DNA of 64,000 nt from a bacterium (lineage in GTDB: Bacteria; CAIWAD01). The stretch spans positions 62,001 to 126,000 of the forward strand of contig JAUIFJ010000002.1 of NCBI GenBank assembly GCA_030429345.1, read 5' to 3'. The notes beneath the pieces are model-generated. The model did no database searches. It worked only from the letters and a program-made list of their open reading frames with translations, and was not told the origin of the DNA. Of this stretch, positions 1 to 64,000 are shown one piece after another. Position 1 is the first letter of the stretch, and each line of letters begins with the position of its first letter. A program made the position numbers and the translations under genes.

Positions 1-313
1 AGCGCCGCAGGTCGACGACGATGCGCTGGCCGATGAAGCCCGTCAGCACCTGCTGGAAATAGCGTGTCACGAAACCGCCGGCGACCAGCAGCAGGAAGAC
101 CAGGATCGTTCCGCGCAGGCCCTCCAGGTCGCCGCCGGCGATGTCCACGTCGATGGCGTGCCGTGTCACAAGGGGAATCGCCGTCTCGAAGAGCGCGGCG
201 CAGATGATCAGCGAGAAGGCGCCGGCGGCCATCCAGCCGTAGGGGCGCAGCATGCCGGTCAGGCGCTTCAGCAGGCTCCAGTCCAGGCCCTTGACATCGC
301 GGCGATCAGGCAT
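1..313 (-). CDS. ABC transporter, second half-transporter subunit (partial, cut by window edge)
   Basis: This is the N-terminal 104 codons of a membrane protein that runs off the left edge. The start ATG lies at 313-311 and overlaps the stop of the upstream ABC gene by 8 bases, so the two are translationally coupled. The visible residues (MPDRRDVKGLDWSLLKRLTG, then hydrophobic stretches around residues 27-50 and 70-85) match the first transmembrane helices of a type I ABC exporter. The ATPase domain lies outside the window. Because the upstream partner has a degenerate catalytic site, this subunit would be expected to carry the competent Walker B glutamate, as in MdlA/MdlB-type heterodimers. 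The position and topology are seen; the pairing is inferred. Confidence 0.85.
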   Translation of the reverse strand, partial: MPDRRDVKGLDWSLLKRLTGMLRPYGWMAAGAFSLIICAALFETAIPLVTRHAIDVDIAGGDLEGLRGTILVFLLLVAGGFVTRYFQQVLTGFIGQRIVVDLRR

Positions 314-2021
314 GCTCGTCCCCGCCGTGACTCAACTCCTCTTCCAGCTCCTGCCGGCGATAGAGGTCGGCGTAGAGCCCCTTGTGCTCCAGCAGCTGCT
401 CGTGTGTTCCGCTCTCTGTGATCCGCCCTTCCTGCAGCACGATGATGCGGTCGGCGCCGCGCAGGGCGCTCAGGCGGTGGCTGGCGATCAGCGTGGTGCG
501 GCCGTCCATGTACTGACGCAGCTCGCCGATGATCTCTTCTTCCGTGTGGTTGTCCACGGCGCTCAGGCAGTCGTCGAGAATCAGCACGCGGGGCTGCATC
601 AGCACGGCGCGGGCGATGGTCGAGCGCTGCTTCTGCCCGCCGCTCAGCGTGATGCCCCGTTCGCCGATCGCGCTCTCCCAGCCGTCCGCCAGCTGTTCGA
701 TGTCGCTGGAAATGCGGCTGATCTCGCTGGAGCGCAGAAAGTCCTCCTCGCTGGCGTGCTCCTTGCCGAAGCGCACGTTGTTGCGCAGGGTCTCGCTGAA
801 CAGGAAGGCGTCCTGTGGCACGACGGCCATCTCGGCGCGCAGTTCGTCCAGTTTGAGTTCGGCCAGGGGCTTGCCGTCCAGCAGCACGCGGCCGCTCTGG
901 GGTTCCAGCTCGCGGCAGATCAGCTTGAGCAGGGTCGACTTGCCGCTGCCGGTCTCGCCGACTACGCCGAGCACGGAACCCGCCGGCAGCTCGAGATCGA
1001 TGTGCGACAGAACTTCCGGGCCGTCCTCGTAGGCGAAGCTCAGGTCCTGCAGCGTGATCGCTCCGCCCTGCCGCCCCACGGCCCTTCCTTCGCCGAGCAC
1101 ATCCGGTTCGCGGATGATCTCGTCCAGGCGCCGCATGCCGGCGTCGCCGCGCTGCAGGAGGTTGGTGACCCAGCCGATGGCGATGGTCGGCCAGGCCAGC
1201 ATGCTCATATAGGTCGAGAAGGCCACGTATTCGCCCAGCTGCAGCTTGCCGGCGACAATGTCCGTGCCCGCCAGCCAGAGCAGGATCGCCTGGCTCAGGG
1301 CGAAGAGCGCTCCCATCAGCGGACGGAAGGCCGCATCGGTGCGGATCAGGCTCATCTGGATCTGCAAATATTTTTCCAGCTCGCCGTCGAAGCGCCCGGC
1401 CATGTACTCTTCGCGGGCATAGGCCTGGATCACGCGAATGCCGGCGGCGCTTTCCTGCACATGGCTCGAGATGCGCCCGTACTGCTTCTGGCTCAGCAGG
1501 GTCAGACGATGGATGCGTTTCGAGATGCGGTAGACGATCACGCTGACGACGGGGAGCATCACCAGCACGACCAGCGAAAGCCTGAAGCTCATGCTCAGCA
1601 TCATCGCCAGGCCGAAGCCGCCCAGCATCAGGGTGTCCATGCTGTACATCATGCCCGGACCGCTCGCCAGGCGCACGTTCTCGATGTCCTGGGTCGCCCG
1701 GCTCATGATGTCGCCGGTCCGCTGGCGGGCGAAGAAGCGCGGGCTCAGGGCCAGCAGGCGCTCGAAGAAGAGCTCGCGCAGGTCGCGTTCGACCAGCCGC
1801 GAGGTGCCGATCAGCTGCTGCCGCATGCCGAAGCGCGTCACCCCGCTGACCACCGCCAGGCCCAGCAGCACGCCGATGTACCAGCCCAGGGAGTGGTTCT
1901 GCAGCCCCTGGCCCAGGTCGTCAATGGCCAGCCCCAGCACCCGCGGCCCGAAGATGAAGAGGCTGTTGGTCACCAGCACCAGCAGCGCCCCGCGCAGGAT
2001 GCGTCCGCGGTAGCGGCCCAA
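306..2021 (-). CDS. ABC exporter half-transporter with degenerate catalytic site (MdlA-like)
   Basis: This is a fused membrane and ATPase subunit of a type I ABC exporter in the inner membrane; its substrate is unknown. The first ~290 residues hold six predicted helices. The ATPase domain follows, with Walker A GETGSGKST near residue 355, signature LSGGQKQR near 458 and Walker B LILDDCLSAVD near 480. The residue after the Walker B Asp is Asp instead of the catalytic Glu, as in MdlA-type members of heterodimeric exporters. The TTG at 2021 is the first ordinary start codon, but the ten codons upstream (IKNLRHILPL) look like the usual family N-terminus and follow a GGAG six bases before an ATC codon at 2051-2049, so the real start may be there. 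It is followed directly by the partner gene. Confidence 0.93.
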   Translation of the reverse strand: MGRYRGRILRGALLVLVTNSLFIFGPRVLGLAIDDLGQGLQNHSLGWYIGVLLGLAVVSGVTRFGMRQQLIGTSRLVERDLRELFFERLLALSPRFFARQRTGDIMSRATQDIENVRLASGPGMMYSMDTLMLGGFGLAMMLSMSFRLSLVVLVMLPVVSVIVYRISKRIHRLTLLSQKQYGRISSHVQESAAGIRVIQAYAREEYMAGRFDGELEKYLQIQMSLIRTDAAFRPLMGALFALSQAILLWLAGTDIVAGKLQLGEYVAFSTYMSMLAWPTIAIGWVTNLLQRGDAGMRRLDEIIREPDVLGEGRAVGRQGGAITLQDLSFAYEDGPEVLSHIDLELPAGSVLGVVGETGSGKSTLLKLICRELEPQSGRVLLDGKPLAELKLDELRAEMAVVPQDAFLFSETLRNNVRFGKEHASEEDFLRSSEISRISSDIEQLADGWESAIGERGITLSGGQKQRSTIARAVLMQPRVLILDDCLSAVDNHTEEEIIGELRQYMDGRTTLIASHRLSALRGADRIIVLQEGRITESGTHEQLLEHKGLYADLYRRQELEEELSHGGDEHA

Positions 2022-2129
2022 CAGGGGCAGGATGTGGCGCAGGTTCTTGATCGGGCACTCCGGTTGACGAAGCCAAGAATGTAGGGGAAGGGGAGGACGA
2101 TTCCCGAACCGCTTTTCTCCTCACATAGC

Positions 2130-2166
2130 ATCGCTATCGATATCGGAATCGCTATCGGGATCGATG
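2130..2166. repeat. Short degenerate tandem repeat (ATCGCTATCG-type)
   Basis: The intergenic stretch between the divergent ABC and beta-helix genes contains repeated units related to ATCGCTATCG (2130-2139 and 2148-2157) with intervening ATATCGGA and GGGATCGATG. It is too short to call a regulatory array. The rest of 2062-2290 shows no gene; a TTGACT at 2232-2237 lacks a convincing -10 partner. Confidence 0.4.
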
Positions 2167-2297
2167 CCAGCGCAGCCAGGAATGCCGGCGGGCGACTGCC
2201 CCAAGATCCCCTGGCCAGAAAAAACGGTTCCCTTGACTCATGTCGGGCGTTCAGTCATGCCATTTCCTACACTCGTTCGCTGTCCCGCACGGCAAGG

Positions 2298-2303
2298 AGG
2301 AGG
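2298..2303 (+). promoter_or_regulatory. Strong Shine-Dalgarno that points to an ATT start
   Basis: AAGGAGGAGG lies at 2294-2303. Its second AGGAGG (2298-2303) is exactly six bases upstream of the ATT codon at 2310-2312. The next ordinary start codon, TTG at 2331, is 27 bases from this ribosome-binding site, too far for it to serve that codon. Confidence 0.7.
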
Positions 2304-2309
2304 TCCCCC

Positions 2310-4823
2310 ATTCGCACCGTCTTCATCCTGTTGACAATTTTCTGCGCCTGGCATACAACTCAGGCAACGGTACTCCATGTCCCCCAGGATTTCCCAATCA
2401 TCCAGCAAGCCATCAATCTATCCATGACGGGTGACACTGTTCTGCTTGCACCAGGAGTATACGAGCAGCAGTTCACTGTGCCGTCAGGGCATTTGACACT
2501 AGCATCTAACTACCTGTATAGCATGGCTGAAGAGGATGTGCAAAACACGATTCTAGACGGCGGCGGAGTTGGCCCAATCGTTCGTGTGGAGATGGGGTCA
2601 GGGGACAGTCTGCGTTTAATTGGGGTGACGGTTACCGGGGGGCGGGGGTTCTACGATACGGATAACTGGCAAATTGTCGGTGGTGGCATCCATGTAGACA
2701 ATGTCGGTTATCTGCAGTTGCGATCCATGCGCTTTCATGGGAACACAAGTAGCCAAATGGGCGCCGCAGTACAGTTCCTGAACACAGATCCTCAATCTCG
2801 TGGCGTCTTTGATTTCCAGGATGTGCATTGTAGAGACAATTACGATGAGGAGGATTTTTCACCATCAAACTATGCAATCCAACTTTTTGGAGCTCGTTCA
2901 ATATTTGGTTCAGGGATATACGTACGAGCCGCACAAATGCGAGGGGAAGCACAGATCAGTTTGTCTGCTCGTGATTCGCTTTTTTTGGAGAATGTTCACA
3001 TCGACAGTCTGAGCCAGTTAAAATCTCCAGCCTTTGTCTGTCAAATATTCAATTCAGGGCGTGCGGCAGTACGAGATGTTTTCATACGGGATAACCAAGC
3101 AATCGGTGGTCCCATAGTGGGCTTCACTGCGGATGATTTCACACATCTGTCAGTCAGGAACATTCATATGGAGAGAAACAATTACGAATACGACAGAGGA
3201 CGCATAGACTACGGTTCGGGACTGCATCTGCTAATTGGCACTTTTGATGTTGCCACTGTCGACCTTGACAGTGTCTTTATTCGCAATAACCAATTAGAAG
3301 GTTCTCTTAGCCTGCTGGAAGTACAAGGTCCAGGCACAATCCGCCATCTATTCGTAGAGGACAATTACTGCGGCCCATCTATCGGTGAGTTCGGGAGCGT
3401 AGTCCGCATCGAGCATTGCAGCATACGCGACAGCTATTTCCGCAACAATACGGTTGAACTGTGGAATCAATGGAATTCCGACCCCTACAGCCGAGGTGGC
3501 TCCCTGTTGGTGCATCGTCTTTCGGATGAGGACAGCATCGTCGTGGCCAACTTGGAATTCAGCAACAATACCTACCTGGATCCCGATGACTACAGCCTGG
3601 AGCAGCTGACCGTGGATTTGCAAGCCCAGGACTTCAGCATTTATCCGACCAATGGCCGGGTATATCATGGCTCCTTTGTCGGTCAACCCAGCTACTATCG
3701 TATGGACTCTTGCCAGTTCGTAGACAATTTCTGCCCCGTAATTCTTCCCGAAGTGAATATGGCCTTTGGCGGCAAGAAGGTCGGATCAACGGTTCGCATT
3801 GGAGATAACGATTCCGATGATGCGGAAGGCACTGTCTGCATTCTTCAAAATCTGCGTTTCGAGAACTGCGATGATGGAGCACTCGAGGTTCTTAATCCCG
3901 CAGAAACACTGCACATTCGGAACGTGAAGATCATCGACTGCAATCGGATGGGTATGGCGGTCAAGAATTACAACGGACCGAACATGAGCACGCGAATCAA
4001 GAATGTATATGTGCGCAATCTCCAGAAACAATGGGCATTCATGACATCGCCCTGGCCTTGGTCCGTGCAGTCACCTTTGATATTCGGCTCCCGGGAGGAG
4101 AATGGCGCGGAAGTTTCCAACATGACAGTCATCGATAGCGATGTGGTCCTGCTAAGCGGCTGCTACCATCTTGACGGTGCACACCATCGTATGCGCAACA
4201 GCCTGTTCTGGAACAACTCCTTCGAAAGCTCCTACAGCCCTGCGATCACGGACTGGGACTATTCCCACTGCCTCCTCCCCGAAGAGCGCCCCGGCCCCGG
4301 GAACCTGCTGGAGGTCGATCCCCTCTTCGAAACGGAGCTTGGCCAACCCTGGCTGTCCGCCGCTTCGCCGCTGATCGATGCAGGGTCCCCGGACAGCGTC
4401 TACAACGACATGGAGGACCCCGCCAACCCGGGCTTTGCCCTCTGGCCCAGCCAGGGCGGCCTGCGCAACGACATCGGCTACACGGGCGGCCCGCACGCCG
4501 CCACGCTGGATCACCTGGTCGGTATCACACCGCCGCGGGAAGACGCTTTCACGCGACCGGGTGAGTTGCGGCTCGAACCCGCCTGGCCCAATCCCTTCAA
4601 TCCGTCCACGCAGCTGCGCTTCCACCTTCCGCACTCCGCCGCGGCGCAGCTTGCCGTCTACAACCTGCGCGGGCAGCGCGTGCGTGTGCTGCACGAAGGC
4701 CCCTTGCCGGCGGGCGAACACGAGGCGCGCTTTCATGGCGGGGAACTGGCCAGCGGAGTCTACATCGTGCGGCTGGAGGCGGAGGGGACGGCGGTGTCGA
4801 GGAAGGTCTTGTTGCTGAAGTGA
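2310..4823 (+). CDS. Secreted parallel beta-helix protein with C-terminal sorting domain
   Basis: This is an exported surface protein of about 837 residues. If translation starts at the ATT codon, the first residues (MRTVFILLTIFCAWHTTQA) form a normal Sec signal peptide; from TTG at 2331 the hydrophobic core is lost. The early motif VPQDFPIIQQAINLSMTGDTV is typical of pectin-lyase-like right-handed beta-helices and is followed by many short strand-like turns to about residue 680. The last ~85 residues (NPFNPSTQLRF, YNLRGQ, ASGVYIVRL, ending VLLLK) match the FlgD-Ig/type IX-like sorting domain also present on two C25 peptidases in this window. The beta-helix part is much less GC-rich than the C-terminal part. 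Substrate or adhesion role is unknown. Confidence 0.85.
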   Translation: MRTVFILLTIFCAWHTTQATVLHVPQDFPIIQQAINLSMTGDTVLLAPGVYEQQFTVPSGHLTLASNYLYSMAEEDVQNTILDGGGVGPIVRVEMGSGDSLRLIGVTVTGGRGFYDTDNWQIVGGGIHVDNVGYLQLRSMRFHGNTSSQMGAAVQFLNTDPQSRGVFDFQDVHCRDNYDEEDFSPSNYAIQLFGARSIFGSGIYVRAAQMRGEAQISLSARDSLFLENVHIDSLSQLKSPAFVCQIFNSGRAAVRDVFIRDNQAIGGPIVGFTADDFTHLSVRNIHMERNNYEYDRGRIDYGSGLHLLIGTFDVATVDLDSVFIRNNQLEGSLSLLEVQGPGTIRHLFVEDNYCGPSIGEFGSVVRIEHCSIRDSYFRNNTVELWNQWNSDPYSRGGSLLVHRLSDEDSIVVANLEFSNNTYLDPDDYSLEQLTVDLQAQDFSIYPTNGRVYHGSFVGQPSYYRMDSCQFVDNFCPVILPEVNMAFGGKKVGSTVRIGDNDSDDAEGTVCILQNLRFENCDDGALEVLNPAETLHIRNVKIIDCNRMGMAVKNYNGPNMSTRIKNVYVRNLQKQWAFMTSPWPWSVQSPLIFGSREENGAEVSNMTVIDSDVVLLSGCYHLDGAHHRMRNSLFWNNSFESSYSPAITDWDYSHCLLPEERPGPGNLLEVDPLFETELGQPWLSAASPLIDAGSPDSVYNDMEDPANPGFALWPSQGGLRNDIGYTGGPHAATLDHLVGITPPREDAFTRPGELRLEPAWPNPFNPSTQLRFHLPHSAAAQLAVYNLRGQRVRVLHEGPLPAGEHEARFHGGELASGVYIVRLEAEGTAVSRKVLLLK

Positions 4824-4850
4824 AGCGTGAGGGGCCGGGCTGAAACGGGT

Positions 4851-6005
4851 CTAGAGCGCCAGGCCGGGAATGCAGTGAATCCCCGCATGGCGCACACCTT
4901 CTGTCAACGCTTCGGGTTCATTCCCTACCCGGTGGATCACAAAGGCCTCGGCCGCGCGGTCCGGCATGCGCTCCAGCAGCTTCTGCATCGCCAGGCCGTC
5001 CCGCGGCCGGGGAGTGCGGGTGGACTTGGCTTCCAGCAGGCACAGCCGGCCGTTTCCGCGGTCGAGCAGGAAATCCACTTCCAGCCCCTGGCGATCCCGG
5101 AAGAAGTACAGGTTCCGGGGCAGGCTGCGAAAGAGCCGCGCCTTGCTGATTTCCGAGGCCACCCAGCCTTCGAAGAGCGCTCCCAGGAAGGGCGAGCTCT
5201 CCAGGGCCACTGTATCACGAATGCCCAGCAGATGGCAGACGAGGCCGCTGTCGTTGAAGTAGACCTTCGGCGACTTGAGCAAGCGTTTCCCGAAATTCTC
5301 GTAATACGGCTGTACGACCGTCAGCAGGCCGGTGACTTCCAGGATCGAGAGCCACTGGTTGATGGTGGGAACTGTGATACCTAGTGGGGCCGCCAGTTCG
5401 CTGCGATTGAGCAGTTGGCCGTGTCGTGTGGCAAGTACGGCGATGAAGCGCCGGAAGGTCGCCAGGTCCCGCACATTGGTCAGGGCGCGCACATCCCGTT
5501 CCAGGTAGGTCTGCAGGTAGCTGTTGAACCAGAGGTCCGCCGTGTCCGGTTGTTGCAGGACTTCCGGATACCCGCCATGCAGGAGGCTGACCTTCCTGTG
5601 TTCTTCCACGGAAAAGGGCAGGAGCTGGAACACGGCCGCCCTGCCGGCCATCGATTCGCTGATGCCCTGCATCAAGGGCGCTTCCTGGGAGCCGGTCAGA
5701 AGCCATCCTCCCACTTTACCCGGATCCTGGTCGATCAGGCTGCGAATGTAGGAGGGCAGTTCGGGCGTGTTCTGGATCTCGTCCAGGATGACCGGGAGCC
5801 GCAGGGACTCCAGAAAGGAGCGGGGATCGGACTGGATCCGTTCCACCAGATCCGGATCCTCGAGCAGGTGGTACTGTGCCTTGGGAAAGACCTTGCGCAG
5901 CAGAGTCGTTTTGCCCGCGCGTCTCGGCCCCGTGAGCAGCAATGCCGGAAAGGCCTTTGCCGCACGAAGCACCTCCGAACCCAGGATGCGAGTGGAATAG
6001 CTCAT
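4851..6005 (-). CDS. DUF4143-family ATPase with C-terminal PD-(D/E)XK-like domain
   Basis: This 384-residue AAA-type protein has Walker A GPRRAGKTT near residue 30, Walker B LPVILDEIQ near 75, sensor LLTGSQE near 105, a winged-helix-like middle (LNRSELAAPLGITVPTINQW) and a C-terminal DUF4143 domain with a restriction-like core (EVDFLLDRGNG...LLEAKST). The cellular role of this family is not established. The ATG at 6005 is preferred over the TTG at 6014. No Shine-Dalgarno precedes it; instead the start codon touches a perfect 20-bp inverted repeat that carries a good sigma-70 promoter, so the mRNA is probably leaderless. It converges on the beta-helix gene with 27 bases between stops. Confidence 0.92.
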   Translation of the reverse strand: MSYSTRILGSEVLRAAKAFPALLLTGPRRAGKTTLLRKVFPKAQYHLLEDPDLVERIQSDPRSFLESLRLPVILDEIQNTPELPSYIRSLIDQDPGKVGGWLLTGSQEAPLMQGISESMAGRAAVFQLLPFSVEEHRKVSLLHGGYPEVLQQPDTADLWFNSYLQTYLERDVRALTNVRDLATFRRFIAVLATRHGQLLNRSELAAPLGITVPTINQWLSILEVTGLLTVVQPYYENFGKRLLKSPKVYFNDSGLVCHLLGIRDTVALESSPFLGALFEGWVASEISKARLFRSLPRNLYFFRDRQGLEVDFLLDRGNGRLCLLEAKSTRTPRPRDGLAMQKLLERMPDRAAEAFVIHRVGNEPEALTEGVRHAGIHCIPGLAL

Positions 6006-6046
6006 TGTTGACAATTTTAAAGTTGTACTTTAAAATTGTCAACAAT
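6004..6046. promoter_or_regulatory. Perfect 20-bp inverted repeat with embedded divergent promoters
   Basis: The arms are 6004-6023 and 6027-6046, perfectly complementary, separated by three bases. Toward the ATPase gene the palindrome contains TTGACA (6042-6037), a 17-bp spacer and TAAAAT (6019-6014), with the ATG only 8 bases further. By symmetry the same -35/-10 pair also reads rightward toward the Zn-ribbon gene. It is likely an operator/promoter; the protein that binds it is unknown. Confidence 0.85.
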
Positions 6047-6156
6047 TTCTTTCGACTTCCCAGGGCAGGGCGAATCCAATTCGCTTTCTTGAAGTCCAAT
6101 CGTGGAATGTATTTACAAGGTGACGAGAACCCACTTCATTCTGGAAGGACCCCACC

Positions 6157-6369
6157 ATGCCCGGACAAACCTACGAGTGCGCCAAGTGCGGCGGCCGCGA
6201 TTTCGACAAGGATGAGATCCGCACCACGGGAGGAGGGCTTTCGCGCTTCTTCGATGTGCAGAACCGCAAGTTCATCACGGTGAGCTGCACGCGCTGCGGC
6301 TATACGGAGCTGTTCAGGAAGGACACGTCGACGGCGGGCAATATCCTGGATTTCCTGGTGGGTAGCTAG
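6157..6369 (+). CDS. Small zinc-ribbon nucleic-acid-binding protein (DUF2082-like)
   Basis: This 70-residue protein has two CxxC pairs (YECAKCGG near the N-terminus and SCTRCGYTELF near residue 50) forming one zinc ribbon, separated by the family-typical GGGLSRFFDVQNRKF segment, and ends in GNILDFLVG. These features match the DUF2082/zinc_ribbon_13 family of predicted nucleic-acid-binding proteins; its target is unknown. A GGAAGGA ribosome-binding site precedes the ATG. It may be read from the rightward promoter inside the palindrome at 6004-6046, although 110 bases of leader would then be present. Confidence 0.88.
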   Translation: MPGQTYECAKCGGRDFDKDEIRTTGGGLSRFFDVQNRKFITVSCTRCGYTELFRKDTSTAGNILDFLVGS

Positions 6370-6400
6370 AGCGGGCCGGATGGCAGACACGCGGTCGATT

Positions 6401-6667
6401 TCAGGCGGCGGATTCGGATTCCACATCCCAGCCGGGAAAGAGCAGGACGGCCGGGTGGCATTTCAATGCCCGGGCCAGCACCTTGGCCCGTTCGACACCC
6501 AGCTTGATGCGATCCTTCTCGATGCCGGAGATCGTCGGCTGGGACAGGCCGCAGAGTTCGGCGAGCCGGCTCTGGCTGAGCTCCTGGAGTTCCCGCAGCA
6601 TCCGCACGGACTCGCCGACGGTGACATCCACATGCTTGGGGGCTTTTCGGAACTGCCTGGAATCCAT
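6401..6667 (-). CDS. HTH (XRE/Cro-type) antitoxin
   Basis: This 88-residue protein has a helix-turn-helix at about residues 20-75 (VRMLRELQELSQSRLAELCG, LSQPTISGIEKDRIKLGVERAKVLARALKC). It is the antitoxin-type partner of the RelE-like toxin immediately upstream: toxin stop and antitoxin start are 2 bases apart, with GGAGG before its ATG. The toxin-first order is that of HigBA systems. By analogy the protein should neutralise the toxin and repress the promoter at 6985-6958, whose -10 overlaps a 10-bp palindrome (GATATATATC). Confidence 0.87.
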   Translation of the reverse strand: MDSRQFRKAPKHVDVTVGESVRMLRELQELSQSRLAELCGLSQPTISGIEKDRIKLGVERAKVLARALKCHPAVLLFPGWDVESESAA

Positions 6668-6669
6668 AG

Positions 6670-6950
6670 CTATTTCCTCCGGTAGTCGTGCGCCGTCACA
6701 TTCAACACCAGCACATGGAAATCCTGGGCTTCTACCCGGTAAATCACTTGGTATTGCTGATTGAGGCGCGAGGAGCGGTTTCCTTTCTGCTCACCGCGCA
6801 AGGCCTCATCGTGAAAACCCTTGATGGCCTTCAACCCCATAGGGCCGGAGAAGCGCACGATGTTCTTCCAGAGCTCGTAGCGCTTCAGGATGGCCACGGG
6901 CAGGCTGCGCAGCGACCGCAAAGGGAGCGGTGCTCGTAGATCTCCCACAT
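6670..6950 (-). CDS. RelE/HigB-type mRNA interferase toxin, apparently frameshifted near the N-terminus
   Basis: The body (ILKRYELWKNIVRFSGPMGL, GFHDEALRG, NRSSRLNQQYQVIYRV, TAHDYRRK) is typical of the RelE/StbE toxin family, a ribosome-dependent or free mRNA interferase. As remembered, members begin MWEIYEHRS. Here ATG at 6950 opens exactly that sequence (MWEIYEHRSL) but in another frame, which stops after 21 codons. The body frame is open only from GTG at 6948, giving MGDLRAPLPL instead. A one-base loss around 6912-6920 explains both. The toxin may be inactive, or the base may be an assembly error. The promoter places the transcript start almost at the 6950 ATG. It sits upstream of the antitoxin gene. 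Confidence 0.75.
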
Positions 6951-6957
6951 GTTGTAA

Positions 6958-6985
6958 ATGATATATATCCTTTATGTAATGTCAA
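6958..6985 (-). promoter_or_regulatory. Promoter and operator of the toxin-antitoxin operon
   Basis: A consensus -35 TTGACA (6985-6980), a 16-bp spacer and -10 TATCAT (6963-6958) read toward the toxin gene. The 10-bp palindrome GATATATATC at 6960-6969 overlaps the -10 and is a candidate repressor site. The toxin-frame ATG at 6950 is seven bases beyond the -10, so the mRNA would be leaderless or nearly so. Confidence 0.7.
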
Positions 6986-7204
6986 GAGAATCTCAATGAG
7001 AGATGTGGTTCTCCCCCCAAGAGTCCAGGCTTCCATCCGAGCCCTTTCAAGAGAAGGTTCGCGGAATCCGGTGAACGAGCATGCGACTGTCCAGAGCGCT
7101 GTACAGTAGGCAACGATCCTGCACCCAAGTCCCCTTTCCCCGTTGGGCCGGGGGTGGCTCTCTGCTACATTGCCTCGCAACAGCAACTAGAGAGCCGACC
7201 CGCC

Positions 7205-8167
7205 ATGCGCACCCTGATGCTTGCCATCCTGTCCCTTAGCCTATCCGGAGCCGCCATGTCCGACAACGCCCTGCCCGAAATCCGCGAGCTGTGGAACTTC
7301 AGCGACCCCGGCGCCAGCGAAAGCGCCTTTCGCGAAGCCATGTCGCAGGCCGAGGCCGCCGGTGATGCCTTGTATGCCCTAGAACTGAAAACGCAGCTGG
7401 CCCGCACCATGGGGTTGCGCCAGCGTTTCGACGAGGGCCACTCCCTGCTCGACGAGATCGAGCCACTGCTGCCCGCCGAGCCCGCGCTGCTGCATGTGCG
7501 CTATTTCCTGGAACGGGGGCGGTGTTACAACTCCGGAGGCCAGCCGGAAAAGGCGACGCAAGAGTTCCTCAAGGCCGCCGACTTCGGCAAGCGGGTCGGC
7601 AACGATGTGCTGACCATCGACGCCCTGCACATGCTGGGCATTTCGGAGAAGGGGCAGGCGGGCCTGGACTGGAACATGCAGGCCATTCGCGCCGCGGAAG
7701 CCAGCGAGGACATGCGGGCCAAGGGCTGGCTGGGACCGCTCTACAACAATACGGGCTGGACCTGGCACGAGATGGGCGAGTACGAAAAGGCCCTGCAGCT
7801 CTTCGAGCGCTGCGAGGCCTGGCACGCCGGGCGTGAGACAGGGCGGGGCCACTTCATCGCCCGCTGGACCGTTGCCCGCTGCCTGCGCAGCCTGGAGCGT
7901 CACGAGGAGGCCCTGGCGCAACAGCGGGAGCTGGCGGCCGAGATCGCCGCGGGCAAGCAGGAGCCGGACGGCTTCGTCGACGAGGAGATCGGCGAACTGC
8001 TGCTGCTGCAGGGCGACGAAGAGGGCGCAAGGGCCGCCTTCGCCAGGGCCTATCCCGTCCTGTGCGACATCGGCTGGCTCGCAGGCAGCGAGCCGGAGCG
8101 CCTGGACCGCATTGCCGAACTGGCGGGCCTGGAGGCCACACACCGCAAGGATGACGCCGATGAGTAG
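7205..8167 (+). CDS. Exported TPR-repeat protein
   Basis: This 320-residue protein starts MRTLMLAILSLSLSGAAMS, a signal-peptide-like stretch. It is built of helical TPR-like repeats (for example GGQPEKATQEFLKAADFGKR and MGEYEKALQLFERCEAWHA), so it is probably a periplasmic or secreted scaffold; partner unknown. ATG at 7205 is chosen because the in-frame codons upstream (from 7154) spoil the signal peptide. Its stop overlaps the start of the tryptophan dioxygenase gene by 8 bases, so the two are probably co-translated, though no functional link is evident. Confidence 0.8.
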   Translation: MRTLMLAILSLSLSGAAMSDNALPEIRELWNFSDPGASESAFREAMSQAEAAGDALYALELKTQLARTMGLRQRFDEGHSLLDEIEPLLPAEPALLHVRYFLERGRCYNSGGQPEKATQEFLKAADFGKRVGNDVLTIDALHMLGISEKGQAGLDWNMQAIRAAEASEDMRAKGWLGPLYNNTGWTWHEMGEYEKALQLFERCEAWHAGRETGRGHFIARWTVARCLRSLERHEEALAQQRELAAEIAAGKQEPDGFVDEEIGELLLLQGDEEGARAAFARAYPVLCDIGWLAGSEPERLDRIAELAGLEATHRKDDADE

Positions 8168-9281
8168 CACAGAGAAGAAGGCCGGACCCGGCGGCAGCCT
8201 GCCGGAGACCGTCAGCTATTCCGAGTACCTGCGCCTCGACGATTTGCTGGGCGCACAGCAGCCGCGCTGCGAGGCGGCGGGAGTGCCGGCCCACGACGAG
8301 ATGCTGTTCATCATTGTCCACCAGGCCTATGAGCTCTGGTTCAAGCAGGTGCATCACGAACTGGATTCCGTGCTCGCCGCCTTCTCGCGGGAACAGGTGG
8401 ACGAGGCGGGCCTGGGTACGGTGGTGCATCGCCTGGACCGCGTGATCGAGATCCAGCAGCTGCTGGTGCAGCAGATCCGCGTGCTGGAAACGATGACGCC
8501 CCTGGACTTCCTCGATTTCCGCAACCTGCTCTCGACGGCATCGGGCTTTCAGAGCTGGCAGTTCCGCCTGCTGGAGAACAAGCTGGGCCTGCCCGAAGAG
8601 CAGCGGTTGAGATACAGCGAGCGCCGCTATTCCAGCTATTTCCCCGAAGCGATCCGCGGGAAGCTGGAGTCCAGCGAGCGCAACACGACGCTCTTCAGCG
8701 GGGTGCAGGCCTGGCTCGAGCGCACGCCCTTCCTCGAGCTGGGCGATTTCCGCTTCCTGGACGCCTACGCCGCCGCCGCCGAGCGCATGCTGGAGGCCGA
8801 CCGCGAGACCGTGCGCCGAAGCACCCTGATCAGCGACGAGGAACGGCAGGTGCGCCTGAAGATGATCGACGGCACGGCGGCCAATTTCGAATCCGTGATC
8901 CATGCGGACCGGCACGAGGCCCTCGTGAAGGAAGGCCGCCGCTGTCTGTCGCACAAGGCAACGATCGCCGCGCTCTTCATCAACCTCTACCGCGACGAGC
9001 CGATCCTGCAGATGCCCTTCAACCTGCTGCAGGCCCTGGTCGAGATCGACGAGGGGCTGGCCCACTGGCGCAGCCGGCACACGCAGATGGTGCTGCGCAT
9101 GCTGGGCCGCAAGATCGGCACCGGCGGTTCCAGCGGATTTGAGTACCTGCGTGACACGGTGGACAGGCACCGCGTCTTCATGGATTTCTTCGACCTGGCC
9201 ACCTGCCTGATCCCGCGCAGCGAGCTGCCCGAGCTGCCGGAAGGCGTGCGCGAGCAGTTGAGATTCCATTTCAGCGACTAG
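8160..9281 (+). CDS. kynA: Tryptophan 2,3-dioxygenase
   Basis: This heme enzyme opens the indole ring of L-tryptophan to give N-formylkynurenine, the first step of the kynurenine pathway. At 373 residues it is within the family range. Diagnostic segments are SYSEYLRLDDLLGAQ, HDEMLFIIVHQAYELWFKQ (substrate and active-site region with the conserved His) and WRSRHTQMVLRMLGRKIGTG followed by GSSGFEYL, whose His is the expected heme ligand. ATG at 8160 has AAGGA eight bases upstream (8146-8150) and overlaps the preceding stop. No other kynurenine genes are nearby; the flanking TPR and NYN genes suggest a housekeeping neighbourhood, not a catabolic operon. Confidence 0.95.
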   Translation: MSSTEKKAGPGGSLPETVSYSEYLRLDDLLGAQQPRCEAAGVPAHDEMLFIIVHQAYELWFKQVHHELDSVLAAFSREQVDEAGLGTVVHRLDRVIEIQQLLVQQIRVLETMTPLDFLDFRNLLSTASGFQSWQFRLLENKLGLPEEQRLRYSERRYSSYFPEAIRGKLESSERNTTLFSGVQAWLERTPFLELGDFRFLDAYAAAAERMLEADRETVRRSTLISDEERQVRLKMIDGTAANFESVIHADRHEALVKEGRRCLSHKATIAALFINLYRDEPILQMPFNLLQALVEIDEGLAHWRSRHTQMVLRMLGRKIGTGGSSGFEYLRDTVDRHRVFMDFFDLATCLIPRSELPELPEGVREQLRFHFSD

Positions 9282-9338
9282 GGGACCGGGGAGCACGACA
9301 AGAATGGAACACGACGAGGAACCGACGAAAGGAAGTCC

Positions 9339-10114
9339 ATGCTGAAGGCAGGGATCTATCTGGATATCGAGAACCTGGTCCGCTGCGGCGGCCGGGGCAT
9401 GAGATACCGCGTGGTCAAGGACCTGGTCGAGGCCCAGGGCGCGACCGTGCTGCGCTTCAACGCCTATCTGGCCGTCGACGAGGACCGCGAGAAGCAGGAC
9501 GGCGAGTACCGCCGGCGCAGCGAGGAGTACCGCAACGTGATCCGCCGCATGGGGTGTCACATTGTCCCCAAGAAGGTGCGCCGCTTCCGGGACACCGACG
9601 GCAACGAGATCGTCAAGGCCAACGCCGACCTGGATTTGGCCGTCGATGCCCTGCTGCAGGCGGAGAACCTGGACATGATCCTGCTCGGCACCGGCGACGG
9701 GGATTTCCTGCGCCTGGTGCGCGCCCTGCAGACGAAGGGCCGGCGGGTGGACCTGCTCAGTTTCGCCAACACCAGCCGCGAACTGCGCGAGGAAGTGGAT
9801 CGCCACTTCAACGGCATGCTGGTGCCGGGCCTGCTGCCCCAGCCGGAGACGGCCAGCGAGCGTATGCGGGGCATCCTGCACGCGGCCGTGGAGGAGAAGG
9901 GCTTCGGCTTCATTACCGCCCCGACCGGCCTCGGGCCGGAGGATGTGCGTGACGACATCTTCCTGCATGTGACCGACATCGACATGGCCGGCGGACCTCC
10001 GATGAATCCCGCCGAGTTCAGCTACCTGAAGACCCGCGAGCGCGTGCTCGACTTCCGCCTGGAGGAACAGGAGGACGGCAAGGTCAAGGCCGTCGACGTG
10101 CGGGTCCTGTCCTC

Positions 10115-10118
<4 letters not shown>
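9339..10118 (+). CDS. NYN-domain (LabA/DUF88-like) ribonuclease fused to a cold-shock-like domain
   Basis: This protein has 259 residues. The N-terminal ~165 carry a PIN-like NYN fold with acidic residues in the usual places: YLDIENL (Asp9), [22 protein letters not shown] and [11 protein letters not shown]. The last ~85 residues ([49 protein letters not shown]) follow the G...GFGFI...DIFLH...V.F pattern of a cold-shock/OB domain and should bind single-stranded nucleic acid. The combination suggests an RNA-binding nuclease. AAAGGAAG precedes the ATG. Its stop overlaps the GTG start of recQ by 4 bases, so the two are coupled. Confidence 0.85.
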
Positions 10119-12340
<2,222 letters not shown>

Positions 12341-12433
12341 CCGTGCGCCGTTTCGCTCCTGCATTCCGTGAAGTACTTTTTGCGCGACTCATCCAGTCGG
12401 CAGCGATTCAGCCACTCAAGCAGAGATCCCCAG

Positions 12434-12958
12434 ATGAATTCTTCCATTTTCTACGGCGTAGGCATGGCGGCCCTGATCGCCCTCAATGCCCAGTTGACCT
12501 TTGATCCCCTGCCCAGCGAGCAGGCGGGCAGCCTGCTGGCGCCCCTTCTCGTGCTGGCCGTTGTCTTCTTCATGGTCTTCATGGGCATACGCGGCGAGCG
12601 CAACCGGGCAGGGGGACTCAGCTTTGCCGCAGCCATGAAGCGCGGCCTGGCCATCGGCGCCGTCGGCGGCGTCTTGACCGGAGCCTATTTCTGGTACTAC
12701 TTCTCGATCGTCAATCCCCAGTTCACCCCGGCCCTGCTTGCGCAGCAGGAAGCCCGCTTCCTGGCCGACTCGCTTGCCGCGGGAGAGATCGAATCCCGGC
12801 TGGCCGTGTTGCAGCGCCAGTTCTCGCCGGGCGGACAGTTCTTCAGCAACATGGCCAGCGTGCTCTTCTTCTCGCTGATCTTCTCGATCCTCTCCTCCTT
12901 CCTGCTCACCCGGGGCTTCCGCGAGATCGCCGATCGGCCTCGTGACACAGACGCGTGA
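12434..12958 (+). CDS. DUF4199-family membrane protein
   Basis: This 174-residue inner-membrane protein has about four hydrophobic helices (starting MNSSIFYGVGMAALIALNAQ, then LLAPLLVLAVVFFMVFMGIR, AIGAVGGVLTGAYFWYYF and a C-terminal VLFFSLIFSILSSFLLTRGF). The layout, with a soluble loop bearing NPQFTPALLAQQEARFLADS before the last helix, fits DUF4199, which is common in Bacteroidota-like genomes and has no known function. The ATG at 12434 is preferred because it begins just before the first helix. The stop overlaps the GTG of the next gene by 4 bases. Confidence 0.78.
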   Translation: MNSSIFYGVGMAALIALNAQLTFDPLPSEQAGSLLAPLLVLAVVFFMVFMGIRGERNRAGGLSFAAAMKRGLAIGAVGGVLTGAYFWYYFSIVNPQFTPALLAQQEARFLADSLAAGEIESRLAVLQRQFSPGGQFFSNMASVLFFSLIFSILSSFLLTRGFREIADRPRDTDA

Positions 12959-13821
12959 GCGAGTCCCTGCTTCACCGCCAGCTCAAGGAGCGCTACGCCC
13001 CGGGGGACGGCATTCGCGAACAGGCGCTGGACCAGTACCGGATCGACGCCGTCGAGGCCGGCGGCCGCCTGGTGGAGATCCAGACCGCGAACTTCGGCGC
13101 CATCGCCCCCAAGCTGCGCAGGCTGTTGAAGAAGCACAGCGTGCTGCTCGTGCATCCGATCTGCGTGAGACGCTGGATCCGCAAGGGCGAGGGGCCTCGC
13201 CGCAAGAGCCCGCTGGCCGGGCGCTGGGAGCAGGTCTTCGCCGAGCTGGTCCACATGCCGACCCTGATCGGCGAGTCCGGCCTTGAGCTCGACGTGCTGC
13301 TGACGGAGGAGGAGGAGCTGCGCGAGGACCGCCCCCCCCGCCGGCGGCGCGCGAAGCCGCACAAGGTGCTCGAGCGCAGCCTCTGCGAAGTACAAAGCGT
13401 CTACCGCTTCCGCACTCCCCAGGACCTGCTGCTCGCGCTGCCGGAGGGCCTGCCGCCCTGGTTCACCAGCCGCGGCCTGAGCCAGGCCGCCGGCATGGAC
13501 GAGGACCTGTCCCGCCAGGTCCTGTATACGCTGCGCGCCCTCGAACTGGTCGAGGACGGCGGCAAGCTGGGCGGGCACATTCTCTACGGCCGCCCCGGCG
13601 CGGGATCCCCGTCGCCGGAGGACAAGCTGCGCGTGGAGTTGCGCGAACTCCGTCGCGGCGACTGGCTGCGCTATCGCCGGAAACTGGAAAAACTCTTTCC
13701 GGAGGACTGGCAGCGGCGATTGCAGCACGAGGAGGCCATCGAGGAACTCTCCGACCTCCTGCGCGAGGATCCGGCCCTGCTGCTGGACTGCCTGCGCCGG
13801 GCACGGAGGAAGTCGGGGTAG
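12955..13821 (+). CDS. Hypothetical protein with a PD-(D/E)XK nuclease-like N-terminus
   Basis: I do not recognise a named family. The 288-residue soluble protein begins at GTG 12955, overlapping the DUF4199 stop. Residues 1-75 (REQALDQYRIDAVEAGGRL, then VEIQTANFGAIAPKLRRLLK, LLVHPI) resemble the E...D...ExQ core of PD-(D/E)XK nucleases: Asp31, then Glu-Ile-Gln near 41-43, then a helix and a buried strand. The rest is highly charged, with a basic RPPRRRRAKPHK linker, a winged-helix-like segment (PWFTSRGLSQAAGMDEDLSR ... LYTLRALELVEDGG) and a helical tail rich in Arg and Leu. A DNA- or RNA-acting role is plausible but not shown. Confidence 0.6.
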   Translation: MSESLLHRQLKERYAPGDGIREQALDQYRIDAVEAGGRLVEIQTANFGAIAPKLRRLLKKHSVLLVHPICVRRWIRKGEGPRRKSPLAGRWEQVFAELVHMPTLIGESGLELDVLLTEEEELREDRPPRRRRAKPHKVLERSLCEVQSVYRFRTPQDLLLALPEGLPPWFTSRGLSQAAGMDEDLSRQVLYTLRALELVEDGGKLGGHILYGRPGAGSPSPEDKLRVELRELRRGDWLRYRRKLEKLFPEDWQRRLQHEEAIEELSDLLREDPALLLDCLRRARRKSG

Positions 13822-14006
13822 AGCGCGACTCGCCCGGGTGATCCACATTCCTTTTCCTGTCGACGGTTCTGTACACTCCGCCCCTTCCGGGGATCCGTCC
13901 GGGTGGTGTGACACTGTGATACGTATTGTACTGTTTCGTCCTGGATTCTCTTTTCCTGCAACCCCGACTCGCGTAGATTTTCCTTGAATGGTCCGGGAAC
14001 CGGTAT
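13822..14006. other. Intergenic region before the transposase locus, no gene seen
   Basis: No ORF with coding character, terminator or convincing promoter is visible between the nuclease-like gene and the first REP hairpin. It contains a short GTGTGACACTGTGATAC stretch near 13907-13922. Confidence 0.5.
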
Positions 14007-14053
14007 CTGCAGGTGAAACCTGCAGCCATCATTGGTCGGCCGTTGCACGGCCG
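14007..14053 (+). repeat. Bipartite REP element (single copy upstream of the transposase gene)
   Basis: This 47-nt unit contains hairpin A CTGCAGGTGAAACCTGCAG (14007-14025; 8-bp stem, GAA loop), a 9-nt linker, and hairpin B within GTCGGCCGTTGCACGGCCG (14035-14053; 7-bp stem, TGC loop). The same 47-nt arrangement recurs four more times downstream of the transposase gene, with only the linker varying freely. Confidence 0.9.
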
Positions 14054-14108
14054 TTTCAGTTGAAGGCCTGGAGCGCAGTTAAACAGTCGAAGTCGGGAGA
14101 ACAGTTCG

Positions 14109-14591
14109 TTGAGCAGCTATCTTCAGTGTTACCTGCATATCGTGTTTTCGACAAAATACCGTCGGCCCTGGCTTCTGAACAAGAGACAGGAGCGTCTCTT
14201 CGGGTTCATGGCTGGCATCTTGAAGGACTGTGGTGGCAAGGGTATTCTGATCGGCGGGATGCCTGACCATGTTCACATTCGAATGATGTTATCGTCATTG
14301 CAGTCAATCGGTAAAACCGTGATGCATACGAAAGGCAGGTCTTCTTCCTGGTTCAAGGCCCAGTTTCCTGAGGCACCTGAATTCCAATGGCAGAAGGGGT
14401 TTGCAGCCTTTTCCTTTGAAGCCAGATCTTTCGATCGTATTACACGATACATTCAAAACCAGGAATCTCATCACTCGAAGAAGGGCTTCGTCGACGAGTA
14501 TGTCGATCTTCTTGTAGAGCACAATATCCCCTACGATCCGAATAACCTGTTCGAAGATGAAGAGGACGAGGAGAGTGGATTAGGATATTGA
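14109..14591 (+). CDS. tnpA: IS200/RAYT-type Y1 (HUH) transposase
   Basis: This 160-residue single-strand transposase of the Y1_Tnp family has an HUH pair at His54 and His56 (MPDHVHIRMM) and catalytic Tyr114 in ITRYIQNQESHH. The acidic tail (NNLFEDEEDEESGLGY) follows the catalytic domain. The TTG start at 14109 has GGGAGA eight bases upstream (14095-14100). The gene is less GC-rich than its neighbours and lies between one bipartite REP (14007-14053) and two REPINs (14606-14714, 14804-14912), which are the expected substrates of a REP-associated transposase. It appears intact. Whether it moves itself or only the repeats cannot be told from one locus. Confidence 0.93.
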   Translation: MSSYLQCYLHIVFSTKYRRPWLLNKRQERLFGFMAGILKDCGGKGILIGGMPDHVHIRMMLSSLQSIGKTVMHTKGRSSSWFKAQFPEAPEFQWQKGFAAFSFEARSFDRITRYIQNQESHHSKKGFVDEYVDLLVEHNIPYDPNNLFEDEEDEESGLGY

Positions 14592-14605
14592 GTTGATCGA
14601 GTAGA

Positions 14606-14714
14606 CTGCAGGTGAAACCTGCAGCGATTTTTAGTCGGCCGTTGCACGGCCGATTTATTGTATCCAACGGCCGTGCAACGGCCGACCAAAGTTAGCTGCA
14701 TGTGAAACATGCAG
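14606..14714. repeat. REPIN copy 1 (two bipartite REPs in inverted orientation)
   Basis: The left REP is 14606-14652 and the right, inverted REP is 14668-14714, each 47 nt, separated by 15 nt. Order: hairpin A (14606-14624), hairpin B, inverted hairpin B, hairpin A variant CTGCATGTGAAACATGCAG (14696-14714). The change from CTGCAGGT to CTGCATGT is matched by ACCTGCAG to ACATGCAG, so the stem is kept. Confidence 0.92.
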
Positions 14715-14803
14715 GGTTGATTTCCCAAAGACACCCCCCACCATCGAATCCAATCAAACCCGACGAATCAATCCCTTCCTATGAGGATGTTTCGTCCTTG
14801 GAT

Positions 14804-14912
14804 CTTCAGGTGAAACCTGCAGAAAGTGTTCGTCGGCCGTTGCACGGCCGATTCATTGAATCAACCGGCCGTGCAACGGCCGACCAAAGTCAGCTGCATG
14901 TGAAACATGCAG
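14804..14912. repeat. REPIN copy 2
   Basis: This has the same 109-nt layout as REPIN copy 1: left REP 14804-14850 (hairpin A begins CTTCAGGT, one stem mismatch), 15-nt spacer, inverted right REP 14866-14912 with the CTGCATGT variant. It lies in direct orientation to copy 1, with 89 nt between them that hold no gene. Confidence 0.92.
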
Positions 14913-14956
14913 GGTTCTTTACGAAACAAAAACAGAATCGAGAAGACCCCCCCAGT

Positions 14957-15601
14957 TCAGGGATGCCCCAACAACACATCCAGCCCCAAGTCCCCCTGCA
15001 GGCTGCCCCGCCCCTTGTCCACGCCCCAGATGTCGGACTGGACGAAACCGATCGTGATGTGGAAGTCCTGGGCGGCGGGATCGAAGGTATCACGATCGAG
15101 CTGGAAGACATCGGCCAGGTCCCGGCGCAGGGCGAGCAGGTCCGGGGAATCGACCACCAGGAAGAAAGTCTGCTTGAGCAGGTCCCTCGCGCTGCCGACG
15201 CCGAGCACCTGCCAGCGCGCGGCCTCGAGTTTCGGAAGGGCGTAGGCCTCCAGGGCCTCGATGGGAATGCCCGCCTGCTCGCGGATGCTCTGTGCCTCCG
15301 GAGGAGTGATCACCGTGATGTGGGACTCGCCGCGGTCCTGGAGTTCAATGCCTCGAATGTGCTCGATGCCGGCGACCAGTTTCTGCACGGCCTCATGTGA
15401 GACCGGCAGGGCCAGCCATCCAGGACTCCCGCCGTCGGCCGGGTGTGAGACGAAGTCCTGCGGAAGATGCAGCTCGACCAGCCAGCGCGCCAGTCCGGGT
15501 TCGGCCTGGACTTCCGGCGGAAGCGCTGTCTCCTGCGGGCGCGGGGGGTGGGTGCAGGCCAGCAGCCCGCAGAGCAGCAGGAAAGGCAGCAGGACCTTCA
15601 C
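14957..15601 (-). CDS. Lipoprotein with a 2H-phosphoesterase-like fold
   Basis: This 214-residue exported protein has a lipobox-type signal (MKVLLPFLLLCGLLAC, Cys16). Two H-x-T-x motifs, HITVITPPE (near residue 94) and HITIGF (near 182), spaced about 90 residues apart, define the 2H phosphoesterase superfamily, whose members cleave cyclic phosphodiester or 2'-5' bonds. A cell-envelope lipoprotein version is unusual; its substrate is unknown. The GTG start overlaps the upstream stop by 4 bases (GTGA), so it is coupled to the DUF885-like gene. Confidence 0.75.
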   Translation of the reverse strand: MKVLLPFLLLCGLLACTHPPRPQETALPPEVQAEPGLARWLVELHLPQDFVSHPADGGSPGWLALPVSHEAVQKLVAGIEHIRGIELQDRGESHITVITPPEAQSIREQAGIPIEALEAYALPKLEAARWQVLGVGSARDLLKQTFFLVVDSPDLLALRRDLADVFQLDRDTFDPAAQDFHITIGFVQSDIWGVDKGRGSLQGDLGLDVLLGHP

Positions 15602-17592
15602 TGCGGTCCATCCTTTGTGGAAGAGTTCTCGCTGGTCCTTGCCGCCACTGTTTCCGAAGAGGGAAGAGGGGCGGTCGAAGGGGAGTCATTCGCGACGACT
15701 TCCGCCTGTTCTTCATCCACCTCCGCCGCAGGGTGATCCGCTTCCTCGCCGGGTGTCTTATTCGCCACGGGCGCTTCGGTCTTCAGCGAGGGATCGTCGA
15801 ATTCCTGCCCCGCTTCCAGGTCTTCCAGATTGATCCGGCCAAGGGCCGCCAGCTGCTGTTCCACCGACTGCATCAGTTCGCTTGAGTTCTCCCGGGTGAT
15901 CTGCGGAATCGGCTGCGGAAGCGCCTTGCTGCTGCGCGAACCGGCTTCCAGATCTTCGCCGAAGGTCTCCAGCCAACTTGCCGGCAGGTCGGCGACACGG
16001 GACAGGGCTTCCAGCACGGCCGCCGGGTCCGCTGCCGTTTCGCCGCGTCGCGCCAGGGCCTTGGCCAGGGAGTTCAGCGCCGAGCGCCGTTCCCATGCCT
16101 GCAGGAAACGTCCGGCCTCCCGCTGAATGTGCGTGAGTCGCTTGCGGGCCAACCAGTCGGGCATGCCCTGTCGCAGAAGCTCCAGGCAGCCCTCCTCGTC
16201 GAGTTGCTCCGTGTGCCAGGCCAGGTCGGCGCGGGCGCAGAGCAGGTCGCGCGCTTCTTCCTGTTCCAGGAATATGCGGTGCCGGCCGTCTCCCGCCCCG
16301 CTGAACAGCAGGTTGGCCAGCCGCGGAGCAAGGGAGGCCCAGCCATCCAGGTCGCTTTCCCGGCGCAGCAGGCGACGCAGCGGCGTTGCTTCCGCGAAAC
16401 GCAGCAGCCAGAGTCTTCCCGGCAGGGCTTCCCGCAGCAGGTGGATCTTCATGGAGGCCGTGTTGCGATCTCCGGTCCAGGCTTCCTGGTCCTTCAGCGG
16501 CTGCCCGTCCAGTTCCGGAGCGCGAAGGGTGCCTCCCTCGCCGCAGCGGGGATCCGCCCGCCATTCGCCGAACTGCGAGCAGGACATCCAGGAGAGGACC
16601 GGGCAGGGGGATTCCGGAATCAGTTCACACTGCCGCAACCCCTTGTGCAGGGCGCGAAGCTGATCGTTCTGGTAGCTCTGCCAGTGTTCCAGGCGCGGCG
16701 TGTCCAGGCTGAGCTGTTCCAGGCAGTCGCGGGCCACGTCCTCCGCCTCGCCGCGCAGGGCGTAGCGCTTGCCCAGCTGACCCAGCAGCTGCCGCAGGCG
16801 GTCCCTGCGCTTGTTGGAACTGCGCTCCAGACGTTGACGGATCCGTTCGGGCTGCCAGCGCGTCGGGGCTTCGGCTTCCCAGAGCAGGCCCATGGCGTCG
16901 GTCCCCACAGGAGCCGGCCGGCGCTCTCGGACCAGCTGGAGGCCCAGTTCCCGCAGCTGGCCTTGTGCGCGGGGGCGTTCGCGACGCAGCAGCGCCAGGC
17001 CTTCGTCGGAAGCGGCCAGCGCCTCTTCGGCCTCGACCTCCAGCCAGCGCTCAAGATGCGCCAGGCCTGCGACCAGGGTGTCCGTGCTGGCTTTCGGGTC
17101 CAGCGCGCCCAGCGCGGCTTCGCTAAAGGCCGGCAGCGCCTGCAGCCGTTGGACCAGGGCGCCGGCGCGTTCGACGCGGCTGCCTGGCAGGCAGTCGAGC
17201 ACACTCTGCAGCCCGCATTCCAGCACCCGGTAGAACTCCTCCGGCTGCAAGGGGGCGGACAGAACACGCAGCTCCCTGTCCAGCAAGTGAAGCAATGCCG
17301 CTTCACCGGGGACGGTTCCCTGCTCCTCGCCCAGCAGGCCGGCCAGTTCCTCCCGCTGCGCCTGCAGGCTTTCGCGAAGCGTCTGGCGTCCTTCAGCACT
17401 CAAATCCGGCCATTTGCCGGCCCAGGAGGCATCCCCTTCGCGTGTGGCGCGATGCGGCCAGGCGCGGGACAGTTGACGGCCCAGGCGATCCAGCAGATGC
17501 CCGGTGGAGAGGTCGGAATTGCTCATGGAATCCGTGTTGCTATAGGACGGGTGTGCCGCAACCTGTTGCGGCAGATTCACCATAGGCCTCAA
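15598..17592 (-). CDS. DUF885-like protein with lost metal ligands
   Basis: This large protein (up to 664 residues) has a mainly helical body. The C-terminal half follows the DUF885 metallopeptidase-like pattern, but the HEaxPGH motif reads REALPGR (in IHLLREALPGRLWLLRF) and EGWalYaE reads DGWASLAPR, so the zinc-binding histidines are gone and catalysis is unlikely. The last ~110 residues are an acidic, low-complexity, Ser/Thr/Glu-rich tail. No signal peptide is obvious. The start is uncertain: ATG at 17592, ATG at 17583 (MVNLPQQ) or ATG at 17526 (MSNSDLS). Its stop overlaps the 2H lipoprotein gene. Confidence 0.65.
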   Translation of the reverse strand: MRPMVNLPQQVAAHPSYSNTDSMSNSDLSTGHLLDRLGRQLSRAWPHRATREGDASWAGKWPDLSAEGRQTLRESLQAQREELAGLLGEEQGTVPGEAALLHLLDRELRVLSAPLQPEEFYRVLECGLQSVLDCLPGSRVERAGALVQRLQALPAFSEAALGALDPKASTDTLVAGLAHLERWLEVEAEEALAASDEGLALLRRERPRAQGQLRELGLQLVRERRPAPVGTDAMGLLWEAEAPTRWQPERIRQRLERSSNKRRDRLRQLLGQLGKRYALRGEAEDVARDCLEQLSLDTPRLEHWQSYQNDQLRALHKGLRQCELIPESPCPVLSWMSCSQFGEWRADPRCGEGGTLRAPELDGQPLKDQEAWTGDRNTASMKIHLLREALPGRLWLLRFAEATPLRRLLRRESDLDGWASLAPRLANLLFSGAGDGRHRIFLEQEEARDLLCARADLAWHTEQLDEEGCLELLRQGMPDWLARKRLTHIQREAGRFLQAWERRSALNSLAKALARRGETAADPAAVLEALSRVADLPASWLETFGEDLEAGSRSSKALPQPIPQITRENSSELMQSVEQQLAALGRINLEDLEAGQEFDDPSLKTEAPVANKTPGEEADHPAAEVDEEQAEVVANDSPSTAPLPSSETVAARTSENSSTKDGPQ

Positions 17593-17616
17593 TGTACTAC
17601 CGCTGAATCGGGCAGT

Positions 17617-18141
17617 CTAGGGCCGGTAGCGTTCGCGCAGCACGCGCGTATGATGGATCTCGTGACCGGCGAAGGCCCAGGCGATGGCTCCGGCGGTCAT
17701 CGTCTGCTGATTGGCCCGGCCCGAACGCCAGAGGTCCTCTTCATTGAACAGGGCATACAATGAATCCGTCGCCGCGCGCACCTGCTGCAGTTCGGCGAGC
17801 AGCAGTGCGGGCTCAAGCTGGTGGTGATGCGAGATCCGCGCCCAGTCGTCCTCTTCCATTCCGGGCAGTTCCCCCTCTGCGGCGCGGGCGAAGTGCAGCG
17901 CTCGGAACTGGAACACGCGTTCGCAATCCGTCAAGTGTCCGACAAGCTGGGCCACGCTCCACTTGTCCTTGGCGTAGCGATACTGCCAGTCCTTGGCTTC
18001 AAGGGCATCCAGGACCTCCAGCAGTTCCCGACGCACGTCCTTCATCAGACGGGGCAGCGAGCCTTCGGGCAACTCGCGGATATAGTGGAAGAAGAACTCG
18101 GGGCACTCGGAAGAGGTCGGCAGGCGGTCAGGGTAAGGCAT
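17617..18141 (-). CDS. DinB-superfamily protein
   Basis: This 174-residue four-helix-bundle protein has WSVAQLVGHLTDCERVFQFR near residue 65 and a C-terminal AGHEIHHTRVLRERY; the His residues in these two segments are the usual DinB metal triad. DinB/YfiT-type proteins are metal-dependent thiol transferases or hydrolases, and the substrate here is unknown. It lies 8 bases downstream of the YdbC-like gene in the same minus-strand run. Confidence 0.9.
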   Translation of the reverse strand: MPYPDRLPTSSECPEFFFHYIRELPEGSLPRLMKDVRRELLEVLDALEAKDWQYRYAKDKWSVAQLVGHLTDCERVFQFRALHFARAAEGELPGMEEDDWARISHHHQLEPALLLAELQQVRAATDSLYALFNEEDLWRSGRANQQTMTAGAIAWAFAGHEIHHTRVLRERYRP

Positions 18142-18149
18142 GGGGTTTC

Positions 18150-18791
18150 CTAGCTGTTCGAAACCGGGTAGACGGTCCAGGTCTGGTCAACGGCAAAGGT
18201 GCTGAGTTCGAGCTCATCCGGCAAGCCGCCGCGGCGCGCCAGGTCCGGAAAGACCTGCTCCTGGAAGAGGCGCTGACTCAAGGCGTCCTGCCAGAGGCTC
18301 AGGTTGAGCAGGCGCCCGCGGCCGGCTTCCCAGGCGCTCAGGCCGAAGAGAAGGCCCTGGTGGCTCGGAAGGCCGGTGGCCCAGATCCGGCGCTGGTTCT
18401 CCAGCCGCTCATCCAGCGACGCTTCGACAAGGTCGTGTTCCAGGCAGCGCAGGACCCGGCAGAGGGAAAGCGCTTCCAGGGGATCCCGATGACTGCCTGC
18501 GACTTCAAGCCGGATCTCGGCGAAGCGGACCTCGATCGCTTCCCAGGCTTGTCCGGCATGTTCCAGCACCTGGTCGTGTTCGCGCTCCATGAAACGCCGG
18601 TAACGCTCCTCGTCCTCCCAGAAGGCCAGCAGGCAGGCTTCGGGATGAGCGGCAGGCGCTTCCCTGCGCCAACCGCCCAGCTGGCCGCGGAAACCCTCGA
18701 TGCCGGCACAACGATCCCACTGACGCTGCCTCTCGCTGAAGGCGGCGCGCTGGTCGGGCTGCAGGCGGCAGCGGATCCATTTGACCCACAT
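18150..18791 (-). CDS. YdbC/DUF4937-like protein
   Basis: This 213-residue cytoplasmic protein begins MWVKWIRCRLQPDQRAAFSE, then GFRGQLGGW and ACLLAFWEDEERYRRFMERE with HD, the pattern of the YdbC family (DUF4937), a ferredoxin-like dimeric alpha-beta barrel fold related to small monooxygenases. The second half (SLCRVLRCLEHD ... QGLLFGLSAWEAGR ... LSLWQDALSQRLFQEQVFP) looks like a second domain of the same type. Function is unknown. The ATG at 18791 shares a base with the stop of the CapA gene (TGATG). Confidence 0.75.
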   Translation of the reverse strand: MWVKWIRCRLQPDQRAAFSERQRQWDRCAGIEGFRGQLGGWRREAPAAHPEACLLAFWEDEERYRRFMEREHDQVLEHAGQAWEAIEVRFAEIRLEVAGSHRDPLEALSLCRVLRCLEHDLVEASLDERLENQRRIWATGLPSHQGLLFGLSAWEAGRGRLLNLSLWQDALSQRLFQEQVFPDLARRGGLPDELELSTFAVDQTWTVYPVSNS

Positions 18792-21685
18792 CAGCGGGAA
18801 GGGCCGCCGGGAGCGGGGGAGATCGCCTCGAAGGGTACCGCCAGCGGGCTGCCCGTGGCGCTGCGGAACTGCAGGGCGCGCAGGTCCGAGGGGAAAGGCA
18901 GGTCCAGGCTCTCGCCCTCCTGCAGCGTGATCCATTCTTCCCACTGGATCACTTCCACGTCGTCGAACCAGGCGTCGGCGGTCTGTGCGCCGGCCTCCAG
19001 GCGGGCGCGCAGCTGGTAGAAATCGTTGGCCGGCTCCGGCTCCAGGTTGCTCCAGACATGGGTCCAGTCCTGTGTGCCGCTCTGCTCTGCCAGCAGGTCG
19101 CTTGCCTGCAGGCCGTCGCCCCGGCTGTTGTAGTACCGCGCCTGCAGGCTGGCGCTTTCCGCGTTCCCGCAGCGGATCCAGCCGGAGAGGCTGTATTCGA
19201 AGTCCGGGTCCAGGGGGCCGCGATGGGTCCAGTAGGTGTTGACGGAGCCGTTTGTCTCCTGCAGGCGCAGACTGCGCGAACCGCTGTGAGACAGATCCTC
19301 CGTGATCCATTCGCTGCCGCTGTTGATGTCCCAGACCTCCATGCCCGTGTCCTCGAAGCCGCCCCACCAGATGTAGCGTCGGCCTGCGCGCACCTGCAGC
19401 TCGCCTCCGCCGGCGGGAGCGGTCACGCTCCCCAGGTAGTGATTCCCCTCATCGATCCAGGGCGCCGTGATCCACTCGCCCTCGCGCTGCTCGAAGACCG
19501 CGTCGACGCTGCCGGGGGTCGTGTTGAGCGCCCAGGCGCTGGTGTCGAGGACGGCGATGGCCGTCGTGTCGCCTTCCTCCCGCAGGACCCAGGTGTCGAA
19601 GTCGCGGCTGAGTCCGCTCAGGTGGTCCAGCAGACCGCGGGCCGCCTCCCCGCGCACGTAGCGCGGCACATAGCCCTGCAGGAAGGCCGGATGGACGCGC
19701 ACGGTCTCGAGTCCGCCTTCCGTGTGATGCGTCTCGATCATCGCCGTATACATGGTCTCCAGGTAGTTGAGGTCCATGATGAAGTTGCCCATGCTGTGGG
19801 CGATCAGTCCTCCCTCGTGGATCTCGAGGCCCTGGAGGATGTGGGGATGATGGGTGATCACCAGGTCCGCGCCCAGCTCGATCGCCTCCTGGCGCAGGCT
19901 GCGCTCGCTCTGGTCCGGATTGAGCTCGCGGGCGTAGAGTCCTTGCTCTTCCGGGTCGAGGGGCAGGTCGTCGATCTCGGCCAGGGCGCTGCGGCTGGGG
20001 GCGTAGCTGTACTCGTTGCCCGAATGCACCTGGACCACGAGCAGGTCCACCTGGGGCCGCAGGCGCGGAATCGAGACCGCCATGCCGGCCCGGCTCCAGA
20101 GCGGAAAGCCGGGTCGCGAGGGACCGGCGGTCAGGAAGGGCTGGTAGTTGTTGTAGTTGCCCGTGCGGTCGCTCATGGCGACGATGCCGACCTGCAGGCC
20201 GTCGTGAGACAGGAAGACCGGCCGCCTGCCGTACTCGCTGTTCATGCCGCTGCCGTTGTGGACGATGCCCGCCTCGTCCAGCACCTGCATGGTCTCGAGC
20301 ATGCCCGGGATCATCCAGTCGAAGGTGTGGTTGTTGGCCAGGCTGGCGTAGTCCACGCCGGCGTTGACCAGGCCCGCCACGTTGGAAGGATCGGTCTTGA
20401 AGACGATGCCCTTCGTGGGATGGCGCTCGTCGGAGGTGGTGAAGGCGCACTCGGCGTTGACCTGCATCAGGTCGACGGCCAGCATGCGCGGCGCGACACC
20501 GGCGTATACGGCGTCGATGCCCTCGCTCTCGATGATGCCGCCGTCCTCCTCGTAGCGCCGGCCGGTCATCACGTCGCCGGCGAAACCCATGCTCAGGCTG
20601 CGCTCCTGTGCTACTCCCTGAGCGGGCAGGACCACGGAGGCCGTGTTCCAGAGCAGGTCCTCGTTCTCCACATAGAGCGTGATCCGGTGATCCCTGTCCA
20701 CGTGGAAGTTGCGCGTGAAGGCGAAGGGACCCGCAATGACCCGGCCATCGCCCAGGTTCCAGCGGTGCTGGGCGTCGAAGCTGGCCAGCGGGTTGTCGAC
20801 GGTCACGCTGACGCTGTCGCCGGACACGCTGCCGATCGTCAGCTCGATGGCGGCCGGCGGCGCCAGGCCCGCCAGGCCGGTGATCTCCTCGAGGGCGTCG
20901 ACACGGAACTCGCCCTCCTCGTCGTCGGTCTCGTTGGCGAAGAGCACGGAACACAGGGCGGGCTGGTAGCCGAACTTGCCCTCGAAATCGCGGCCGGCGG
21001 GCAGGATGAACTCCTGCCAGCTTTCCGTCGGGAAATAGCCCTGGTAGTAGCTCACTTCGACCTGCCCCGACTGGCCCGGGGTGTCCCCGTAGCCGCCGCG
21101 CTCGCCCCAGAGCACGTACCACAGGGTGTTCAGGCTGTCGGCGAAACCGATCATCTGGCGATCGGAGACCTGCTCCGAACGGGCCTGGACGCGGAAGGTG
21201 GAGGCCGGCTCCAGCTGCGGCAGCGCCAGGGGCATCATCTTGACCGTGTTGCCGAAGAGGTGCAGGCAACCCTCGCCTTCCACCGCCTGGTCGCTGTCGA
21301 TGGCCCAGGCCGCCGGCTCCAGGTCCTCGCCTTCCAGGGAATAGAGGGGCGGAGCCCATTCGAAATCCTCGACGGGCTGGACCAGCCCCGTGGGGGCGGA
21401 AGCCAGCGGCGTGACCCGGAAGAAGCGCTTCTCGATCAGGCTGATGCTTCCGGTCCACTCCTGCAGTTCCGTTTCCGCCTCGAGCAGCGGCATGGAGAAG
21501 TCCGGTTCGGAAGAACTGTGGACCTGCCAGCGGCTCTGCGGCCAGGGCGCGGACCACTGCAGGCGCAGCTGGTTGCCCGGCAGCAGCTCGCTCTCGAGAA
21601 CGATCGGGGTTTCAGGCGGGCAGCCGGCGCGGCAGAGCAGGGGGACCAGGCACAGGAGGAGCGGAGCAGCAAGAAGGCGCGACAT
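18791..21685 (-). CDS. Large secreted CapA-family metallophosphatase-like protein
   Basis: This protein has 964 residues. A signal peptide (MSRLLAAPLLLCLVPLLCRA) is followed by about 350 residues of beta-rich, possibly carbohydrate-binding domains. The PGA_cap/CapA domain spans roughly residues 365-660: GFAGDVMTG, VNAECAFT, LANNHTFDW, VVQVHSGNEY, ITHHPHILQG and SMGNFIMD are its metal- and phosphate-site motifs. The C-terminus (~720-900) holds further jelly-roll-like modules (GSRSLRLQETNGSVNTYWTH, WFDDVEVIQWEEW). Related CapA proteins help make poly-gamma-glutamate or act on cell-surface polymers. The flanking modules suggest it binds a surface or environmental glycan; no capBC genes are present here. 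Confidence 0.88.
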   Translation of the reverse strand: MSRLLAAPLLLCLVPLLCRAGCPPETPIVLESELLPGNQLRLQWSAPWPQSRWQVHSSSEPDFSMPLLEAETELQEWTGSISLIEKRFFRVTPLASAPTGLVQPVEDFEWAPPLYSLEGEDLEPAAWAIDSDQAVEGEGCLHLFGNTVKMMPLALPQLEPASTFRVQARSEQVSDRQMIGFADSLNTLWYVLWGERGGYGDTPGQSGQVEVSYYQGYFPTESWQEFILPAGRDFEGKFGYQPALCSVLFANETDDEEGEFRVDALEEITGLAGLAPPAAIELTIGSVSGDSVSVTVDNPLASFDAQHRWNLGDGRVIAGPFAFTRNFHVDRDHRITLYVENEDLLWNTASVVLPAQGVAQERSLSMGFAGDVMTGRRYEEDGGIIESEGIDAVYAGVAPRMLAVDLMQVNAECAFTTSDERHPTKGIVFKTDPSNVAGLVNAGVDYASLANNHTFDWMIPGMLETMQVLDEAGIVHNGSGMNSEYGRRPVFLSHDGLQVGIVAMSDRTGNYNNYQPFLTAGPSRPGFPLWSRAGMAVSIPRLRPQVDLLVVQVHSGNEYSYAPSRSALAEIDDLPLDPEEQGLYARELNPDQSERSLRQEAIELGADLVITHHPHILQGLEIHEGGLIAHSMGNFIMDLNYLETMYTAMIETHHTEGGLETVRVHPAFLQGYVPRYVRGEAARGLLDHLSGLSRDFDTWVLREEGDTTAIAVLDTSAWALNTTPGSVDAVFEQREGEWITAPWIDEGNHYLGSVTAPAGGGELQVRAGRRYIWWGGFEDTGMEVWDINSGSEWITEDLSHSGSRSLRLQETNGSVNTYWTHRGPLDPDFEYSLSGWIRCGNAESASLQARYYNSRGDGLQASDLLAEQSGTQDWTHVWSNLEPEPANDFYQLRARLEAGAQTADAWFDDVEVIQWEEWITLQEGESLDLPFPSDLRALQFRSATGSPLAVPFEAISPAPGGPSR

Positions 21686-21929
21686 GGGACTCTCTTCATC
21701 TACGGATGGGTGGATTGCGGGTGGAACCGGCCCGCCGGGAAGGTCCGCCTTTTTCCCCTAATGCAAAAGCAAAAGCGAGGTCTCTGACAGAAAAGGCAGG
21801 AATGGGGAACGGACGAAGCATGAGGTGGGAAAGTCTCTTGCACAGCAAGAGACTGCGCGGTGTCCACACCCTACATATGATTAACCCCTTCCGCCTAAAG
21901 CCGCAAAGCGGCGACAGAATAGTAGCTGC

Positions 21930-21979
21930 GGGTGCCAACCCGCAGGACCTATCCCAAACGGGAGAGGCCCGCCACGCGC
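21930..21979. repeat. 50-nt intergenic repeat, copy 1
   Basis: It starts GGGTGCCAACCCGCAGGACC and ends CCACGCGC. It is 45/50 identical by eye to copy 2 at 22076-22125 and begins inside the stem of hairpin 21926-21945. Confidence 0.85.
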
Positions 21980-22045
21980 CCGTTTCCCCAACAGAGATGC
22001 TCGCCACGCGCCATGACAACGGACCGAACGCATCGCAAAGATAGG

Positions 22046-22063
22046 CCCCCGCCTTCGCGGGGG
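22046..22063. repeat. REP-like GC-rich hairpin
   Basis: CCCCCGC-CTTC-GCGGGGG forms a 7-bp stem followed by TGACGG. It resembles the widespread CCCGCGAAGGCGGGG-type palindromes found between genes in many bacteria. Confidence 0.8.
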
Positions 22064-22075
22064 TGACGGAATGGA

Positions 22076-22125
22076 GGGTGCCAACCCGCAGGGCCTGTCC
22101 CAATCAGGAGAGGCCCACCACGCGC
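22076..22125. repeat. 50-nt intergenic repeat, copy 2
   Basis: Direct repeat of 21930-21979 with five substitutions. The flanking bases no longer complete the left stem (GGAGGGT in place of CTGCGGGT), so only copy 1 keeps the intact hairpin. Confidence 0.85.
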
Positions 22126-22149
22126 AGGAAACGACGGAACCACGACACG

Positions 22150-22181
22150 AAAAAGGCCACCCCGTTCATTCCAGGGTGGCC
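22150..22181 (-). terminator. Rho-independent terminator of the TonB/DUF4249 operon
   Basis: On the minus strand, GGCCACCC (22155-22162) pairs with GGGTGGCC (22174-22181) around an 11-nt loop, followed by TTTTT (22154-22150). It lies 36 bases beyond the DUF4249 stop. Confidence 0.88.
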
Positions 22182-22216
22182 CATTCCATGTGATCCATCT
22201 TGCTTCGGCCGTCGGC

Positions 22217-23188
22217 CTATTGGTCCTGCTCCACGATCGCCACGCGGAAGGAGATCGTCGTGTTGCTGCCGACGATGCCCTGCAGGTTCTCGCCGACCAG
22301 GTTCCATTCCAGGGGATCCGTGTCGAAGACCCGGATCCAGAAATGGCTGGAGAAGTACCACGAGAGCAGTTCCGGGGTCATGCGGCGCACGCGGACCTCG
22401 TAGTAGCCCATCTGTCGCGAGGGGTCGTCGGGCCAGTCCAGGCGACTGTCGACGAAGACGAAGGCGCCCCAGCTGATGCGCTGCCGGGAAACGTATACGC
22501 TGGGCGGAGTGCGCATCATCGGATAGGGGCCCCACTGGAAGGCTTCCTCCTCGTCCTCGCGGAGCCATTGCAGGGCGTGGATCGGTACCGGTTCCCAGCC
22601 GCCGTCGATCGGCTCCACGAGCTCGAGCTCCATCTGGTAGCCGTACTCGATGGCATCGTCCAGGTCGCTCCAGTCCAGCCAGAAGGCTGTCGGGTCGGTG
22701 AAGTTCTGCTCGCGCTCCTCGTCGTGCAGCATCAGCGTGTCCGCCTGTTCCACCTGCCCCGGATTGTCGGGCTTTTCGGTGAAGGCGAAGGACTCGGCGC
22801 TGACGATCCGCGTCGAGGCGCTGCCGCTGAAGGCGCGCCCCTGGTGGCTGCCGCTGATGCTCAGCGTGATTTCCTCGTAGGGCATCAGGGGGTGGTTGCC
22901 GCGATCGAAGACATAGGCCGCTGCAGCGGCGTCCTCTTCGGCGAACCAGCTGTCGCCGTTCTCGCGGCTCAGTTCGATGGTCGCCCCGGGGACGAAGGTC
23001 GTCTCGTAGCTCAGCGGGGCGCCGAGGGGCTGGGGCGCGGTCAGGCGGATCTCCTGCAGGCCCGAGTCTCCGGGCTCCAGCAGGGCGATCAGGTTGAGAT
23101 TCTCGTTGCTGCCCTCGTCGTCGTCGGGCAGGTTGTCACACGCGGCCACGAGAAGAAGGGCGGCCAGGAAGGGAAGTAGGTGCTTCAT
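22217..23188 (-). CDS. DUF4249-like outer-membrane lipoprotein
   Basis: This 323-residue lipoprotein (MKHLLPFLAALLLVAACDN, lipobox Cys17) is a beta-rich protein of the type that commonly follows CarboxypepD_reg TonB receptors in Bacteroidota-like genomes (DUF4249). Motifs such as PGATIELSREN, YEEITLSISG, YYEVRVRRMTPELLSWYFSS and a C-terminal GNTTISF-like strand (GSNTTISFRVAI) fit that family. The ATG shares a base with the receptor's stop (TGATG). It probably forms part of the receptor complex at the outer membrane; ligand unknown. Confidence 0.78.
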   Translation of the reverse strand: MKHLLPFLAALLLVAACDNLPDDDEGSNENLNLIALLEPGDSGLQEIRLTAPQPLGAPLSYETTFVPGATIELSRENGDSWFAEEDAAAAAYVFDRGNHPLMPYEEITLSISGSHQGRAFSGSASTRIVSAESFAFTEKPDNPGQVEQADTLMLHDEEREQNFTDPTAFWLDWSDLDDAIEYGYQMELELVEPIDGGWEPVPIHALQWLREDEEEAFQWGPYPMMRTPPSVYVSRQRISWGAFVFVDSRLDWPDDPSRQMGYYEVRVRRMTPELLSWYFSSHFWIRVFDTDPLEWNLVGENLQGIVGSNTTISFRVAIVEQDQ

Positions 23189-25500
23189 CAGAATTTCCAG
23201 ATCAGTTCGAGGCTGGGCAGGCGTGAGACACCGGCAGCCTTGTTCTCCTTCGGCACGCCGAAGGATTCGGGATCGTCGTAGTCGAAGTCCACGCTCCAGT
23301 AGTTGGGATTGCTGAAGACGTTGAGCAGGCCGAATTTGCACTCGAAGCGTTTCCCCGACTCCTTCTCGTGGATGAAGGTCCAGGCCAGGTCGAGGCGGCT
23401 GTAGTCCTTCAGCTTGCGGCTGTTCTTGCTGCCGTAGTTGCCCGGCTGGGCCTCCTGGAAGTTGAGGCCCTCGTCCCCCAGGTAGTTCAGCGAATAGGGC
23501 CGCGTATACCGGTGTCCGCTGGCATAGCGGAAGATGATGTTCAGCGAGGCCGCGTTGTAGCGGAAGAAGGTCAGCCACTTGTTGAAGGGCCAGCCGCGCT
23601 TCTCCCGGAAGCGGAAGGAGCGATCGGCGAGCAGGTTCGCGTTGTGGCGCTTGTCGAAGGAGGTGTAGTACGGATCGCCTCCGTTGACCTCGTCGAAGTC
23701 GCGCCAGGCCCATCCCAGGGAATAGCCCAGGGAGCCGGTCCACTTGCCCCGTGTGCGGTTGATGCTCAAGTCGACGCCCGCGGCCTGGCCGTGTCCGAAG
23801 TGGAACAGGCTGTCGATGGGAGCGGGATCCTCCGCCTCGCGGTCCCCGATGATCCTGCCCTCGCGCACATTGTGCATGGTCTTGTAGTAGCCCTCGACTT
23901 CCAGCCAGAACTCCTCGCCCAGGTCGAATTCGACTCCGCCCGTGTAGTGGATGGCGTGGGCCGGTTCGGCGGTCTCGTCGAGCACCGTGTAGACGCTGGA
24001 GAAGAAGAGGCCGTCGCGGTGATACTTCTGCAGGCCCTGGTGGTAGATGCCCCAGGCGGCCTTGAAGCGCACCCGGTCCGTCAGGAAGTACTTGGCCCCG
24101 AAGCGCGGTTCCAGGCGCAGGTAGTCCTCGGCATCGCTTTCCAGAAGGCCTTCCGTGCGGTAGAGGGCCAGGCGCAGGCCCGGCTCCAGGATCAGCAGCG
24201 GGTGCGGGCGCCAGCGGGCGTCCAGGTAGAGGCTGACCTCGGACATCTCCTGGTCGACATCCCACAGCTGGTCGCGGCCGGCCCAGACATCATAGCCGGT
24301 CTCGATGCTTTTCAGCATCACGCCGGTTTCCATGTAGAGCTCGCTGTCGCGATGCCATTCCATTTGCAGGCGCAGACTGGCGTCGTTGAGTTCGTTGTCT
24401 TCCAGGTAGCCGTCGATGCCGTTGAAATCCAGACCGGAGCGGTAGCGGGTGAAAGCGCCAATCGCGCGCGTGTAGAGGGTCGAGTTCCAGATATGGCGCC
24501 AGTTGAGGTTGATCGCCCGGTTGCCGTAGCTGAAATCGGCGCTGCCGGTGTCGAAGACATCGTCGCCCCAGTAGCCGGTGACACTCAGACGGTCCCAGGG
24601 ACCCGGATTATAGCCGAAACGACCCTGCATGTCGGTGAAATAGTAGGGGACCTCGTTGTCCGGCGTGAAGACCTTGCTGGCCCAGTCCACGTAGCTGCGT
24701 CTCACGGCACCCATCCAGGTGGCCTTCTTGCCCAGGGGTCCGGCGAGCATCAGGCTGCTGGCGAGCACGCCCAGACTGGCTTCGCCGTCGAATTTCTTCG
24801 AATTGCCGTCGCGGGTGGTCACGGTCATCACGCCGCCCAGGCGCCCTCCGTGATGCGCGCTGTAACTGCTGCGCACCAGGTCGGCGTGTTTCACGGCACT
24901 TGGAATGAAGCTGGAGAAGAGGCCGCCCAGGTGGTTCGGGTTGTAGACCTCCACGCCGTCGAGCAGGATCAGGCTTTCGTCCGCCGCGCTGCCGCGCACA
25001 TTGAGCTCGCTGGAGAAGTCGTTGGAGGGCAGGACGCCGGGCACGCTGAGGAATGAGCGAAGCACATCCTGCTGGATCAGCACCGGCGCCATGCGGATGC
25101 GGTCCTGGTCCATGCGGACGCGACCGATCGAGACTTCCTGCCGCTGGATCTCCTGCTCGCTCTGATCGGCGGTGACGATCACCTCTTCCAGCACCACCGA
25201 AGTGGCTTCCAGCTCGATCGTCGGAAAGGCGTCGACGCCTTCGATGAGCACGACCTCGACGGTCGAAGGACGGTAGCCTTCGTAGCTCGCCTTCAAAATG
25301 TAGCGGCCTTCGCGAAGGCTGGCGATCACGAAATAGCCGTCCAGGTTGGTTGCCGCCCCGTAGCGGCTGTTTTCGACGACGACATTGGCCCCGATGAGGG
25401 CCTCCCCGCTGTCCTTGTCGCGCACATAGCCGTGGACGCGGGCTTGCACAGAGGCGGCCAGACTGAGACATAGCAGCAGCCAGCCGAATAGGCTGTTCAT
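23188..25500 (-). CDS. TonB-dependent outer-membrane receptor with N-terminal carboxypeptidase-regulatory-like domain
   Basis: This 770-residue protein has a signal peptide (MNSLFGWLLLCLSLAASVQA), then a CarboxypepD_reg/transthyretin-like domain (VHGYVRDKDSGEALIGANVV ... YFVIASLREGRYILKASYEG), a plug (EEVIVTADQSEQEIQRQE, DVLRSFLSVPGV, LNVRGSAADESLILLDGVEV) and a ~500-residue beta barrel ending in the aromatic LELIWKF. It should import a large or scarce ligand using TonB energy. The substrate cannot be read from the sequence. Gene order receptor then DUF4249 lipoprotein, overlapping by one base, is characteristic. Confidence 0.93.
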   Translation of the reverse strand: MNSLFGWLLLCLSLAASVQARVHGYVRDKDSGEALIGANVVVENSRYGAATNLDGYFVIASLREGRYILKASYEGYRPSTVEVVLIEGVDAFPTIELEATSVVLEEVIVTADQSEQEIQRQEVSIGRVRMDQDRIRMAPVLIQQDVLRSFLSVPGVLPSNDFSSELNVRGSAADESLILLDGVEVYNPNHLGGLFSSFIPSAVKHADLVRSSYSAHHGGRLGGVMTVTTRDGNSKKFDGEASLGVLASSLMLAGPLGKKATWMGAVRRSYVDWASKVFTPDNEVPYYFTDMQGRFGYNPGPWDRLSVTGYWGDDVFDTGSADFSYGNRAINLNWRHIWNSTLYTRAIGAFTRYRSGLDFNGIDGYLEDNELNDASLRLQMEWHRDSELYMETGVMLKSIETGYDVWAGRDQLWDVDQEMSEVSLYLDARWRPHPLLILEPGLRLALYRTEGLLESDAEDYLRLEPRFGAKYFLTDRVRFKAAWGIYHQGLQKYHRDGLFFSSVYTVLDETAEPAHAIHYTGGVEFDLGEEFWLEVEGYYKTMHNVREGRIIGDREAEDPAPIDSLFHFGHGQAAGVDLSINRTRGKWTGSLGYSLGWAWRDFDEVNGGDPYYTSFDKRHNANLLADRSFRFREKRGWPFNKWLTFFRYNAASLNIIFRYASGHRYTRPYSLNYLGDEGLNFQEAQPGNYGSKNSRKLKDYSRLDLAWTFIHEKESGKRFECKFGLLNVFSNPNYWSVDFDYDDPESFGVPKENKAAGVSRLPSLELIWKF

Positions 25501-25960
25501 GAATACCTTTCTGGTTTGTTCGCTTGAACCGGGGTCAGACTCAGATATGCCCGGCGGGTTTCACGCGCCGGAGGGCAAGGGCTTTCTTTCTTCAAAGCAA
25601 GAACACAGGTCGACGTGACCTGGAATACCTAGCACGGTTGTTGCGACTCACCCGAACAAACACACGGCATTCCAACTCTGTTGACGCACAGCATTCTAGC
25701 ACAAAGGGAACGAACGTCATGGTTCCGACAGGATTCCTTTGGGACAAATTTGGTCTACTTGTCCACTCAGGGCAAGCCTTTTGCAGCCTCGTTTGCAAGG
25801 CGGACTGGGGAGATATCCTTGTTCCAGAGGCCTCGGCAGCCAGAGGAACAGGAGTGGGCGGCCTGTACGGAATCAGGCGTGTTCTGCCGGATATCTATCG
25901 CTCGTGCAGATGCTCTTCCTTACACTATATGGTTGCACACAGGGCCAGGGGAGCCGTGGC
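25501..25960. other. Divergent intergenic region, no gene supported
   Basis: These 460 bases separate the TonB receptor and the first C25 gene. Short open frames exist but show no family features. Upstream regulatory signals of both genes must lie here. I could not identify a convincing -35/-10 pair. TTGACG at 25681-25686 lacks a partner. Confidence 0.5.
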
Positions 25961-28900
25961 ATGAGGCGCATTCTATATCTGTTGCTGAGCCTTTTCGGGT
26001 TGTTCGCAGGAACGATCCCTGCCGCGACTCTATCTCTTGCGCCCTGGGCCGACACCGGTCTGCGTGTCGAGGCAAGGTCCCCCTCCCACTGCCGCATTAC
26101 TCTCGAGATTGCCTCTCTCGAATTCGAAGAGCTCGAACTGGAAGGCCAGACCTGGCGGAAGCTGTCCCTGCCGGGTGCCGCCAATGCCACGGAAGCCGGG
26201 TATCCGGATCTGCCGCTTTTCGCCACCAGCCTGGCGGCGGGAGGGCAGGGAATCCTCTCGGTGCAGCTGGTCGAGGAGCAGGTCGAGACCCTCGAGGGAT
26301 TCCGCGTCGCGCCCTCGCGGGGCTCCCTGGCCGGGGTCGAGCAACCGGAACTCGCTCCCTGGACTTTCGGGCCTGCCTATGGCGAATCCGGCATCTGGCC
26401 CGCCGAGCGCTGGAGCCTCGGAGAGCCTTTCACCTTCCGCGATGTGCAGGGCCAGACCCTGCGCATTCAGCCCTTCCAGGTTGATGCCGGCCGGCAACAG
26501 CTCCATGTCACGACGCGCATGGTGCTGGATGTGAGACTCGACGCCGCTCCGGCCATCGACCCGGCAAAGGAAGAGCTCGACGCGACCTTCCTGGCCGTCT
26601 ACAAGCGGCACTTCGACAATTGGGGCGGGCTGCGCTACGACTACCTGCCGGCCGTGGGGTCGATGATCGTGATCTGCCCCGACGACTGGCTCGACGAGCT
26701 CCTGCCCTATGTGCGCTGGAAGAACGAGCTGGGCCTGGCCACGGAGCTGGTGCCCCTGAGCGCCATCGGGGCCAATGCCTTCCTCATCGACAACTGGCTG
26801 GCGACCCGCTACCAGACGGATCCCTTCACCTTCATCCTGCTGATCGGCGACCACCAGCAGCTGCCGACCCAGTTCTCCTTCGGCTCGGCGCGCGAGACGG
26901 AATACGGCATGATTCTCGGCGGGCCACAGGACCATTACCCGGAAGCGATCGTCGGTCGCTACAGCGCGCAGACGACGGAGGAGCTGGAGATCATGCTCGA
27001 GCGGACGCGGCGCTATGTGCTGGAACCGGATCCCTCGGCCACCTGGTATTCGCGGACCCTCGGCGTGGCTTCGCCGCACCAGGACGGGGACGAGGGGGAG
27101 TCGGACAGCCTGCATATCCGCAATGTGCTCGACAAGCTGCTGACCGGCGACTACACGGAAGCCGTCGGTGTATACGACGACAGCGTGTCGACCCAGTTCC
27201 ATGTGGAGATCAGCGCCGAGATCCACGAGGGTGTCGGGCTGGTCAACTACTGCGGACACGGCAACTTCAACCGCTGGACCAGTCCCAGCTTCTCGACCCA
27301 GCGCGTCGACCTGTTGACCAACACGGATCGCTGGCCCTTCGTGGTCAACGCCGCCTGCAACATCGGCGACTTCACCAACTACGACAACTGCTACGCGGAG
27401 TCCTGGCTGCGCGCGAGCCACGAGGGCGAGCCGACAGGCGGGCTGGCCGTATACGCCTCGACCGTATACGCCGGCTGGAACCCGCCCATGGAGATGCAGG
27501 ACGAGTTCAACGAGCTGCTGGCCCGGGACAGCACGAGGACCTTCGGGGGGCTCTGCATCAACGGCGGCCTGTCCATGGCCGAGACCTACGACACGGGCAC
27601 CAACGAGTTCATTCGCTACGCCATTTTCGGGGATCCCTCGCTGGAGATCCGCACACAGGCGCCTCGCACGATGGAGGTGCAGCATCCGGCGACCTATATG
27701 CCGGATGCGGGACCGATGCAGATTTCCGTGCCCGGCGAACCGGGCGTGCTCGCCGCCATCTCGGTCAACGGCACCCTGGCCAGTTCGAGTTATGCGGACC
27801 AGGAAGGGAACCTGAGCCTGGAACTGCCGGCCGCCTCCGCCCCGGAGGTCCTGCTGCTGAGTGTCAGCGGGGCCAATGTGGTTCCCTATGCCGCGGAAAT
27901 CGCCCAGAACCAGGAACCGGTCCAGGTGCTTGCCTTCGACCCGGTGACGATCCTGGAGGACGAGGCGCTCCGCATCGAGAATGTGCCGGGGTTCTACGAG
28001 GACGCGGACGGAGATTCGATCACCATCGTCGAGGCGACCAGCGACGTGACCGGCTTCACGCTGGATGTGCAGGGAGAAGACCTGGTGGTGATCCCCTCGC
28101 CCAACTGGAGCGGGGCGGCGACGATCACCCTGTCTCTCACGGACGGGAACTATGTTTTCTTCGCCGATCAGCCGATCCAGGTCACGCCGGTCAACGACGC
28201 TCCCCTGCAGGTCCTGCCCTTGCCGGAGTATACGGTGCCGGAGGACGGGCAGCTGGCGATCGCCGACCCGCGTCCCTATTTCGAGGACATCGACGGCCCG
28301 GGAGTCGTCGAGCTGAGCGATCCGCTGGCGGATCACGGCGAGATCACCTGGGACGGCGACAGCCTGCACTTCATTCCCTGGCCGGACTACAGCGGTGTGA
28401 CAGAGATCTACTTCGACCTGAGCGACGGGATCGACACGGCGCAGGCCGGCCCCTTCCCGATCCTGGTGGTGGCGGTCAATGACCCGCCGGCCTATTTCGG
28501 CGACCTGGACAACTACGTGGTCGAGGAGGACGGCAGCCTGCAGCTGCAGCTGTCGGACCTGTTCGGGGACATCGACGGCGATTCGCTGGAATGGCATTAT
28601 ACCTTCATCGCCAACGGCAGCATCGATACCGAGGGGCCGCAGATGGTGATCGCCCCGGAGGCGGACTACTTCGGCGAAATGGCGCTCGAGGTGCGTGTGA
28701 CAGACGGCGAGGAGATCGCCAGCTCGGGCCTGGCCTCGATCACGGTCCTTTCCGTGAACGACGCGCCGGAACTGCTGCAGCCCTTTCCCAACATGAGTTC
28801 CCCCGAAGACAGCCTGCTGCTGGTGGCCGATCTCTACGAACACTTCCGCGACGTGGACGGCGACCCGCTGCAGTTCAGCTTTTCCGTGGACCAGGGCGCC

Positions 28901-29944
28901 CTGGCCCTGGAGGACAGCCTGCTGCTGTATACGCCGCCTCCCGACTTCAACGGGACCGTGCCGGTGCAGCTCTCGGCCTTCGACGGCGAGTTCACGACGG
29001 AGGCCAACGCCTTTTCGTTGACCATCTTTCCGGTGGAGGACGATCTGCAGCAGGTGATCCCCTTCGAGGACCTGGTCTGGGCGGAGGACAGCTCGATCCT
29101 GCTGCCGGGAATTCTCAACCATTTCTTCAGCGTGGACGCGGACACGCTCTTCATCCAGTCCTGGGAAATCCTCGACCCTGAGTTCAGCGGCGAACTGGAG
29201 GAGGATGATCTGCTGATTCACCCCCCGCCCGATTTCGCCGGCGAGAGCACCCTGCGGATCACGGTCGCCGACGACCTGGACCGCAACCAGCTGACGGTGG
29301 ACATTCCGCTGGTGGTCGAGCAGGTCAATGACGCTCCGCAGGTAACGATCTGCAATGCCGCGGAACTGCCCTGCGGTGAAGTGCCCTGGCAAGGGCAGCA
29401 GGAGTTCTGGTGGGCCTTCGAGAACGAGGGGGTCGTCCTGGAACTGGCGGATGTCGAAGGCGGAGAGATGCTGCTGCGCTGGATCGTCAGCGGCAACGAG
29501 GTCCACAGCGAAACCATCCTGCCGGGGCCCTGCACGGCCTACTTCCTGCCCCAGGACAGCCTGCTGCAGGACGAGGACCTGCACATCGAGCTGGTCGACG
29601 GCGACCTGGTCTGGAACCTGGACGGCAGCGAATGCCAGTGGCAGTTCCGTAACGTCCACCTCCAGGAACCGGAGCTGCCCTCCGCCTGGTTCCTGGCGCA
29701 GAATGTGCCCAATCCCTTCAATCCGGATACGCGCATCCGTTTCGGCATGCCTCGGGAAGGGGCTGTGCGCCTGGCGATCTACAACCTGCGCGGGCAGCAG
29801 GTGGCCTTATTGGTGGACGACTTCCTGCCCGCCGGCGAGCACGAGCAGCGCTGGCAGCCGGAAGGGCTGGCCTCCGGAGTCTACCTCTATAGTCTGCAGG
29901 GGAGCGGTTTTCGCAAGACAAGGAAGCTGACCCTGCTGCGTTAG
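25961..29944 (+). CDS. C25 (gingipain-like) cysteine peptidase with cadherin-like repeats and sorting domain, paralog 1
   Basis: This 1327-residue secreted peptidase has a signal peptide MRRILYLLLSLFGLFAGTIPA, an N-terminal prodomain-like region, then the C25 caspase-fold domain with the His/Cys dyad at His433 (NYCGHGN) and Cys466 (VNAACNIGDF). From ~residue 640 it carries about five tandem-95/cadherin-like repeats, each opening near VNDAP and containing an EDG...F.D.DGD motif, which probably bind calcium. It ends with NPFNPDTRIRF...YNLRGQ...ASGVYLYSLQG, a type IX-like sorting domain. ATG 25961 is chosen over upstream frames because it starts the signal peptide and has GGGGAG seven bases before it. 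Confidence 0.92.
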   Translation: MRRILYLLLSLFGLFAGTIPAATLSLAPWADTGLRVEARSPSHCRITLEIASLEFEELELEGQTWRKLSLPGAANATEAGYPDLPLFATSLAAGGQGILSVQLVEEQVETLEGFRVAPSRGSLAGVEQPELAPWTFGPAYGESGIWPAERWSLGEPFTFRDVQGQTLRIQPFQVDAGRQQLHVTTRMVLDVRLDAAPAIDPAKEELDATFLAVYKRHFDNWGGLRYDYLPAVGSMIVICPDDWLDELLPYVRWKNELGLATELVPLSAIGANAFLIDNWLATRYQTDPFTFILLIGDHQQLPTQFSFGSARETEYGMILGGPQDHYPEAIVGRYSAQTTEELEIMLERTRRYVLEPDPSATWYSRTLGVASPHQDGDEGESDSLHIRNVLDKLLTGDYTEAVGVYDDSVSTQFHVEISAEIHEGVGLVNYCGHGNFNRWTSPSFSTQRVDLLTNTDRWPFVVNAACNIGDFTNYDNCYAESWLRASHEGEPTGGLAVYASTVYAGWNPPMEMQDEFNELLARDSTRTFGGLCINGGLSMAETYDTGTNEFIRYAIFGDPSLEIRTQAPRTMEVQHPATYMPDAGPMQISVPGEPGVLAAISVNGTLASSSYADQEGNLSLELPAASAPEVLLLSVSGANVVPYAAEIAQNQEPVQVLAFDPVTILEDEALRIENVPGFYEDADGDSITIVEATSDVTGFTLDVQGEDLVVIPSPNWSGAATITLSLTDGNYVFFADQPIQVTPVNDAPLQVLPLPEYTVPEDGQLAIADPRPYFEDIDGPGVVELSDPLADHGEITWDGDSLHFIPWPDYSGVTEIYFDLSDGIDTAQAGPFPILVVAVNDPPAYFGDLDNYVVEEDGSLQLQLSDLFGDIDGDSLEWHYTFIANGSIDTEGPQMVIAPEADYFGEMALEVRVTDGEEIASSGLASITVLSVNDAPELLQPFPNMSSPEDSLLLVADLYEHFRDVDGDPLQFSFSVDQGALALEDSLLLYTPPPDFNGTVPVQLSAFDGEFTTEANAFSLTIFPVEDDLQQVIPFEDLVWAEDSSILLPGILNHFFSVDADTLFIQSWEILDPEFSGELEEDDLLIHPPPDFAGESTLRITVADDLDRNQLTVDIPLVVEQVNDAPQVTICNAAELPCGEVPWQGQQEFWWAFENEGVVLELADVEGGEMLLRWIVSGNEVHSETILPGPCTAYFLPQDSLLQDEDLHIELVDGDLVWNLDGSECQWQFRNVHLQEPELPSAWFLAQNVPNPFNPDTRIRFGMPREGAVRLAIYNLRGQQVALLVDDFLPAGEHEQRWQPEGLASGVYLYSLQGSGFRKTRKLTLLR

Positions 29945-29960
29945 GGATGGGTGCGAAAAA

Positions 29961-30005
29961 TGGATCATGTGCCAAATATTCCAACTATATTTGGCACATG
30001 ATCCA
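29961..30005. promoter_or_regulatory. Perfect 19-bp inverted repeat overlapping the start codon of the second DUF4143 gene
   Basis: The arms are 29961-29979 and 29987-30005, perfectly complementary, with a 7-base spacer TCCAACT. The ATG at 29998 lies inside the right arm; TATATT (29986-29991) is a possible -10 only six bases before it. Its sequence is unrelated to the palindrome at 6004-6046. Confidence 0.85.
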
Positions 30006-31158
30006 ACGAATGCTCCACCTTCCACACTCCCGATCTTTCTTCCTCATTGGTGCCCGTGCAACAGGAAAGACGGAACTTCTTCGTCAGTCCTTCCCTCAAG
30101 AGGACGCAGTCTGGCTGGATCTGCTCGATCCCGAGCTTTCCAACAGGCTGAATGCGTGGCCCAATGACATGCTGGATCTCATCTCGCCCTACGCTGAACG
30201 GAAAGCGTGGGTTGTCATCGATGAAGTGCAAAAGGCGCCGGCTTTACTGGACCTGGTTCATCAGCAGATCAGTCGAAAGGCTTTCCATTTTGCACTTACC
30301 GGCTCCAGTGCCCGTAAACTGAAACGAGGTGGAGCGAACCTTCTGGCCGGTCGCGCATTCGTCTTGAATCTGCATCCCTTTACCCATTTGGAACTCGGCG
30401 CAGAGTTCGAGCTGGAACAGGTTCTGTCTTTCGGTGCCTTGCCGGAAGCCATTCTACTGCCAGAGATCCGGGATCGACGACGCCTTCTCAAGGCCTACGC
30501 CGGAACCTATCTGCAGGAAGAGATTGTCGCAGAGCAGCTGGTTCGAAATCTTCCGCCTTTTCGGCGCTTTCTGAATATCGTCGGAAGGCACACCGGGGAA
30601 ATTGTCAATGCATCAAACATCGCCCGCGACATCGATTCCAACCCAAAGACTGTTCAGAGGTATTACGAGATCCTGGAAGACACGCTTCTTGGTTTCCATC
30701 TCCCCAGCTTTGATCGCTCGATTCGGCGTCAACAGAGGAAGGCCAGGCGGTTTTATTTCTTTGATACCGGAGTTGCACGTGTTCTCGCGGGACGGATAGA
30801 CTTGCCACTGCTGGAAGGCACTTCCGAGTTCGGGCAGCTGTTCGAGAGCTTCCTCGTAAATGAAGTTCGCCGATTACTGGACTACAATGAACAACAATAC
30901 AAGTTGTCCTTTCTTCGCATTGGCGAAACACGCGAGGTCGACCTGATCGTGGAACACGCGGATGGTCGCCTCTTCCTTTGCGAGATCAAATCGTCCCGAA
31001 AGGTAGACGAGCGTTATGCGCGTACGCTGAATTCCCTGTCTGATTCCTTCGACAACGCTGCTTGCCGTCTCCTGTCCTGCGACCCTGTCACTCAGCAATT
31101 CGACAAGGTCCTGGCGCTTCATTGGCGTGAGGGATTGGCAGAAATCTGTGCCTCCTAG
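29998..31158 (+). CDS. DUF4143-family ATPase with PD-(D/E)XK-like C-terminus, copy 2
   Basis: This 386-residue AAA-type protein has Walker A GARATGKTE near residue 20, Walker B AWVVIDEVQKAP near 65, sensor ALTGSSARKL, a winged-helix segment (ASNIARDIDSNPKTVQRYYE) and a DUF4143 end with EVDLIVEHADGRLFLCEIKSS. It is only distantly similar to copy 1 at 4851-6005. It is less GC-rich than the flanking C25 genes and sits alone between them, in the same direction. The start is ATG 29998 (inside the palindrome) or ATG 30010 just after it; neither has a Shine-Dalgarno. This suggests a laterally acquired single-gene unit with its own regulation. Confidence 0.92.
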   Translation: MIQRMLHLPHSRSFFLIGARATGKTELLRQSFPQEDAVWLDLLDPELSNRLNAWPNDMLDLISPYAERKAWVVIDEVQKAPALLDLVHQQISRKAFHFALTGSSARKLKRGGANLLAGRAFVLNLHPFTHLELGAEFELEQVLSFGALPEAILLPEIRDRRRLLKAYAGTYLQEEIVAEQLVRNLPPFRRFLNIVGRHTGEIVNASNIARDIDSNPKTVQRYYEILEDTLLGFHLPSFDRSIRRQQRKARRFYFFDTGVARVLAGRIDLPLLEGTSEFGQLFESFLVNEVRRLLDYNEQQYKLSFLRIGETREVDLIVEHADGRLFLCEIKSSRKVDERYARTLNSLSDSFDNAACRLLSCDPVTQQFDKVLALHWREGLAEICAS

Positions 31159-31452
31159 ATGGATTCGCCTGAGTCTCAATCGCCCGGTTGAGACTCGTCT
31201 CCCTCTGTGGGCACGATTGCGCAGTTCTGGCATCGCTCCACGCCTTCCACTGCAATCCACAGGAACTCCGGGTTCTTAGTGTTCAGTGGTGCATCCATCC
31301 TGTTGACCATCCCCCGCTTCGGTTTAAATCCCCCGCTTCGGTTGGCCTGCTCCGGTTGATCCTGAGCTGCATTTTTGTGATCGCCGTCACAGATCCCGTA
31401 AAATCAGCCCTTTAGAACTTGTATCGAATCCGGCACGGTTTGTGCGAATTCC
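31159..31452. other. Intergenic region with a hairpin and a short direct repeat
   Basis: No gene is seen. GAGTCTCAA (31171-31179) pairs with TTGAGACTC (31188-31196), a 9-bp stem after the ATPase stop but without a T-run. ATCCCCCGCTTCGGTT occurs twice, at 31309-31324 and 31329-31344. Confidence 0.7.
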
Positions 31453-31495
31453 GGCATTCGAGAATGCCCTTTCTCGAAAGCCTCCCTTCGGGGAG
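31453..31495 (+). promoter_or_regulatory. Structured 5' leader of C25 paralog 2 with competing hairpins
   Basis: GGCATTC-GA-GAATGCC (31453-31468) and TTCGAGAA...TTCTCGAA (31457-31478, 8-bp perfect) share bases and cannot both form. A third hairpin, CTCCC-TTCG-GGGAG (31482-31495), has a very stable UUCG loop and ends seven bases before the AAGGAG ribosome-binding site. Confidence 0.55.
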
Positions 31496-31516
31496 CCCCA
31501 TGAAGGAGTTTGCACA

Positions 31517-34500
31517 ATGGCACCGCATCGCTTGCATCTGACCGGTTTCTTCAGCCTGGCGGCAATGACCGCCCAGGCCGCCACCCTGTCCCTCGCTCCG
31601 GATCTGCAGACCGGCCTGCGCGTCGAGACCCTCGACGCCACCACCTGCCGAATCGTCTGCGAGATCGCCTCCATCGAAAGCGAATCGATTGAACTGGAAG
31701 GCAGGAGCTGGAACAAGCTCAGCCTTTCCGAGGGCGCTCCCAGCCTGGTGGCCGGCGCTCCCGACCTGCCGACTCTCTCCCTGAGCCTGGCTGTCGGCGG
31801 CGAAGGCATTCGCAGGGTGCGCGTGGTGGAGCAGGAAGAGCTTCTGCTGGAAGCCTTTCCCGTCGCTCCCTCCCGCGGCAACCTGAGTCGCCTGGCGGAT
31901 CCCGCCACCGCCCCCTGGGTTTTCGGGGAAGCCTATGAAAGAGCGCAGTCCTGGCCCGAGAGTTCCTGGCAGACCAGCGAGACCTTCCAGTTCCGCGATG
32001 TCCAGGGGCAGAGCCTGCGCCTGCAGCCCTTCCGCTATGACGCCGCCAGCGAAGAGCTGACCGTCCAGACGCGCCTGGTACTCGAGGTCGACCTGGATCC
32101 GGCTCCGCCCGTCGATCCCGCGGTCCACGAACTGGATGCCACCTTCCTGGAGATCTACAAGAACCATTTCCACAACTGGGGCGGCCTGCGCTACGATTAC
32201 ATGCCGGCCGTCGGTTCGATGCTGGTGCTCTGCCCGGACGAGTGGCTTCCGGAGCTGCAGCCCTTCGTCGAGTGGAAGACCCGCCTGGGCCTGCAGACCA
32301 CCCTGGTGCCGCTGAGTGTCACCGGTTCGACCTCCGCGGACATCTACACCTGGCTGGAAGACCAGTGGCTGGTCAATCCCTACACCTTCGTCACCTTGGT
32401 GGGAGACCACCAGCAGCTGCCCTCGAAACTGTTCTACGGCAGCGCCGCCGACGCCTCCTATGGCATGTTTCTTGGCGGCGACCAGTACCCGGAGGCAATT
32501 ATCGGACGTTTCTCGGCGCAGAACATTGAGGACCTTCAAGTGCAGCTGGAGCGCACACACCGCTACACAATGGAGCCGGATCCATCGGCCACATGGTACG
32601 GTCGGGCGCTGGGTATCGCTTCGGACGAAGGCACCGGCGATGACGGTGAATACGACTACGAGCACATGGAATACATACGGCAGGAGCTGCTTGCCGCGGA
32701 GTATCATGAGGTGGACCAGGTCTACGCCACCGACCCGGAAATCAGCTACCTGGACGTGATGCAAAGCATCGAAACCGGCGTCAGCGTGGTGAACTATGCA
32801 GGGCACGGCAGTAACCTGCGCTGGGCCAGCCCACACTTTCCGGATTACCGTGTTCAGCAACTGCAGAACACGGACCGCTGGCCGGCCGTGGTGTCGGTTG
32901 CCTGCGACAATGGCGCTTTCATGAATCTGGACGCCTGTTTTGCGGAAACCTGGTTGCGAGCCAGCCATGAAGGCGAGCCGACAGGTGCGATTGCCATGTA
33001 TGCCGCCACCACTCTGATCGGGTGGTCGCCGCCGATGGAGATGCAGGACGAGTTCAATCACCTGCTGGCCAGCGGCACGAGCAAGGTCTTCGGGGGCCTG
33101 TGCATCAATGGCGGCCTGTCGATGATCGAGCACTATGCCTGGTCCGGCCCGAGCGAAATGCTGTGCCTGGCTATTTTCGGCGACCCCAGCATCCGGCTGC
33201 GCACGATGCAGCCGATCCAGCTCGCTGTCGAGCACCCGGCCACCTACATGCCAGAGGACGGCAGCTTGCTGGTCAGTGTCAGCGGCGCACCGGGCGCCCT
33301 GGCCGCCTTGTCGCTCAACGGCGTGCTCGTCAGTTCCGGCTATACGGACGGCGCGGGCCAGGTCCAGCTCAGCCTGCCCGCCCTGGGTTCGCCGGAGACC
33401 CTGCACCTGATGGTCAGCGCCGACAATGCCAGCCCCTACGAGGCCCAGATCCGGCAGAACGAGATGCCCGTCCTCGCCACCCCCTTCGGGGAGCTGGAAG
33501 GACCGGAGGACCAGACCCTGGAACTGGGCGGAATCCTGGACCATTTCACGGACCCCGACGGCGACCCCTTGAGTCTGGTGGAAGTCAGTGCCGACATCAC
33601 CGGATTCGGCTTCGATCAGCAGGTGGGCAGCCTGCTCGTCATGCCGCCGCCCAACTGGAACGGCGAGGTCACCCTGACCTATTCGCTGAGCGATGGCAAC
33701 TACGTGATCTTCGCCGATCAGCGCATCGAGATCCTGCCGGTCAACGATCTGCCGGTCGCGCTGCAGCCCTTCCCGACCCTGCAGGGCCAGGAGGACGCCC
33801 CCTTGCGCATTGCCGATCCCCTGTCCGGCTTCCGGGACATCGACGGCCCTGGCAGCCTGCAGCTGCTGGACCCAATCGCCTCCCACGGCTCCCTCTACTG
33901 GGATGGAACGGATCTGCTGTTCGTGGCGCCTCCCGATTTCTGGGGCAGTACCGAAATCGCCTTCCTGCTCAGCGACGGGCTGGACAGCCTGGCCTGCGGC
34001 CCCTACCCGGTGCAGGTCCTGCCTGCCAACGACGCTCCCCAGTACTTCGGCGACCTGGACAGCTACGTGGTCGAGGAGGACGGCCAGCTGCTGCTGCAGC
34101 TGAGCGAGCTCTTCGGCGACATCGACGGGGACTCCCTTGCCTGGGGCGAGTACAGCATCGAGAACGGCCAGCTGGAATTCGGCGGAGCCTTCGCCGGCCT
34201 GCACCCGGCGCCGGATTTCCACGGCGAGCTGCTGCTGGAGCTGAGTGTCAGCGACGGCCAGGAGTCGGCCAGCAGCGGTGCGGTGACGATCGAGGTCCTG
34301 CCGGTCAACGACGCCCCCGAACTGCTGCTGGACTTCGAAGACGGCATCTGCCTGGAAGACAGCCTGCTGCAGGTGGCGAATGTATACAACCACTTCCGCG
34401 ACGTGGACGGCGACAGCCTGCAGTTCAGCTTCAGCGCCGAACCAGGCGAGCTGAGCCTGCAGGACAGCCTGCTGTATTACACGCCGCCGCAGGACTACAA

Positions 34501-35476
34501 CGGCCCCGTGGCAATCACCCTGAGCGCCGGCGACGGAGTCGTTGTCACACAGGCCAACCCCTTCGGCCTGGTCGTCATTCCCGTGCAGGACGCTCTGCAG
34601 CTGGTGCTGCCTTTCGAGCAGCTGCAGCTGGAAGAGGACGCCCCGCAGGCGCTGACGGACATGCTGGCCCACTTCCACAGCATTGACGGCGATTCGCTCT
34701 GGATCGACTCTTTCGCCTTCGATCCGGCCGGCTTCAGCGCCGAGCTGGAAGGGGATTCCCTGTGGATCACGCCGCCCGCCGATTTCTCCGGCAGCGCGAC
34801 CCTGTGGATCACCGCCCGCACGGAACTGCCCGGCGACACGCTGAGCGCACCCGTCGCGCTGCAGGTCCAGGCCGTCAACGACAGCCCCTGGGCCGAGTTC
34901 TGCGGCGATTTCCCCGAGCCCCAGGGCGACTACGAGGACTTCCTCTCGCAGATGGGTCTGTCCTTCTGGGACGTGGATTCGGACAGCCTCGAGTTCAGCT
35001 GGTTCCTGGACGGCGAGCTGCTGTTCAGCGAGTGGCGGGCCGTGGAAGCCGATACGACCTGGTGCGCCCAGGCCCCGGACGAGCTTGCGGACCTGCTGCT
35101 TCCCGGCCTGCTGCATCTTGAACTTGGCGATGGCGAATTCATTCTCAACCAGGACGGCCAGCTGGCGGCCTGGGAACTGGCTGGCAGCAGCCTGGCCGAA
35201 GCCACCCTGCCCACGGAGTGGCACCTGGACCAGAATGCTCCCAATCCCTTCAATCCCAGTACCCGCATTCGCTTCGGCATGCCCCGGGAAGGCCGCGTCC
35301 GCCTGGCGATCTACAACCTGCGCGGCCAGCTGGTCGAGCAGCTGCTGGATGCTTCGCTGCCCGCGGGCGAGCACGAAGAGGTCTGGCAGCCCCGCGGCCT
35401 GGCTTCCGGCGTCTACCTCTATGTCCTTCAGGGGCAGGACTTCCAGCAGACCCGACGTCTGACGCTGCTGAAATAG
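31517..35476 (+). CDS. C25 (gingipain-like) cysteine peptidase with cadherin-like repeats and sorting domain, paralog 2
   Basis: This 1319-residue paralog of the 25961 gene has the same architecture: signal peptide MAPHRLHLTGFFSLAAMTAQA, C25 domain with His430 (NYAGHGS) and Cys463 (VACDNGAF), VNDAP/EDG-type cadherin-like repeats, and the C-terminal NPFNPSTRIRF...YNLRGQ...ASGVYLYVLQG sorting domain ending RRLTLLK. ATG 31517 is supported by AAGGAG eight bases upstream (31503-31508). The C25 core between about 32450 and 33060 uses more AT-ending codons than the rest and shares IASxEGxGDDGEYDxEHM with paralog 3. A strong terminator follows. Confidence 0.92.
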   Translation: MAPHRLHLTGFFSLAAMTAQAATLSLAPDLQTGLRVETLDATTCRIVCEIASIESESIELEGRSWNKLSLSEGAPSLVAGAPDLPTLSLSLAVGGEGIRRVRVVEQEELLLEAFPVAPSRGNLSRLADPATAPWVFGEAYERAQSWPESSWQTSETFQFRDVQGQSLRLQPFRYDAASEELTVQTRLVLEVDLDPAPPVDPAVHELDATFLEIYKNHFHNWGGLRYDYMPAVGSMLVLCPDEWLPELQPFVEWKTRLGLQTTLVPLSVTGSTSADIYTWLEDQWLVNPYTFVTLVGDHQQLPSKLFYGSAADASYGMFLGGDQYPEAIIGRFSAQNIEDLQVQLERTHRYTMEPDPSATWYGRALGIASDEGTGDDGEYDYEHMEYIRQELLAAEYHEVDQVYATDPEISYLDVMQSIETGVSVVNYAGHGSNLRWASPHFPDYRVQQLQNTDRWPAVVSVACDNGAFMNLDACFAETWLRASHEGEPTGAIAMYAATTLIGWSPPMEMQDEFNHLLASGTSKVFGGLCINGGLSMIEHYAWSGPSEMLCLAIFGDPSIRLRTMQPIQLAVEHPATYMPEDGSLLVSVSGAPGALAALSLNGVLVSSGYTDGAGQVQLSLPALGSPETLHLMVSADNASPYEAQIRQNEMPVLATPFGELEGPEDQTLELGGILDHFTDPDGDPLSLVEVSADITGFGFDQQVGSLLVMPPPNWNGEVTLTYSLSDGNYVIFADQRIEILPVNDLPVALQPFPTLQGQEDAPLRIADPLSGFRDIDGPGSLQLLDPIASHGSLYWDGTDLLFVAPPDFWGSTEIAFLLSDGLDSLACGPYPVQVLPANDAPQYFGDLDSYVVEEDGQLLLQLSELFGDIDGDSLAWGEYSIENGQLEFGGAFAGLHPAPDFHGELLLELSVSDGQESASSGAVTIEVLPVNDAPELLLDFEDGICLEDSLLQVANVYNHFRDVDGDSLQFSFSAEPGELSLQDSLLYYTPPQDYNGPVAITLSAGDGVVVTQANPFGLVVIPVQDALQLVLPFEQLQLEEDAPQALTDMLAHFHSIDGDSLWIDSFAFDPAGFSAELEGDSLWITPPADFSGSATLWITARTELPGDTLSAPVALQVQAVNDSPWAEFCGDFPEPQGDYEDFLSQMGLSFWDVDSDSLEFSWFLDGELLFSEWRAVEADTTWCAQAPDELADLLLPGLLHLELGDGEFILNQDGQLAAWELAGSSLAEATLPTEWHLDQNAPNPFNPSTRIRFGMPREGRVRLAIYNLRGQLVEQLLDASLPAGEHEEVWQPRGLASGVYLYVLQGQDFQQTRRLTLLK

Positions 35477-35497
35477 ACTCTTCCGAACCCTGCTTCG

Positions 35498-35529
35498 AAG
35501 CCGGTTCGCCATGCGCGGACCGGCTTTTT
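35498..35529 (+). terminator. Rho-independent terminator after C25 paralog 2
   Basis: AAGCCGGT (35498-35505) pairs with ACCGGCTT (35519-35526) and is followed by a T-run to 35529, 21 bases after the stop codon. Confidence 0.88.
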
Positions 35530-35674
35530 GCCTTGGTTTTCTCTTGCAGGCTTTGGCAGGTGGTACTAAGTTCGTCCGTTCTTCGATCATGCCCTGCTGG
35601 ACCCGGTCCAGGGATCGTCGAACTCCCCCCAACCCCAGGTACAGCCAACGCACTGATGTCGGAGAAGATTCGTG

Positions 35675-37831
35675 ATGCCCGCACTGCACCCTGTTCCGTC
35701 CAGCACGGAGGCACGCCCGCTCGTGCCTTTCGCGCGCTCCCTCCTGGGTTTGCTCGTTCTCGTTCTGCTCCTGCCCCCGTCATTGCAGGCGGACAGTTTC
35801 CGGCTGCTGGCCAAGGGGCCGGACTATGTGGACCTGGAATACATTCTGCCCAGGCTGGAGCTGAAGCAGTCCGCCTCCGGCGACTGGATCGCAGGGATTG
35901 AGGGAGCCTGCTTGAGCCTGGAGAAGGACGCTCCGGAAATTCCCGTCGAGGCAACCAGCCTGATCGTCCCTGCCGGCGGGTTCCACTCCGTGGAAGTCCT
36001 GGAGCAGGTCGAGGAACGAATCGCCGATCGCCCCCTGCGGCCTTCCCCTGGCAACCTCAAGCGCGATGGAGCGCCCGTCATTCGCACGAAAGGGCAGGCC
36101 TACTCGGACAAGCTCTGGCCCGCCGAGCCCGCCGAACTTGGCGCGGTCTACACCTTCCGGGATCACCGGGGCCAGGCCCTGCGCCTCTTCCCGGTCCGCC
36201 AGGCGGAAGGGCGGGACCTGCTGGTCACTCGCCGCATGGTGCTGCGGCTGCGTGCGGACGCGCCTTTCCCCGATCCACCGGCGACCGTCGACGCGGCCTT
36301 CGACCGCGTCTACCAGGAACATTTCCTCAACTATACGGCGCCCAGTCCCGAGGACCTGCAGAGCGAAAGCATGCTCGTGATCGCGCCGCCGGCGTATCAC
36401 CAGCAGCTCGGCGTATTCTCCTATTGGAAGAACCGGCTGGGCATCCAGGTCGAGCTGGTCTCAACGGACAGCCTGGTCATGGAGGCGGAAGCCCTGCAGG
36501 CCTTCATCTACTCGCAGTGGCAGCAGAAGGATTTCACCGCCCTGCTGCTGGTCGGCGAGTACATCCAGATTCCGCCCGTATACATCAGCGACGAGGACTA
36601 CGGGGACCAGACCTATGCCCTGCTGGAAGGGGAGGATGTCTACCCCGAGATCCTGCTGGGACGCATGCCCGCCGGCACCGTGGAGCACCTGGGCACGATG
36701 ATCGAACGGACCCTGCTCTACGAAAGCTGTTTCGGCGAGGACGAGTGGGTGGGGCGCGCCATGGGCATCGCTTCCGAAGAGGGAGTCGGCGATGATGGCG
36801 AGTACGACTGGGAACACATGGACAACATCCGCCTGGACCTGCTGGCCGGCGACTACGAGCAGGTGGACCAGCTCTACCCGCAGAACGATGTCAACTACAC
36901 CCAGATTCTCGACCTCTGGAACCAGGGGCGCGGACTGGTCAACTACACCGGACACGGCAACCACTGGCGCTGGGCGACGGGAAGCCTGACACACAACCGG
37001 GTGTATACCCTGGACAACTTCGGGAAATGGCCGGTCGTGCTCTCGGTGGCCTGCAACACGGCCTCCTTCGACGTCAGCACCTGCCTGGCCGAGGCGATGA
37101 TCCGCAGCCGTGACAGCAACGGCATGGCCATCGGCGCGGTCTCCGTCGTCGCCTCGACGATCTTCATTTCCTGGTCGCCGCCGATGGAACTGCAGGACAC
37201 CTTCAATGCCCTGCTTGCGCCCGCGGACGGCGAACGTTCCGTCGGCGTGCTGTTGACCGCTTCCGCGGCCTCCATGGTCGAGGGCTACTCCTGGTCCGGC
37301 AGCTACGAGGCGCGCTTCTTCCAGGTGATCGGCGACCCCATGCTGCGTGTGCGCACCCGTCCGGCCGTCGACCTGCAGATCGACGCGCCTGCAGTGATCG
37401 TCGAGGGACAAACGGGCATCGACCTGGGCAATCCGAACGCGACCTCCGTCACCTATTCCCTGCTGGCGGACAACGAGCTGGTCGCGGTGCAGCAGGTCCA
37501 GCCGAACGCGGAGGCCGTGCTGCGACTTCCCGAGGACCTGAATTCCGGGCAGGACCTGCTGTTATCGGCGGTCGGGGACAATCGTCGGCCCTGGCAGGGA
37601 TCGCTGGAGGTCGTGCCGGACTGGAGTCCCGAACTGCGCATCTTCGTCTTCGGCCCGACGGCCTACCTGTACTGGAGCACACACGAAGAGGCCGCGGGCT
37701 ACCGGATCTCTCATCGCCCCCTGGACTCCGCGGAGTGGGAGGTGCTGGCGGAGAGCACGCAGGAGATCGTCTACGCCATCGATACCAATGCCGGCAGCGG
37801 GAGCTACAGGGTCCAGGCCATTTTCAACTAG
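35675..37831 (+). CDS. C25 (gingipain-like) cysteine peptidase, short paralog without sorting domain
   Basis: This 718-residue secreted peptidase has a long basic N-region and hydrophobic signal (SLLGLLVLVLLLPPSLQA), a prodomain-like segment, and a C25 domain with His427 (NYTGHGN) and Cys460 (SVACNTASF). After the catalytic domain come one Ig-like module and a fibronectin-III-like end (TAYLYWSTHEEAAGYRISHR ... SGSYRVQAIFN). The cadherin-like repeats and the NPFNPST sorting domain of its two paralogs are absent, so it is probably released or anchored differently. ATG 35675 follows GTG 35672; GGAGAAG lies about 8-10 bases upstream. It converges on the aminopropyltransferase gene. Confidence 0.9.
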   Translation: MPALHPVPSSTEARPLVPFARSLLGLLVLVLLLPPSLQADSFRLLAKGPDYVDLEYILPRLELKQSASGDWIAGIEGACLSLEKDAPEIPVEATSLIVPAGGFHSVEVLEQVEERIADRPLRPSPGNLKRDGAPVIRTKGQAYSDKLWPAEPAELGAVYTFRDHRGQALRLFPVRQAEGRDLLVTRRMVLRLRADAPFPDPPATVDAAFDRVYQEHFLNYTAPSPEDLQSESMLVIAPPAYHQQLGVFSYWKNRLGIQVELVSTDSLVMEAEALQAFIYSQWQQKDFTALLLVGEYIQIPPVYISDEDYGDQTYALLEGEDVYPEILLGRMPAGTVEHLGTMIERTLLYESCFGEDEWVGRAMGIASEEGVGDDGEYDWEHMDNIRLDLLAGDYEQVDQLYPQNDVNYTQILDLWNQGRGLVNYTGHGNHWRWATGSLTHNRVYTLDNFGKWPVVLSVACNTASFDVSTCLAEAMIRSRDSNGMAIGAVSVVASTIFISWSPPMELQDTFNALLAPADGERSVGVLLTASAASMVEGYSWSGSYEARFFQVIGDPMLRVRTRPAVDLQIDAPAVIVEGQTGIDLGNPNATSVTYSLLADNELVAVQQVQPNAEAVLRLPEDLNSGQDLLLSAVGDNRRPWQGSLEVVPDWSPELRIFVFGPTAYLYWSTHEEAAGYRISHRPLDSAEWEVLAESTQEIVYAIDTNAGSGSYRVQAIFN

Positions 37832-37859
37832 AATCCATACCCGGTTGAGCGGGACCGTT

Positions 37860-39416
37860 CTACTGCAGGTCCCAGAAACTGCGCCCGTAGTACTCGTAGA
37901 GCACGGGAGTCGAACTGCTGTTGGGGCGGATCTGCAGGCTGTCGGCGGCCAGACCGGCCCCGAAGCGGAAGAGCGCCGGCGCCAGCTCGGCGTTGTAGTA
38001 CTTCAGTCCTTCCGGCAGCCGGGCATGGGTCAGCAGCGAATCCAGGTCCTGCGGAAACCGCGCCGGCGCCTTCTGTCCCATGACCCAGCCCCACTCGCCC
38101 ATGGTCGGCACATGGGTGTGCCAATGTCTCACATTTTCCAGCCCGGCATCCGAGAAGGTGCGCCCGATGCAGAGGAAGGCCTCCCAGCTGAAGAGCGGGC
38201 TGGTGGCCTGGCTGCAAAGCACGCCGCCGGGAGCCAGCAGGCGGGAGAGCCGCTGCAGGAACTCGCGGCTGTAGAGCCGCGCCAGGTCGACGGTGGAAGG
38301 GTCCGGGAAATCCATGTAGACCAGGTCGTAGAAACCGCCTTCCTCGGGCAGCCGCTCGATCTCCACCGCCGCGTCGCCGTGGATCACGCGCAGGCGGGGA
38401 TCCTGCAGCGCGCCCCCGTTCAGCGCCACCAGCTCCGCTTCCGTCCGGAAGAGGCGTGTGACAACCGGGTCCAGGTCGACCAGGTCCACCTGCTCGACGC
38501 CCTCGTAGCGCAGGACCTCCCGCGCCAGGCAGCCGTCGCCGCCGCCCAGGATCAGCACGCGCTTCTGCCCGGCGGACAGCGCCATGGGCGGGTGGGCCAT
38601 GCTTTCGTGGTAGCGGTATTCGTCGTAGGACGAAAGCTGCAGCCTGGCGTCCAGGTAGAACCAGAGCCAGTCCCGCCAGCGGGTGAAGACGATGCGGTGA
38701 TACAGGCTCTGCTCGCTGAGCACGATCGGGTCGCGGTAGCGCAGCTGCTCGCCGTACTCGACGATCGGGCGCAGGCCCGTCAGCAGGCCGCCGAAGAGCA
38801 GGACCCCGCCGAGCGCGGCCCAGCCCGTGCGCCGCGGCTGGGCCAGGGAAGGGCGACAGCGCGTATACAGGAAGAGCGCCACCAGCAGGTTCAGTCCGGC
38901 GAAGAGCGGCGGCGTCCAGGTCATGCCCAGTTTCGGCAGGGCGACGAAGGCGAAGAGCAGTCCCCCCAGCAGGCTGCCGATGTAGTCCACTTCCAGTACC
39001 GAGCTGACGTTGTCCTTCAGCTCGACATCCTTTTCCGCGATGCGCATCACGAGCGGCAGTTCCAGGCCGATGAGGAAGCCGACGGCGATTGCCATGCCGT
39101 AGAGCAGGGTCGGGGTCCAGTGGACCAGCCCCTGGGCGCCGTGGACCAGGGCGCTGCTCGAGCCGGCGAGCAGGGACAGCAGGATCTCGATGCGGATGAA
39201 GCGGTCGAGCAGGTCGCCCCCGATCAGCCGGGACCAGCGGCTGCCCAGCCCCATGGCGAACATCATCAGGGAGATCACGAGGGTGAACTGGATCACGGTG
39301 TTGCCGAGGAACCAGCCCGCCAGGGTGGAGAGGCTGTATTCGGCGACGATGCCGGAAAGGCCGGTCAGCAGGATGCAGAGGCGAAGCAGGCCGAGGGGCG
39401 GCGAGGGGGCTGTCAC
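37860..39416 (-). CDS. Membrane-fused polyamine aminopropyltransferase (spermidine-synthase-like)
   Basis: This 518-residue protein has about seven transmembrane helices in its first ~220 residues (GLSGIVAEYSLSTLAGWFLG; GFLIGLELPLVMRIAEKD), then a spermidine-synthase fold with the nucleotide-binding VLILGGGDGCLAREVLRYEG, VDLVDLDP, HGDAAVEIERL and YDLVYMDFPDPS. Members transfer aminopropyl groups from decarboxylated S-adenosylmethionine to a polyamine; in PspA-linked operons the true substrate is uncertain. It is the last gene of the six-gene minus-strand operon, overlapping the DUF350 stop by 4 bases. Confidence 0.88.
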   Translation of the reverse strand: MTAPSPPLGLLRLCILLTGLSGIVAEYSLSTLAGWFLGNTVIQFTLVISLMMFAMGLGSRWSRLIGGDLLDRFIRIEILLSLLAGSSSALVHGAQGLVHWTPTLLYGMAIAVGFLIGLELPLVMRIAEKDVELKDNVSSVLEVDYIGSLLGGLLFAFVALPKLGMTWTPPLFAGLNLLVALFLYTRCRPSLAQPRRTGWAALGGVLLFGGLLTGLRPIVEYGEQLRYRDPIVLSEQSLYHRIVFTRWRDWLWFYLDARLQLSSYDEYRYHESMAHPPMALSAGQKRVLILGGGDGCLAREVLRYEGVEQVDLVDLDPVVTRLFRTEAELVALNGGALQDPRLRVIHGDAAVEIERLPEEGGFYDLVYMDFPDPSTVDLARLYSREFLQRLSRLLAPGGVLCSQATSPLFSWEAFLCIGRTFSDAGLENVRHWHTHVPTMGEWGWVMGQKAPARFPQDLDSLLTHARLPEGLKYYNAELAPALFRFGAGLAADSLQIRPNSSSTPVLYEYYGRSFWDLQ

Positions 39417-40279
39417 ACGGCCCAGCCGATCAGCACGGTGCAGCCGATGTAGGCGAAGGCCTCGATCAGCCCGGCGCCGGGATTCGGCTTCTCCTGGTGG
39501 GCGATCTCCTCGCTGATCTTGCGTCCGGGGAGCAGGATGCGATCGGCGAGCCAGCGCAGCAGCGGCACAAGAAGCAGGGCTGCCAGGGTGTAGACGAGGA
39601 AATCGGCCAAGGCGATGCTCGCCCCGTCATAGTCGCCCTGGGTGCCGATGCGCACCAGGTTGCCCGTCGCCACCAGCATGCCCGCGTAGGCGATGCCCGC
39701 GGCGGCGTTGTCCTTGTGCTCGATTTCGGCGTGCAGGTCGTAGTCCAGCGTGGCCGTGTAGACGCGGGCCGCCAGCACGAGCACGACCTGCCCGACCAGC
39801 CAGAAGGCCAGGGCCGTGTGCACTCCGCCGCCCTGCCCGCTGACCGCTCCGAAGATCACCAGCGCGCCGGCAATGGCGCTGCCCGCCTCCACCACGCCGG
39901 TGCCGGCGTTCTGGTCCTCGATGACTTCCTTGCGGTTGTCGAAGGTGTGGAGAATCAGCTTGTTGTTGATCCAGAGGCTGAGCTGCAGCAGGACAATCCC
40001 CAATCCGCCCCAGAGGCCCAGGTCGAGCAGGTCGAATTCCAGGCCGCTGCTCGGGCCGTCCAGCGCCGAGCCAAGCACGATCACCAGGGCGACCCAGAGC
40101 CCGAGCTGACGCAGGGCATAGGCCAGGTTGTCCTTGTCCACCAGTTCGGACTGGCTGTCGATGCCGGGGTGGAGCAGGCCGTCGACCCACTTGCCAAGAC
40201 CCAGGATTACCAGGGCGGCGAGCACGAGCAGGAGGCTGTGCAGCAGGTCCGTGGGATGAATGTGCGCAAAGTCGGGCAT
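39413..40279 (-). CDS. DUF350 membrane protein (two DUF350 units, YjfL-like)
   Basis: This 288-residue integral membrane protein has about eight helices. DUF350 repeats are recognisable from the tandem pattern KDNLAYALRQLGLWVALVIV and KDNAAAGIAYAGMLVATGNL, each followed by a helix pair, plus GAGLIEAFAYIGCTVLIGWAV at the end. DUF350 proteins recur with PspA, DUF4178 and spermidine-synthase genes in predicted membrane-stress operons. The biochemical role is unknown. Confidence 0.9.
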   Translation of the reverse strand: MPDFAHIHPTDLLHSLLLVLAALVILGLGKWVDGLLHPGIDSQSELVDKDNLAYALRQLGLWVALVIVLGSALDGPSSGLEFDLLDLGLWGGLGIVLLQLSLWINNKLILHTFDNRKEVIEDQNAGTGVVEAGSAIAGALVIFGAVSGQGGGVHTALAFWLVGQVVLVLAARVYTATLDYDLHAEIEHKDNAAAGIAYAGMLVATGNLVRIGTQGDYDGASIALADFLVYTLAALLLVPLLRWLADRILLPGRKISEEIAHQEKPNPGAGLIEAFAYIGCTVLIGWAV

Positions 40280-40288
40280 GCCGTTCCC

Positions 40289-41008
40289 CTACTTGCCGAA
40301 ACCACCGCTGCGGCTGCGAAGACCGCTGCGGCTGCGTCCCGTGCGGGCGTCTCGGCCCATGCGGTTGTTGACGCGATTGCCGAAGGCGCTGCGGCCGCCG
40401 CGATCGAAGAAGGCCTTGTTGGTCTTGCGGGTCACGGTGCCGTTGGTGCCGAAACTGCGATTGTTGCCGGAGCCGTACCAGGCGCGTCCTCGGTTGTAGT
40501 TGCCGCGGAAGTCGTTGTAGTAGCCCCGCGAGATGCGCGGCCCGGAGATCATGTCGAACATGGCCGACATGAACATCCACTTGCCGTAGAATTCCCAGAA
40601 GCTGCCGCCGCTTCCGTCGCTGCGCCATTGACCGTATTTCTCGTTGCCCACGTACTGGTAGCCGGGCGGAAGAGGAGTCTTGCTCAGGGGCCCGCCCTCG
40701 CTGCGATTGAGCAGGGTCATGCCCAGGTCTCCTTCGTGGCGCTGGAAGGTCTTCTTGTCGATCTGAACCCAGTCGGTGGCTACTTCGCTCAGGTCTTCCT
40801 TCGAGGCGTCGCCGTAGACGATCTTGTACTTGTGGTGATAGCTGGGCAGGAAAGCGCCGACTTTCTGCATGTCGGCCAGGGTCAGCGAGAAATCCGGGTA
40901 TTCCATGTAGAGCTTGACGTAGCGGTCGAGCACCTTGCTGTCCCCGCCGCCGCCACAGGCAGAAAAGAACAGCAGGCTCAGCGCAAGAACAAGGGAACGG
41001 AAGCTCAT
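40289..41008 (-). CDS. Lipoprotein of the PspA operon, Gly/Arg/Asn-rich C-terminus
   Basis: This 239-residue exported lipoprotein (MSFRSLVLALSLLFFSACGG, Cys18) has a globular N-terminal half and an N-x-R/G-rich, basic, low-complexity C-terminus (RGYYNDFRGNYNRGRAWYGS, then TNKAFFDRGGRSAFGNRVNN). It occupies the position of YjfM in the E. coli yjf operon, though no clear sequence match was recognised. Its start overlaps the DUF4178 stop. The basic tail may contact phospholipid or surface polyanion; that is a guess. Confidence 0.75.
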   Translation of the reverse strand: MSFRSLVLALSLLFFSACGGGGDSKVLDRYVKLYMEYPDFSLTLADMQKVGAFLPSYHHKYKIVYGDASKEDLSEVATDWVQIDKKTFQRHEGDLGMTLLNRSEGGPLSKTPLPPGYQYVGNEKYGQWRSDGSGGSFWEFYGKWMFMSAMFDMISGPRISRGYYNDFRGNYNRGRAWYGSGNNRSFGTNGTVTRKTNKAFFDRGGRSAFGNRVNNRMGRDARTGRSRSGLRSRSGGFGK

Positions 41009-41541
41009 GAGCCCTCCGGTGCGGGCAGGATGTTGGCGAAGCGGTACTCTTCAACGTAGTCGCCTACCGCCAGGCTGAAGTCCTCGTCGCCCCACTGCTC
41101 GATGGTCAGGGAGTGCTCCTCCGCCGCGTCTTCGTAGTCATAGGCCAGCAGGGGTTTCTCGTCGCCTTGCCCGTCCAGCCTGAAGTAGGCGGCCGAATTC
41201 TCGACCAGGCGGTAGTCGATGCCCCCGAAGGAGACCTTCTTCGGCGGCTTCTCCTTTTCGCGGATGTAGTCCAGGATCATCTCGTTCAGCTCGGAAGCGG
41301 GGAGTTTCCGGGTCACCAGCCAGCTGCCGGCCTCATCCTCGTCCTTCTCGACGTAGATCGTTCCTTCCGGCCCGTGGCATTCGAACTCGCGGGTGCGGCC
41401 GCCGCTTTCCCAGCTGTACTCGTGGATCGCCCGCACCTGGTAGACATCGCCCAGGTACTCGAAGAGGCAGCCGCGCTCCAGGGTGTCCATGGTCATCCCG
41501 GCGTTCGGGTCGGCCTTATTCTTCTTGAAGAACGAGAACAC
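41005..41541 (-). CDS. DUF4178 protein (YjfK-like position)
   Basis: This 178-residue soluble protein begins at GTG 41541, sharing one base with the PspA stop (TAGTG). Its N-terminus VFSFFKKNKADPNAG is typical of operon partners of PspA, followed by the DUF4178 beta-sandwich pattern (LERGCLFEYLGDVYQVRAIH, WESGGRTREFECHG, YVEKDEDEAGSWLVTRKL, LTIEQWGDEDFSLAVGDYVE). Predicted to act with DUF350 and the aminopropyltransferase; function unknown. Confidence 0.82.
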   Translation of the reverse strand: MFSFFKKNKADPNAGMTMDTLERGCLFEYLGDVYQVRAIHEYSWESGGRTREFECHGPEGTIYVEKDEDEAGSWLVTRKLPASELNEMILDYIREKEKPPKKVSFGGIDYRLVENSAAYFRLDGQGDEKPLLAYDYEDAAEEHSLTIEQWGDEDFSLAVGDYVEEYRFANILPAPEGS

Positions 41542-42263
41542 TAGAGCCCCATCTTCTTCTTCAGTTCGTCCAGGGAATCCTGTCCGGGAGGCAGGGCCTT
41601 GCCCTCGCTGTCCGTCCCTGACTGCAGGGCCTGGTTGATCTGGTCGTCGACGCTGCCGCTGCCGCTTTCCAGCAGCTCGCCATAGCTTTCGGCCAGGGTT
41701 TCTTCCTCCTCGACCTTTTCCTTCATCCGCTCGAGCATGGCAATGGTGCCGCCCGAGTCGATCTTGCTCAGCTGCTGGTTGATCTTGCGCGAGGCCTTGG
41801 CCGTCTTGGCGCGGGCCTTGAGCGTCACCAGGTCGTTCTCGAAGCTCTGGATCCTGGTCTTCAGGGTGCCGACGCTGCCTTCCAGCTTCTGCACCATGGC
41901 GCGCTGCTGTTCGCTGTCCTTGAAGGCGCGGGTCGACTTGCCGACGCACTCTTCCTTGCGCGTCAGGGCCTCGCGGGCCAGGCTTTCGCCCTGGGCCGAA
42001 TCGAGCTGGCCGTTCTTGACCTTGTTCAGCAGCATCATCGCCTTGCGCTCGTAGTCCAGGGCCAGGTTCTTCTGCTCCTCGCCCATCTTGCGCATGCGGA
42101 TCTCGCTGGCCTTGACTTCGGCCAGGCTGCGCATGGTTTCCTGCAGGTCCTTCTTCAGGTCGCGGATGCCCTGTTCGGTGAGCTTGATCGGGTTTTCCAG
42201 CTTGTTGAGCGCGCTGTGGGCTTCGCTCTCTCCGATCTTGAAGAGTCGCTTGAAGATGTTCAT
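41541..42263 (-). CDS. PspA/IM30-family protein
   Basis: This 240-residue, almost entirely coiled-coil protein begins MNIFKRLFKIGESEAHSALN and continues ENPIKLTEQGIRDLKKDLQE, the amphipathic helix a0 and first hairpin of PspA/IM30 (ESCRT-III relatives), and ends in a GTDSEGKALPPG-type tail. Such proteins bind stressed inner membrane and stabilise or remodel it. The genomic partners (DUF2170, DUF4178, DUF350) match the yjfI-yjfJ-yjfK-yjfL type of operon, so it resembles YjfJ more than the classical phage-shock PspA. Its start overlaps the DUF2170 stop. Confidence 0.93.
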   Translation of the reverse strand: MNIFKRLFKIGESEAHSALNKLENPIKLTEQGIRDLKKDLQETMRSLAEVKASEIRMRKMGEEQKNLALDYERKAMMLLNKVKNGQLDSAQGESLAREALTRKEECVGKSTRAFKDSEQQRAMVQKLEGSVGTLKTRIQSFENDLVTLKARAKTAKASRKINQQLSKIDSGGTIAMLERMKEKVEEEETLAESYGELLESGSGSVDDQINQALQSGTDSEGKALPPGQDSLDELKKKMGL

Positions 42264-42664
42264 GCCGTCCTCCCTTTGGCGATGTCCAGCAGGCGGTCCG
42301 CGTGTTCCGCCATGGCCAGGCGCAGGCTGTCGATGCTGGCGTCCAGTTCGTCCAGATCCAGCGAGGCGAGCTGCAGGGTGTCGCGGAAGAAGAGCCGACG
42401 GCCCTCCTCGTCCAGGCAGTAGGCGCCGTGGACCAGCTCGCGGTTGTACTGCAGCAGGCTGCGGTAGGCACTGGCGCTGCAGTCGGGGGCCAGGTCCAGA
42501 ATGTGCTGTTCCAGGATCAGGATCGGGTCTTCGCAGTCGATGACCAGATTGACAATGCCGCTCTCGGGATCGTTGACGATCACCAGCTCCTCTTCCTCGT
42601 CGACGGTGTCGACGGAGAGGTTCAGGCGCGACAGGTACTCGCGCACTTTGTCGAAATTGCTCAC
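42260..42664 (-). CDS. DUF2170 protein (YjfI-like), first gene of the PspA operon
   Basis: This 134-residue soluble acidic protein contains LSRLNLSVDTVDEEEELVIV, LVIDCEDPILILEQHILDLA, SLLQYNRELVHGAYCLDEEG and RDTLQLASLDLDELDASIDS, all characteristic of DUF2170. In E. coli-type operons it precedes a PspA homolog, as here. Its fold resembles a secretion-chaperone or sensor-like domain, but its role is not established. It is read divergently from the polysaccharide deacetylase gene across an 82-bp gap that should hold both promoters. Confidence 0.88.
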   Translation of the reverse strand: MSNFDKVREYLSRLNLSVDTVDEEEELVIVNDPESGIVNLVIDCEDPILILEQHILDLAPDCSASAYRSLLQYNRELVHGAYCLDEEGRRLFFRDTLQLASLDLDELDASIDSLRLAMAEHADRLLDIAKGRTA

Positions 42665-42746
42665 GATGGGTTCCTTTCCAGGCCGGGATCAGCGCCCGGT
42701 TCTCCGTACTCTGTCCTTTGCGAATTTGGTATAAGAGTGGGGTTCA

Positions 42747-43577
42747 ATGAAGCCGCTTCGAGCGCTCTTCTCGGTCGATCTCGAGCTGCCTTCGGCGGCC
42801 TGCAACCTGCGAGGACGGCTTACCGCCCAACAGGCTGCCGCATTGGACTCGCGCCTCCCCGAGCAGTTTCAGGTTCTCTTCGAGCGGATCCGCTCCCTGG
42901 GCCTGCGCGCGACCTGGTTCGTACAGGGGCCGGTGGCAGAACGGTACCCGGAACTGCTGGACCGGCTGGCGGAGGCGGAGCAGCCCATTGCCTGCCACGG
43001 CTATCGCCACCTGCCGGTGCGCTCCCTGGGACCGGGCGAATTCTCCGAAGACCTCCTGCGGGCCCGGGCGGCCCTGTCGCCCTGGCTGCCGCAACGACCG
43101 GGCTATCGCGCGCCCAGTTTCAGCCTGGACTGGCAGGCGGAAATGGACTGGCTGGCCCTGGCCGCCGCCGGCTTCGCCTGGTCGTCGAGCGTGATGCGCG
43201 CCCGCGCCGGCGGCCCTGCCCTCCCCGCCGAACTGTCTGCCGGCCGTCCCTGGCGCGAGCCGGGAAGCGGGGTGCTTGAACTGCCCCTGGGAGGCCGCCG
43301 CCTGGCGGGCCTGCCGCTGGCCTGGGGCGGCGGCTTCTGGCTGCGCGTCCTGCCGCTTTCTTTCAACATCGCCGGCCTGAAGAGCGACTGCCGGGAGGGC
43401 CGGCTGGCCCATGTATACCTTCACCCCTGGGAGCTGGACGCCGGGCAGCCCCGTGTCGTACACGGCTGGCGCGGCCTGCGCCACTACACGGGCATGCGAG
43501 GGTTGTCGCACAGGCTGGAAGTCCTTGCGCAGCGCTTCGAGCTGGTGCCGCTCGGGCCGGAGGAGGCGGTGGAATAG
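42747..43577 (+). CDS. Polysaccharide deacetylase (NodB-type, DUF3473-like C-terminus)
   Basis: This 276-residue protein begins LFSVDLELP, with the SVD-type first catalytic motif, then ACHGYRHLPV (metal-binding His pair), RAPSFSLDW and a C-terminal VYLHPWELDAGQPRV segment followed by GMRGLSHRLEVLAQRFELVP, as in the XrtA/exopolysaccharide-associated deacetylases. It should remove N-acetyl groups from a surface glycan or its precursor. It stands at the edge of the polysaccharide locus. A TATAAG at 42730-42735 may be its -10 element, only 11 bases from the ATG, with a poor -35. Confidence 0.88.
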   Translation: MKPLRALFSVDLELPSAACNLRGRLTAQQAAALDSRLPEQFQVLFERIRSLGLRATWFVQGPVAERYPELLDRLAEAEQPIACHGYRHLPVRSLGPGEFSEDLLRARAALSPWLPQRPGYRAPSFSLDWQAEMDWLALAAAGFAWSSSVMRARAGGPALPAELSAGRPWREPGSGVLELPLGGRRLAGLPLAWGGGFWLRVLPLSFNIAGLKSDCREGRLAHVYLHPWELDAGQPRVVHGWRGLRHYTGMRGLSHRLEVLAQRFELVPLGPEEAVE

Positions 43578-43687
43578 CTTCGGTTGCCAGGCATCCGATC
43601 CCGTTGTGCTTCATTGCGGGTAGAGGTGGGATTCCGCCGAAAGGAACTGAGGAAAGCGCTCAACCGGACCCGGGACCGGTCCCCTGC

Positions 43688-44392
43688 CTAGCTGTCCTGC
43701 CGTGAGACAATCCCGCGGGCGCGGTTCTCGCGGGCGCGCTGCCAGGCGCGGCGGGTGTTGAGGATCGCGCCGCGCAGGCTGCCGGCGAAGACGGACCATT
43801 GCTCGCGGTCCTCGCGATCGCCTTCGAAGAAGACCGGCTTGCCGAAGACCACGCTGATCTTGCGGGCGCGGGGCACGCTGTGGCCCTTGCCCATGGCGTC
43901 GTGCGCGCCGTCGATATAGGCCGGAATGACGGGCAGGTTGTACTTCGCCGCCAGGTAGCCCACCCCGACCTTGAAGCTGGCCACCTTGCCGCTCTTGCTG
44001 CGCGTTCCCTCCGGAAAAATGATGATGCTGTGTCCCCTGGACAGCGCGTCCTCCGTGGCCGTGAAGGCCTCCTTCAGCTTGGCGCTGCGCTCGATGGGGA
44101 GCACATTCATGAAGATGCGGAAGAAGACCGCCTTGAAGCGGGAAGAGAAGAAGTAGTCCCGCGCGGCGACGGGGTGCACGCGGTGCATCATCGAATAGGG
44201 GAAGGCGCTCAGCAGCACGCCGGCATCGTAGTGGCTGGAGTGGTTGGCCACGATGATGCAGGGCAGGTTCTCCATCAGCCGGTTGCGGTAGTGGTAGCTG
44301 ACGCGGTTGTAGCCGAACAGGAAGATGTCCAGCAGGAAATGCATCACGATGCGCAGGATGCGCTCGACCAGCAGATGCAGGAAGACCACCAT
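43688..44392 (-). CDS. 1-acyl-sn-glycerol-3-phosphate acyltransferase-like protein (PlsC family)
   Basis: This 234-residue membrane-associated acyltransferase has an N-terminal hydrophobic helix and the PlsC motifs NHSSHYD (HX4D catalytic pair), IIIFPEGTRSKSG and a later VIPAYIDGAHDAMG. Family members acylate lysophosphatidate, but relatives in glycan loci can acylate other acceptors. It is the last gene of the minus-strand arm (uge-like, rfbA, wecB, plsC), 11 bases after wecB, and converges on the deacetylase gene. Confidence 0.88.
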   Translation of the reverse strand: MVVFLHLLVERILRIVMHFLLDIFLFGYNRVSYHYRNRLMENLPCIIVANHSSHYDAGVLLSAFPYSMMHRVHPVAARDYFFSSRFKAVFFRIFMNVLPIERSAKLKEAFTATEDALSRGHSIIIFPEGTRSKSGKVASFKVGVGYLAAKYNLPVIPAYIDGAHDAMGKGHSVPRARKISVVFGKPVFFEGDREDREQWSVFAGSLRGAILNTRRAWQRARENRARGIVSRQDS

Positions 44393-44403
44393 TCCCGGGA
44401 ACC

Positions 44404-45492
44404 CTAGCCCAGCTCGATCAGCGTATCACGGATCCGCTCGGCGCTCTTGCCGTCCCACAGGGGAATCGCCTGGCCGGTCTTGCCCCGCCCGGCGAGCACG
44501 TCTTCCACGGCCGCAAGGATCGCGGAGCGCTCCGTCCCTGCCATGGTATTGCTTCCCAGTTCGACGGTGACGTAGCGTTCCGTGTTCTGGCGCAGCGTGA
44601 TGCAGGGAATGTGCAGCCAGCTCGTCTCTTCCTGGATGCCCCCGCTGTCCGTCAGCACCAGGCGCGAGCAGGAATAGAGGCTCAGGAAATCCAGGTAGCT
44701 CAGCGGCTCGCAGAGCGTGATCCCCGGCATCTCCTTCAGGGTCTGCAGCAGGCCGTGCCCCTCGATGTTCTTGCGCGTGCGCGGGTGGATGGGGAAGACG
44801 ATCGGCATCTTCTTCTGGATGATGTCCAGCGTGCCCAGCAGGTCGGCGAGGATCTCCGGATCGTCCACATTGCTCGGCCGGTGCAGGGTCAGGACGGCAT
44901 ACTCGCCGCGTGTGACACCGAGGCGCTCCGGGACATCCAGCTTGCGGGCCGGGTCGACCATGCGGGCCAGGGTGTCGATCATGGTGTTTCCCACCAGGCG
45001 GATCTTCTCTTCCGGAATCCCTTCGGCCCTCAGGTTGTCATCGGCCTCCTGGCAGGTCGTCAGCAGCAGGTCGCTGAGCACGTCGGTGACCAGGCGGTTG
45101 ATCTCCTCGGGCATGCTGCGGTCCCGGCTGCGCAGGCCGGCTTCCACATGGGCGATGCGAATGCCCAGCTTGGCGGCGACCATGGAGCAGGCGGCAGTCG
45201 AATTGACATCCCCGACCACCAGCACCCAGTCCGGTTTCTCGTCCAGGCAGACCTGCTCGAAGCGCTTCATGATTTCCGCGGTCTGCACCGCGTGGCTGCC
45301 GCTGCCCACTTCCAGGTTGATATCCGGCTTGGGAATGCCCAGCTCGTCGAAAAAGCTCTGCGACATGCGGTGGTCGTAGTGCTGTCCGGTGTGGACCAGG
45401 ACGAACTGCAGGCTGCTGCCCTCGAAGGCGCGCGCAATGGGGGCGATTTTCATGAAGTTGGGTCGCGCTCCGACCACGCCGATCACTTTCAC
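44404..45492 (-). CDS. wecB: UDP-N-acetylglucosamine 2-epimerase (non-hydrolysing)
   Basis: This 362-residue enzyme interconverts UDP-GlcNAc and UDP-ManNAc. Key segments are GARPNFMKIAPIARAF, LVHTGQHYDHRMSQSFF, VVGDVNSTAACSMVAAKLGI, HVEAGLRSRDRSMPEEINRL and, near the C-terminus, LVLTDSGGIQEETSWL for nucleotide binding. In this locus, which also encodes WbpB/D/E-like enzymes, a WbpI-type role on UDP-2,3-diacetamido-glucuronate is an alternative that the sequence alone does not exclude. Confidence 0.92.
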   Translation of the reverse strand: MKVIGVVGARPNFMKIAPIARAFEGSSLQFVLVHTGQHYDHRMSQSFFDELGIPKPDINLEVGSGSHAVQTAEIMKRFEQVCLDEKPDWVLVVGDVNSTAACSMVAAKLGIRIAHVEAGLRSRDRSMPEEINRLVTDVLSDLLLTTCQEADDNLRAEGIPEEKIRLVGNTMIDTLARMVDPARKLDVPERLGVTRGEYAVLTLHRPSNVDDPEILADLLGTLDIIQKKMPIVFPIHPRTRKNIEGHGLLQTLKEMPGITLCEPLSYLDFLSLYSCSRLVLTDSGGIQEETSWLHIPCITLRQNTERYVTVELGSNTMAGTERSAILAAVEDVLAGRGKTGQAIPLWDGKSAERIRDTLIELG

Positions 45493-45508
45493 AGGATGTC
45501 CTTGTGTG

Positions 45509-46381
45509 CTAGTGGGTTTCGTCCTTGGCGATCTGCTCCAGGTACTCCCGGTAGGGCGAGCGGGGCAGGGTTTCCAGCAGGGCCTTGAAGGCCGCCTCGT
45601 CGAGGAAGCCCATGCGATAGGCGATCTCCTCGATGCAGCCGATTTTCAGCCCCTGGCGGTGTTCAATGCTTCCAATAAAGGAATTGGCTTCCAGCAGGCT
45701 TTCCGTGGTGCCCGTATCCAGCCAGGCAATGCCTCTTCCCAGGCGGTTGACCCGCAACTGGCCGTCTTCCAGATAGGCGCGGTTGAGGTCCGTGATCTCC
45801 AGCTCCCCGCGCGGCGAGGGCTGCAGGCGCGCGGCGCGCCGGCTGACCTCGCCGTCGTAGATATAGAGCCCGGGAACGGCGAAGTTGCTCTTCGGCTTCA
45901 GCGGCTTCTCTTCGATGGACAGCACCTGGTCGCTGGCATCGTATTCGACGACGCCGTAGCGTTCCGGGTCCTTGACCCGGTAGCCGAAGATCAGCGCGCC
46001 GCTGCCGAAGCCGCGAATCGCCTCGCGGAAGAAATTGTAGGGCCCGTAGAAAAGGTTGTCGCCCAGGATCAGGCAGACCGGCTCGCCGCCGATGAACTCC
46101 GCCCCGATGGTGAAGGCCTGGGCAATGCCCTTCGGCTCTTCCTGGACGGCCCATTCGAGCTTCAGGCCCAGGGCTGAGCCGTCGCCCAGCAGGCGCTGGA
46201 AGCTGGCCTGGTCCTCGGGAGTGGTGATGAGCAGGATCTCGCGAATGCCGCCCAGCATCAGGGTGCTCAGCGGATAGTAGATCATCGGCTTGTCGTAGAC
46301 ATACATCAGCTGCTTGCTGTAGGCCTTGCTGATGGGATAGAGTCGGCTGCCCGCCCCGCCGGCGAGGATGATGCCCTTCAT
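45509..46381 (-). CDS. rfbA: Glucose-1-phosphate thymidylyltransferase
   Basis: This 290-residue nucleotidyltransferase makes dTDP-glucose from dTTP and glucose-1-phosphate. It shows KGIILAGGAGSRLYPISKAY at the N-terminus, KPMIYYPLSTLMLGGIREIL, GIAQAFTIGAEFIG and LILGDNLFYG, all standard for RfbA/RmlA. rfbB, rfbC and rfbD are not in this window, so the final deoxysugar is unknown. It lies 16 bases upstream of wecB in the minus-strand arm. Confidence 0.95.
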   Translation of the reverse strand: MKGIILAGGAGSRLYPISKAYSKQLMYVYDKPMIYYPLSTLMLGGIREILLITTPEDQASFQRLLGDGSALGLKLEWAVQEEPKGIAQAFTIGAEFIGGEPVCLILGDNLFYGPYNFFREAIRGFGSGALIFGYRVKDPERYGVVEYDASDQVLSIEEKPLKPKSNFAVPGLYIYDGEVSRRAARLQPSPRGELEITDLNRAYLEDGQLRVNRLGRGIAWLDTGTTESLLEANSFIGSIEHRQGLKIGCIEEIAYRMGFLDEAAFKALLETLPRSPYREYLEQIAKDETH

Positions 46382-46431
46382 GGCGCTCTCGTTTTCAGTG
46401 TGTTGGCGGCAAGATAGGGAAGCCGCGCCCT

Positions 46432-47403
46432 TTAGACCGGTTTGCGCTCACCGGTGTAGTACGAGGTGTACCAGTCCAGGAAATGCTTGATGCCCTGGTC
46501 GATGTTGGTCGTCGGCAGAAAGCCGAGTTTCTCCGTCGAATGCTGAATGTCGGCGAAACTTTCCGGCACGTCTCCGGGCTGCATGGGCAGGAACTCGATT
46601 TCCGCCTTGCGGTCCAGGTAGCCCTCGATCAGGTGGACGAAATCCATCAGCTGTTCGCTGCGGTGGTTGCCCAGGTTGAAAATCTCGCAGGGGTAGTTGT
46701 TGTCGATGGCGCCGCGAATGCCCTGCACGATGTCCGCCACGTAGGTGAAGTCGCGCTTCATCTTGCCGTGGTTGAAGACCTGGATCGGCTCGCCGGCGAG
46801 GATCTTCCGGGTGAAGATGAAGAGCGCCATGTCCGGCCGGCCCCACGGCCCGTAGACGGTGAAGAAGCGCAGGCCGGTGGTGTTCAGTCCGTAGAGATGG
46901 GAGTAGCAATGGGCCATCATCTCGTTGGCCTTCTTGGAGGCGGCGTAGAGGCTGATCGGATTGTCCACCCGGTCCTCGACGCTGAAGGGGACCTTCTTGT
47001 TGGATCCGTAGACCGAGCTGCTGCTGGCGTAGATCAGGCCCTCCACCTTGCGGTGGCGGCAGAGTTCCAGGATGTTGAGAAAGCCCACCAGGTTGGAGTC
47101 CATGTATACATGGGGATGCGTCACGCTGTAGCGCACGCCGGCCTGGGCTGCCAGGTTGACCACCTTCTGCGGCTCGTAGGTGTTGAAGATCTTTTCCAGG
47201 TGGCCCTTGTTGTAGAGGTCCGCCTTTTCGAAGTGGAAATTGTCGTACTGCTTCAGCTGCTCGACGCGGTCCCACTTGAGCTGCGGATCATAGTAGTCGT
47301 TGACAATGTCGATGCCGCAGACCTCGACGCCATCCTCCACCAGGGAGCGACAAAGATGATAGCCGATGAAGCCGGCCGCGCCGGTGACGAGGATTCGTGT
47401 CAA
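46432..47403 (-). CDS. UDP-glucuronate 4-epimerase-like SDR
   Basis: This 323-residue NAD-dependent short-chain epimerase has a Rossmann ILVTGAAGFIGYHLCRSL, an NDYYDPQLK segment typical of the glucuronate subgroup, LAAQAGVRYSVTHPHVYMDS, catalytic SSSSVYG...YAASKKANE and TTGLRFFTVYGPWGRPDMAL. It converts UDP-GlcA to UDP-GalA. The start is TTG 47403 with GGGAG about six bases upstream. It is the first gene of the minus-strand arm, 50 bases before rfbA. Confidence 0.93.
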   Translation of the reverse strand: MTRILVTGAAGFIGYHLCRSLVEDGVEVCGIDIVNDYYDPQLKWDRVEQLKQYDNFHFEKADLYNKGHLEKIFNTYEPQKVVNLAAQAGVRYSVTHPHVYMDSNLVGFLNILELCRHRKVEGLIYASSSSVYGSNKKVPFSVEDRVDNPISLYAASKKANEMMAHCYSHLYGLNTTGLRFFTVYGPWGRPDMALFIFTRKILAGEPIQVFNHGKMKRDFTYVADIVQGIRGAIDNNYPCEIFNLGNHRSEQLMDFVHLIEGYLDRKAEIEFLPMQPGDVPESFADIQHSTEKLGFLPTTNIDQGIKHFLDWYTSYYTGERKPV

Positions 47404-47694
47404 GATGTGCTCCCGTTCATGGATCGTGCCCCTGTTCCTTGTGAATATCGGTAACGCGAGGTGGAGGCTCCAGCGTCGGGGAATCCTTCCTTCGGCCTTC
47501 TTGGGAATCCGTGCGCGAAGTGCGAAACTTCGCGGCTGCCCGGAAGCTTTCGCGATGCTTGACTCCCTTTGATCCAGGGCCCTGTGGCCCCGACGGTTGG
47601 CCGAACCGGGGCCGCCGTTGGATTTGCGGTGCATTTGTGCCGAAAAAACAAGGTCGAAAGGGGTCCTTTCGCTGGTGGAAAACACGCGGTGGCC
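47404..47694. promoter_or_regulatory. Divergent leader region of the polysaccharide locus with strong hairpins
   Basis: These 291 bases hold no gene. Two stems stand out: CGCGAAGT-GCGAA-ACTTCGCG (47514-47534) and GGCCCCG...CGGGGCC (47586-47613). Promoters for both arms must be here, but none is clear. I saw no JUMPstart/ops-like GGCGGTAGC element. Confidence 0.5.
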
Positions 47695-48918
47695 ATGAAC
47701 CTGCTGATGATCAATCCCTACGCGATTCCGCCCGAATGGGGCGGTGGAACGCGGCATCACGCCCTGTGCCGGCAGCTCATCGAGCAAGGGCACCGGGTGT
47801 TGCTGGTTGCCTCCGGATTCGATCACGTGACCAAGCAGGAACGGCGCCTGGCGGCCGGGCAGGACCACCTGTTCCGCGAAGAGGAGGGAGTGCCCTTCCT
47901 CTGGTTGCGCACCACGCCCTACAGCGGCAACACCCTGGCCCGGGTACGCAACATGCGCAGTTTCGCCGCCGCGCTCCAGAGGCTCCCCGCGCTGCCGGAT
48001 GGCTTCGTTCCGGACCGCGTCCTGGGCAGCACACCGCACCTTTTTTCGGCGCGTGAGTCCCTGCGCCTTGCGCGGCGCATGAAGCTGCCCTTCACCCTGG
48101 AAGTCCGTGATATCTGGCCCGAGACACTGAAACTGCTGGGCGGCTTCTCCTCCTGGCATCCCTTCGTGCTCTGGCTGGCCAGGCTGGAACAGCAGGTCTA
48201 CCGCGGAGCCGACCGCATCGTCTCCCTGCTGCCGGGAGCCTGGCAGCATTTCCAGACCTTCGGCGTGCCGCGAGAGCGGGTGGACTGGGTTCCCAACGGA
48301 GTGAACCTGGCCCAGCTGCCTCCCTACACGGAGCGCGAGCAGACGAAGGATCCCTTCACCGTGACCTACGCCGGAGCCCATGGCCTGGCCAACGGCCTGG
48401 ATTCGATTCTCGACGCGGCCTCGCTGTTGGGGGACCTGGGCCGGGCGGGGAAGATCCGCTTCCGCTTCCTGGGACATGGCCCGCATCGCCAGGCGCTCAT
48501 CGATCGCGCCCGCGGCGAGGGCATGGACTGGGTCGAGTTCCGCGAAGCCGTGCCCAAGCACGAGGTCTATTCGGTGCTTGCCGATTCGGACGCCCTGGTG
48601 GCGACCTTGAAGGATTCCCCGCTCTACCAGTACGGCATCAGCCTGAACAAGATCTACGACTACCTGGGCGTGGGACGCCCGGTGGTCTTCGGCGTCCGCA
48701 GCTACAACGACCCGGTCTCCGAGGCCGGAGCGGGATTCAGCGTGGCGCCCGAAGACGCGCCGGCCATGGCCGAGGCCCTGCGCAGGCTGGTGGAGATGAG
48801 CCCCGCCGAGCGCTCCGCCCTGGGGCGCAAGGGGCGCGACTTCATCGAAAGCCGCCACAGCCACGAGATCCTGGGGCGGCAGCTGGAAGAGGCGCTGCGG
48901 AAGGCTGGGCCGCAATGA
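47695..48918 (+). CDS. Family GT4-type glycosyltransferase (WbuB-like)
   Basis: This 407-residue GT-B glycosyltransferase has an N-terminal MINPYAIPPEWGGGTRHHAL acceptor domain, EVRDIWPETLKLLGG (typical of the WbuB/fucosamine-transferase subgroup), VPNGVN at the domain junction and the donor domain with ISLNKIYDYLGVGRPVVFG. It probably adds the second sugar to the lipid-linked primer made by the next gene's product. ATG 47695 is two codons after an in-frame GTG; the exact start is uncertain. Its stop overlaps the next ATG. Confidence 0.9.
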   Translation: MNLLMINPYAIPPEWGGGTRHHALCRQLIEQGHRVLLVASGFDHVTKQERRLAAGQDHLFREEEGVPFLWLRTTPYSGNTLARVRNMRSFAAALQRLPALPDGFVPDRVLGSTPHLFSARESLRLARRMKLPFTLEVRDIWPETLKLLGGFSSWHPFVLWLARLEQQVYRGADRIVSLLPGAWQHFQTFGVPRERVDWVPNGVNLAQLPPYTEREQTKDPFTVTYAGAHGLANGLDSILDAASLLGDLGRAGKIRFRFLGHGPHRQALIDRARGEGMDWVEFREAVPKHEVYSVLADSDALVATLKDSPLYQYGISLNKIYDYLGVGRPVVFGVRSYNDPVSEAGAGFSVAPEDAPAMAEALRRLVEMSPAERSALGRKGRDFIESRHSHEILGRQLEEALRKAGPQ

Positions 48919-49547
48919 GCCGCCCGAGCCTGTATACGCGCAGCCTGAAAGTGCTGATCGACCGGCTGGGCGCCGCCGTGGCCCTGCTGCTGCTGCTGCC
49001 TGTGCTGCTGCTGCTGGCGCTGCTGGTGCGCATGAAGCTCGGCAGCCCGGTCTTTTTCACCCAGGTGCGGCCCGGCTACCAGGCGCGCCCTTTCCGCATG
49101 GTCAAGTTCCGCACGATGACCGACGAGCGTGACACAAAGGGAGAGCTCCTGCCCGACGAGGTGCGCTTGACCCCCTTCGGCCGCTTCCTGCGCAGCACCA
49201 GCCTCGACGAGCTGCCCGAACTGCTCAACGTGCTGCGCGGCGACATGAGCCTGGTCGGACCGCGTCCCCTGCTGATGCGCTACGTGGAGCGCTATTCGGA
49301 GCGGCAGTATCGCCGGCACGAGGTCCTGCCCGGTGTCACGGGCTGGGCGCAGGTCAACGGGCGCAACGCCATCGACTGGGATACCAAGTTCGAGCTGGAC
49401 GTGTATTACGTGGATCACGTCAGCCTGAGCCTGGACCTGCGGATCCTCTTCCTGACCGTCTGGAAGATGGTGCGGCGCGACGGCATCAGCCAGCCCGGCC
49501 ACGCAACGGCCGAGGAGTTCATGGGCAGCGAAGGACGGGGCGCATGA
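48915..49547 (+). CDS. Initiating phosphoglycosyl transferase (PglC-like bacterial sugar transferase)
   Basis: This 210-residue monotopic membrane enzyme has a single re-entrant hydrophobic segment (RLGAAVALLLLLPVLLLLAL), then FFTQVRPGYQARPFRMVKFR, TMTDERD, SLDELPELLNVLRGDMSLVG, PRPLL and GVTGWAQVNGRN. These mark the small PglC class that transfers a sugar phosphate from UDP-sugar to undecaprenyl phosphate. With the PglD- and PglE-like genes just downstream, the likely donor is UDP-diacetamidobacillosamine. Overlaps both neighbours by 4 bases. Confidence 0.93.
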   Translation: MSRPSLYTRSLKVLIDRLGAAVALLLLLPVLLLLALLVRMKLGSPVFFTQVRPGYQARPFRMVKFRTMTDERDTKGELLPDEVRLTPFGRFLRSTSLDELPELLNVLRGDMSLVGPRPLLMRYVERYSERQYRRHEVLPGVTGWAQVNGRNAIDWDTKFELDVYYVDHVSLSLDLRILFLTVWKMVRRDGISQPGHATAEEFMGSEGRGA

Positions 49548-51301
49548 GCGGGGGACCGGCACGCATCCTGCTGATCGGGGCCGGCGGACATGCCCGCGTG
49601 GTCGCCGACATCCTGCTCTGCTGCCGCAGGGAAGGGCAGGAGGTCGAACTGCTCGGCTTCCTGGACGACAATCCGGCGGTCAGCGGCAAGGAGATCCTGG
49701 GCTTCCCGGTCCTGGGCGGCCTGGAAGACGTGGATCGGCACGAGCACGATGCCCTGATCATCGCCATCGGCAACTGCCGCATCCGCCAGCATTTGTATAC
49801 GAGCCTCAAGGCGCGCGGACACTCCTTCCATACGGCGATCCATCCCAGCGCGGTCATCGCCGCCGACTCGCGCATCGGCGAGGGCTGCATGGTCTGCGCC
49901 GGCGCCATCGTCAACACGGGCAGCGTGGTCGGGGTCAACACGATCCTCAACACCTGCTGCAGCGTGGATCACGACAACAAGGTCGGGGACCACGTGCACA
50001 TCGCACCCGGTGTGCGCCTGGGGGGAAACGTCTCCGTGGGAGCCGGTTCCCTGGTGGGCATCGGCGCGGTCGTCATGCCGCAGACCTCGGTCGGGGAGGA
50101 ATGCTCCGTCGGATCGGGCGCCGTCGTGCACCGCAGCCTGCCCGGCGGCGTGGTCGCGGTCGGCGTGCCGGCGCGCGTGATCCGCAGCCGTCCCGGCGAC
50201 GGCAGTAAAAGACGAACAGATGCGGGCAGCGGGGATTTCATCGACACCGGCAGCTCGCGCTGGAAGTCGGCGCTGCAGCAGACGGCGCACGATTTCTACC
50301 ACCTGCCGGACTACCTGGACATCTGCGGGCGGGCCGAAGAGGCGCGCCCGGTGGCCTTCCTGGGCGAGACCGCGGAGGCGCTGATGCTGACGCCCCTGCT
50401 GCTGCGGCCGATTCCGGCGGACCTGGGCATGCCCGCGGACTGGCAGGACGCCAGTTCTCCCTACGGCTATCCTTCGCCCCTGGTCGTACCGCGGGACAGC
50501 AACGACTGCGTACGCCAGATGCTGAAGATCTTCCTGCAGGAGGCCCAGCGTCGCAACATCGTCAGCGCATTTATCCGTTTGCACCCGCTGCTGACCTTGC
50601 CCATGGAGACACTGGGCGAGTTCGGAGAAGTCGTCCGCCACGGGCGCACGGTCTACATGGATCTCAGCTTGAGTGACGAGGAGGGCTGGCGCCAGACCAA
50701 GAGCCGGCACCGCCGCCACATCAACGCCCTCAAGCGCCAGGGCTTCCGCATGGAGATGAACGACTGGTCACGCTTCAAGGATTTTCGTCGCATCTACAAG
50801 GCGACCATGGAGCGGGTCGGCGCCAGCAGCTACTACTATTTCGACGACAGCTATTTCGAGGACCTTCACCGCAGCCTGGGCGAGAGGCTGCACCTCTGCA
50901 CCATTCTTTCGCCGGACAACAAGGTGGCGGCCGCCGGCCTCTTCACGACGGTCAGCGGCATCGTCGAGTATCACCTGGGCGGAACGGCGGAAGAATTCCT
51001 CGACCTGGCCCCGAGCAAGCTGATGTTCCACGGCCTGCGCCGCTGGGGCCGGGAGGCCGGCCTGCGCGTCCTGCACCTGGGGGGCGGCCTGGGCGGTCGC
51101 GAGGACGCCCTGTATCACTTCAAGTCCGGCTTCTCGCCCAGCAGCGCTGCCTTTCAGAGCCTGCGCGTGATCATCGACCCGGAAAAATACCAGGTGCTCT
51201 GCGAGCGCCGCATGCAGCTGAGCGGAGCGCGGCCCGCGGAATGCGGGGAAGCCTACTTCCCGGCATATCGCCTGCCGCCCGCCGCAGGGAAAGGAGTCTG
51301 A
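49544..51301 (+). CDS. Fusion of PglD-like sugar N-acetyltransferase and FemAB-like GNAT domain
   Basis: This protein has 585 residues in two parts. Residues ~1-222 are a PglD/NeuD-type acetyltransferase: Rossmann-like ILLIGAGGHARVVADILL, left-handed beta-helix hexapeptides and the catalytic CSVDHDNKVGDHVHIAPGV. Residues ~245-570 are a FemAB-like GNAT domain (VVRHGRTVYMDLSLSDEEGW, RHRRHINALKRQGF, MERVGASSYYYFDDSYFEDL, VEYHLGGTAEEFLDLAPSKL). Known PglD proteins are only the first part, about 200 residues. The fusion may pair bacillosamine N-acetylation with transfer of an aminoacyl or acyl group. Confidence 0.88.
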   Translation: MSGGPARILLIGAGGHARVVADILLCCRREGQEVELLGFLDDNPAVSGKEILGFPVLGGLEDVDRHEHDALIIAIGNCRIRQHLYTSLKARGHSFHTAIHPSAVIAADSRIGEGCMVCAGAIVNTGSVVGVNTILNTCCSVDHDNKVGDHVHIAPGVRLGGNVSVGAGSLVGIGAVVMPQTSVGEECSVGSGAVVHRSLPGGVVAVGVPARVIRSRPGDGSKRRTDAGSGDFIDTGSSRWKSALQQTAHDFYHLPDYLDICGRAEEARPVAFLGETAEALMLTPLLLRPIPADLGMPADWQDASSPYGYPSPLVVPRDSNDCVRQMLKIFLQEAQRRNIVSAFIRLHPLLTLPMETLGEFGEVVRHGRTVYMDLSLSDEEGWRQTKSRHRRHINALKRQGFRMEMNDWSRFKDFRRIYKATMERVGASSYYYFDDSYFEDLHRSLGERLHLCTILSPDNKVAAAGLFTTVSGIVEYHLGGTAEEFLDLAPSKLMFHGLRRWGREAGLRVLHLGGGLGGREDALYHFKSGFSPSSAAFQSLRVIIDPEKYQVLCERRMQLSGARPAECGEAYFPAYRLPPAAGKGV

Positions 51302-52438
51302 GTGGCGAAGGACAGGGAGCGCATCTTCCTGAGTCCGCCCCACATGGGGGGGCAGGAACTGGAGTATGTGCGCAAGGCCTTCGAGAGCAATTTCATTGCT
51401 CCGCTGGGTCCCATGGTCGATGGACTCGAGAAGCGGCTGGCAGAGGTCACAGGCTTTCCGCATGTCCTGGCCCTGAATGCGGGCACGGCGGCCATGCACC
51501 TGGCCCTGCATCGGCTGGGCATCGGTCCCGGCGACCGGGTGCTGGCCAGTTCGCTGACCTTCATCGGCAGCGTCAGCAGCGTGACGCATCGCGGGGCGGA
51601 ATGCCACTTCGTCGACGCGGAGGCGGCCAGCTGGTGCATGGATCCGGATGCGCTCGAAGAGGCGATCATTGCCTGCCGCAAGGGGGGACAGGAACCGGCG
51701 GCGGTGATCCCGACAGATCTCTACGGACAAAGCTGCGACCTGGAACGCATCGGCGGAATCTGCCGCCGGGAAGGAATTCCGCTGATCTGCGATTCCGCGG
51801 AATCCCTTGGCGCCGGCTGGGGCGAGGGCCACGCGGGCAGCGGAGCCGACCACGCGATCCTCAGCTTCAACGGGAACAAAATCATCACCAGTTCCGGCGG
51901 AGGCGCCCTGCTCTCCCGGGATCATGCATTCATTGAATTCTGCCGATTCCTTTCCACGCAGGCCCGCGATGCGGCTCCTCACTACCAGCACACACATGTG
52001 GGCTATAATTTCCGCATGAGCAACATTGTCGCCGCGGTGGGGATGGGGCAGCTGGAGGTGCTGGAAGAGCGCGTCCGGCAGCGGAGGGCGATCTACGACG
52101 GCTACCGCGAACGGCTGGGCGACCTGCCGGGCTTCGGCTTCATGCCGCGGGATGTCTACGGCCGTTCCAACTGCTGGCTGACGGTGGTCACCATCGACGA
52201 GGAGGCCTTCGGCGCCTCGCCGGAAACCGTGCGCCTGGCGCTGGAGGAGCTGAACATCGAAAGCCGCCCGGTCTGGAAGCCGATGCACATGCAGCCGGTC
52301 TATGCCGGCGCGCCGATGACCGGAGGGGCGGTCGGCGAAGACCTCTTCCGCCGCGGCCTGTGCCTGCCTTCGGGCACGGCCCTGGGCGAAGACGACCTGG
52401 ATCAGATTTGCGAGTGTATACGTCGCACGGGCCGCTAG
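51302..52438 (+). CDS. DegT/DnrJ/EryC1-family aminotransferase (PglE-like)
   Basis: This 378-residue PLP-dependent sugar aminotransferase begins ERIFLSPPHMGGQELEYVRK, with ALNAGTAAMHLALHRLG, ICDSAESLGAGW and the PLP lysine in LSFNGNKIITSSGGGAL. The PPHMGG...ESNFIAPLGP opening is that of PglE-type enzymes, which aminate UDP-4-keto-6-deoxy-GlcNAc before PglD acetylates it. The matching 4,6-dehydratase (PglF) is not seen in the window. GTG 51302 directly follows the previous stop with AAAGGAG upstream. Confidence 0.92.
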   Translation: MAKDRERIFLSPPHMGGQELEYVRKAFESNFIAPLGPMVDGLEKRLAEVTGFPHVLALNAGTAAMHLALHRLGIGPGDRVLASSLTFIGSVSSVTHRGAECHFVDAEAASWCMDPDALEEAIIACRKGGQEPAAVIPTDLYGQSCDLERIGGICRREGIPLICDSAESLGAGWGEGHAGSGADHAILSFNGNKIITSSGGGALLSRDHAFIEFCRFLSTQARDAAPHYQHTHVGYNFRMSNIVAAVGMGQLEVLEERVRQRRAIYDGYRERLGDLPGFGFMPRDVYGRSNCWLTVVTIDEEAFGASPETVRLALEELNIESRPVWKPMHMQPVYAGAPMTGGAVGEDLFRRGLCLPSGTALGEDDLDQICECIRRTGR

Positions 52439-52496
52439 CGGTCCGGCGTCCGGACGTGCGGGCCCGCGCCCGCATCACGATCATGGAGACAGAGCA

Positions 52497-54176
52497 ATGA
52501 GCACATCCGTCGCCCTCATCGGCATGGGCTACTGGGGCAAGAACCTGGCCCGCAACCTGCATCAGCTGGGTGCCCTGCACACGGTCTGCGAGGCAGACGC
52601 GTCCCGCCAGGCCGATGTCGAGGAGAAGTACCCCGGCGTCGCCTTCAGCGGCGACCTGGAGGCCGTCCTGGCCAACAAGGAGATCGGCGCGGTGGCCATC
52701 GCCACGCCCGCCGTGACACATTTCAGCCTGGTGAAGAAGGCCCTGCAGGCCGGCAAGGACGTCTTCGTCGAGAAGCCCCTGGCGGTCAGCGTCAAGGAAG
52801 GCGCCGAACTGGTCAAGCTGGCCGGCGAGCTGGGGCGCATCCTGTTTGTGGGTCACATTCTCCAGTATCACCCCGCCGTGCTCAAGCTCAAGGAGCTGAT
52901 CGACGGCGGCGCGCTGGGCAAGGTGCAGTACCTGTACTCCAATCGCCTGAATCACGGCAAGATCCGCACGGAGGAGAACATCCTCTGGAGTTTCGCGCCC
53001 CACGACATCAGCGTGATGCTCGGCCTGCTCGGCGAAGTGCCGGAGGCGGTCTCCTGCCAGGGCGGCGCCTACCTGAGCCCCGACGTGGCCGATGTCACCG
53101 TGAGCCAGTTCACCTTCCCCAGCGGCGTCAAGGGCCATATCTTCGTCAGCTGGCTGCACCCGATGAAGGAGCAGCGCCTGGTGGTCGTCGGTTCGGAGAA
53201 GATGGCCGTCTTCGACGACACGGCGACCGACAAGCTGGTGCTCTACCCGCACAAGGTGGAGTGGAAGGACCGCGTGCCGACGGCGATCAAGGCCGAAGCG
53301 GAAATCGTCGAGCTGCCCGCGGGCGAACCCCTGAAGGCCGAGTGCGCCCATTTCCTGGAGTGCTGCGAGTCCCGCCGCGCGCCGCGAACGGACGGCACCG
53401 AGGGCCTGAACGTGCTGCGCATCCTGGACGCCTGCCAGCGTTCGATGGACCAGCAGGGCGGCAACGTGGGACTGGAAAGCCCCGGGCACGCGGCCCAGGA
53501 GCGCGACTGGTTCTGCCATCCGACGGCGGTGGTCGACGAACCCAGCGACATTGGCGCCGGCACCAAGATCTGGCACTACAGCCACGTGATGCCCGGCGCG
53601 AAGATCGGCAAAAAGTGCGTCTTCGGGCAGAACGTGAACATCGACGGCGGCACCGTGATCGGAAACAATGTCAAGGTGCAGAACAATGTCTCGATCTACA
53701 CCGGCCTGGTGATCGAGGACGATGTCTTCCTTGGCCCCAGCTGTGTGCTGACCAACGTCACCAACCCGCGCAGCCAGGTCAACCGGCACAGCCTCTACGA
53801 GACGACGATCATCCGTCGCGGAGCGTCGGTGGGCGCCAACGCGACCATCGTCTGCGGCATCACCATGGGACGCTACTGCCTGATCGGTTCCGGCAGTGTC
53901 GTCACGAAGGACGTGCCGGACTACGCGATGATGGTCGGCGTCCCGGCGAAGAAGATCTGCTGGGTCAGCCGCCACGGCCTGCCGATGAAGGAGGCCGACG
54001 CCAACGGCGTATACACCTGCCCCGAGAGCGGGCTGCGCTACCAGGAGAACGCCGAAGGCCAGCTGCGCTGCCTGGACCTGGACGAGGAGGCCCCCCTGCC
54101 CGACCACCTGGCGAAGGGCGAGGAGTTCTACGACCAGATCGTGCACGGCAAGCGTCTCACGAACCAGGATTCCTAG
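52497..54176 (+). CDS. Fusion of Gfo/Idh/MocA dehydrogenase (WbpB-like) and WbpD-like N-acetyltransferase
   Basis: This protein has 559 residues. Residues ~1-330 are a sugar-nucleotide dehydrogenase (VALIGMGYWGKNLARNLHQL, AVAIATPAVTHF, VFVEKPLAV, SFAPHDISVMLGLLGEVPE). Residues ~340-510 are a left-handed beta-helix acetyltransferase (WHYSHVMPGAKIGKKCVFGQ, VNIDGGTVIGNNVKVQNNVS, FLGPSCVLTNVTNPRSQ, MGRYCLIGSGSVVTKDVPDY). In Pseudomonas-type pathways WbpB and WbpD act before and after WbpE to make UDP-2,3-diacetamido-glucuronate. A C-terminal ~50-residue tail carries YTCPESGLRYQENAEGQLRC. The WbpE-like gene follows 47 bases later. Confidence 0.92.
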   Translation: MSTSVALIGMGYWGKNLARNLHQLGALHTVCEADASRQADVEEKYPGVAFSGDLEAVLANKEIGAVAIATPAVTHFSLVKKALQAGKDVFVEKPLAVSVKEGAELVKLAGELGRILFVGHILQYHPAVLKLKELIDGGALGKVQYLYSNRLNHGKIRTEENILWSFAPHDISVMLGLLGEVPEAVSCQGGAYLSPDVADVTVSQFTFPSGVKGHIFVSWLHPMKEQRLVVVGSEKMAVFDDTATDKLVLYPHKVEWKDRVPTAIKAEAEIVELPAGEPLKAECAHFLECCESRRAPRTDGTEGLNVLRILDACQRSMDQQGGNVGLESPGHAAQERDWFCHPTAVVDEPSDIGAGTKIWHYSHVMPGAKIGKKCVFGQNVNIDGGTVIGNNVKVQNNVSIYTGLVIEDDVFLGPSCVLTNVTNPRSQVNRHSLYETTIIRRGASVGANATIVCGITMGRYCLIGSGSVVTKDVPDYAMMVGVPAKKICWVSRHGLPMKEADANGVYTCPESGLRYQENAEGQLRCLDLDEEAPLPDHLAKGEEFYDQIVHGKRLTNQDS

Positions 54177-54223
54177 ACAGACAACGATCGGCGAAGGCCG
54201 ACACACAAACGGGAGAACGAACC

Positions 54224-55387
54224 ATGGCAGTCCCGCTGCTTGACCTCAAGGCCCAGTACCGCACCATCAAGGAAGAGGTGGACGCGGCCGTGATCGACGT
54301 GCTCGAGAGCCAGTACTTCATCATGGGACCGAAAGTCCAGGCCCTGGAAGGCGAAATCGCCGCGTATACGAACACGCCCCACGCCGTCGGCGTCAGTTCC
54401 GGCACCGACGCCCTGCTGATCAGCCTGATGGCGGAAGGCATCGGCCCCGAGGACGAGGTGATCACCACGCCCTACTCCTTCTTCGCCACGGCAGGTTGTA
54501 TTACGCGCGTCTGCGCGAAGCCGGTCTTCGTCGACATCGACCCGGTGGACTTCAACATCGACCCGGCCAACATCCAGGCCGCGGTCACCGGCAAGACCAA
54601 GGCCGTGATCCCGATCCACCTCTACGGCCAGATGGCCGACATGGACGGGGTGATGGAGGCCGCGAAGGGCCACAACCTGAGCGTGATCGAGGACGGCGCC
54701 CAGGCCATCGGCTGCGAGTACAAGGGCAGGCGCGCCGGCTCGATCGGCGACTACGGCTGCTTCAGCTTCTTCCCCAGCAAGAACCTGGGCGGGGCGGGCG
54801 ACGGCGGCATCGTGACCGTCAGCGACGAGAAGCGCCACGAGACCCTGTCCATCATGCGCGTGCACGGCGGACGGCCCAAGTACTACCACCGCATGATCGG
54901 CGGCAACTTCCGCCTGGACGCCATCCAGGCGGCGATTCTCAGCGTCAAGCTGAAGAAACTCGACGCCTGGACCGATGCGCGCCAGAAGAACGCGGACCTC
55001 TACCGCGGCATGCTGCGTGATTCGGGCATCGTGGTCGAGGCCTCGGAGCTGGATCCGAAGACCCTGGACATGAAGGGCCGCAGCGGCGTGTCCCTGCCGA
55101 AGTCCTTCGACGACCGCCGGCACATCTACAACCAGTTCGTCCTGCGCACGGATCGCCGGGACGAGATGCGCGCCTTCCTCAAGGAGCGCGGCATCGGCAA
55201 CGAGGTGTATTACCCCGTGCCCTTCCACAAGCAGGACTGCTTCCAGTACCTGGGCTACCAGCCGGGCGACTTCCCGGTCAGCGAGATCGCGGCCGAGCAG
55301 ACCATTGCCGTGCCGATCTATCCCGAACTGACGGAAGCGCAGATCAAGGAAGTGGTCGAGGCGATCGTCGCCTTCCACAAGGGATGA
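54224..55387 (+). CDS. DegT/DnrJ/EryC1-family aminotransferase (WbpE-like)
   Basis: This 387-residue PLP enzyme has VPLLDLKAQYRTIKEEVDAA, GVSSGTDALLISLMAEGIGP, PYSFFATAGCITRVCAKPVF, VIEDGAQAIGCEYKG and the PLP lysine in CFSFFPSKNLGGAGDGG. The profile matches WbpE/WlbC-type 3-aminotransferases of the 2,3-diamino-uronic acid pathway, consistent with the WbpB-WbpD fusion upstream. ATG 54224 is chosen because the longer open frame upstream lies over the preceding gene. GGGAGA precedes it. A strong terminator-like hairpin follows. Confidence 0.93.
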   Translation: MAVPLLDLKAQYRTIKEEVDAAVIDVLESQYFIMGPKVQALEGEIAAYTNTPHAVGVSSGTDALLISLMAEGIGPEDEVITTPYSFFATAGCITRVCAKPVFVDIDPVDFNIDPANIQAAVTGKTKAVIPIHLYGQMADMDGVMEAAKGHNLSVIEDGAQAIGCEYKGRRAGSIGDYGCFSFFPSKNLGGAGDGGIVTVSDEKRHETLSIMRVHGGRPKYYHRMIGGNFRLDAIQAAILSVKLKKLDAWTDARQKNADLYRGMLRDSGIVVEASELDPKTLDMKGRSGVSLPKSFDDRRHIYNQFVLRTDRRDEMRAFLKERGIGNEVYYPVPFHKQDCFQYLGYQPGDFPVSEIAAEQTIAVPIYPELTEAQIKEVVEAIVAFHKG

Positions 55388-55406
55388 TCCCGTCCTGAGT
55401 TGTATC

Positions 55407-55450
55407 ACAGGTGCTCCCCGGCACGCCGGGGAGCGCCTGTGTCTTGTTTT
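55407..55450 (+). terminator. Terminator-like hairpin within the polysaccharide locus
   Basis: A ~15-bp stem (left arm from 55407, right arm to 55440, one G-T pair, core CTCCCCGG/CCGGGGAG) is followed by GTCTTGTTTTT. It lies between the WbpE-like gene and the next glycosyltransferase, so it may end or attenuate the upstream transcript. Confidence 0.82.
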
Positions 55451-55462
55451 TCAAGGTGCCCG

Positions 55463-56737
55463 ATGAGTCCTTCCGGTCCGCGCCTGCTGCTGCTGGCGCG
55501 CAGTTTCCCCCCTGTGGCCAACATCGCCACCCTGCGCATGTGCGGCATTGCCTGCCACATGCAGCGCCTGGGGTGGCAGGTGGACGTGGCTTGTCCCGAC
55601 CCGGCCCTGCTGCGCAGCCGTCCGGGCGAGGAGCGGCTGCGCGAGCTGCTGGCCGAAGGCGTGAAGACCGTGCACACGGGCTATGCCAGGCGCTGGCTGC
55701 TTCCGGGCATGTTTCGGCAGGGCGCCCTTGGGGGCACTCCCCTGGGCGGGGCGGGACGCAGGCTGGCGCGCATGCTGGACCTGGACGACGGCAGCGGCTG
55801 GATCGGCCCCCTGCAGAAGGCCTTTGCCGACAAGGGGCCGGGGAGCTACGATGTCGTGCTGGCCAGCGGGTCGCCCTACGGGGCCTTCGTCGCCGCCGGG
55901 AAGCTGGCGCGACGCTTCGGCTGTCCCTTCGTGCTCGACTACCGGGACCCCTGGACCCTGCGCGATTTCCGCGACGTGCCGGTGCGGCCCTGGACGCGCG
56001 CCCTGGAGCAGCGGCTGTGCGACAGGGCTGCCGCCGTGATCCATGTATCGCCCATGCTGATCCCTCCGCATGTGGAAGCTTTCGGCGGCAGGGAGAAGCA
56101 GCACACGCTGACCAACGGCTACGAGCCGGAAGTGCTCGACCGCGTGCCGGCGGCGGACTTCGACCACCCGGCCATCGTCTACGCCGGGCGCTTCTATCCG
56201 CCGCACCGCGTGATCGATCCGGTGCTGGCCGCCATCGGAAGACTGAAGCAGTCCGACCCGGAAGCCTGGCGGAACCTGAGATTCCACTACTACGGCGCGG
56301 ACGGCGCCACGGTGGCGCGCGCCGCCGGCGAGCAGGGACTGCAGGACTGCCTGGTGGATCACGGACGCGTCCCCCAGGAAGAGGCCTGGTCCGCCCTGCG
56401 CGGGGCCGCCGCGGCGGTCACCGTGACCTCCGTCGCGGGGAGTGTGTCACAGGGCGTGCTCGGCAACCTGCCGGGCAAGCTTTTCGAGATGATCGGGCTG
56501 GGCTGCGCCACCCTGCTGGTCAGCCCGGAAGGGAGCCAGGCGCGCAGGATCCTGGCCGAGACCCGCGGCGGCGAGAGCGCGGCGGGCGATGATCCCCAGG
56601 CCCTGGACGACGCCCTGCGGAAGCTCCTGCAGGGAAAGCGGGATACCGGCCCCCGCAACACGAACTACGCCTGGCCCACCCTGGCCCGACGGCTGGACGG
56701 GATCCTGCGACCGCTGGTCGGAAAGGGCTCCCAGTGA
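55463..56737 (+). CDS. Family GT4-type glycosyltransferase
   Basis: This 424-residue GT-B enzyme has an N-terminal LLLLARSFPPVANIATLRMC domain with VVLASGSPYGAFVAAGKLAR and FVLDYRDPWTLRDF, then LTNGYEP at the hinge, IVYAGRFYPPHRVIDPVLAA and a donor domain with NLPGKLFEMIGLGCATLLVS. The sugar and linkage are unknown. ATG 55463 has AAGGTG seven bases upstream. Its stop overlaps the flippase GTG start. Confidence 0.88.
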   Translation: MSPSGPRLLLLARSFPPVANIATLRMCGIACHMQRLGWQVDVACPDPALLRSRPGEERLRELLAEGVKTVHTGYARRWLLPGMFRQGALGGTPLGGAGRRLARMLDLDDGSGWIGPLQKAFADKGPGSYDVVLASGSPYGAFVAAGKLARRFGCPFVLDYRDPWTLRDFRDVPVRPWTRALEQRLCDRAAAVIHVSPMLIPPHVEAFGGREKQHTLTNGYEPEVLDRVPAADFDHPAIVYAGRFYPPHRVIDPVLAAIGRLKQSDPEAWRNLRFHYYGADGATVARAAGEQGLQDCLVDHGRVPQEEAWSALRGAAAAVTVTSVAGSVSQGVLGNLPGKLFEMIGLGCATLLVSPEGSQARRILAETRGGESAAGDDPQALDDALRKLLQGKRDTGPRNTNYAWPTLARRLDGILRPLVGKGSQ

Positions 56738-57987
56738 TCCAGGCCCTTCGCAAGCGTCTCAGCGGACACGGCACCTTCGTGCGCTTCGGCTTCGCCTCCA
56801 CGCTTCTCGGCGTGGTCGGCATGCTCTGCGGCATCGTCATTATCCGCTGGATGCCGCCGGAAGAGCTGGGCCTGTGGCAATCCGTACTCATCGTGCAGAC
56901 CTACGCCCTGATTCTCCAGGCCGGCATCATCACCGGACTGAGCCGCGAACTGCCCTTCTTCCAGGGCCGCCAGGAAGGGGAGAAGGCCGAAGCCCTGGCC
57001 GCCAGCGCGCAGAGCGTGGCCCTGCTGGGCGCGGGCGTGCTGGTGCTGGCCGGCGTCTTCACACCGCTCCTGGTGGAGGAGTTCCAGGTACGCATGACCC
57101 TGCTGGTCGTCTTCTGCAGCAGCGGCCTGACCCTCTACCAGAACTACCTGGGAACCACCTTCCGCGCCAACCGGGCCTTCGAGCACCTGGCGCGCATCCA
57201 GCTTGCCGACATGGTCGTGCAGCTGGCCACCTTGCCGCTGGTCTACCTCTACGGCTACTGGGGCCTGGTCGTTCGATTCGTGATCCTGGTGCTCATCTCG
57301 ACCATCCTGCGCCATTTCTTCCGGCCGATGAAGGTGCCCTTGCGTCTGCGCAAGTCGGACCTGCTGCACCTCTTCAAAGTGGGCGCGCCCATGTTCGGCT
57401 TCGGCTACCTGCTGCAGACCGTGGACACTTTTCCTCGGCTGCTGCTGCTGACGAGCGGGGATGCGGGCGTGCTGCTGGTCGGCCTCTTCGCCCCCGCCTC
57501 GGCGATCTTCGGCCTGATGCGCATCCTGCCGCGCTCGATCGGTTCCTATGTCTTTCCCCAGATGAATTACAAGCTCGGCGCGACACAGGACGCCAGCCGT
57601 CTCTGGCCGATCGCCTGGAAGGCCTCGGTCTACTTCCTGCTGGCGGCGGTGCCCTTCGTGCTCATCGGCATGCTGGTCTTCCCCTGGCTGATCCGCAGCT
57701 TCTTCGCCAACTACGTGGAGGCGATTCCCGCCGTCGGCTGGGCGCTGGTCGCCGGAGCCTTCATGGGAACGCGGGTCGCGATCAACGTGCTGTATACGCT
57801 GAAGGCCTACGGCTGGCTCAGCGTATACACGGCTCTCAACCTGGGCAGCGCCTGGCTGGTTCCGACCCTGCTCCTGCCGCAGATGCCTCCGCTGGTCGCC
57901 GTCACCATGGGCTTCGCCCTTTCGCGCATGGGGATGTTCGTTATCGGCCTCTTCTGCATTCGCCGGGCCACGGGGGTGAGAGCATGA
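56734..57987 (+). CDS. Polysaccharide flippase (Wzx/MATE-like)
   Basis: This 417-residue integral membrane protein has about 12 helices, beginning with basic QALRKRLSGHGTFVRFGFAS followed by TLLGVVGMLCGIVIIRWMPP and later PMFGFGYLLQTVDTFPRLLL, the typical repeat structure of O-antigen flippases of the MOP superfamily. It should move the undecaprenyl-linked repeat unit across the inner membrane. The GTG start overlaps the upstream stop, and its stop overlaps the next ATG. Confidence 0.9.
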   Translation: MIQALRKRLSGHGTFVRFGFASTLLGVVGMLCGIVIIRWMPPEELGLWQSVLIVQTYALILQAGIITGLSRELPFFQGRQEGEKAEALAASAQSVALLGAGVLVLAGVFTPLLVEEFQVRMTLLVVFCSSGLTLYQNYLGTTFRANRAFEHLARIQLADMVVQLATLPLVYLYGYWGLVVRFVILVLISTILRHFFRPMKVPLRLRKSDLLHLFKVGAPMFGFGYLLQTVDTFPRLLLLTSGDAGVLLVGLFAPASAIFGLMRILPRSIGSYVFPQMNYKLGATQDASRLWPIAWKASVYFLLAAVPFVLIGMLVFPWLIRSFFANYVEAIPAVGWALVAGAFMGTRVAINVLYTLKAYGWLSVYTALNLGSAWLVPTLLLPQMPPLVAVTMGFALSRMGMFVIGLFCIRRATGVRA

Positions 57988-59153
57988 AGCTGCTGCTTGC
58001 CTCGACCGCCGAATGGCGCTCACGCCTGGAGTGGCTGGCCGTCGAACTGGCCCGGCAGGCGGGCTCGAGCCTGCGCCCTGTCTGGAGCGAGGCCGCCAGC
58101 GCCGAGCTGCGCCTGGGCGAGCGTCGCATGGAACACGCCGAGCTGGAAGGGCTCTGGAGGCGCCTCAGCCTGGAAGCGGAGCAGGACGGACCGCTGGACG
58201 GCTTCGGGCGCTTCGACGAGCGGCACGCGCCGCAGGATCTCGACCGGCCCTGGATCACGGAAAGGGCGCGCGAGTTCTTCGGGGAGGCGGCGGGAACACC
58301 GGAGTTCCATGTTTTCTTCACGCATGACGTGGACCGCACGACCGGCCTGGAAGCGACCTCGCTGGTCAAGGCCGCGCTGCAGACCCTGGCCCGCCGCGGC
58401 AGCAACTGGTTGAGCCTGGGCGCGGCCCTGGATCACGGACGGATGAACCGCCGGCTGCGCGAGCTGCTGGAGCTGGAATCCGCGGAAGGGGTGCGCGGAA
58501 TCTACTTCATGATTTCCGGACCGGCGGGCCTGGGGCGCTACGACAGCCGCACGGACATCCGCTGGCGGAGCGCCCTGCGCGCGGCGCGGATGATCCGCGA
58601 ACACGGCGGCGTGATCGGTCTGCATGGCAGCTTCCATGTGCGCGAAGAGCGGGGCTATGCGCAGGAGGCGCGGCGCATCCGCCAGGCGACTGGCGAGGCG
58701 GTGCTGCTGCAGCGCAACCACTACCTTCGGCTGGACACGCGGCGTTTCTGCGGCCAGCTGGAGGACGCCGGCATCCGGCTGGACTGCAGCCTGGGCTTCA
58801 CGCGGCGCATGGGCTACCGGACCGGTGTCAGCGGCCTGTGGCGGCCCTGGAACCTGGAGCAGGAGCGGCCGGCGGCGATTGCCGCCCTGCCGCTTGTATA
58901 CATGGAAGCGCCGGGGCAGCAGAAGGACCCGGAACCGGTCCTGCGGGAGCTGGAGCAGGTCCTGCGGCCCGCGGCCCAGGCCGGAGGCGCGCTGACCCTA
59001 TTGGTGCATCCGGAAGTCTTCGCCGTCGACCGGCGCTGGTACGACATGTATCGCGAACTGATCCGCCTCTGCCGCGGGCTGGGCGCGCGCCTGGACACGG
59101 ATCCGCTCGAATTCCTGAATAAAAAGCTGGAGGAACCGGGACATGGCGGCTGA
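57984..59153 (+). CDS. Polysaccharide-deacetylase-like protein
   Basis: This 389-residue protein has an N-terminal ~100-residue domain (AEWRSRLEWLAVELARQAGS) followed by a deacetylase-like barrel with FFTHDVDRTTG (HD metal motif), GVRGIYFMISGP, GVIGLHGSFHVREE (HxSxH-like metal site), RNHYLRLD and a C-terminal LTLLVHPEVFAVDRRWYDMY. It resembles the DUF7033-plus-deacetylase proteins of capsule loci. Likely removes N-acetyl groups from the glycan made here. Overlaps both neighbours. Confidence 0.82.
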   Translation: MKLLLASTAEWRSRLEWLAVELARQAGSSLRPVWSEAASAELRLGERRMEHAELEGLWRRLSLEAEQDGPLDGFGRFDERHAPQDLDRPWITERAREFFGEAAGTPEFHVFFTHDVDRTTGLEATSLVKAALQTLARRGSNWLSLGAALDHGRMNRRLRELLELESAEGVRGIYFMISGPAGLGRYDSRTDIRWRSALRAARMIREHGGVIGLHGSFHVREERGYAQEARRIRQATGEAVLLQRNHYLRLDTRRFCGQLEDAGIRLDCSLGFTRRMGYRTGVSGLWRPWNLEQERPAAIAALPLVYMEAPGQQKDPEPVLRELEQVLRPAAQAGGALTLLVHPEVFAVDRRWYDMYRELIRLCRGLGARLDTDPLEFLNKKLEEPGHGG

Positions 59154-60144
59154 GCATCGCATTCTGCCCCGCGAGGACTGGGCCCTTTGGCAGGCCTTTG
59201 TCGAGGAGCATCCGGAGGGCAGCGTGTTCCACCAGTGCCGCTGGCTGGAGCGCGTCGGCGAGAAGCTGCGGATCGACGTCCTGGAGGACAAGGGGCGGAT
59301 CCTGGCCGGCGTGGCCACGGTCGAGCGGCGCAAGTTCGGCGTAGGCGGCTGTCATGTGCCGCCCTACACGCCGCGCTACGGACCGCTGATCCGGCCGAGC
59401 GCGAAGAACCAGCGCGGCTCGTCGAGGACAGAGGAGCAGGGCCTGCTGGCCGCCCTGCTCGACGCCCTGCCCGCCTGGCCGCACACGGACTTCATCCTGG
59501 CGCCGGGGCACCATGACCCCCTGCCCTTCCACTGGAGGGGCTGGCAGCCTTCCCTGGTGATCACGCACCAGATCGGGGGCAGCGAGGAGGAGTATACGGG
59601 GAACATCGTCAAGCGCAAGGCGGCCTACCTGCGCAAGCTGCGACGCCAGGTCGACGAGGGCAGGCTGGCGGTCGAGATGAATCACGACGCGGATCCCGTG
59701 CTCGGGCTGTGGGAAGAGACGGCGGAGCACAAGGACTTCGGCCACAACGACGCCATCCTGCGGAACCTCTTCAGCGATCCCACGGAGGATTTCTGGACCT
59801 GTGTCACGGTCCGGGACCAGAAGGGCGAGCTGCTCGGCGCCTCGCTGCTGGCCTACGACAGCCGTCGTGCCTACAACCTGGTCAACGGGGTCCGGCGCGA
59901 CCTGGAGGGCGACCTGCGCCAGGTGAACATGCTGCTGATGGACGCCGGCATCCGCTGGTGCCTGGAAAGCGGCCGGATCTTCGATTTCGAAGGCTCGATG
60001 CTGCCCGGCGTGGAGGACTTCTACCGGATCATGGGCGGGGAACAGGTGGGCTGTTATCGCTGGATGCGGTCGCGCTCGCCGAAGTACTTCCTGCTGCGAA
60101 GCCTGCAGCGCTGGCGACGCGAACGCAAGGGGAGCCTGGGCTGA
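59143..60144 (+). CDS. FemAB-like GNAT acyltransferase
   Basis: This 333-residue GNAT-fold protein has the FemAB-like layout: GSVFHQCRWLERVGEKLRID, GGCHVPPYTPRYGPLIRP, NIVKRKAAYLRKLRRQV, GASLLAYDSRRAYNLVNGVR and IRWCLESGRIFDFEGSMLPG. The family transfers aminoacyl or similar groups to peptidoglycan or polysaccharide. It is separate from, but of the same kind as, the FemAB half of the 49544 fusion. Its start overlaps the deacetylase end by 11 bases, and its stop shares a base with the next ATG. Confidence 0.85.
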   Translation: MAAEHRILPREDWALWQAFVEEHPEGSVFHQCRWLERVGEKLRIDVLEDKGRILAGVATVERRKFGVGGCHVPPYTPRYGPLIRPSAKNQRGSSRTEEQGLLAALLDALPAWPHTDFILAPGHHDPLPFHWRGWQPSLVITHQIGGSEEEYTGNIVKRKAAYLRKLRRQVDEGRLAVEMNHDADPVLGLWEETAEHKDFGHNDAILRNLFSDPTEDFWTCVTVRDQKGELLGASLLAYDSRRAYNLVNGVRRDLEGDLRQVNMLLMDAGIRWCLESGRIFDFEGSMLPGVEDFYRIMGGEQVGCYRWMRSRSPKYFLLRSLQRWRRERKGSLG

Positions 60145-61964
60145 TGGGCGCTTTCCTTCTCAGCCCTGCCGGAAATGCGCCCGCCCGCGGGGTGCTGGAC
60201 GAGGCCTTCCGCCTGCGCGGATTCGCAGCGCCGGAGGAGTTTCCCCTGGGGCGCGCCGTGCTCCATCTTTCGCCCAAGACCGGCCTGGCGCTTCCGAATG
60301 TGATCCGTCGCCCGGTCGGCGGCGGCAGAGAGGCCGTGCTGGCCACCCTGGGAAGCCCCGTATACAAGGGCCTGGGCTGGCGGCAGGGGCAGGAGGCCCT
60401 GCTGGAGGACCTGCTCGAGGACCGGCTGGATCCGGACCGGATGGCCGGCGCCTCCTGCCTGGTCTTTTATGATCCGCGAAAAGGGGACCGGCCCCGGCTC
60501 CACGGCGATCCCTCCGGACTGTATCACCTCTTCCAGGACGAGCGCAGCGGGCGCATCGGCAGTTCGCAGCTGATCCAGCTGCAGAGCGCCGTCCATCCCT
60601 TCGCCCTGGATCACGCCGCCCTGCTGGACCTGCTGCTGGCCGGCTACCTGGTCGCGCCGCGCACGCTCTTCCGGGGCCTGCGCCTGGTGACCTCCGCCGC
60701 GCCGCCGCTGCCTGCCGACTGGTTCGACTGGCAGGGCCTGCTGGCGCCGATCACGCCGCCGGAGATTCCGGGCGGATTTGGCGAGCACCTGGAACACCAG
60801 ATCCAGGTCCTGCGGGCGCACCTGCAGCTCTGCAAGGGCCTCTTCGCCGAGCAGGGCGTGGACATGGGTCTTTCCGGCGGCTATGACAGCCGCCTGCTGG
60901 TGCTGCTTGCCCGCGAACTGGAGATGCCCTTCAGCACGCATACGCATGTCAAGGAGAAGGATGACCGCGACCGCATGATCGCGCGAAGGATCAGCGCCGC
61001 CCTCGGGCTGCCCCTGCGCGAGGAAGCGACCCGGCCGCCCTCGGCCATGGATGCCGCCGAGCAGGAAGAGGTGCTGCAGGCCTCCTTCGGCTTCTACGAC
61101 GGCCACGTGGTCGAGATGATGGACCTGATGAAGCGCGAGTATACGGAGGGCTACCGCCGCGCCGTGCTCGACGGCAAGGGCGTCAACCTGAGCGGCGTCG
61201 GCGGCGAGATCTACCGCAACTACAACTATACCCGCCCCGCGGGCCGCATGGCGGTGCGGGACTGGGTCGGCTACTATGTGATCAACTACCGCAACCTGGC
61301 CTGCCTGCAGGACCCCGCGGTCCGAGAGGCGGCCGTGTCACGGCTGGCCCGCTCGATTCTCGGCGCCATGGAACGGCCCGTCGACGAGCCGGTCGACTTC
61401 CTGCAGGCCCGTCGCTACTATGGCGAGATCTGGCTTTCCAACTGGCATGGCACACGGAACTCCGTGGAAAGCTCCTGCTGCGTATACCAGGCGCCCTTCG
61501 CCGACCGGCGCGTGGTACGGGAAGCCCTGGGCTCGACGTCGCGGATCGGCGTGCATGGAGCCTTCGAGGCGGGCATGATCGCGCGGCTGAATCCGGAACT
61601 GGCCGCGCTGCCCTCCAACTACGGGTTTCCTTTCACGCGGATTCCGGCGAAACACCGCCTGGGAGCCGCCCTGCGCGCCTGGTTGCCCAATTCGCTCAAG
61701 CTTGCCCTGGGACGCCGGAGAATGGCTTCCCTGGCCCCCGACCGGGGACACGCGGACGCACTCTGCAGGCGACACCCGGTCCTGGCGCGCTCGCTTCAGC
61801 GCATCGAGTCCCTGGGGTTGCCGCTGGACTGGGACCGCCTGCTGGCGGCGCCGGGTTCAAGGATCTTCGCCTTCTCGCTGGGCTACATGCTCGAGCGGCT
61901 CGAAGGTTGTGTCACGACATCGACAGCGGGTCCGGAGGACCTGCTGCGGGAGGAGGCCCGATGA
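60144..61964 (+). CDS. Asparagine-synthase-like amidotransferase lacking the N-terminal cysteine
   Basis: This 606-residue enzyme has an AsnB-type synthetase domain with the PP-loop in DMGLSGGYDSRLLVLLAREL (SGGYDS) and THVKEKDDRDRMIARRISAA. The N-terminal region has the glutaminase-domain outline but begins MGAFLLSP, not MCG, so there is no Cys2 nucleophile and it may use free ammonia or another nucleophile. In a uronic-acid pathway this family can make uronamides, as WbpS does. It sits between FemAB- and ATP-grasp-like genes, with overlapping or adjoining ends. Confidence 0.85.
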   Translation: MGAFLLSPAGNAPARGVLDEAFRLRGFAAPEEFPLGRAVLHLSPKTGLALPNVIRRPVGGGREAVLATLGSPVYKGLGWRQGQEALLEDLLEDRLDPDRMAGASCLVFYDPRKGDRPRLHGDPSGLYHLFQDERSGRIGSSQLIQLQSAVHPFALDHAALLDLLLAGYLVAPRTLFRGLRLVTSAAPPLPADWFDWQGLLAPITPPEIPGGFGEHLEHQIQVLRAHLQLCKGLFAEQGVDMGLSGGYDSRLLVLLARELEMPFSTHTHVKEKDDRDRMIARRISAALGLPLREEATRPPSAMDAAEQEEVLQASFGFYDGHVVEMMDLMKREYTEGYRRAVLDGKGVNLSGVGGEIYRNYNYTRPAGRMAVRDWVGYYVINYRNLACLQDPAVREAAVSRLARSILGAMERPVDEPVDFLQARRYYGEIWLSNWHGTRNSVESSCCVYQAPFADRRVVREALGSTSRIGVHGAFEAGMIARLNPELAALPSNYGFPFTRIPAKHRLGAALRAWLPNSLKLALGRRRMASLAPDRGHADALCRRHPVLARSLQRIESLGLPLDWDRLLAAPGSRIFAFSLGYMLERLEGCVTTSTAGPEDLLREEAR

Positions 61965-63109
61965 GCTCCCTTGTACGACGCTGGAGCGGCAGCCCGCTGA
62001 TGCGCGCCCTGACGCCCCGCTGGCTGGTGGCGCTGGCCCGCCGCCGCATGCCCGTGCACCGGATCCAGGAGCAACTCTACCTGGAACGCAATCCCCATGT
62101 GGGCAAGCCGGAGGAGTGGGGTCGGGAAGGCGGCAGCCGGCACCGCATCGGCATCCTGCGTGACCCGGCCCAGCACCACCACCAGATCATCAGCGCCTGC
62201 CTGGAAATGGACATCAGCTACCGCGTGATCGACCTCTTCGCCGACGACTGGATCGAGCGCGTGCGCCAGGCGGAGTGCGACGCCTACATGGTCTGGCCGC
62301 CGGTGGCGAACACGCTCTGGAAGACTGTCGGCGACGAGCGGATCCGGATGCTTTCCGAAGAGATGGGCGGGTTCGTATACCCGGACCCGCTTTCGGTCTG
62401 GCTCTACGAGAGCAAGCGCCGCAGCCGGGACTGGATGCTGGCCCACGGCGTCGAACACCCGAGGACCTGGGTCTTCCATTCCGAGCGCGAGGCCCTCGAC
62501 TTCGTCGCCGGCTGCGAACTGCCGGTGGTCTACAAGACCGACCTGGGCGCCGCGGCGGCCGGCGTGCGCATCCTGAAGGACCGCAAGACGGCGGCGGCGC
62601 TGGTGAAACAGGTCTTCCGCAGCGGGATCATCGTCCCGCGCGGCGACAACCGGGACCGCTTCTGGGGACAGGTGCTGTTCCAGGAGTACCTGCCGGGCGT
62701 GCAGGAATGGCGCATCGTGCGTGTCGGAGAAAACTATTTCTGCCGCTACAAGGTCCCCGGCGCGGACGGCCTGCACAGCGGCTCGGGAACGATCCGCTGG
62801 GAGAAGCCGCCGATCCGTCTGCTGGAGCGGACACGCGAGATCACGGAATTGGGCGGCTTCAGCAGCATGAACGTGGACTATTTCGAGACCCGGGACGGCC
62901 GCTACCTGGTCAACGAGCTGCACGCCGTCTTCGGCAGCAAGCCCCGCGACCGCGAGCTGGGCCAGGAGAACCTGGGCCGCTGGCTCCGCCAGGGCGAGAA
63001 CGACTGGCGCTTCGAACCCGGCTACTGGTACTTCAACGCCTGTTCCAACCTGCGCCTGCAGCAGGTGCTGGCGCACCTGGGAGAAAGGGTCGAGGTCCTG
63101 CCGGATTGA
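61961..63109 (+). CDS. ATP-grasp-family ligase-like protein
   Basis: This 382-residue protein has a short basic N-terminus, then an ATP-grasp core: GCELPVVYKTDLGAAAAGVR (ATP-binding lysine and glycine-rich loop), VLFQEYLPGVQEWRIVRVGE, and metal-binding SMNVDYFETRDGRYLVNELH. Such enzymes join a carboxylate to an amine through an acyl phosphate. In this locus it could couple an amino acid to the uronic acid carboxylate or activate another carboxylate. ATG 61961 overlaps the upstream stop. Confidence 0.85.
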   Translation: MSSLVRRWSGSPLMRALTPRWLVALARRRMPVHRIQEQLYLERNPHVGKPEEWGREGGSRHRIGILRDPAQHHHQIISACLEMDISYRVIDLFADDWIERVRQAECDAYMVWPPVANTLWKTVGDERIRMLSEEMGGFVYPDPLSVWLYESKRRSRDWMLAHGVEHPRTWVFHSEREALDFVAGCELPVVYKTDLGAAAAGVRILKDRKTAAALVKQVFRSGIIVPRGDNRDRFWGQVLFQEYLPGVQEWRIVRVGENYFCRYKVPGADGLHSGSGTIRWEKPPIRLLERTREITELGGFSSMNVDYFETRDGRYLVNELHAVFGSKPRDRELGQENLGRWLRQGENDWRFEPGYWYFNACSNLRLQQVLAHLGERVEVLPD

Positions 63110-64000
63110 AGACTTCCGCCGCCATCGCCGACCTGAAACTGCTGGTCCTGACCCACATGTACCCCTCGCGCCTGGACGAGGGCAACGGGATCTTCATCCA
63201 TCGCCATGTCCAGGCCCTGAGGCGGGCGGGCGTCGATCTGCGCGTGGTCTCCCCGCAGCCCTGGGCGCCCCGCGTGCTCTGGTTCCGCGAGAACTGGCGC
63301 CAGTACGGCCAACTGCCCCGCCGTGAGACATGGGAAGGTTCCGAAGTGCTGCGGGTGCCCTACCTGCAGCTTCCCCTGCCCGCCTACCGGCCCTGGGCCG
63401 GCGTGGTCATGGCCCGGGCCCTGCGCCCCGTGCTGCGACGCCTGCGCCGCGAGTTCGCCTTCAATGTGATCCATTCCCACACGATCACGCCCGACGGCCT
63501 GGCGGCACTCGCCATCGGCGGGCGTCACGGCGTGCCCACGGTCAACTCCGTGCGCGGCAGCGACCTGAACGAGTACCCGCACAACCATCCCCGCCTCATG
63601 GATCACACGCTCCGCGTGCTGCGCGGAACGGATCGCATGCTCTGCGTCAGTCGCGCCCTCGCCGGCGTCGCCGAGGAGCTGACAGGGGGCGATGTGCGGC
63701 CCGGCGTCGTATACAACGGAGTCGACCAGCAGGTTTTCCGGCCTGCGGAGGACCGGCTGGCCCTGCGGCGCGAGGCCGGGCTGCCCGGGGACGGGCGTCT
63801 GCTGGCCTTTGTCGGGCGCTGCGAGAAGGACAAGGGCGTCGAGGAGCTGCTGCAGGCCTTCGTCGGCCTGAGGAAGCGCTTTGCGGACCTGCACCTGGTC
63901 TGCCTGGGAGATGGATCCTTCCGCGGGGAACTGCTGTCGCGCGCCGCGGCGGCAGGGCTGGACGGCTGCCTGCACGCTCCCGGCCGCGTGGATCACGGAC
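63106..64000 (+). CDS. Family GT4-type glycosyltransferase (partial, cut by window edge)
   Basis: This is the N-terminal 298 codons of a GT-B glycosyltransferase running off the right edge. The TTG start at 63106 overlaps the ATP-grasp stop (TTGA). Visible features are LKLLVLTHMYPSRLDEGNGI, FIHRHVQALRRAGVDLRVVS, VIHSHTITPDGLAALAIG, VNSVRGSDLNEYP, VVYNGVDQQVFRP and LLAFVGRCEKDKGVEELLQA, all typical of family GT4. The donor site is only partly inside the window. Confidence 0.9.
   Translation, partial: MKTSAAIADLKLLVLTHMYPSRLDEGNGIFIHRHVQALRRAGVDLRVVSPQPWAPRVLWFRENWRQYGQLPRRETWEGSEVLRVPYLQLPLPAYRPWAGVVMARALRPVLRRLRREFAFNVIHSHTITPDGLAALAIGGRHGVPTVNSVRGSDLNEYPHNHPRLMDHTLRVLRGTDRMLCVSRALAGVAEELTGGDVRPGVVYNGVDQQVFRPAEDRLALRREAGLPGDGRLLAFVGRCEKDKGVEELLQAFVGLRKRFADLHLVCLGDGSFRGELLSRAAAAGLDGCLHAPGRVDHG

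Follow-up and report, generated by a model that had tools for sequence, protein, structure and literature searches.

Why should a gene for an ATPase-nuclease begin inside a perfect palindrome? The question is raised by a DUF4143 gene, here called gene 2, which starts at position 29998 of the window, that is, the whole 64,000-nucleotide stretch of DNA that was analysed. A sequence-only reading of the window had described perfect 19-bp arms enclosing this ATG, a TATATT six bases before it and no Shine-Dalgarno, all of which the sequence bears out: the two arms are 19/19 complementary (TGGATCATGTGCCAAATAT), they are separated by a loop of 7 and the ATG lies within the right arm, which also overlaps the -10 box and the probable transcription start. 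No Shine-Dalgarno is found in the sequence before this ATG, and the -35 region (GATCAT, 17 bp upstream of the -10 box) is weak. The features of gene 2 and of a second such gene in the window, gene 1, are as follows.

29961-29979, forward strand: left arm of the palindrome, putative operator half-site 1; its core GCCA (29971-29974) occupies -27 to -24, positions that covary
29987-30005, forward strand: right arm of the palindrome, putative operator half-site 2; its core TGGC (29992-29995) occupies -6 to -3
29983, no strand: dyad axis of the palindrome, at exactly -15.0 relative to the first base of the start codon, which is the axis of the subfamily
29986-29991, forward strand: -10 box TATATT, starting at -12, six bases before the ATG at 29998
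29998-31158, forward strand: gene 2, AAA_14 + DUF4143 ATPase-nuclease (PDC-S01), 386 aa, with a probable leaderless start
30031-30393, forward strand: AAA_14 ATPase domain, residues 12-132
30550-30759, forward strand: winged helix-turn-helix, residues 185-254, from the AlphaFold2 secondary structure, the domain name being our reading
30640-30681, forward strand: recognition helix (216-228) together with residue 215; covariation with operator bases at residues 215, 216, 217 and 221
30823-31149, forward strand: PD-(D/E)XK nuclease-like domain, with E313/D315/E329/K331 conserved
4851-6005, reverse strand: gene 1, AAA_14 + DUF4143 (PDC-S01), from another clade
6004-6023 and 6027-6046, reverse strand: gene 1 palindrome, perfect 20-bp arms, axis at -20 from its own ATG

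The gene 1 palindrome holds TTGACA (6042-6037) and, after a 17-bp spacer, TAAAAT (6019-6014), with eight bases separating the latter from the ATG at 6005. These two palindromes are the only perfect inverted repeats in the 64-kb window with arms of at least 18 bp and a spacing of at most 60. In the 4.2-Mb genome, each arm of both palindromes is unique to its own gene when up to 3 mismatches are allowed, and the two palindromes have no arm sequence in common, as had been noted. The argument that two of two copies carry such an element does not hold genome-wide: the genome has seven DUF4143 genes, and long perfect arms are present at two of them. Another of the seven, L003, shows by eye an imperfect TTGAAAT..ATTTCAA dyad. 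Gene 2 sits alone between two C25 peptidase genes, with no regulator adjacent. These gingipain-type genes (25739-29944 and 31517-35476) agree in their set of cadherin-like/Big repeat domains and match a Por secretion tail. Elsewhere in the window, at 14606-14912, two large imperfect inverted repeats have arms of 47 and 54 bp and contain GGCCGTGCAACGGCCGAC and CTGCAGGTGAAACCTGCAG modules.

Both encoded proteins score above the Pfam cut-offs for AAA_14 and DUF4143 (72.5 and 116.5 bits for gene 2, 82.3 and 157.3 bits for gene 1) and strongly match the PADLOC PDC-S01 models, with E values as low as 3e-62 and 6e-97. The AlphaFold2 model of the gene 2 protein has a mean pLDDT of 93.3 and places the predicted winged helix between the ATPase and the PD-(D/E)XK parts. 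In the compared proteins, E313, D315 and E329 are invariant and K331 nearly so. The best fold match in the PDB is 2qby_B, Cdc6/Orc1 on origin DNA, with a global TM-score of 0.28, and Card1 is among the matches listed. A sequence search of solved structures returned none for the single protein, and a profile search gave generic AAA+ proteins among the matches listed. According to PMC12988326, PDC-S01 has an ATPase fused to a PD-(D/E)XK domain and ranks fourth in frequency among prokaryotic defence systems, experimental validation being still awaited for most such defence candidates. The window proteins correspond to PDC-S01 by the models and by this fusion. Gene 2 encodes a candidate anti-phage protein of a kind that is very common yet still unexplained. 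Our literature search, which included passages of PMC12988326 and PMC13356809, found nothing on a PDC-S01 promoter, operator or autoregulation. Searches on DUF4143, COG1373, AAA_14 with palindromes and leaderless autoregulated ATPases likewise yielded titles, abstract openings and passages of PMC4406477 in which the element is absent.

Palindromes prove to be enriched at DUF4143 starts relative to other genes, as the sequence-only reading had anticipated. Perfect arms of at least 15 bp were found at 11/167 DUF4143 starts (6.6%) versus 3/373 controls (0.8%, Fisher p=3e-4), and a mismatch-tolerant score of at least 11 was reached at 41 of the 167 (24.6%) versus 16 of the 373 (4.3%, p=2e-11). The controls were 373 other genes at the same loci, anchored on the start codon, and the start codons of the compared genes were assigned by rule. 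Perfect arms of at least 14 bp occurred five times among 70 DUF4143 genes from varied genomes versus never in 350 dinucleotide shuffles, and a further 95 genes gave 11 cases versus none in 475 shuffles. By this comparison, the gene 2 palindrome is an extreme case of a family-wide element.

Two genes from genome G047, L065 and L068, have a long inverted repeat upstream (32-bp arms with one mismatch and 26-bp perfect arms, respectively) besides a weaker dyad at the start. DUF4143 genes reach very high numbers in some genomes, with 34 copies in G047 and 19 in G042, genomes of 1.7-2.2 Mb. Some Bacteroidales and relatives (L106, L117, L126, L137, L153) have tandem AAAATCGGGAGTAGTACTTCGGATTTTGATTG-like repeats upstream of the DUF4143 start; these arrays are iteron-like, with ACTCCCGATTTT half-sites similar to those of Bdellovibrio-type genes.

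The position of the symmetry is precise. When all DUF4143 genes were aligned on the ATG, mean symmetry gave a single sharp peak with its axis at -15.0 (0.368 versus 0.273 in controls), and at least 9 of 15 positions matched around this axis in 25/154 DUF4143 genes versus 3/373 controls. The same axis was again the top peak in another 70 genes (0.437, z 6.5) and in 128 genes of the gene 2 subfamily in a third set (0.514, z 7.0). At least 9/15 matches were found at -15 in 95/273 subfamily genes, thus many members have a weak, shifted or no dyad. A single axis for all DUF4143 clades had to be abandoned: outside the gene 2 subfamily dyads lie at about -20 and at -31 to -34, spread without a single sharp peak. 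By eye, the dyads of other clades (for example L011, L013, L017, L043, L174 and L184) often lie symmetrically around the -35 box and their half-sites are TTGAAA/TTTCAA-like, which amounts to a second architecture.

The promoter keeps a fixed register with the start codon. Among 352 DUF4143 genes, 38% have a -10 box (TATAAT with at most one mismatch) starting at -15 to -12 versus 5.6% of controls, and 25% have TTGAC at -37 to -34 versus 2.1%; Shine-Dalgarno-like motifs are depleted (8.8% versus 30%). Given the usual 6-7 nt from the -10 box to the start point, transcription would begin at the ATG or within a few bases of it, and we infer that these mRNAs are leaderless, the start point approximately coinciding with the ATG. 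Gene 2 conforms to this pattern: its -10 box closely precedes the start codon and a Shine-Dalgarno is absent. With a start at the ATG, the left half-site would fall in the promoter spacer just past the -35 box and the right one on the -10 box, start point and ATG. In gene 2 the dyad thus lies over the gene's own promoter in a fixed register, as an autoregulatory operator would.

The same observations bear on the proposal that the palindrome was left by the insertion of a mobile element, as a footprint or terminal repeat. The distribution of DUF4143 genes is patchy, one genome may have many copies (34 in one case), the genes stand alone, and gene 2 is placed between two C25 peptidase genes, all of which would suit a mobile element. 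However, the arms occur at their own gene only and are not repeated at the 3' end or at the other copies as terminal or dispersed repeats would have, and they keep a single-base register with the promoter and the ATG. We therefore regard this origin as very improbable. Of the mechanisms that had been suggested, the insertion footprint thus falls to the uniqueness of the arms and the sharp promoter register, while an autoregulatory operator is favoured by position and symmetry and, as described below, by covariation with the helix and by prospective prediction.

The bases of the two half-sites also change together. In 92 subfamily genes, left and right positions around -15.0 were Watson-Crick complementary at a frequency of 0.410 versus 0.331 after shuffling (z 8.2), the other axes tested reaching z 3.2 at most. 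The result was repeated in 70 new genes (0.433 versus 0.328, z 9.3), where neighbouring axes gave 2.5 or less. The covarying pairs mostly join -23 to -28 with -7 to -2. The half-sites are about 20 bp apart, centre to centre, and flank the -10 box. Mismatches in the dyad are as often G.T as A.C (15 each), which favours a DNA dyad over an RNA stem. The comparison thus indicates selection for the dyad symmetry, acting on the DNA. An RNA hairpin governing translation could have been suspected, since the start codon lies inside the perfect arms. Yet the left arm would not be transcribed given a start at the ATG, the equal mismatch classes reveal no preference for G.U on the sense strand, where a transcribed stem should tolerate it, and the covarying core tracks a DNA-recognition helix (see below). 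We consider such a hairpin scarcely credible.

We then asked, as the sequence-only reading had proposed, whether the palindrome covaries with the winged helix. In genes with a dyad (at least 8/15 matches, n=52), protein window 210-220 alone tracked half-site similarity beyond overall similarity (partial r 0.311, 0/500 permutations), and at dyad thresholds of 9 and 10 the window was 211-221 (r 0.39-0.41, 0/300 permutations). Genes unselected for the dyad gave mixed peaks, at the N-terminus and the wing, and later window analyses were limited to genes with a dyad; at looser thresholds of 6-7, other protein windows scored equal to the helix. A residue-by-base scan of 139 genes (effective number 99), leaving aside the pair of residue 2 and base +3, an association due to coding overlap, gave as top core associations 216/-24, 215/-26 and 217/-25, then 180/-26 and 221/-27, with z of 9-12, where permutations reached 7.1 at most. 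The non-helix residues 180 and 245 also score; together with the windows at loose thresholds, this means that shared ancestry is not fully removed. The covariation nevertheless centres on the recognition helix, where residues 215, 216, 217 and 221 vary with operator bases -24 to -27 and -6 to -3.

The pairings appear chemically sensible. Arginine (13/15) or histidine (6/7) at residue 216 goes with C at -24, hence G on the opposite strand, aspartate (14/15) or glutamate (1/1) with G (C opposite), and valine (8/8), threonine (13/14), isoleucine (5/6) or alanine (5/5) with A (T opposite). K217 is found with C in 62/64 cases and R221 with G in 8/11. The residue 216 rule was fixed in writing before further genomes were searched. 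Applied to 120 new genes with a listed residue 216, unselected for symmetry, it gave the right base at -6 in 57% (35% permuted) and at -24 in 48% (34%); in the 75 genes with at least 7 dyad matches, these values rose to 68% and 65% (37% and 40% permuted). None of 5000 permutations reached these results. Moreover, residues 215, 216, 217 and 221 ranked the cognate operator among all operators at a median percentile of 0.068, with 58% in the top tenth, after relatives at least 50% identical had been dropped from training; control quadruples of other variable residues gave a mean percentile of 0.46.

Gene 2 itself fits the code: R221 with G, N215 with C, K217 with C and P216 with A correspond to its half-site GCCA (-27 to -24), and its operator ranks at percentile 0.04. 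By comparison, then, this operator appears to be recognised by the product of its own gene. This accounts for the lack of common sequence between the gene 2 and gene 1 palindromes. The earlier idea of a private palindrome for each ATPase was correct, and divergence of the recognition helix explains it: every copy carries recognition residues, and therefore an operator, private to itself. Where one genome has several copies, their operators differ from one another no less than operators of separate genomes do. Half-site identity is 0.462 between co-resident copies versus 0.456 between genomes at equal protein identity, and near-identical operators make up 0.8% of co-resident pairs versus 1.3% of those from different genomes.

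All together, these comparisons establish the position, symmetry, covariation and code of the element, and we conclude that the palindrome is very probably the private operator of its own gene, lying over a leaderless promoter, read by the gene's own winged helix and probably repressive. Two inverted half-sites would flank the -10 box of a promoter that starts at the ATG. Two protomers would bind them with residues at the N-terminal end of the recognition helix (215, 216, 217 and 221), and the bound protomers would sterically exclude RNA polymerase. A potentially harmful ATPase-nuclease would thereby cap its own level, and expression would rise when the protein is drawn away. In this model, direct binding, repression rather than activation, leaderless transcription in the cell and the nature of the trigger are inferred.

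The same operator and protein might instead activate the promoter, or repress and activate it according to level, like C proteins. The position of the dyad shows promoter overlap and nothing more, and the C-dependent transcript of PvuII is both leaderless and positively autoregulated (PMC2997769). However, the half-sites cover the spacer and the -10/start region, from which a dimer should keep polymerase away, and an activator should be needless at the many promoters with good -35 and -10 boxes, which makes activation unlikely. The site could also, besides being an operator, be a sequence-specific address at which the PD-(D/E)XK nuclease of the protein acts. The invariance of E313, D315 and E329, with K331 nearly so, the presence of Card1 among the fold matches and the use of the same recognition helix would agree with this, but, unless some additional trigger were needed, it would be self-destructive for a nuclease to cut the promoter from which it is expressed, and we judge this reading improbable. 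Doubtful too is the broader idea that the PDC-S01 proteins are a large and diversifying group of ATPase-nucleases, each binding DNA at an address of its own, orthogonal to the others and with a readable recognition code, and that the same address directs their action on invading DNA; if so, the operator sequence would report target specificity.

The operator model by itself does not account for one feature: the perfect arms, 19 bp in gene 2 and up to 26 bp in L068, exceed the covarying half-site of about 10 bp. Template-switch correction of quasi-palindromes is a possible cause of this excess. For PDC-S01, the operator would offer a first mechanistic handle, with predicted operators for many copies, a leaderless start and a residue-to-base code. 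It makes binding, induction and trigger directly measurable, and the code is open to single substitutions.

How does this arrangement compare with known systems? The C proteins of restriction-modification systems have operator boxes over their own promoter. They resemble the present case in their leaderless transcript and in the control of a nuclease (for example C.PvuII, PMC2997769). However, C proteins are small, separate helix-turn-helix regulators, whereas in the present case the ATPase-nuclease would do the regulating, through its own winged helix. Gene 2 is not such a C protein: it encodes a 386-aa AAA+ protein flanked by C25 peptidase genes, not a small helix-turn-helix protein adjacent to restriction and methylase genes. 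Orc1/Cdc6 initiators likewise join an AAA+ ATPase to a DNA-binding winged helix, but the TM-score is low (0.28), the present protein has an extra nuclease domain and its site is its own promoter. Finally, autorepressors of toxin-antitoxin and defence systems, such as CapW and BrxR, have a palindromic operator that overlies the promoter of an operon with defence or toxic functions. Those are separate regulator proteins, whereas in the system proposed here one gene would be both effector and regulator.
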